Shown here piece after piece: positions 1-16,543 of a stretch of 16,543 nucleotides of DNA. The stretch is from positions 1-16,543 of the forward strand of contig WNEB01000012.1 of assembly GCA_009914575.1 (NCBI GenBank), read 5' to 3'. Source of the stretch: Burkholderia gladioli (GTDB lineage: Bacteria > Pseudomonadota > Gammaproteobacteria > Burkholderiales > Burkholderiaceae). The notes beneath the pieces are model-generated. The model did not search any database and was not told where the DNA came from. It saw only the letters and a list, made by a program, of their open reading frames with translations. Both the position numbers and the translations under genes were made by a program. How positions within the stretch are numbered: the first letter of the stretch is position 1; each line of letters begins with the position of its first letter.

Positions 1-78
1 AACGACCTCTGGATCCTCGCCGTCGCCCTGCATCGATCACTCGAAAAACGCGTTGACCGTGATCGGAAGTCTGCCTAA
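1..78 (+). CDS. C-terminal 25 residues of an unidentified ORF, possibly transposase
   Basis: Frame 1 is open from base 1 to a TAA stop at 76-78. It gives 25 residues starting NDLWILAVALHRSLEKRV and ending in a basic tail. The stop lies about 20 bases inside the inferred insertion-sequence terminal repeat, which is where transposase genes usually end. Too little is visible to assign a family, and the reading frame could be fortuitous. It is called coding only because of its position next to the terminal repeat. Confidence 0.4.
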   Translation, partial: NDLWILAVALHRSLEKRVDRDRKSA

Positions 79-98
79 TCTATGAAACCCCGCCGTCC

Positions 99-127
99 CA
101 ACCTTCAACTACGAATGGGACACCGCC
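99..127 (-). repeat. Terminal inverted repeat of the insertion sequence, right end
   Basis: Read on the minus strand it starts GGCGGTGTCCCATTCGTAG. It matches 16328-16356 on the plus strand at 27 of 29 positions, the differences being TT versus AA after GGCGGTGTCCCA. Sequence similarity stops on both sides. The outer flank here begins acagcctttcc and does not resemble the flank of the other copy, so no target-site duplication can be scored. Confidence 0.65.
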
Positions 128-210
128 ACAGCCTTTCCAACTTCACCGATATCCGTTCGCTTCAGCCCGATCCGGCACAGCCGTCACGAAAACGACGCCT
201 GTGCGGGGCA

Positions 211-238
211 GCTTATCCACCGCACTCTGTGGATAAGC
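211..238. promoter_or_regulatory. Palindromic pair of DnaA boxes
   Basis: GCTTATCCAC at 211-220 and GTGGATAAGC at 229-238 are perfect 10-base inverted repeats around an 8-base spacer. Each arm contains a DnaA-box core. The two boxes face each other, as in paired DnaA sites that nucleate or titrate the initiator. Confidence 0.65.
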
Positions 239-408
239 ACGTAGATTCCCCGTGAGTTCTCTGTGTAACCACAGTGGACGTAACCGGGGTAACTTGAGGT
301 CGCCGCACAGCACAGCAAAAGTTGTTCTGTGAATCGCTGTGCGAGCGCACAGGCTGTGCGGGGGTTTATGAGTTCGGCAAGCCCATGAATTTGTGAGGTT
401 TACCGGGG

Positions 409-453
409 TTATCCACAGAAAATCGATGCTTTGTTAACTTCTACTACGTATAC
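409..453 (+). promoter_or_regulatory. Perfect DnaA box followed by TAC/TTC triplets (possible DnaA-trio)
   Basis: TTATCCACA at 409-417 is a consensus DnaA box. After an 18-base spacer come AAC TTC TAC TAC GTA TAC (436-453). In the Bacillus subtilis origin, DnaA-trio triplets follow the last DnaA box on the same strand and mark where the duplex opens. The order box, then triplets, then AT-rich DNA is the same here, but the spacer looks longer, so the trio call is an inference. Confidence 0.5.
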
Positions 454-480
454 ATACAGGTAAACCTGTGGTTATAAATC

Positions 481-840
481 CATGCCCGCCAGCGGCGGCC
501 AGGCCTCGGATAAATCCGATCCGGTGCGAAATAGATGTGGCACAATCGGACACCACCGCGCTGTACCAAGATGCCACCGGTGCAGCACAGCAGGAACAGT
601 TCAAGCGAATCGGAATCTGAGGATGAGAGATCGCGCTGTTTCCATCACGCCAGGCCGGCAGTCAGATCGGCCATCTCCCGGGCGGCATCCTCACGCGCCG
701 CGAATCGGGAAATCCCGTGTCCTGACGCCCTGATCCAGCACACAACAACGGGGCAACCAGCCAAGCCAGCGCGCCATTTCGTTCGACACGCTCGACCCAG
801 CGTCGCAGCCGGTTGCCTTCGTATAGGAGAGTTCAGCTCG
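481..840. other. 360-bp stretch with no convincing gene
   Basis: Open frames here lack ribosome-binding sites and have an arginine/proline/histidine-rich composition typical of chance reading in GC-rich DNA. TCGGATaaATCCGA (about 506-519) is a small palindrome. No clear sigma-70 promoter was found. The last 20 bases carry the ribosome-binding site of the downstream antiporter. Confidence 0.5.
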
Positions 841-2055
841 ATGAAGTCGGCATTCTCGTTTCTACCGAATTGGCCGCTCGTGCCCGACGCCGTGTTCTGG
901 GCCGGCATCGCGCTGTTCGCGGCGGGCCTGTGTGGCGAACTCTGTTACCGCGCGTGGCGCCTGCCGCGCGTCACCGGCTATGCCGTGATCGGCCTGATCG
1001 CCGGCTCGACCGGATTCGGCGCGATCGACGCCAGCACCAGTGACACCGCGCGCCTCCTGATCAACGTCGCGCTCGGCCTGTTGCTGTTCGAACTCGGCAG
1101 CCGGCTCGACCTGCGCTGGATCCGCCGCAACCCCTGGCTGATCACCACCAGCGTGGCCGAAGCCACGTTGACGTTCGCGCTGGTGCTGACTGTGCTGCTC
1201 GTGCTGAACGTGCCGGCAATGGTGTCGATCGTGCTGGCCGCGATCGCCGTGGCCACGTCGCCGGCCATGGCGATCCAGTTGAAGACCGAACTGCGCGCGG
1301 AAGGGCAGGTCTCGCAGCGGCTGCTGACGCTGACCGCGCTCAACAGCATGTATTCGGTGGTCCTGACGAAATTGCTGACGAGCTGGCTGCACCAGGAGGA
1401 ATACGGCAACGTGTTCGCGACGATCCTGCAGCCGCTGTATCTGATCGCCGGCTCGATGATCCTCGCGTACCTGCTCGCGCGCGCCTGCAATTACCTGTTC
1501 CGCCACATTGCGCCGGCCATGCGCGACGAGCATTCGTTCGTCGCGCTGTTCGGCCTGGTGGTGCTGGCGATCGCGATCGCCCAGGCGCTCAAGCTGTCGA
1601 CCGTGCTGACGCTGCTGCTGGCCGGCATCGTCGTGAAGAATCTCGAAGTGCGCCCGCAGCTCTGGCCCGAGCATTTCGGCACGGCCGGCTGGCTGCTGAC
1701 CGTCATCCTGTTCGTGCTGACGCTGACCTCGTTCACCTGGCACGACCTCGCCACCGGCGGGCTGATCGCATTGGCGCTGATCGCCACGCGCATCGTCGCC
1801 AAGCTGATCGGCGTGGCGGCGTTCGCGAAGAAGAGCGGCATCAACGTGAAGCAGGGCGTGGCGCTCGGCCTGTCGCTCGCGCCGATGTCGGCGCTGGCCT
1901 ACCTGCTCGTCGACGACACCTATCAGATGTATCCGAACTTCGATCCGCACCTGCGCGCGGTCGTGATGTGTTCGATCGTGCTGCTGCAGCTCGTCGGCCC
2001 GGCCTTCGTCTATCGCAGCCTGTCGGCGGTGGGCGAGCGCCGCGACGAAAGCTGA
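841..2055 (+). CDS. CPA2/Kef-type cation:proton antiporter-like membrane protein
   Basis: A 404-residue polytopic inner-membrane protein with about 11-12 hydrophobic segments and no soluble regulatory (RCK/TrkA-N) domain. The start at 841 is chosen because TAGGAGAG lies 8 bases upstream; the longer open frame from 535 adds only a non-hydrophobic, low-complexity leader. Family marks are RVTGYAVIGLIAG (residues 43-55), LLLFELGSRLDL (80-91) and the TSPAM turn at 139-143, which corresponds to the broken helix of Na+/H+ exchangers. In characterised relatives the next helix carries an acidic ion-binding pair (DD, or ND/QD); here the aligned residues appear to be Asn168-Ser169 in TALNSMYSVVL. The protein may therefore exchange ions differently or not at all. 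It is followed after 57 bp by the YbdK-type ligase gene, likely in the same operon. Substrate ion unknown. Confidence 0.85.
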   Translation: MKSAFSFLPNWPLVPDAVFWAGIALFAAGLCGELCYRAWRLPRVTGYAVIGLIAGSTGFGAIDASTSDTARLLINVALGLLLFELGSRLDLRWIRRNPWLITTSVAEATLTFALVLTVLLVLNVPAMVSIVLAAIAVATSPAMAIQLKTELRAEGQVSQRLLTLTALNSMYSVVLTKLLTSWLHQEEYGNVFATILQPLYLIAGSMILAYLLARACNYLFRHIAPAMRDEHSFVALFGLVVLAIAIAQALKLSTVLTLLLAGIVVKNLEVRPQLWPEHFGTAGWLLTVILFVLTLTSFTWHDLATGGLIALALIATRIVAKLIGVAAFAKKSGINVKQGVALGLSLAPMSALAYLLVDDTYQMYPNFDPHLRAVVMCSIVLLQLVGPAFVYRSLSAVGERRDES

Positions 2056-3228
<1,173 letters not shown>

Positions 3229-3301
3229 AAAAGACTATTTCCGCCGCTGGCATCTGCGGCAGAAAGTCCGACCGGATCTCGGGCCGGCCGGACAAATGTG
3301 C

Positions 3302-3562
3302 CTCTCTTGAATTTCGAGTGGGTGGATTTTTCCGGGTCAAGGGCGGGCGAAGCCCGGCGCAGCGAACCCTTGATGCGGAGAAATCTACGAGCACGCTTGA
3401 GGCCTCGGGCCAGGCAAAGCCTTGCGCCGCCTGGCCCCCGAGCCCGTCCGGCGGCGAGGACTTCCCCGCCTTGGGGCGGGGCTAGGGGCGGGAAGACACC
3501 GTTTTGCGACGTAGGTTTTCGTACCCCGTCGGCCCTTTTCACCCACTCAAATTTCAAGAGAG
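3302..3562. repeat. 261-bp element bounded by 23-bp imperfect inverted repeats (MITE-like or REP cluster)
   Basis: 3302-3324 (CTCTCTTGAATTTCGAGTG then GGTG) and the reverse complement of 3540-3562 agree at 21 of 23 positions. Inside are several nested hairpins: TCAAGGG 3337-3343 with CCCTTGA 3367-3373 enclosing GCGGGCgaaGCCCG; CGGGCCAGGC with GCCTGGCCCCCG near 3406-3442; and CCCCGCC-ttg-GGGCGGGG near 3463-3481. Translated on the minus strand it contains PPLAPPQGGE, a peptide often produced by spurious ORFs over dispersed palindromic repeats in high-GC proteobacteria. No transposase is present. A non-autonomous miniature element or an interspersed palindromic repeat is the best reading. Confidence 0.55.
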
Positions 3563-3563
3563 C

Positions 3564-3590
3564 CAAAAAACCTCCCGCCGATGCGGAAGG
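3564..3590 (-). terminator. Rho-independent terminator of the dps locus
   Basis: On the minus strand CCTTCCGC-atcg-GCGGGAGG forms an 8-bp stem (one G-T pair) followed by six T residues. It lies 30 bases past the original dps stop codon. Confidence 0.8.
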
Positions 3591-3619
3591 CCTCGAGCCG
3601 CGCGAACGGCCGCGCCGGC

Positions 3620-4107
3620 TTATTGCAGCAGCGAGCGCAGCATCCAGGCGGTCTTTTCGTGGATCTGCATGCGTTGCGTCAGCAGATCGGCGGTCGGCTC
3701 GTCGCTGGCCGAAGCGGCATCGGGGAAGATCTCGCGCGCGGTGCGCGTGACGGCTTCGTGCCCTTCCACGAGCTGGCGGATCATGTCTTACGCGACCGGC
3801 ACGCCCGACGCTTCCGGCACCACCGTCAGCTTCGCGAAATCGCCGTAGGTGCCCGGCGCGACCACGCCCAGCGTGCGGATCCGTTCGGCCACGGCATCCA
3901 CCGCGAGCCAGAGTTCGTTGTACTGGTCCTCGAACATCAGGTGCAGCGTGTTGAACATCGGGCCGGTCACGTTCCAGTGGAAGTAGTGCGTCTTCAGGTA
4001 CAGCGAGAACGTATCGGCCAGCAGCCGCGACAGGCCGTCCGCAATCTTCTTGCGGTCCTTGTCGCCGATGCCGATGTTGATCTGCGTTGCATTGCTTTTT
4101 TGGCCAT
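3620..4107 (-). pseudogene. dps: Dps ferritin-like DNA-binding protein, inactivated by a frameshift and a nonsense codon
   Basis: Dps forms 12-subunit shells that bind DNA, consume hydrogen peroxide and store iron. Start ATG at 4107 has AAGGAG 9 bases upstream. With two corrections the sequence encodes a full 162-residue Dps: [13 protein letters not shown]..., [29 protein letters not shown], then [20 protein letters not shown] and [13 protein letters not shown]. Lesion 1: a run of six A residues (4096-4101) where seven are needed, a -1 shift at codon 4-5. Lesion 2: an in-frame TAA at 3788-3790 where a lysine codon is expected ([17 protein letters not shown]). Iron-site residues (His in FHW and TLH, Asp and Glu in VDAVAE) are otherwise retained, so decay is recent. 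The single-base loss could be a homopolymer sequencing error, but the nonsense change is a separate substitution. The original terminator and promoter region remain. Confidence 0.9.
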
Positions 4108-4251
4108 GTTGCTGACTCCTTGTCGATGAGTTGAACCGGCTTGAACCGCCTCGGGACCGCCCGCTCGTGCTGCCTGAACCGGGCGACCCAAGCGCGGCCC
4201 AGTGTAGCCTAGAACGCTTGACGGGGACGGATAAGGCCGTCGGCGCCGCGC

Positions 4252-4416
4252 TCAGGCGCCGTTCAGGTGCGCCATCGCCTGCGCGGCGAGCGTCAGCACG
4301 CCGGCGAACGTGATGGCGAAACCGAAGGTCTGGCGAAACGCCGAGGTGGCCGCGCGGTTGACGACAGCGGTGGCTTGGGCGGCGGCAGGCGCGGAAACGA
4401 GACGGGCGATCTGCAT
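4252..4416 (-). CDS. Small single-span membrane protein of unknown function (54 aa)
   Basis: ATG at 4416 is preceded by GAAGGAGA with 7-base spacing, a near-ideal ribosome-binding site, and the frame ends in TGA at 4252. The product has an Ala-rich amphipathic N-terminal part ([18 protein letters not shown]...) and one hydrophobic segment at about residues 31-49 ([18 protein letters not shown]), so it is probably an inner-membrane peptide. A longer in-frame extension upstream overlaps the preceding small ORF in another frame and is rejected. It lies 28 bases after that ORF and about 145 bases before the dps start, all on the minus strand, so it may share a transcript with both. No family recognised. 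Confidence 0.65.
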
Positions 4417-4444
4417 GGTACGTTCTCCTTCGAATCGAATGGGT

Positions 4445-4564
4445 TCAGGCGCCGAGCAGGCGGTTCGCGAAATACGCGACGGCCAGCGGGCGAAGCTGCC
4501 GGACCAGCGCACGCGTGAAATGGGCCGCGCGTTCGGCGTCGTGCTGCGGCGAGGGTCGATTCAT
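4445..4564 (-). CDS. Small basic ORF of unknown function (39 aa)
   Basis: ATG at 4564 with CCGGAG about 6 bases upstream; stop TGA at 4445. The product begins MNRPSPQHDAERAAHF and ends in an amphipathic/hydrophobic helix (RALVRQLRPLAVAYFANRLL). An upstream in-frame start at 4642 would give 65 residues, but that extension is Pro/Gly-rich and lacks a ribosome-binding site. It is the first ORF after the AT-rich promoter at 4666-4694 and lies 28 bases ahead of the 54-aa ORF. The pair looks like a small bicistronic unit between oxyR and dps. No homologue is recognised; coding status rests on ribosome-binding site, spacing and composition. Confidence 0.5.
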   Translation of the reverse strand: MNRPSPQHDAERAAHFTRALVRQLRPLAVAYFANRLLGA

Positions 4565-4665
4565 GGCGGCTCCGGGTTCGGCTGGCGGGATGCGGAGGAC
4601 CGGCGTTCCGGTCCAGGCCGGCCCAGGCGGCGAATCGGCCACCGCTGCGTCAGTCCATGGATGCC

Positions 4666-4694
4666 ATCATAGAAAATGCTATCGATTAAGTAAA
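4666..4694 (-). promoter_or_regulatory. Sigma-70-type promoter for the small-ORF/dps unit, with ATAG motifs
   Basis: On the minus strand TTTACT (4694-4689), a 17-base spacer and TATGAT (4671-4666) form a good sigma-70 match. Tetranucleotides of the OxyR type lie at 4669 (ATAG), 4679 (CTAT), 4699 (ATAG) and 4717 (ATAG); CTATCG at 4679-4684 and CGATAG at 4715-4720 form an inverted repeat. Their spacing (10, 20, 18) does not match the 11-base period of the E. coli OxyR site, so OxyR control is possible but not shown. Confidence 0.55.
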
Positions 4695-4721
4695 TTCAAT
4701 AGAATTTATATAAACGATAGA

Positions 4722-4753
4722 CAAAACAAAACCGGGGCAACCCGCACCCCGGT
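4722..4753 (-). terminator. Rho-independent terminator of oxyR
   Basis: On the minus strand ACCGGGG (4753-4747), a 9-base loop and CCCCGGT (4737-4731) are followed by TTTGTTTTG. It lies about 30 bases past the oxyR stop and separates oxyR from the next minus-strand promoter. Confidence 0.8.
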
Positions 4754-4783
4754 CGGCTCGCGCCTGCGGTCCGGCTCGGCCGC

Positions 4784-5743
4784 TCAGTTCAGCGTGGCGG
4801 GCATGTCGAGCTTGGCCACGCCCGGCAGATCGCAGGCGGCGATCGCCTCGCTGATCGCGTCGATGACCGGCATCCGCGTGAAGCTCTTGCGCCAGACCAG
4901 CACCACGCGGCGATCGGGCACCGGCTCGTCGAACGGCACGTAGGACAGCAGATCCGAATCGGTGTTGCTGGCGAGCGGCCCCACTTCGCTGACCGACATG
5001 CGCGGCAGCACCGTGATGCCCGCCCCGCTCGCCACCATGTGGCGGATGGTTTCCAGCGACGAGCCTTCGAAGGTCTTCTGGATGCCGTCGGCCGTCTGCG
5101 AGAAGTGCATCAGCTCGGGGCACACGCCGAGCACGTGATCGCGGAAGCAATGGCCGTTGCCGAGCAGCAGCATGGTTTCCTGCTTGAGATCGGCGGCGTC
5201 GATCTTGCGGCGCTTCGACCACGGATGGCTCGACGGCAGCGCCACCACGAACGGCTCGTCGTACAGCGGACGCACCATCAGGCCGGTTTCGGGGAACGGC
5301 AGCGCCATGATGGCCGCGTCGATCTCGCCCTGCTTGAGCAGCTCGAGCAGCTTCAGCGTGTAGTTCTCCTGCAGCATCAGCGGCATTTGCGGCACGCGCT
5401 GGATCATCTGCTTGACGAGCGTGGGCAGCAGGTACGGCCCGATCGTGTAGATCACGCCGAGCCGGAACGGACCGACCAGCGGATCCTTGCCCTGCTTGGC
5501 GATTTCCTTGATGGCGAAGGTCTGTTCGAGCACGCGCTGCGCCTGCGTGACGATCTGGTCGCCGATCGGCGTCACGCTCACTTCGCTCGCGCCGCGCTCG
5601 AAAATCTGCACGTTCAGCTCGTCCTCTAGCTTCTTGATCGCAACCGACAGCGTCGGCTGGCTCACGAAGCACGCTTCGGCGGCTCGGCCGAAATGCCGCT
5701 CGCGGGCGACGGCGACGATGTACTTCAGTTCAGTAAGCGTCAT
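4784..5743 (-). CDS. oxyR: OxyR, hydrogen-peroxide-sensing LysR-family regulator
   Basis: OxyR is a cytosolic tetrameric activator that forms an intramolecular disulfide on peroxide exposure and switches on catalase, alkyl hydroperoxide reductase and Dps. The N-terminal LysR winged helix-turn-helix (MTLTELKYIVAVARERHFGR, then AAEACFVSQPTLSVAIKKLE) is followed by the effector domain. The redox pair is in NGHCFRDHVLGVC. With the ATG at 5743 the two cysteines fall at residues 199 and 208, exactly the E. coli numbering, which favours this start (319 aa) over an upstream TTG at 5752. No clear Shine-Dalgarno is seen. It lies downstream of recG on the same strand, 180 bp apart, with its own putative promoter. 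No katG is present in the window and the adjacent dps is dead, so its targets must be elsewhere. Sequence appears intact. Confidence 0.95.
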   Translation of the reverse strand: MTLTELKYIVAVARERHFGRAAEACFVSQPTLSVAIKKLEDELNVQIFERGASEVSVTPIGDQIVTQAQRVLEQTFAIKEIAKQGKDPLVGPFRLGVIYTIGPYLLPTLVKQMIQRVPQMPLMLQENYTLKLLELLKQGEIDAAIMALPFPETGLMVRPLYDEPFVVALPSSHPWSKRRKIDAADLKQETMLLLGNGHCFRDHVLGVCPELMHFSQTADGIQKTFEGSSLETIRHMVASGAGITVLPRMSVSEVGPLASNTDSDLLSYVPFDEPVPDRRVVLVWRKSFTRMPVIDAISEAIAACDLPGVAKLDMPATLN

Positions 5744-5769
5744 TTTGGTCAATCACGGGAATGCAAACG

Positions 5770-5795
5770 ATAGTTTTAATTTATACACCGGATAG
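5770..5795 (-). promoter_or_regulatory. oxyR promoter region with candidate OxyR autoregulatory site
   Basis: On the minus strand the order is CTAT (5795-5792), 7 bases, ATAA (5784-5781), 7 bases, CTAT (5773-5770). This keeps the 11-base period of the E. coli OxyR consensus (ATAG-N7-CTAT repeated), with three of four elements recognisable. TATAAA at 5785-5780 could be the -10 box; the -35 is weak. LysR regulators commonly bind their own promoters, so autoregulation is a reasonable inference. Confidence 0.4.
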
Positions 5796-5923
5796 CGCGG
5801 TTTCGCCAGCGTTCTTCGCGGGAATAGTTCGCCCCCCGTTTAATGTCGGCAAGCGAGGCGCTGAACGGCGGCCGTCTGCGACACGACACCGCGCCGTCAG
5901 GCCACCGCTGGCGCCGAGCGATG

Positions 5924-8305
5924 TCAGGCCTTCAGGAATTGCTCGCGCGCGCCGAGCCAGCGCGCGAGGTGCTGCGTGACGACGTCGGGATGATGCGCGA
6001 TCAGCGCGCCGGCAGCCTCGCGCGCCGGGTCGATCAGCCAGCCGTCCTGCTCCAGGTCGGCGAAGCGCAGCATCGCTGCGCCCGATTGCCGCGCCCCGAG
6101 GAATTCGCCGGGGCCGCGGATTTCGAGATCGCGGCGGGCGATCTCGAAGCCGTCGTTGGTTTCGCGCATGGTCTTCAGCCGCGCGCGGCCGGCGATCGAC
6201 AGCGGGCCGCTGTACATCAGCACGCAGGCCGACGCGGCGGTGCGGCGCCCCACCCGACCGCGCAACTGGTGCAATTGCGCGAGGCCGAAGCGCTCGGCAT
6301 GCTCGATCACCATCAGCGACGCGTTCGGCACGTCCACGCCCACTTCGATCACGGTGGTCGCCACCAGCAACTGCACCTCGTTGCGCGAGAACGCCTCCAT
6401 CACAGTGGCCTTCTCGAGCGGCGAGAGCCGGCCGTGCACCAGCCCGACGTTGACGCCGGGCAGCGCCGCCGCGAGCGTCTCGTAGGTTTCGACGGCGGTC
6501 TGCAGCTGCAGCGTCTCGCTCTCCTCGATCAGCGGGCAGACCCAGTAGCCCTGCCGGCCGCCGAGCGCCGCGTCGCGCACGCGACCGATCACTTCCTCGC
6601 GGCGCGCGTCGGCCACCAGCTTGGTGACGATCGGCGTGCGACCGGGCGGCAGCTCGTCGATGGTCGACACCTCGAGATCGGCGTAATAGGTCATCGCCAG
6701 CGTGCGCGGGATCGGCGTGGCCGACATCATCAGCTGATGCGGCTGGAAGCCGGCCGGCCCGCCGGCCTTGGCGCGCAGCGCGAGCCGTTGCGCCACGCCG
6801 AAGCGGTGCTGTTCGTCCACGATCACGAGGCCGAGCCGCTTGAATTCGACGGTGTCCTGAATGATCGCGTGGGTGCCGATCACGAGCTGCGCGGTGCCGA
6901 GCGCGGCGGCCTCGATCGCCGAGCGCTTCTCCTTCGCCTTCAGACTGCCGGCGAGCCACGCCACCGTCACGCCGAGCGGCTCCAGCCAGCCCCGCAGCTT
7001 GCGCGCGTGCTGTGCGGCCAGGATTTCGGTGGGCGCCATCAGCGTCGCCTGGTAGCCGGCGTCGATCGCCTGCGCGGCGGCCAGCGCCGCCACCACCGTC
7101 TTGCCGCTGCCGACGTCGCCCTGCAGCAGCCGCGACATCGGGTGCGGCATGGTCAGATCGGTGGCGATTTCGTCGACCACGCGCGTCTGCGCCTGGGTCA
7201 GCGAGAACGGCAGCGCCGCGAGCAGCCGCGCGACCAGCGAGCCGGCATCGGCCGCGGTGCTGCGCGGCATGGCCGGCGCGGCGCGCGTGCGGCGCTCCTC
7301 GTGGGCGCGCTTGAGCGACAGCTGCTGCGCGAGCAGTTCGTCGAACTTGATGCGGGTCCAGGCCGGATGCGTGCCGTCGATCAGCGCCGTTTCGTCCGAT
7401 TCGACGCTCGGGTGATGCAGCTGACGCACCGCGTCGGCCAGCGCTGGCACGCCGAGCGGTCGCAGATAGGCGGCCTCGACGTCGGGCGGCAGCAGCTCGG
7501 GCAGCGGCGTGCGCGTGAGCGCGTTGTCGATCGCCTTGCGCAGATAGGCCTGCGACACGCCGTCCGTGCTCGGGTAAACGGGCGTGAGCACCTGCGAGAG
7601 CGGCGTGTCCGCGTCGACCACGCGCACCGCCGGATGCACGATTTCCAGCCCGAAAAAGCCGCCGCGGATGTCGCCGCGCACGCGCAGCCGCTGGCCGACC
7701 GCCATCTGCTTGACCTGCGAGCCGTAAAAATTCAGGAAGCGCAGCACCAGTTCCGCGCCGTCGTCGTCGCGCAGCCGCACCAGCAACTGGCGGCGCGGTC
7801 GGAACGCGACCCCGTTGTCGTACACCACGCCTTCGGTCTGCGCGATCTCGCCGGGCAACAGCTCGCGGATCGGCGTCAGCGTGGTTGCGTCCTCGTAGCG
7901 CATCGGCAGATGCAGCACGAGATCGATCGAGCGCGTGAGGCCGAGCTTGGCGAGCTTGTCGGCGGTCTTGACGACCTTCGGGGCAGCCTTGGCGGCTTTC
8001 TCGCCGCCCTTGCCCGCGGCATCCGCGGCCTCGCCCCGATCGCCGTCGGCCGGCACCGCCTTCTTGCGCCCGCGTTTGGCCGGCTGCGGCGCGGCGTCGC
8101 CTTCGATCGATGCGTCGGCCTCGCCCGTTCCCGTGCGCGACATGTCGGTCGCCGCGACAGCCGGCGCGGCAAGCCGCCCGTCGGCGGCGCGGCGCGGCGT
8201 ACGGGCGCGCGGCGCGGGCCGCGCCTCGTCGTGCGTGGGCGCATTGCCGGAATCGGCATCGGCGCCGGCATCGACGGAAACGGAGCGGCGGGCGGGTACA
8301 GGCAT
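5924..8305 (-). CDS. recG: RecG, ATP-dependent DNA helicase with long N-terminal extension
   Basis: RecG remodels stalled replication forks and branch-migrates Holliday junctions in the cytosol. Start ATG at 8305 gives 793 residues; a TTG six codons upstream is open but neither has a clear Shine-Dalgarno. Wedge/OB-fold domain follows LGLTRSIDLVLHLPMRYED (about residue 121 on). Helicase marks are Walker A GDVGSGKT (about 396-403), DEQH box in IVDEQHRFG (about 497-500), MSATPIPRT (about 527-535), and in the second RecA lobe LVATTVIEVGVDVPNA and QLRGRVGR. E. coli RecG is about 693 residues; the excess is an Ala/Lys/Arg/Gly-rich low-complexity segment of about 110 residues before the wedge domain, probably disordered. 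It is divergent from queA (148 bp between starts) and is followed by oxyR. Confidence 0.95.
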   Translation of the reverse strand: MPVPARRSVSVDAGADADSGNAPTHDEARPAPRARTPRRAADGRLAAPAVAATDMSRTGTGEADASIEGDAAPQPAKRGRKKAVPADGDRGEAADAAGKGGEKAAKAAPKVVKTADKLAKLGLTRSIDLVLHLPMRYEDATTLTPIRELLPGEIAQTEGVVYDNGVAFRPRRQLLVRLRDDDGAELVLRFLNFYGSQVKQMAVGQRLRVRGDIRGGFFGLEIVHPAVRVVDADTPLSQVLTPVYPSTDGVSQAYLRKAIDNALTRTPLPELLPPDVEAAYLRPLGVPALADAVRQLHHPSVESDETALIDGTHPAWTRIKFDELLAQQLSLKRAHEERRTRAAPAMPRSTAADAGSLVARLLAALPFSLTQAQTRVVDEIATDLTMPHPMSRLLQGDVGSGKTVVAALAAAQAIDAGYQATLMAPTEILAAQHARKLRGWLEPLGVTVAWLAGSLKAKEKRSAIEAAALGTAQLVIGTHAIIQDTVEFKRLGLVIVDEQHRFGVAQRLALRAKAGGPAGFQPHQLMMSATPIPRTLAMTYYADLEVSTIDELPPGRTPIVTKLVADARREEVIGRVRDAALGGRQGYWVCPLIEESETLQLQTAVETYETLAAALPGVNVGLVHGRLSPLEKATVMEAFSRNEVQLLVATTVIEVGVDVPNASLMVIEHAERFGLAQLHQLRGRVGRRTAASACVLMYSGPLSIAGRARLKTMRETNDGFEIARRDLEIRGPGEFLGARQSGAAMLRFADLEQDGWLIDPAREAAGALIAHHPDVVTQHLARWLGAREQFLKA

Positions 8306-8354
8306 CGGATCGGGTTTTCGCAAGGGACAAGCAAGTACAATACGGCTTTGACGT

Positions 8355-8368
8355 CGCCCGATCGGGCG
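8355..8368. promoter_or_regulatory. 14-bp perfect palindrome between divergent recG and queA
   Basis: CGCCCGATCGGGCG is a perfect 14-base palindrome 50 bases from the recG start and 86 from the queA start. A TACAAT at 8336-8341 could be a -10 box for queA, without a good -35. The palindrome could be an operator, but GC-rich DNA often makes such sites by chance. Confidence 0.25.
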
Positions 8369-8453
8369 GCGCCCGCGAGCCGCGCTACCCCGCCATCATA
8401 GCGGCTCGCGTCGGCGATGACGCAGTGCCCGCGCCGCTTCGCCCCCATTTCTC

Positions 8454-9506
8454 ATGTTCAAGCTTTCCGATTTCGATTTCGATATGCCGCCCGAGCTGAT
8501 CGCGCAAACCGCGCTCGCCGAGCGCAGCGCGAGCCGCCTGCTCGAGGTGGACGGCAGCGCCAGCCCGGCGCGCCTCACCGACCGCCGCTTCACCGAGCTG
8601 CCCGATTGCATCCGCGCGGGCGATCTGCTCGTGTTCAACGACACCAAGGTGCTGAAGGCCCGCTTCTTCGGCCAGAAGGCCAGCGGCGGCCGCATCGAGG
8701 TGCTGGTCGAGCGCATCACCCGCCCGCGCACGGCGCTGGCGCAGATCCGCGCCAGCAAGAGCCCCGTGACCGGCACCACGCTGCGGCTGGCCGATGCGTT
8801 CGACGTGACGGTCGGCGAGCGCGTCGAGCCGTTCTTCACGCTGCACTTCCCCGAGGATTGCCTGACGCTGATCGAGCAGCACGGCCGCCTGCCGCTGCCG
8901 CCGTACATCGAGCACGATCCCGACGCAACCGACGAAACGCGCTATCAGACGGTATTCGCCCGCAATCCCGGCGCGGTCGCCGCGCCCACCGCCGGCCTGC
9001 ATTTCGACGATGCGCTGCTCGCCACGCTGCGCGCGCGCAGCGTGGAAACCGCCACGCTCACGCTGCACGTCGGCGCGGGCACGTTCCAGCCGGTGCGCGT
9101 CGACGACATCGCCGAGCACAAGATGCACAGCGAGTGGTACGAACTGACCGACGCGCTGGTCGCGCAGATCGCCGCCACGCGCGCGCGCGGCGGTCGCGTG
9201 ATCGCGGTCGGCACCACCTCGATGCGCGCGCTCGAAGCGGTCGCGCGCGACGCCGACGCCGCCGGCCGGTCGCTCGCCGCCACCCGCGCCGAAACCGACA
9301 TCTTCATCACGCCGGGCTATCGCTTCCGCGTGGTGGACCGGCTCGTCACGAACTTCCATCTGCCGAAGTCAACGCTGCTGATGCTGGTGTCGGCGTTCGC
9401 GGGCGTCGAGACGATCCGCGAGGCGTATCGCCACGCGATCGCCGAGCGTTACCGCTTCTTCAGCTACGGCGACGCGATGCTGCTGACGCGCCGCGAACCC
9501 GAGTAA
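8454..9506 (+). CDS. queA: QueA, S-adenosylmethionine:tRNA ribosyltransferase-isomerase
   Basis: QueA transfers and isomerises the ribosyl group of S-adenosylmethionine onto 7-aminomethyl-7-deazaguanine in tRNA, giving epoxyqueuosine at position 34 of GUN-anticodon tRNAs. The 350-residue product matches the usual family length. Family blocks in order are [13 protein letters not shown] at the N-terminus, [13 protein letters not shown] (about 61-73), [10 protein letters not shown] (about 177-186), [28 protein letters not shown] and, near the C-terminus, [20 protein letters not shown]. The ATG start gives the standard N-terminus although no strong Shine-Dalgarno precedes it. It is followed by tgt after 115 bp on the same strand; Tgt catalyses the step just before QueA, so the pair forms a pathway operon. 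No sign of damage. Confidence 0.96.
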
Positions 9507-9606
9507 GCACGAACACGCCCGAATCAGCCGGGCTTTCCGCCTTTCGATTTCGCCGCGGCGCACCTGCCGCGGCGCCGCTAACGAGTGCCGAACTGTTCTT
9601 CGGTAG

Positions 9607-10812
<1,206 letters not shown>

Positions 10813-11026
10813 CGCCGGGCGGCCGGCCAGGCCAAACATGCGTCGCGGGCGGCGTTCGTCACACCGGTGTCGAATGCCGCGACGATCCTCCCGGATTGCA
10901 TTTTTCGCACGCATCGTCTAACGTTCACATTACAATCGCCTTTCGCGAAACACGGTAATCCGCCTCGAATCGGCTTAATTGCTTGATCCCAAAGCGCATT
11001 TGCAGTGATGTCGCGGTTTTCGCCGG

Positions 11027-11035
11027 TGGTACAAT
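11027..11035 (+). promoter_or_regulatory. Extended -10 promoter for yajC-secDF
   Basis: TGG followed by TACAAT (11030-11035) matches an extended -10 element 42 bases before the yajC start. No good -35 was found, which extended -10 promoters tolerate. A second TACAAT at 10931-10936 lies further upstream next to the palindrome TTTCGCGAAA (10941-10950). Confidence 0.45.
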
Positions 11036-11076
11036 ATCCGGCTATTTTGCTGATTTTCCCCAACGGAGAGACCAAG

Positions 11077-11409
11077 GTGTCGTTCATTTCCAATGCATTC
11101 GCGCAAGGCGCCGGCGGTGGCGGTGGCGCCGAATCAAGCCTGATGAGCTTCCTGCCGCTCGTCCTGATGTTCGCGGTGCTCTACTTCATCATGATTCGTC
11201 CGCAGATGAAGCGGCAGAAAGAGCATCGCAACATGCTCGCCGCCATGGCCAAGGGCGACGAGGTCGTGACGAACGGCGGCCTGGTCGGCAAGGTCACGAA
11301 GGTCGGCGAAGCCTATGTCGGCGTCGAAGTGTCGGAAGGCACCGAAATCACGGTGCAGAAGTCGGCCGTGACGACGATCCTGCCGAAGGGCACGATCAAG
11401 TCGCTGTAA
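11077..11409 (+). CDS. yajC: YajC, Sec translocon accessory subunit
   Basis: YajC is a small inner-membrane protein that associates with SecD and SecF and the SecYEG channel. The GTG at 11077 is taken as start because CGGAGAGA lies a few bases upstream and the resulting 110 residues match the family length; the open frame from 11005 adds an upstream leader that overlaps the promoter. The product starts MSFISNAFAQGAGGGGG, then one membrane span (about residues 22-42, LPLVLMFAVLYFIMIRPQ) followed by the signature RPQMKRQKEH and a small cytoplasmic domain with GDEVVTNGGLVGKV. It is the first gene of the yajC-secD-secF operon, 109 bp ahead of secD. Confidence 0.95.
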   Translation: MSFISNAFAQGAGGGGGAESSLMSFLPLVLMFAVLYFIMIRPQMKRQKEHRNMLAAMAKGDEVVTNGGLVGKVTKVGEAYVGVEVSEGTEITVQKSAVTTILPKGTIKSL

Positions 11410-11518
11410 GAGGTACCCCCGAGCGTCCGGCATCCGGGCCGTCCCACGCCATGAAGCGCGGGCGGCACAGCGGTCGGACGCGACGCTTTTCAAGCCAACT
11501 TTCCCGTTCGGCCCCCTC

Positions 11519-13561
11519 ATGAATCGTTACCCAATCTGGAAATATGTCGTGATGGTCGTCGCGCTCGCGATCGGCCTTCTGTACACATTGCCCAACTTCT
11601 ACGGCGAAGCGCCGGCGGTGCAGGTGTCGAGCGGCAAGGCCACGGTCAAGATCGACTCGGGCACGCTCGCCGACGTGCAGACCGCGCTCACGGGCGCGCA
11701 GATCGCGCCGGACGACATCACGTTCGACAATTCGGCGAACAACGCGAACATCCGCGTGCGCCTGAAGGACACCGACACCCCGCTTCGCGTCAAGGATCTC
11801 TTGCAGAAGGCGCTCAACAGCGACCAGAGCGATCCGCAATACGTCATCGCCCTGAACCTGCAAAGCGCCTCGCCGCGCTGGCTGACCGCCCTGCACGCGC
11901 TGCCGATGTATCTCGGCCTCGACCTGCGCGGCGGCGTGCACTTCCTGTTGCAGGTCGACATGAACGGCGCGCTGACCAAGAAGCTCGATTCCGACGCCAC
12001 CGACGCGCGCACGCAACTGCGCGACAAGGGCATCCGCGACGGCGGCGTGAACCGCGTCGACCTGTCGGTGGTGGCGAACTTCGCCGACCAGGACACGGCC
12101 GAACAGGCCCGCCGCTATCTCGCGGGCGCGATCACCGAACTGCAATGGGCCACCCAGCCGGGCGGCGGCTACCAGGTGGTCGGCACGTTCGCACCGGCCG
12201 TGCAGGCCGCGGTGGAAGACGCCGCGCTCAAGCAGAACCTGACCACGCTCCACAACCGCGTCAACGAACTCGGCGTGTCGGAGCCGATCCTGCAGCAGCA
12301 AGGCAAGGACCGCATCGTGGTCGAGCTGCCGGGCGTGCAGGACACCGCGAAGGCGAAGGACATCATCGGCCGCACGGCTACGCTCGAAGCGCGCCTCGCC
12401 GATCCGGTCAATCTCCATCCGAACCCGACCGACCCGGTGCCGCCGGGCGACGAGCTGTTCACGCAAGGCGCGCAGGCGCCGGTGCTGCTGCGCAAGCAGG
12501 TGACCTTCACCGGCGACCGCATCATCGACGCGTCGGTCGGCTTCGACGATCACCAGCGCCCGTCCGTCAACATCCGCCTCGATGCGCCCGGCGGCCGCGC
12601 GGTGCGCGACGTGTCGCGCGAGAACATCGGCAAGCCGATGGCGATGGTGCTGTTCGAGAAGGGCAAGGGCGAGGTGCTGACGGTCGCGACGATCCAGTCC
12701 GAACTCGGCGACCGCTTCCAGATCACCGGCCAGCCCACGCCGCAGGCCGCCACCGACCTCGCGCTGCTGCTGCGCGCCGGTTCGCTGGCCGCGCCGATGG
12801 ACATCATCGAGGAACGCACGATCGGCCCGAGCCTCGGCGCCGACAACATCCGCATGGGTGTGCATTCGGTCGTGTGGGGCTTCGTCGCGATCGCCGTGTT
12901 CATGGTGCTGTACTACATGCTGTTCGGCGTGGTGTCGGTGATCGGCCTGTCGGTGAACCTGCTGCTGCTGGTGGCCGCGCTGTCGATGATGCAGGCCACG
13001 CTGACGCTGCCGGGTATCGCCGCCATCGCGCTCGCGCTCGGCATGGCGATCGACTCGAACGTGCTGATCAACGAGCGGATCCGCGAGGAACTGCGCAGCG
13101 GCGCCGCGCCGCAGGTGGCGATCCAGCAGGGCTACGCGCACGCCTGGGCCACCATTCTCGATTCGAACGTGACCACGCTGATCGCCGGTCTGGCGCTGCT
13201 CGCGTTCGGCTCGGGCCCGGTCCGCGCGTTCGCGATCGTGCACTGTATCGGCATCCTGACCTCGATGTTCTCGGCCGTGTTCTTCTCGCGCGGCCTCGTG
13301 AACCTCTGGTACGGCGGCCGCAAGAAGCTCAAGTCGGTGGCGATCGGCCAGGTCTGGAAGGCGCCGGCAGCCGAGGCAGCCGGCCTGCCGATCCTCGAGC
13401 AGGACGCCGGCACCGACACGGCCAGGGGCGCCGCCGGTTCGTCGGCCAAGGCCTCGAAGCAAGGCGCCAAGCAGGGTGCTGCGCGCGGCAATGCCAAGCC
13501 GGTGGCGCGTCGCCGCTCCGGCCCCGGCGTGCCGCCGAAGACGCCCGGCTCCTCCAACTAA
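11519..13561 (+). CDS. secD: SecD, protein-export membrane subunit
   Basis: SecD, with SecF, uses the proton gradient to pull translocating proteins into the periplasm. The product has 680 residues. It has one N-terminal span (about 9-27), a large periplasmic domain containing LGLDLRGGVHFLLQVD (from residue 132) and later GPSLGADNI (about 437-445), then five spans (about 450-590) including GMAIDSNVLINERIREEL, the conserved transmembrane-4 region with its Asp. E. coli SecD has 615 residues; the extra length is mainly a C-terminal Ala/Gly/Lys-rich tail of about 80 residues (SSAKASKQGAKQGAARG), probably a disordered cytosolic tail. No strong Shine-Dalgarno is seen before the ATG. SecF follows after 16 bp. 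Intact. Confidence 0.96.
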   Translation: MNRYPIWKYVVMVVALAIGLLYTLPNFYGEAPAVQVSSGKATVKIDSGTLADVQTALTGAQIAPDDITFDNSANNANIRVRLKDTDTPLRVKDLLQKALNSDQSDPQYVIALNLQSASPRWLTALHALPMYLGLDLRGGVHFLLQVDMNGALTKKLDSDATDARTQLRDKGIRDGGVNRVDLSVVANFADQDTAEQARRYLAGAITELQWATQPGGGYQVVGTFAPAVQAAVEDAALKQNLTTLHNRVNELGVSEPILQQQGKDRIVVELPGVQDTAKAKDIIGRTATLEARLADPVNLHPNPTDPVPPGDELFTQGAQAPVLLRKQVTFTGDRIIDASVGFDDHQRPSVNIRLDAPGGRAVRDVSRENIGKPMAMVLFEKGKGEVLTVATIQSELGDRFQITGQPTPQAATDLALLLRAGSLAAPMDIIEERTIGPSLGADNIRMGVHSVVWGFVAIAVFMVLYYMLFGVVSVIGLSVNLLLLVAALSMMQATLTLPGIAAIALALGMAIDSNVLINERIREELRSGAAPQVAIQQGYAHAWATILDSNVTTLIAGLALLAFGSGPVRAFAIVHCIGILTSMFSAVFFSRGLVNLWYGGRKKLKSVAIGQVWKAPAAEAAGLPILEQDAGTDTARGAAGSSAKASKQGAKQGAARGNAKPVARRRSGPGVPPKTPGSSN

Positions 13562-13577
13562 GCGCCGGAGAACGTAC

Positions 13578-14528
13578 ATGGAATTTTTCCGCATCCGTAA
13601 AGACATCCCGTTCATGCGGCACGCGTTGACCTTCAACGTGATCTCGCTCGTGACGTTCCTGGCCGCCGTGTTCTTCCTCGTGCATCGCGGCCTGCACCTG
13701 TCGGTGGAGTTCACCGGCGGCACGGTGCTCGAAGTGCAGTACCAGCAGGCCGCCGAACTCGAGCCGGTGCGCGCCACGCTCGGCAAGCTCGGTTACGGCG
13801 ACGCGCAGGTGCAGAGCTTCGGCACCTCGCGCAACGTCCTGATCCGCCTCGCGCTGAAGTCGGGCCTGACCTCGGCCCAGCAGATCGACCAGGTAATGGC
13901 GGGCCTGAAGGCGCAGAACCCCGACGTGCAGTTGCAGCGCGTGGAGTTCGTCGGCCCGCAGGTCGGCAAGGAACTCGCCACCGACGGCCTGCTCGCGCTG
14001 GCCTGCGTGGTGATCGGCATCGTGATCTACCTGTCGTTCCGCTTCGAGTGGAAATACGCGGTGGCCGGCATCATCGCCAACCTGCACGACGTGGTGATCA
14101 TTCTCGGCTTCTTCGCGTTCTTCCAGTGGGAGTTCTCGCTGTCGGTGCTGGCCGCCGTGCTCGCGGTGCTCGGCTACTCGGTCAACGAATCGGTCGTGAT
14201 TTTCGACCGGATCCGCGAGACGTTCCGCCGCGAACGCAAGATGAGCGTGCAGGAAGTGATCAACCACGCCATCACCAGCACGATGTCGCGCACGATCATC
14301 ACCCACACGTCGACCGAAATGATGGTGCTGTCGATGTTCTTCTTCGGTGGCCCGACGCTGCATTACTTCGCGCTGGCGCTGACGGTCGGCATCATGTTCG
14401 GCATCTATTCGTCGGTGTTCGTGGCCGGCTCGCTGGCGATGTGGCTCGGCATCCGCCGCGAGGATCTGATCCGCGACAAGAAGGGCGCGCACGATCCGAA
14501 CGACCCGAACGCGGGCGCGCAGGTCTGA
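13578..14528 (+). CDS. secF: SecF, protein-export membrane subunit
   Basis: SecF pairs with SecD in the inner membrane. GGAGAACGTAC directly precedes the ATG at 13578, only 16 bases after the secD stop, so the two are co-translated. The 316-residue product has one N-terminal span, the periplasmic motif VEFTGGTVLEVQY (about residues 45-57), and five further spans that include VLGYSVNESVVIFDRIRE, the conserved transmembrane-4 segment, and FGGPTLHYFALALTVG. The C-terminus is a short polar tail (RDKKGAHDPNDPNAG). The usual bacterial length is 300-325 residues. A strong terminator lies 13 bases downstream. Confidence 0.97.
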   Translation: MEFFRIRKDIPFMRHALTFNVISLVTFLAAVFFLVHRGLHLSVEFTGGTVLEVQYQQAAELEPVRATLGKLGYGDAQVQSFGTSRNVLIRLALKSGLTSAQQIDQVMAGLKAQNPDVQLQRVEFVGPQVGKELATDGLLALACVVIGIVIYLSFRFEWKYAVAGIIANLHDVVIILGFFAFFQWEFSLSVLAAVLAVLGYSVNESVVIFDRIRETFRRERKMSVQEVINHAITSTMSRTIITHTSTEMMVLSMFFFGGPTLHYFALALTVGIMFGIYSSVFVAGSLAMWLGIRREDLIRDKKGAHDPNDPNAGAQV

Positions 14529-14541
14529 TCTGCACTGCATG

Positions 14542-14570
14542 AAAAAACCGGCCAACAGGCCGGTTTTTTT
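14542..14570. terminator. Strong bidirectional Rho-independent terminator between secF and rtcR
   Basis: AAAAAACCGGCC-aaca-GGCCGGTTTTTTT forms a perfect 6-bp GC stem flanked by an A-tract and a T-tract, so it can end the secF transcript on the plus strand and the rtcR transcript on the minus strand. Confidence 0.93.
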
Positions 14571-14599
14571 GTCCGTGCGCGGCGGGCGAAAACGCGCGT

Positions 14600-16227
14600 T
14601 CAGGCGTCCGCCCTCGCCTGCTCCCAGTCGAGGCCGAAGCGCGCCAGATACTTGCGCAGGCGATCCGCGTCGTTCGGCTGCTTCTTCTGCGCGCGCGACA
14701 CGGCGAACAGCGTGCGCCCGGCATCCGACAAGCTCGCCGCGCGGCGGCACACGTGCAGAGCCCCTGCTCGAGCTGCGCGCGATCGAACAGATCGAGTTCG
14801 GTCGCCCGCTCGCCGAGCACCGTATCGACGAGCGCGCCGCCCGGCGCGGCGCCGCGCGGCTGCCACGCCTTTCGCAGCCGGTCGGTTTCCTCGGCCGCCA
14901 CGACCTCGGTGATGCGGCCCGCGTCGGCCAGCGTGGCCATGCGCGTGACCGACGCCGACAGCTCGCGGAAATTGCCGCGCCACGCCGCCTCCGACGACGC
15001 CGCGAACGCCAGATAGCGGCGCTTCGCCTCGACGTTGAAGCGCACCTGCTCGCCGTGCTCGCGGCCGAAGCGTTCGAGTTCGAAATCGAGGTTCGGTTCG
15101 ATGTCCTCGCGCCGCTCGGCCAGGCCCGGCAGCGTATAGGCCCAGAGGTTGATCCGCGCGTGGAGATCCTCGCGAAACATACCCGCCTCGACCTCGACCA
15201 TCCGACCGAGGTCGCGATGCGTGCCGGCGATCAGCTGGAAATCGCTGGCGACTTCCGTGTCGGCGCCCACCGGCAGGAACCGCTTCTCCTCGATCGCCTT
15301 CAGCAGCATCGCCTGCTCGTCGAGGCCGAGTTCGCCGATTTCGTCGAGAAACAGCAGGCCGCGATCGGCGGCGCGCAGCAGCCCCGCGCGCGCCGCCTGC
15401 GCGCCGGTGAACGCGCCCTTCACATGGCCGAACAGCGTGGACATCGCCGCGTCGCCGCGCAACGTGGCGCAGTTAACCTCGACGAACGCGCCGTCGCGCG
15501 CATGCCGCCCGCGCTTCAGTTCGTAGATGCGCCGCACCAGGAACGACTTGCCGGCGCCGGTCGGCCCAACCAGCAGCATCGGCTCGCGCGATTTCACGGC
15601 CACCCGTTCGAGCTGTGCGATCAGCGCGTTGAACGCCGGGTTGCGCGTGGCGATGCCGGCCTTCAGGAACGAGACCGTTTCGTCGCGTTCGCGCGAAAAA
15701 CGCTGCGCAATGCGGTTGTAGCGCGACAGGTCGAGATCGATCACCGACACGACGCCGTATTCCGACAGCGGAATCGCGTCGTCGTCGGTCGCGCCGAGCG
15801 GCGACGGGCTGGTCTGCACGAGCCGCGCCGGCAGATAGCGCGCCTCGGCCAGCAGGAACCAGCAGATCTGCACGACGTGCGTGCCGGTGGTGATGTGGAC
15901 CAAGTAATCCTCGTGGTCGGGATCGAACGGATAGTGCCGCGCGAAATCGTGCAGCGTCGCGTAGACCTCCTCGAAATCCCAGGGATCGCGCAGGCTCATC
16001 GGCGTGAGGCGGACTTCGGTGCGCGGCGAGATGGCGGCGATCTCGCTGCGGATATGCCGGGACAGCCGCTCGAAACCGGGCGGATGCAGCAGTTCGAGCC
16101 GGTCGAGCGGCATGCCGGGCTGCGCGCACAGCGAAATGGTGGGACGCCACTTGTGCGTTAGCCGGCGTTTGCCGCTGCCCGCATCGAGCACGGTGCCGAG
16201 GAAGCCGATCGCGACGGAACGTTTCAT
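14600..16227 (-). pseudogene. rtcR: RtcR, sigma-54-dependent activator of RNA-repair genes, frameshifted before its helix-turn-helix
   Basis: RtcR senses damaged-RNA signals through an N-terminal CARF-like domain and drives sigma-54 transcription of rtcBA (RNA ligase and cyclase). Start ATG at 16227 (MKRSVAIGFLGTVLDAG). The sensor domain spans about 1-190. The AAA+ domain has Walker A GPTGAGKS (221-228), the sigma-54 contact loop GAFTGA (271-276) and Walker B LLFLDEIGE (291-299). After FDRAQLEQ (about residue 488) the frame breaks at four G residues (minus strand, 14764-14761). The family C-terminus continues in another frame: ALHVCRRAASLSDAGRTLF, then NDADRLRKYLARFGLDWE, ending at 14600. The change fits two extra G residues (CAG-GCT becoming CAG-GGG-CT) or one lost base. 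The repaired protein is 541 aa, close to E. coli RtcR (532). Unrepaired, the frame runs on to 14392 with a 120-residue unrelated tail and no DNA-binding helix. A homopolymer sequencing error cannot be excluded. Confidence 0.85.
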
Positions 16228-16327
16228 CTTTATCTTTTTGGATAAGAACTGATCGGATCGTATCAGAATTCGGCGTTTTCAATATGGGCACGGCGGCAAT
16301 CCGAACTCCTTATCCGATAAAAATTTC
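16228..16327. other. Truncated rtcR upstream region, no sigma-54 promoter seen
   Basis: About 100 bp separate rtcR from the insertion-sequence end. TTTTTGGATAAG (about 16235-16246) is matched in inverted form by CTTATCC at 16309-16315 followed by GATAAAAA. No TGGCAC-N5-TTGC element for a divergent rtcBA operon is visible on the plus strand. The expected operon is absent or displaced by the mobile element. Confidence 0.5.
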
Positions 16328-16356
16328 GGCGGTGTCCCAAACGTAGTTGAAGGTTG
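16328..16356 (+). repeat. Terminal inverted repeat of the insertion sequence, left end
   Basis: 27 of 29 bases match the reverse complement of 99-127. The outer flank is ccgataaaaatttc. Confidence 0.65.
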
Positions 16357-16361
16357 AAGGC

Positions 16362-16428
16362 GGCGGTTCCCGTAGGAATCCGAGAGAATCGGGTTTCCAG
16401 GACCAACCTCCCGAACAGGAGAACCGCC
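16362..16428 (+). promoter_or_regulatory. Leader stem-loop overlapping the transposase ribosome-binding site
   Basis: GGCGGTTC (16362-16369) and GAACCGCC (16421-16428) are perfect 8-base inverted repeats; a second hairpin GGAAtCCGA-gagaa-TCGGgTTTCC sits inside at 16375-16398. The 3' arm overlaps the end of the Shine-Dalgarno AGGAGAA (16417-16423) and ends 3 bases before the ATG. Transcripts entering from outside could fold and hide the start, as in the fold-back control known from IS10 and IS50. Confidence 0.5.
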
Positions 16429-16431
16429 GAA

Positions 16432-16543
16432 ATGAAGCCTACCAAGAAACCGAACCGTCGTGCTGATGCTGAGTGTCGTGTTGTTGGTAAACAAGAGCAC
16501 GAAGCGCTGCGCGCGGGCCTTGCCGAGCAAGCCCAGTTGCTGC
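16432..16543 (+). CDS. N-terminus of a probable transposase (37 residues, truncated by the window edge)
   Basis: ATG at 16432 with AGGAGAA 8 bases upstream; the frame stays open to the window end. The residues (MKPTKKPNRRADAECRV..., then EALRAGLAEQAQLL) are basic and then helical. No family signature is visible. The transposase role is inferred from its place about 75 bases inside the terminal repeat. Its codon use (CGT CGT GCT GAT GCT, GTT GTT GGT AAA) is less GC-biased than the surrounding genes, in keeping with a mobile origin. Confidence 0.55.
   Translation, partial: MKPTKKPNRRADAECRVVGKQEHEALRAGLAEQAQLL

Follow-up and report, generated by a model that had tools for sequence, protein, structure and literature searches.

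A DnaA-box module upstream of a kef antiporter gene is very likely the primary-chromosome origin of a Burkholderia species and belongs to a family of homologous modules

Bacteria are generally taken to have one origin of replication per chromosome, and in a bipartite oriC of the Helicobacter pylori type two box clusters flank dnaA and are accompanied by one unwinding element. Described cases with more than one cluster or element include Bacillus subtilis and H. pylori, with bipartite origins, and Pseudomonas aeruginosa, with two elements capable of autonomous replication (PMC4403523). Within Burkholderia, replication was shown to start in the chromosome-1 origin region of B. cenocepacia J2315, and the available part of that report leaves the exact origin uncertain (PMC4948915). 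More recently, candidate origin stretches of B. pseudomallei chromosome I were described as bound by a purified DnaA fusion (PMC12914326, 2026). Here, we analyzed a stretch of DNA of 16,543 nucleotides (the window) together with related genomes, and found that positions 205-482 on its forward strand very likely represent oriC of the primary chromosome of a Burkholderia species. This block is a module that belongs to a family of homologous modules within the same genomes.

The block contains an 8-of-9 DnaA box at 213-221 on the forward strand (TTATCCACC), a perfect box at 228-236 on the reverse strand (TTATCCACA) and a second perfect box of the same sequence at 409-417 on the forward strand, which lies close to the conserved core. 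The first two belong to a perfect inverted pair (211-238) with 10-bp arms at 211-220 and 229-238, as the initial annotation had reported. The whole window held four DnaA boxes with at most one mismatch against 0.68 expected, a number that none of 200 shuffles reached, and none of 2000 simulated windows of the same first-order composition had three boxes whose start positions spanned 205 bp or less. Thus, the two perfect boxes and the 8-of-9 box that had been noticed are indeed present within 205 bp, and they form a cluster beyond chance. The core, with the family signature TTGTTAACTTCTACTACGTATACATAC, occupies 431-457 on the forward strand, and a predicted unwinding element overlaps it at 434-464 (40th lowest in stability among the 16512 30-bp stretches in the window). 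The box-to-core spacer (418-430) measures 13 bp, one base less than the 14 bp of all other main copies (103), which reflects either a lost base or a sequencing error; in no other module does a perfect box stand 13 bp from the core. Eighteen bases past the end of the box at 417, the triplets AAC TTC TAC TAC run from 436, which confirms the TAC/TTC run described before. In the published register, candidate DnaA-trios read CTT CTA CTA at 438-446 on the forward strand (3'-GAA GAT GAT-5' on the other strand), and the gap from the box at 409-417 becomes 20 bases, beyond the 16-bp limit (PMC8287927, from the rules in the available part of that paper). GC content was 54% at positions 1-500 and 55% at 251-750, compared with 58-74% in the remaining 500-base steps. 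The first recognized gene starts at 841, with a longer mechanical open reading frame from 535, so that no listed gene lies inside the block; the description of a gene-free, AT-richer block therefore stands. No match to 205-482 was found in the plasmid and phage collections, which gives no support to a module carried by such elements, and no known RNA family reached its gathering score in the window.

Several features are shared with the systems mentioned above. The J2315 region, from the same genus, also has more than one DnaA-box cluster, one of which is near the skew minimum; however, the available account does not describe these clusters as homologous modules, and the likeness is one of description (PMC4948915). 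The B. pseudomallei candidate was likewise chosen near the skew switch and has two perfect DnaA boxes in opposite orientation, whereas its account, in the part available, mentions no copies, and it was compared by description (PMC12914326). The basal unwinding system of B. subtilis and other bacteria, as far as its rules are accessible, has the same order of a box, CTA-type trinucleotides on one strand and AT-rich DNA, but the 20-bp gap to the first trio seen here contrasts with a maximum of 16 and a peak of 10-13 there (PMC8287927). B. subtilis, H. pylori and P. aeruginosa each have at least two DnaA-box clusters or origin-like elements on one chromosome according to the available text (PMC4403523), whereas the modules described here are homologous and each has its own boxes and core. 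Unlike in the H. pylori-type oriC, each module has a core of its own, and kef and ybdK, not dnaA, lie between the mirror pair that many relatives possess. Homologous origin modules in Burkholderia were described in no title or displayed abstract of the openly accessible papers that were surveyed.

To the left of the block, positions 1-128 correspond to one end of an IS256-family insertion sequence, truncated where the window begins, with 74-80% identity to nine plasmid records, six of which have an IS256 annotation under the match. The initial annotation had placed an insertion-sequence end at 127, and this is supported both by the resemblance of 1-128 to IS256-family ends and by the similarity to the nearest relative, which begins at 141. 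The element stops approximately 85 bp before the first DnaA box, within what is the mnmC-oriC spacer of the nearest relative. Because the window begins inside the element, the displacement of the usual left neighbor that the initial annotation proposed is no more than a possibility. In the nearest named relative, Burkholderia sp. Ac-20379, the left neighbor of the block is mnmC, which encodes a bifunctional MnmC (NCBIfam NF002480, 654.6 bits, cut-off 540) and ends approximately 120 bp before the first box. On the right, the antiporter gene kef (Na_H_Exchanger, CPA2-like; the NCBIfam CPA2 match was below cut-off) lies at 841-2055 on the forward strand, and its product is 98% identical to that of the same relative. 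It is followed by a ybdK-type carboxylate-amine ligase gene at 2113-3228 on the forward strand. Although a mirror copy of the module comes after ybdK in many relatives, none was present in the window at up to six mismatches; the genes right of the ligase encode a LysR regulator, RecG, QueA, Tgt, YajC, SecD and an RtcR-type regulator. Two further observations concern the window. Positions 520-640, between the block and kef, showed patchy conservation (mean 0.88 per site at 541-560) and no Rfam match, and positions 3599-4120 resembled plasmid genes annotated as Dps family protein (72-76%).

An antiporter search yielded 148 loci, of which 80, from Burkholderia, Paraburkholderia and Trinickia, were kept. 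All 80 kept loci had at least two DnaA boxes in the 1.5 kb that precede the antiporter, which upholds the proposal that the block is conserved in related genomes, and the core was found upstream of the antiporter in 79 of them at up to four mismatches (the exception being L058). A second box cluster that aligned with the block was found in MS389, Paraburkholderia xenovorans LB400 and B. anthina. When two mismatches were allowed, the core pattern was present in all 65 Burkholderia genomes, with at least two copies in 63 (two copies in 60 genomes, three in two and four in one) and no second copy in the other two, and the reversed pattern gave no match in the same 65 genomes. At three mismatches, 174 of 299 genomes of the family matched. 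Copy numbers varied among genera: the 38 genomes of genus g20 had one, two, three or four copies in 1, 11, 19 and 7 cases, respectively; the 40 genomes of g10 had none, one, two or three in 3, 5, 21 and 11 cases; and all 11 genomes of g25 had two. A single copy was the general state in g11 (30 of 32 genomes, with none in one genome and two in another, whose second match was without boxes) and was found in five of the eight g8 genomes, the other three having none. Genera g3 and g24 had no core match at this threshold and g12 had a single one, and the reversed pattern at three mismatches matched three genomes, all of g12. Outside the family, only one of 146 genomes matched the box-plus-core pattern, at the three-mismatch limit.

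We examined GC skew in relatives in place of the window's own replicon, using five genomes in which 400 kb around the site are joined. The cumulative GC-skew minimum was located 2.6 kb from the main core in MS389, 0.6 kb in LB400, 2.6 kb in B. anthina, 2.6 kb in genome G042 and 2.2 kb in genome G065; it thus sits off the block, 0.6-2.6 kb toward the antiporter side. The skew switch that was expected at the block was therefore found close to it in all five. The 5-95% interval of a change-point bootstrap included the main core in all five genomes and left out the distant sister in the four genomes whose sister is 41-49 kb away, and the mirror sister of LB400, at a distance of 3.2 kb, was inside the interval as well. 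A simple V fit was looser, with its vertex 0.6, 2.4, 10, 5 and 6 kb from the core in the same order of genomes. On a larger scale, MS389 skew was positive in 12 of 12 samples at 300-1820 kb and negative in 8 of 8 samples at 1900-3200 kb. An oriC usually, but not by definition, lies beside dnaA, and here dnaA was approximately 84 kb (MS389), 49 kb (LB400) and 70 kb (B. anthina) from the block. Two perfect parS sites lay on the kef side, 26-31 kb off, in all five genomes, and the same flank carried mnmG and parB in MS389, LB400 and B. anthina. We call the block oriC because it is conserved and near the skew switch, with parS, mnmG and parB on the kef side. The earlier assignment as an oriC is thus well supported by conservation and by the skew minimum in relatives. 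An origin beside dnaA was considered separately and set aside, since dnaA is 49-84 kb distant from the skew minimum and no box cluster was found beside it.

Using the core pattern, we collected 202 distinct modules across all loci. Per-site conservation was 0.92-0.95 for the core in every class, a level that is partly built in by the search itself, compared with 0.60-0.77 in the 14-bp spacer. The proximal DnaA box lies outside the search pattern, and in 196 of the 202 modules a box with at most one mismatch preceded the core by exactly 14 bp, as against 4 of 30300 other upstream positions. This box was perfect at the 14-bp spacing in 99 of 104 main copies (100 if the window is counted), and in 19 of 94 sisters (9 of 55 on the ybdK side, 7 of 29 in the relocated Burkholderia class and 3 of 10 among the remainder), although 91 of the 94 sisters had a box with no more than one mismatch in precisely this position. 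The variant box TTATCCACT was itself conserved among relocated Burkholderia copies (21 of 29). On the ybdK side, perfect boxes were found in all four g11 modules, which represent one lineage and are not independent, compared with 5 of 51 elsewhere; no other module with boxes was found in the genomes of these four. The distance of an inverted pair from the core, which lies downstream of it, was approximately 218 bp in main copies and approximately 207 bp in most others, so that the two distances differ by about one helical turn. The predicted least stable stretch within 1.45 kb lay in the core in 96% of the 104 main copies, 95% of the 55 ybdK-side copies, 100% of the 29 relocated Burkholderia copies and 50% of the 10 others. 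Two modules, L239 (without boxes) and L223 (cut by a contig end), were left out of the class counts, and the two tandem copies of L232 were counted apart from the classes; like L239 and L223, they are inside the 'other' group in some counts. These tandem modules of L232 (genome G105) are 435 bp apart near the main site and both have perfect proximal boxes.

The modules fall into classes by location. Main copies lie between mnmC and kef, whereas ybdK-side copies are directly downstream of ybdK in the opposite orientation, approximately 3 kb from the main copy, and were found in 40 of the 80 kept loci. At least two copies shared one contig in 50 of the 63 multi-copy Burkholderia genomes, and the nearest distance between them was 41-67 kb in 42 genomes, 32-35 kb in three and 2.85 kb in five. 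The farthest same-contig copy in g20 was approximately 294 kb away, and in the nearest relative of the window the sister lies 16.5 kb from dnaA on a different contig. In the two g11 genomes examined (G130 and G186), the only box cluster in 13-16 kb was downstream of ybdK, and in a g8 genome (G115) the only module was at the mnmC-kef site; thus, a module at either place can be the sole one found in a genome. In G130, skew was -0.054, -0.048 and -0.075 left of the module and -0.004 just right of it, followed by +0.062 and +0.021; two sites 3 kb apart are indistinguishable by skew. A tree of 84 of the 202 modules (chosen rows plus random fill) placed 31 of 35 main-site rows in one clade (98/92), which was joined (92/82) by g8 modules (main site, two rows) and g11 modules (ybdK side, four rows). 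The remaining two main-site rows, L233 and L245, were placed elsewhere and the main label required four changes; because of this and a long-branch warning, we used the tree as a hint only. The idea that the relocated Burkholderia copy (75 kb in MS389) is a moved ybdK-side copy was unsupported, as the tree grouped them apart, and relocated copies were therefore treated as a separate class. The relocated sister was within approximately 0.5 kb of tRNA-Val(gac) in four loci (L097 at 15376-15452, L163 at 14350-14426, and also L267 and L268). In L097, four DnaA boxes in the same orientation were seen in approximately 330 bp at 13365-13692 (MS389 73.4-73.7 kb), 1.3 kb from the sister.

In the mechanism that we propose, DnaA would bind the inverted box pair (213-236) and the consensus box (409-417), from the latter it would open the AT-rich core (431-464), and bidirectional initiation would start at the block. 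The main copy, with its consensus proximal box, would be the usual origin, and the sisters, whose proximal box is mostly one base off, would be secondary or backup origins or would adjust DnaA availability. Taken jointly, it is highly probable that 205-482 is oriC, that the main copy is the usual origin and that the others are weaker, origin-like sisters.

Three other explanations of the block were weighed against this reading. E. coli has DnaA control sites, datA and DARS, and sites of this kind alter the nucleotide state of DnaA or titrate it without initiating replication. The block might be one of them, with replication actually starting at another locus, perhaps next to dnaA. Both the small number of DnaA boxes, which include an inverted pair, and the several copies per genome would be in keeping with this, and a perfect DnaA box adjoins dnaA in MS389, LB400 and B. 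anthina. However, the skew minimum lies within 2.6 kb of the block with dnaA 49-84 kb off, no three-box cluster was found within 500 bp at dnaA in the three genomes scanned, and the conserved AT-rich core beside a box would be needless for a titration site, which makes this explanation improbable. It is even less probable that a sister is the true origin and the mnmC-kef block an accessory to it. Sisters do share the boxes and the core, and the ybdK-side module is the only one in both g11 genomes examined, but in the four genomes with a sister 41-49 kb away, the main copy was 2.2-2.6 kb and the sister 43-51 kb distant from the skew minimum, and the better proximal box is that of the main copy (100 of 104 versus 19 of 94). 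That the boxes are a chance cluster or part of the antiporter promoter is hardly credible, even though the core ends 383 bp upstream of the antiporter start: such a cluster was reached in 0 of 2000 simulated windows, the same module recurs behind ybdK and in places with different neighbors, and the reversed pattern had no match in 65 genomes. A chance cluster was accordingly rejected, as box count and spacing were beyond both shuffles and simulations.

With the block read as oriC, the role of the sisters is a matter of greater doubt. A serious rival reading is that they are plain leftovers, decaying after duplications of the origin and without a present role, which we consider quite possible although short of probable. 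Their proximal box is usually one base off, recognizable distal boxes have been lost in the sisters of the window's nearest relative and of genome G021 (L264 and L265), and several genera have one copy or none, all of which would agree with decay. Against this, at least two copies are kept in 63 of 65 Burkholderia genomes, 91 of 94 sisters still have, at that precise position, a box within one mismatch, and the variant box TTATCCACT has been conserved in 21 of 29 relocated Burkholderia copies. In the four genomes with a sister at 41-49 kb, the slope between modules was 7.6-10.9 per kb compared with 19.2-25.5 outside, with a sign that fits the main copy; occasional sister firing or an old rearrangement would both produce such flattening, and all four genomes have the same arrangement. 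Of the three modules in LB400 (the main copy, the ybdK-side copy and one at +21.9 kb), the last showed no skew switch. A more elaborate model, which we regard as rather unlikely, is a multi-module origin in Burkholderia and sister genera that comprises a strong mnmC-kef oriC and one to three homologous modules within approximately 0.3 Mb, one class being mirrored across kef-ybdK. The sisters would then open separately, tuned down by one base of the proximal box, and would provide secondary or backup initiation or helicase loading at the opposite fork.

The 27-bp signature TTGTTAACTTCTACTACGTATACATAC can be used to find the origin in these genera, and our results narrow down the origin that the published B. 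cenocepacia work, in its available part, had left uncertain (PMC4948915). If the extra copies prove active, the rule of one start point for bacterial chromosomes would be broken, and a genus-wide set of homologous modules graded by one DnaA box offers a natural system for testing the one-origin rule.
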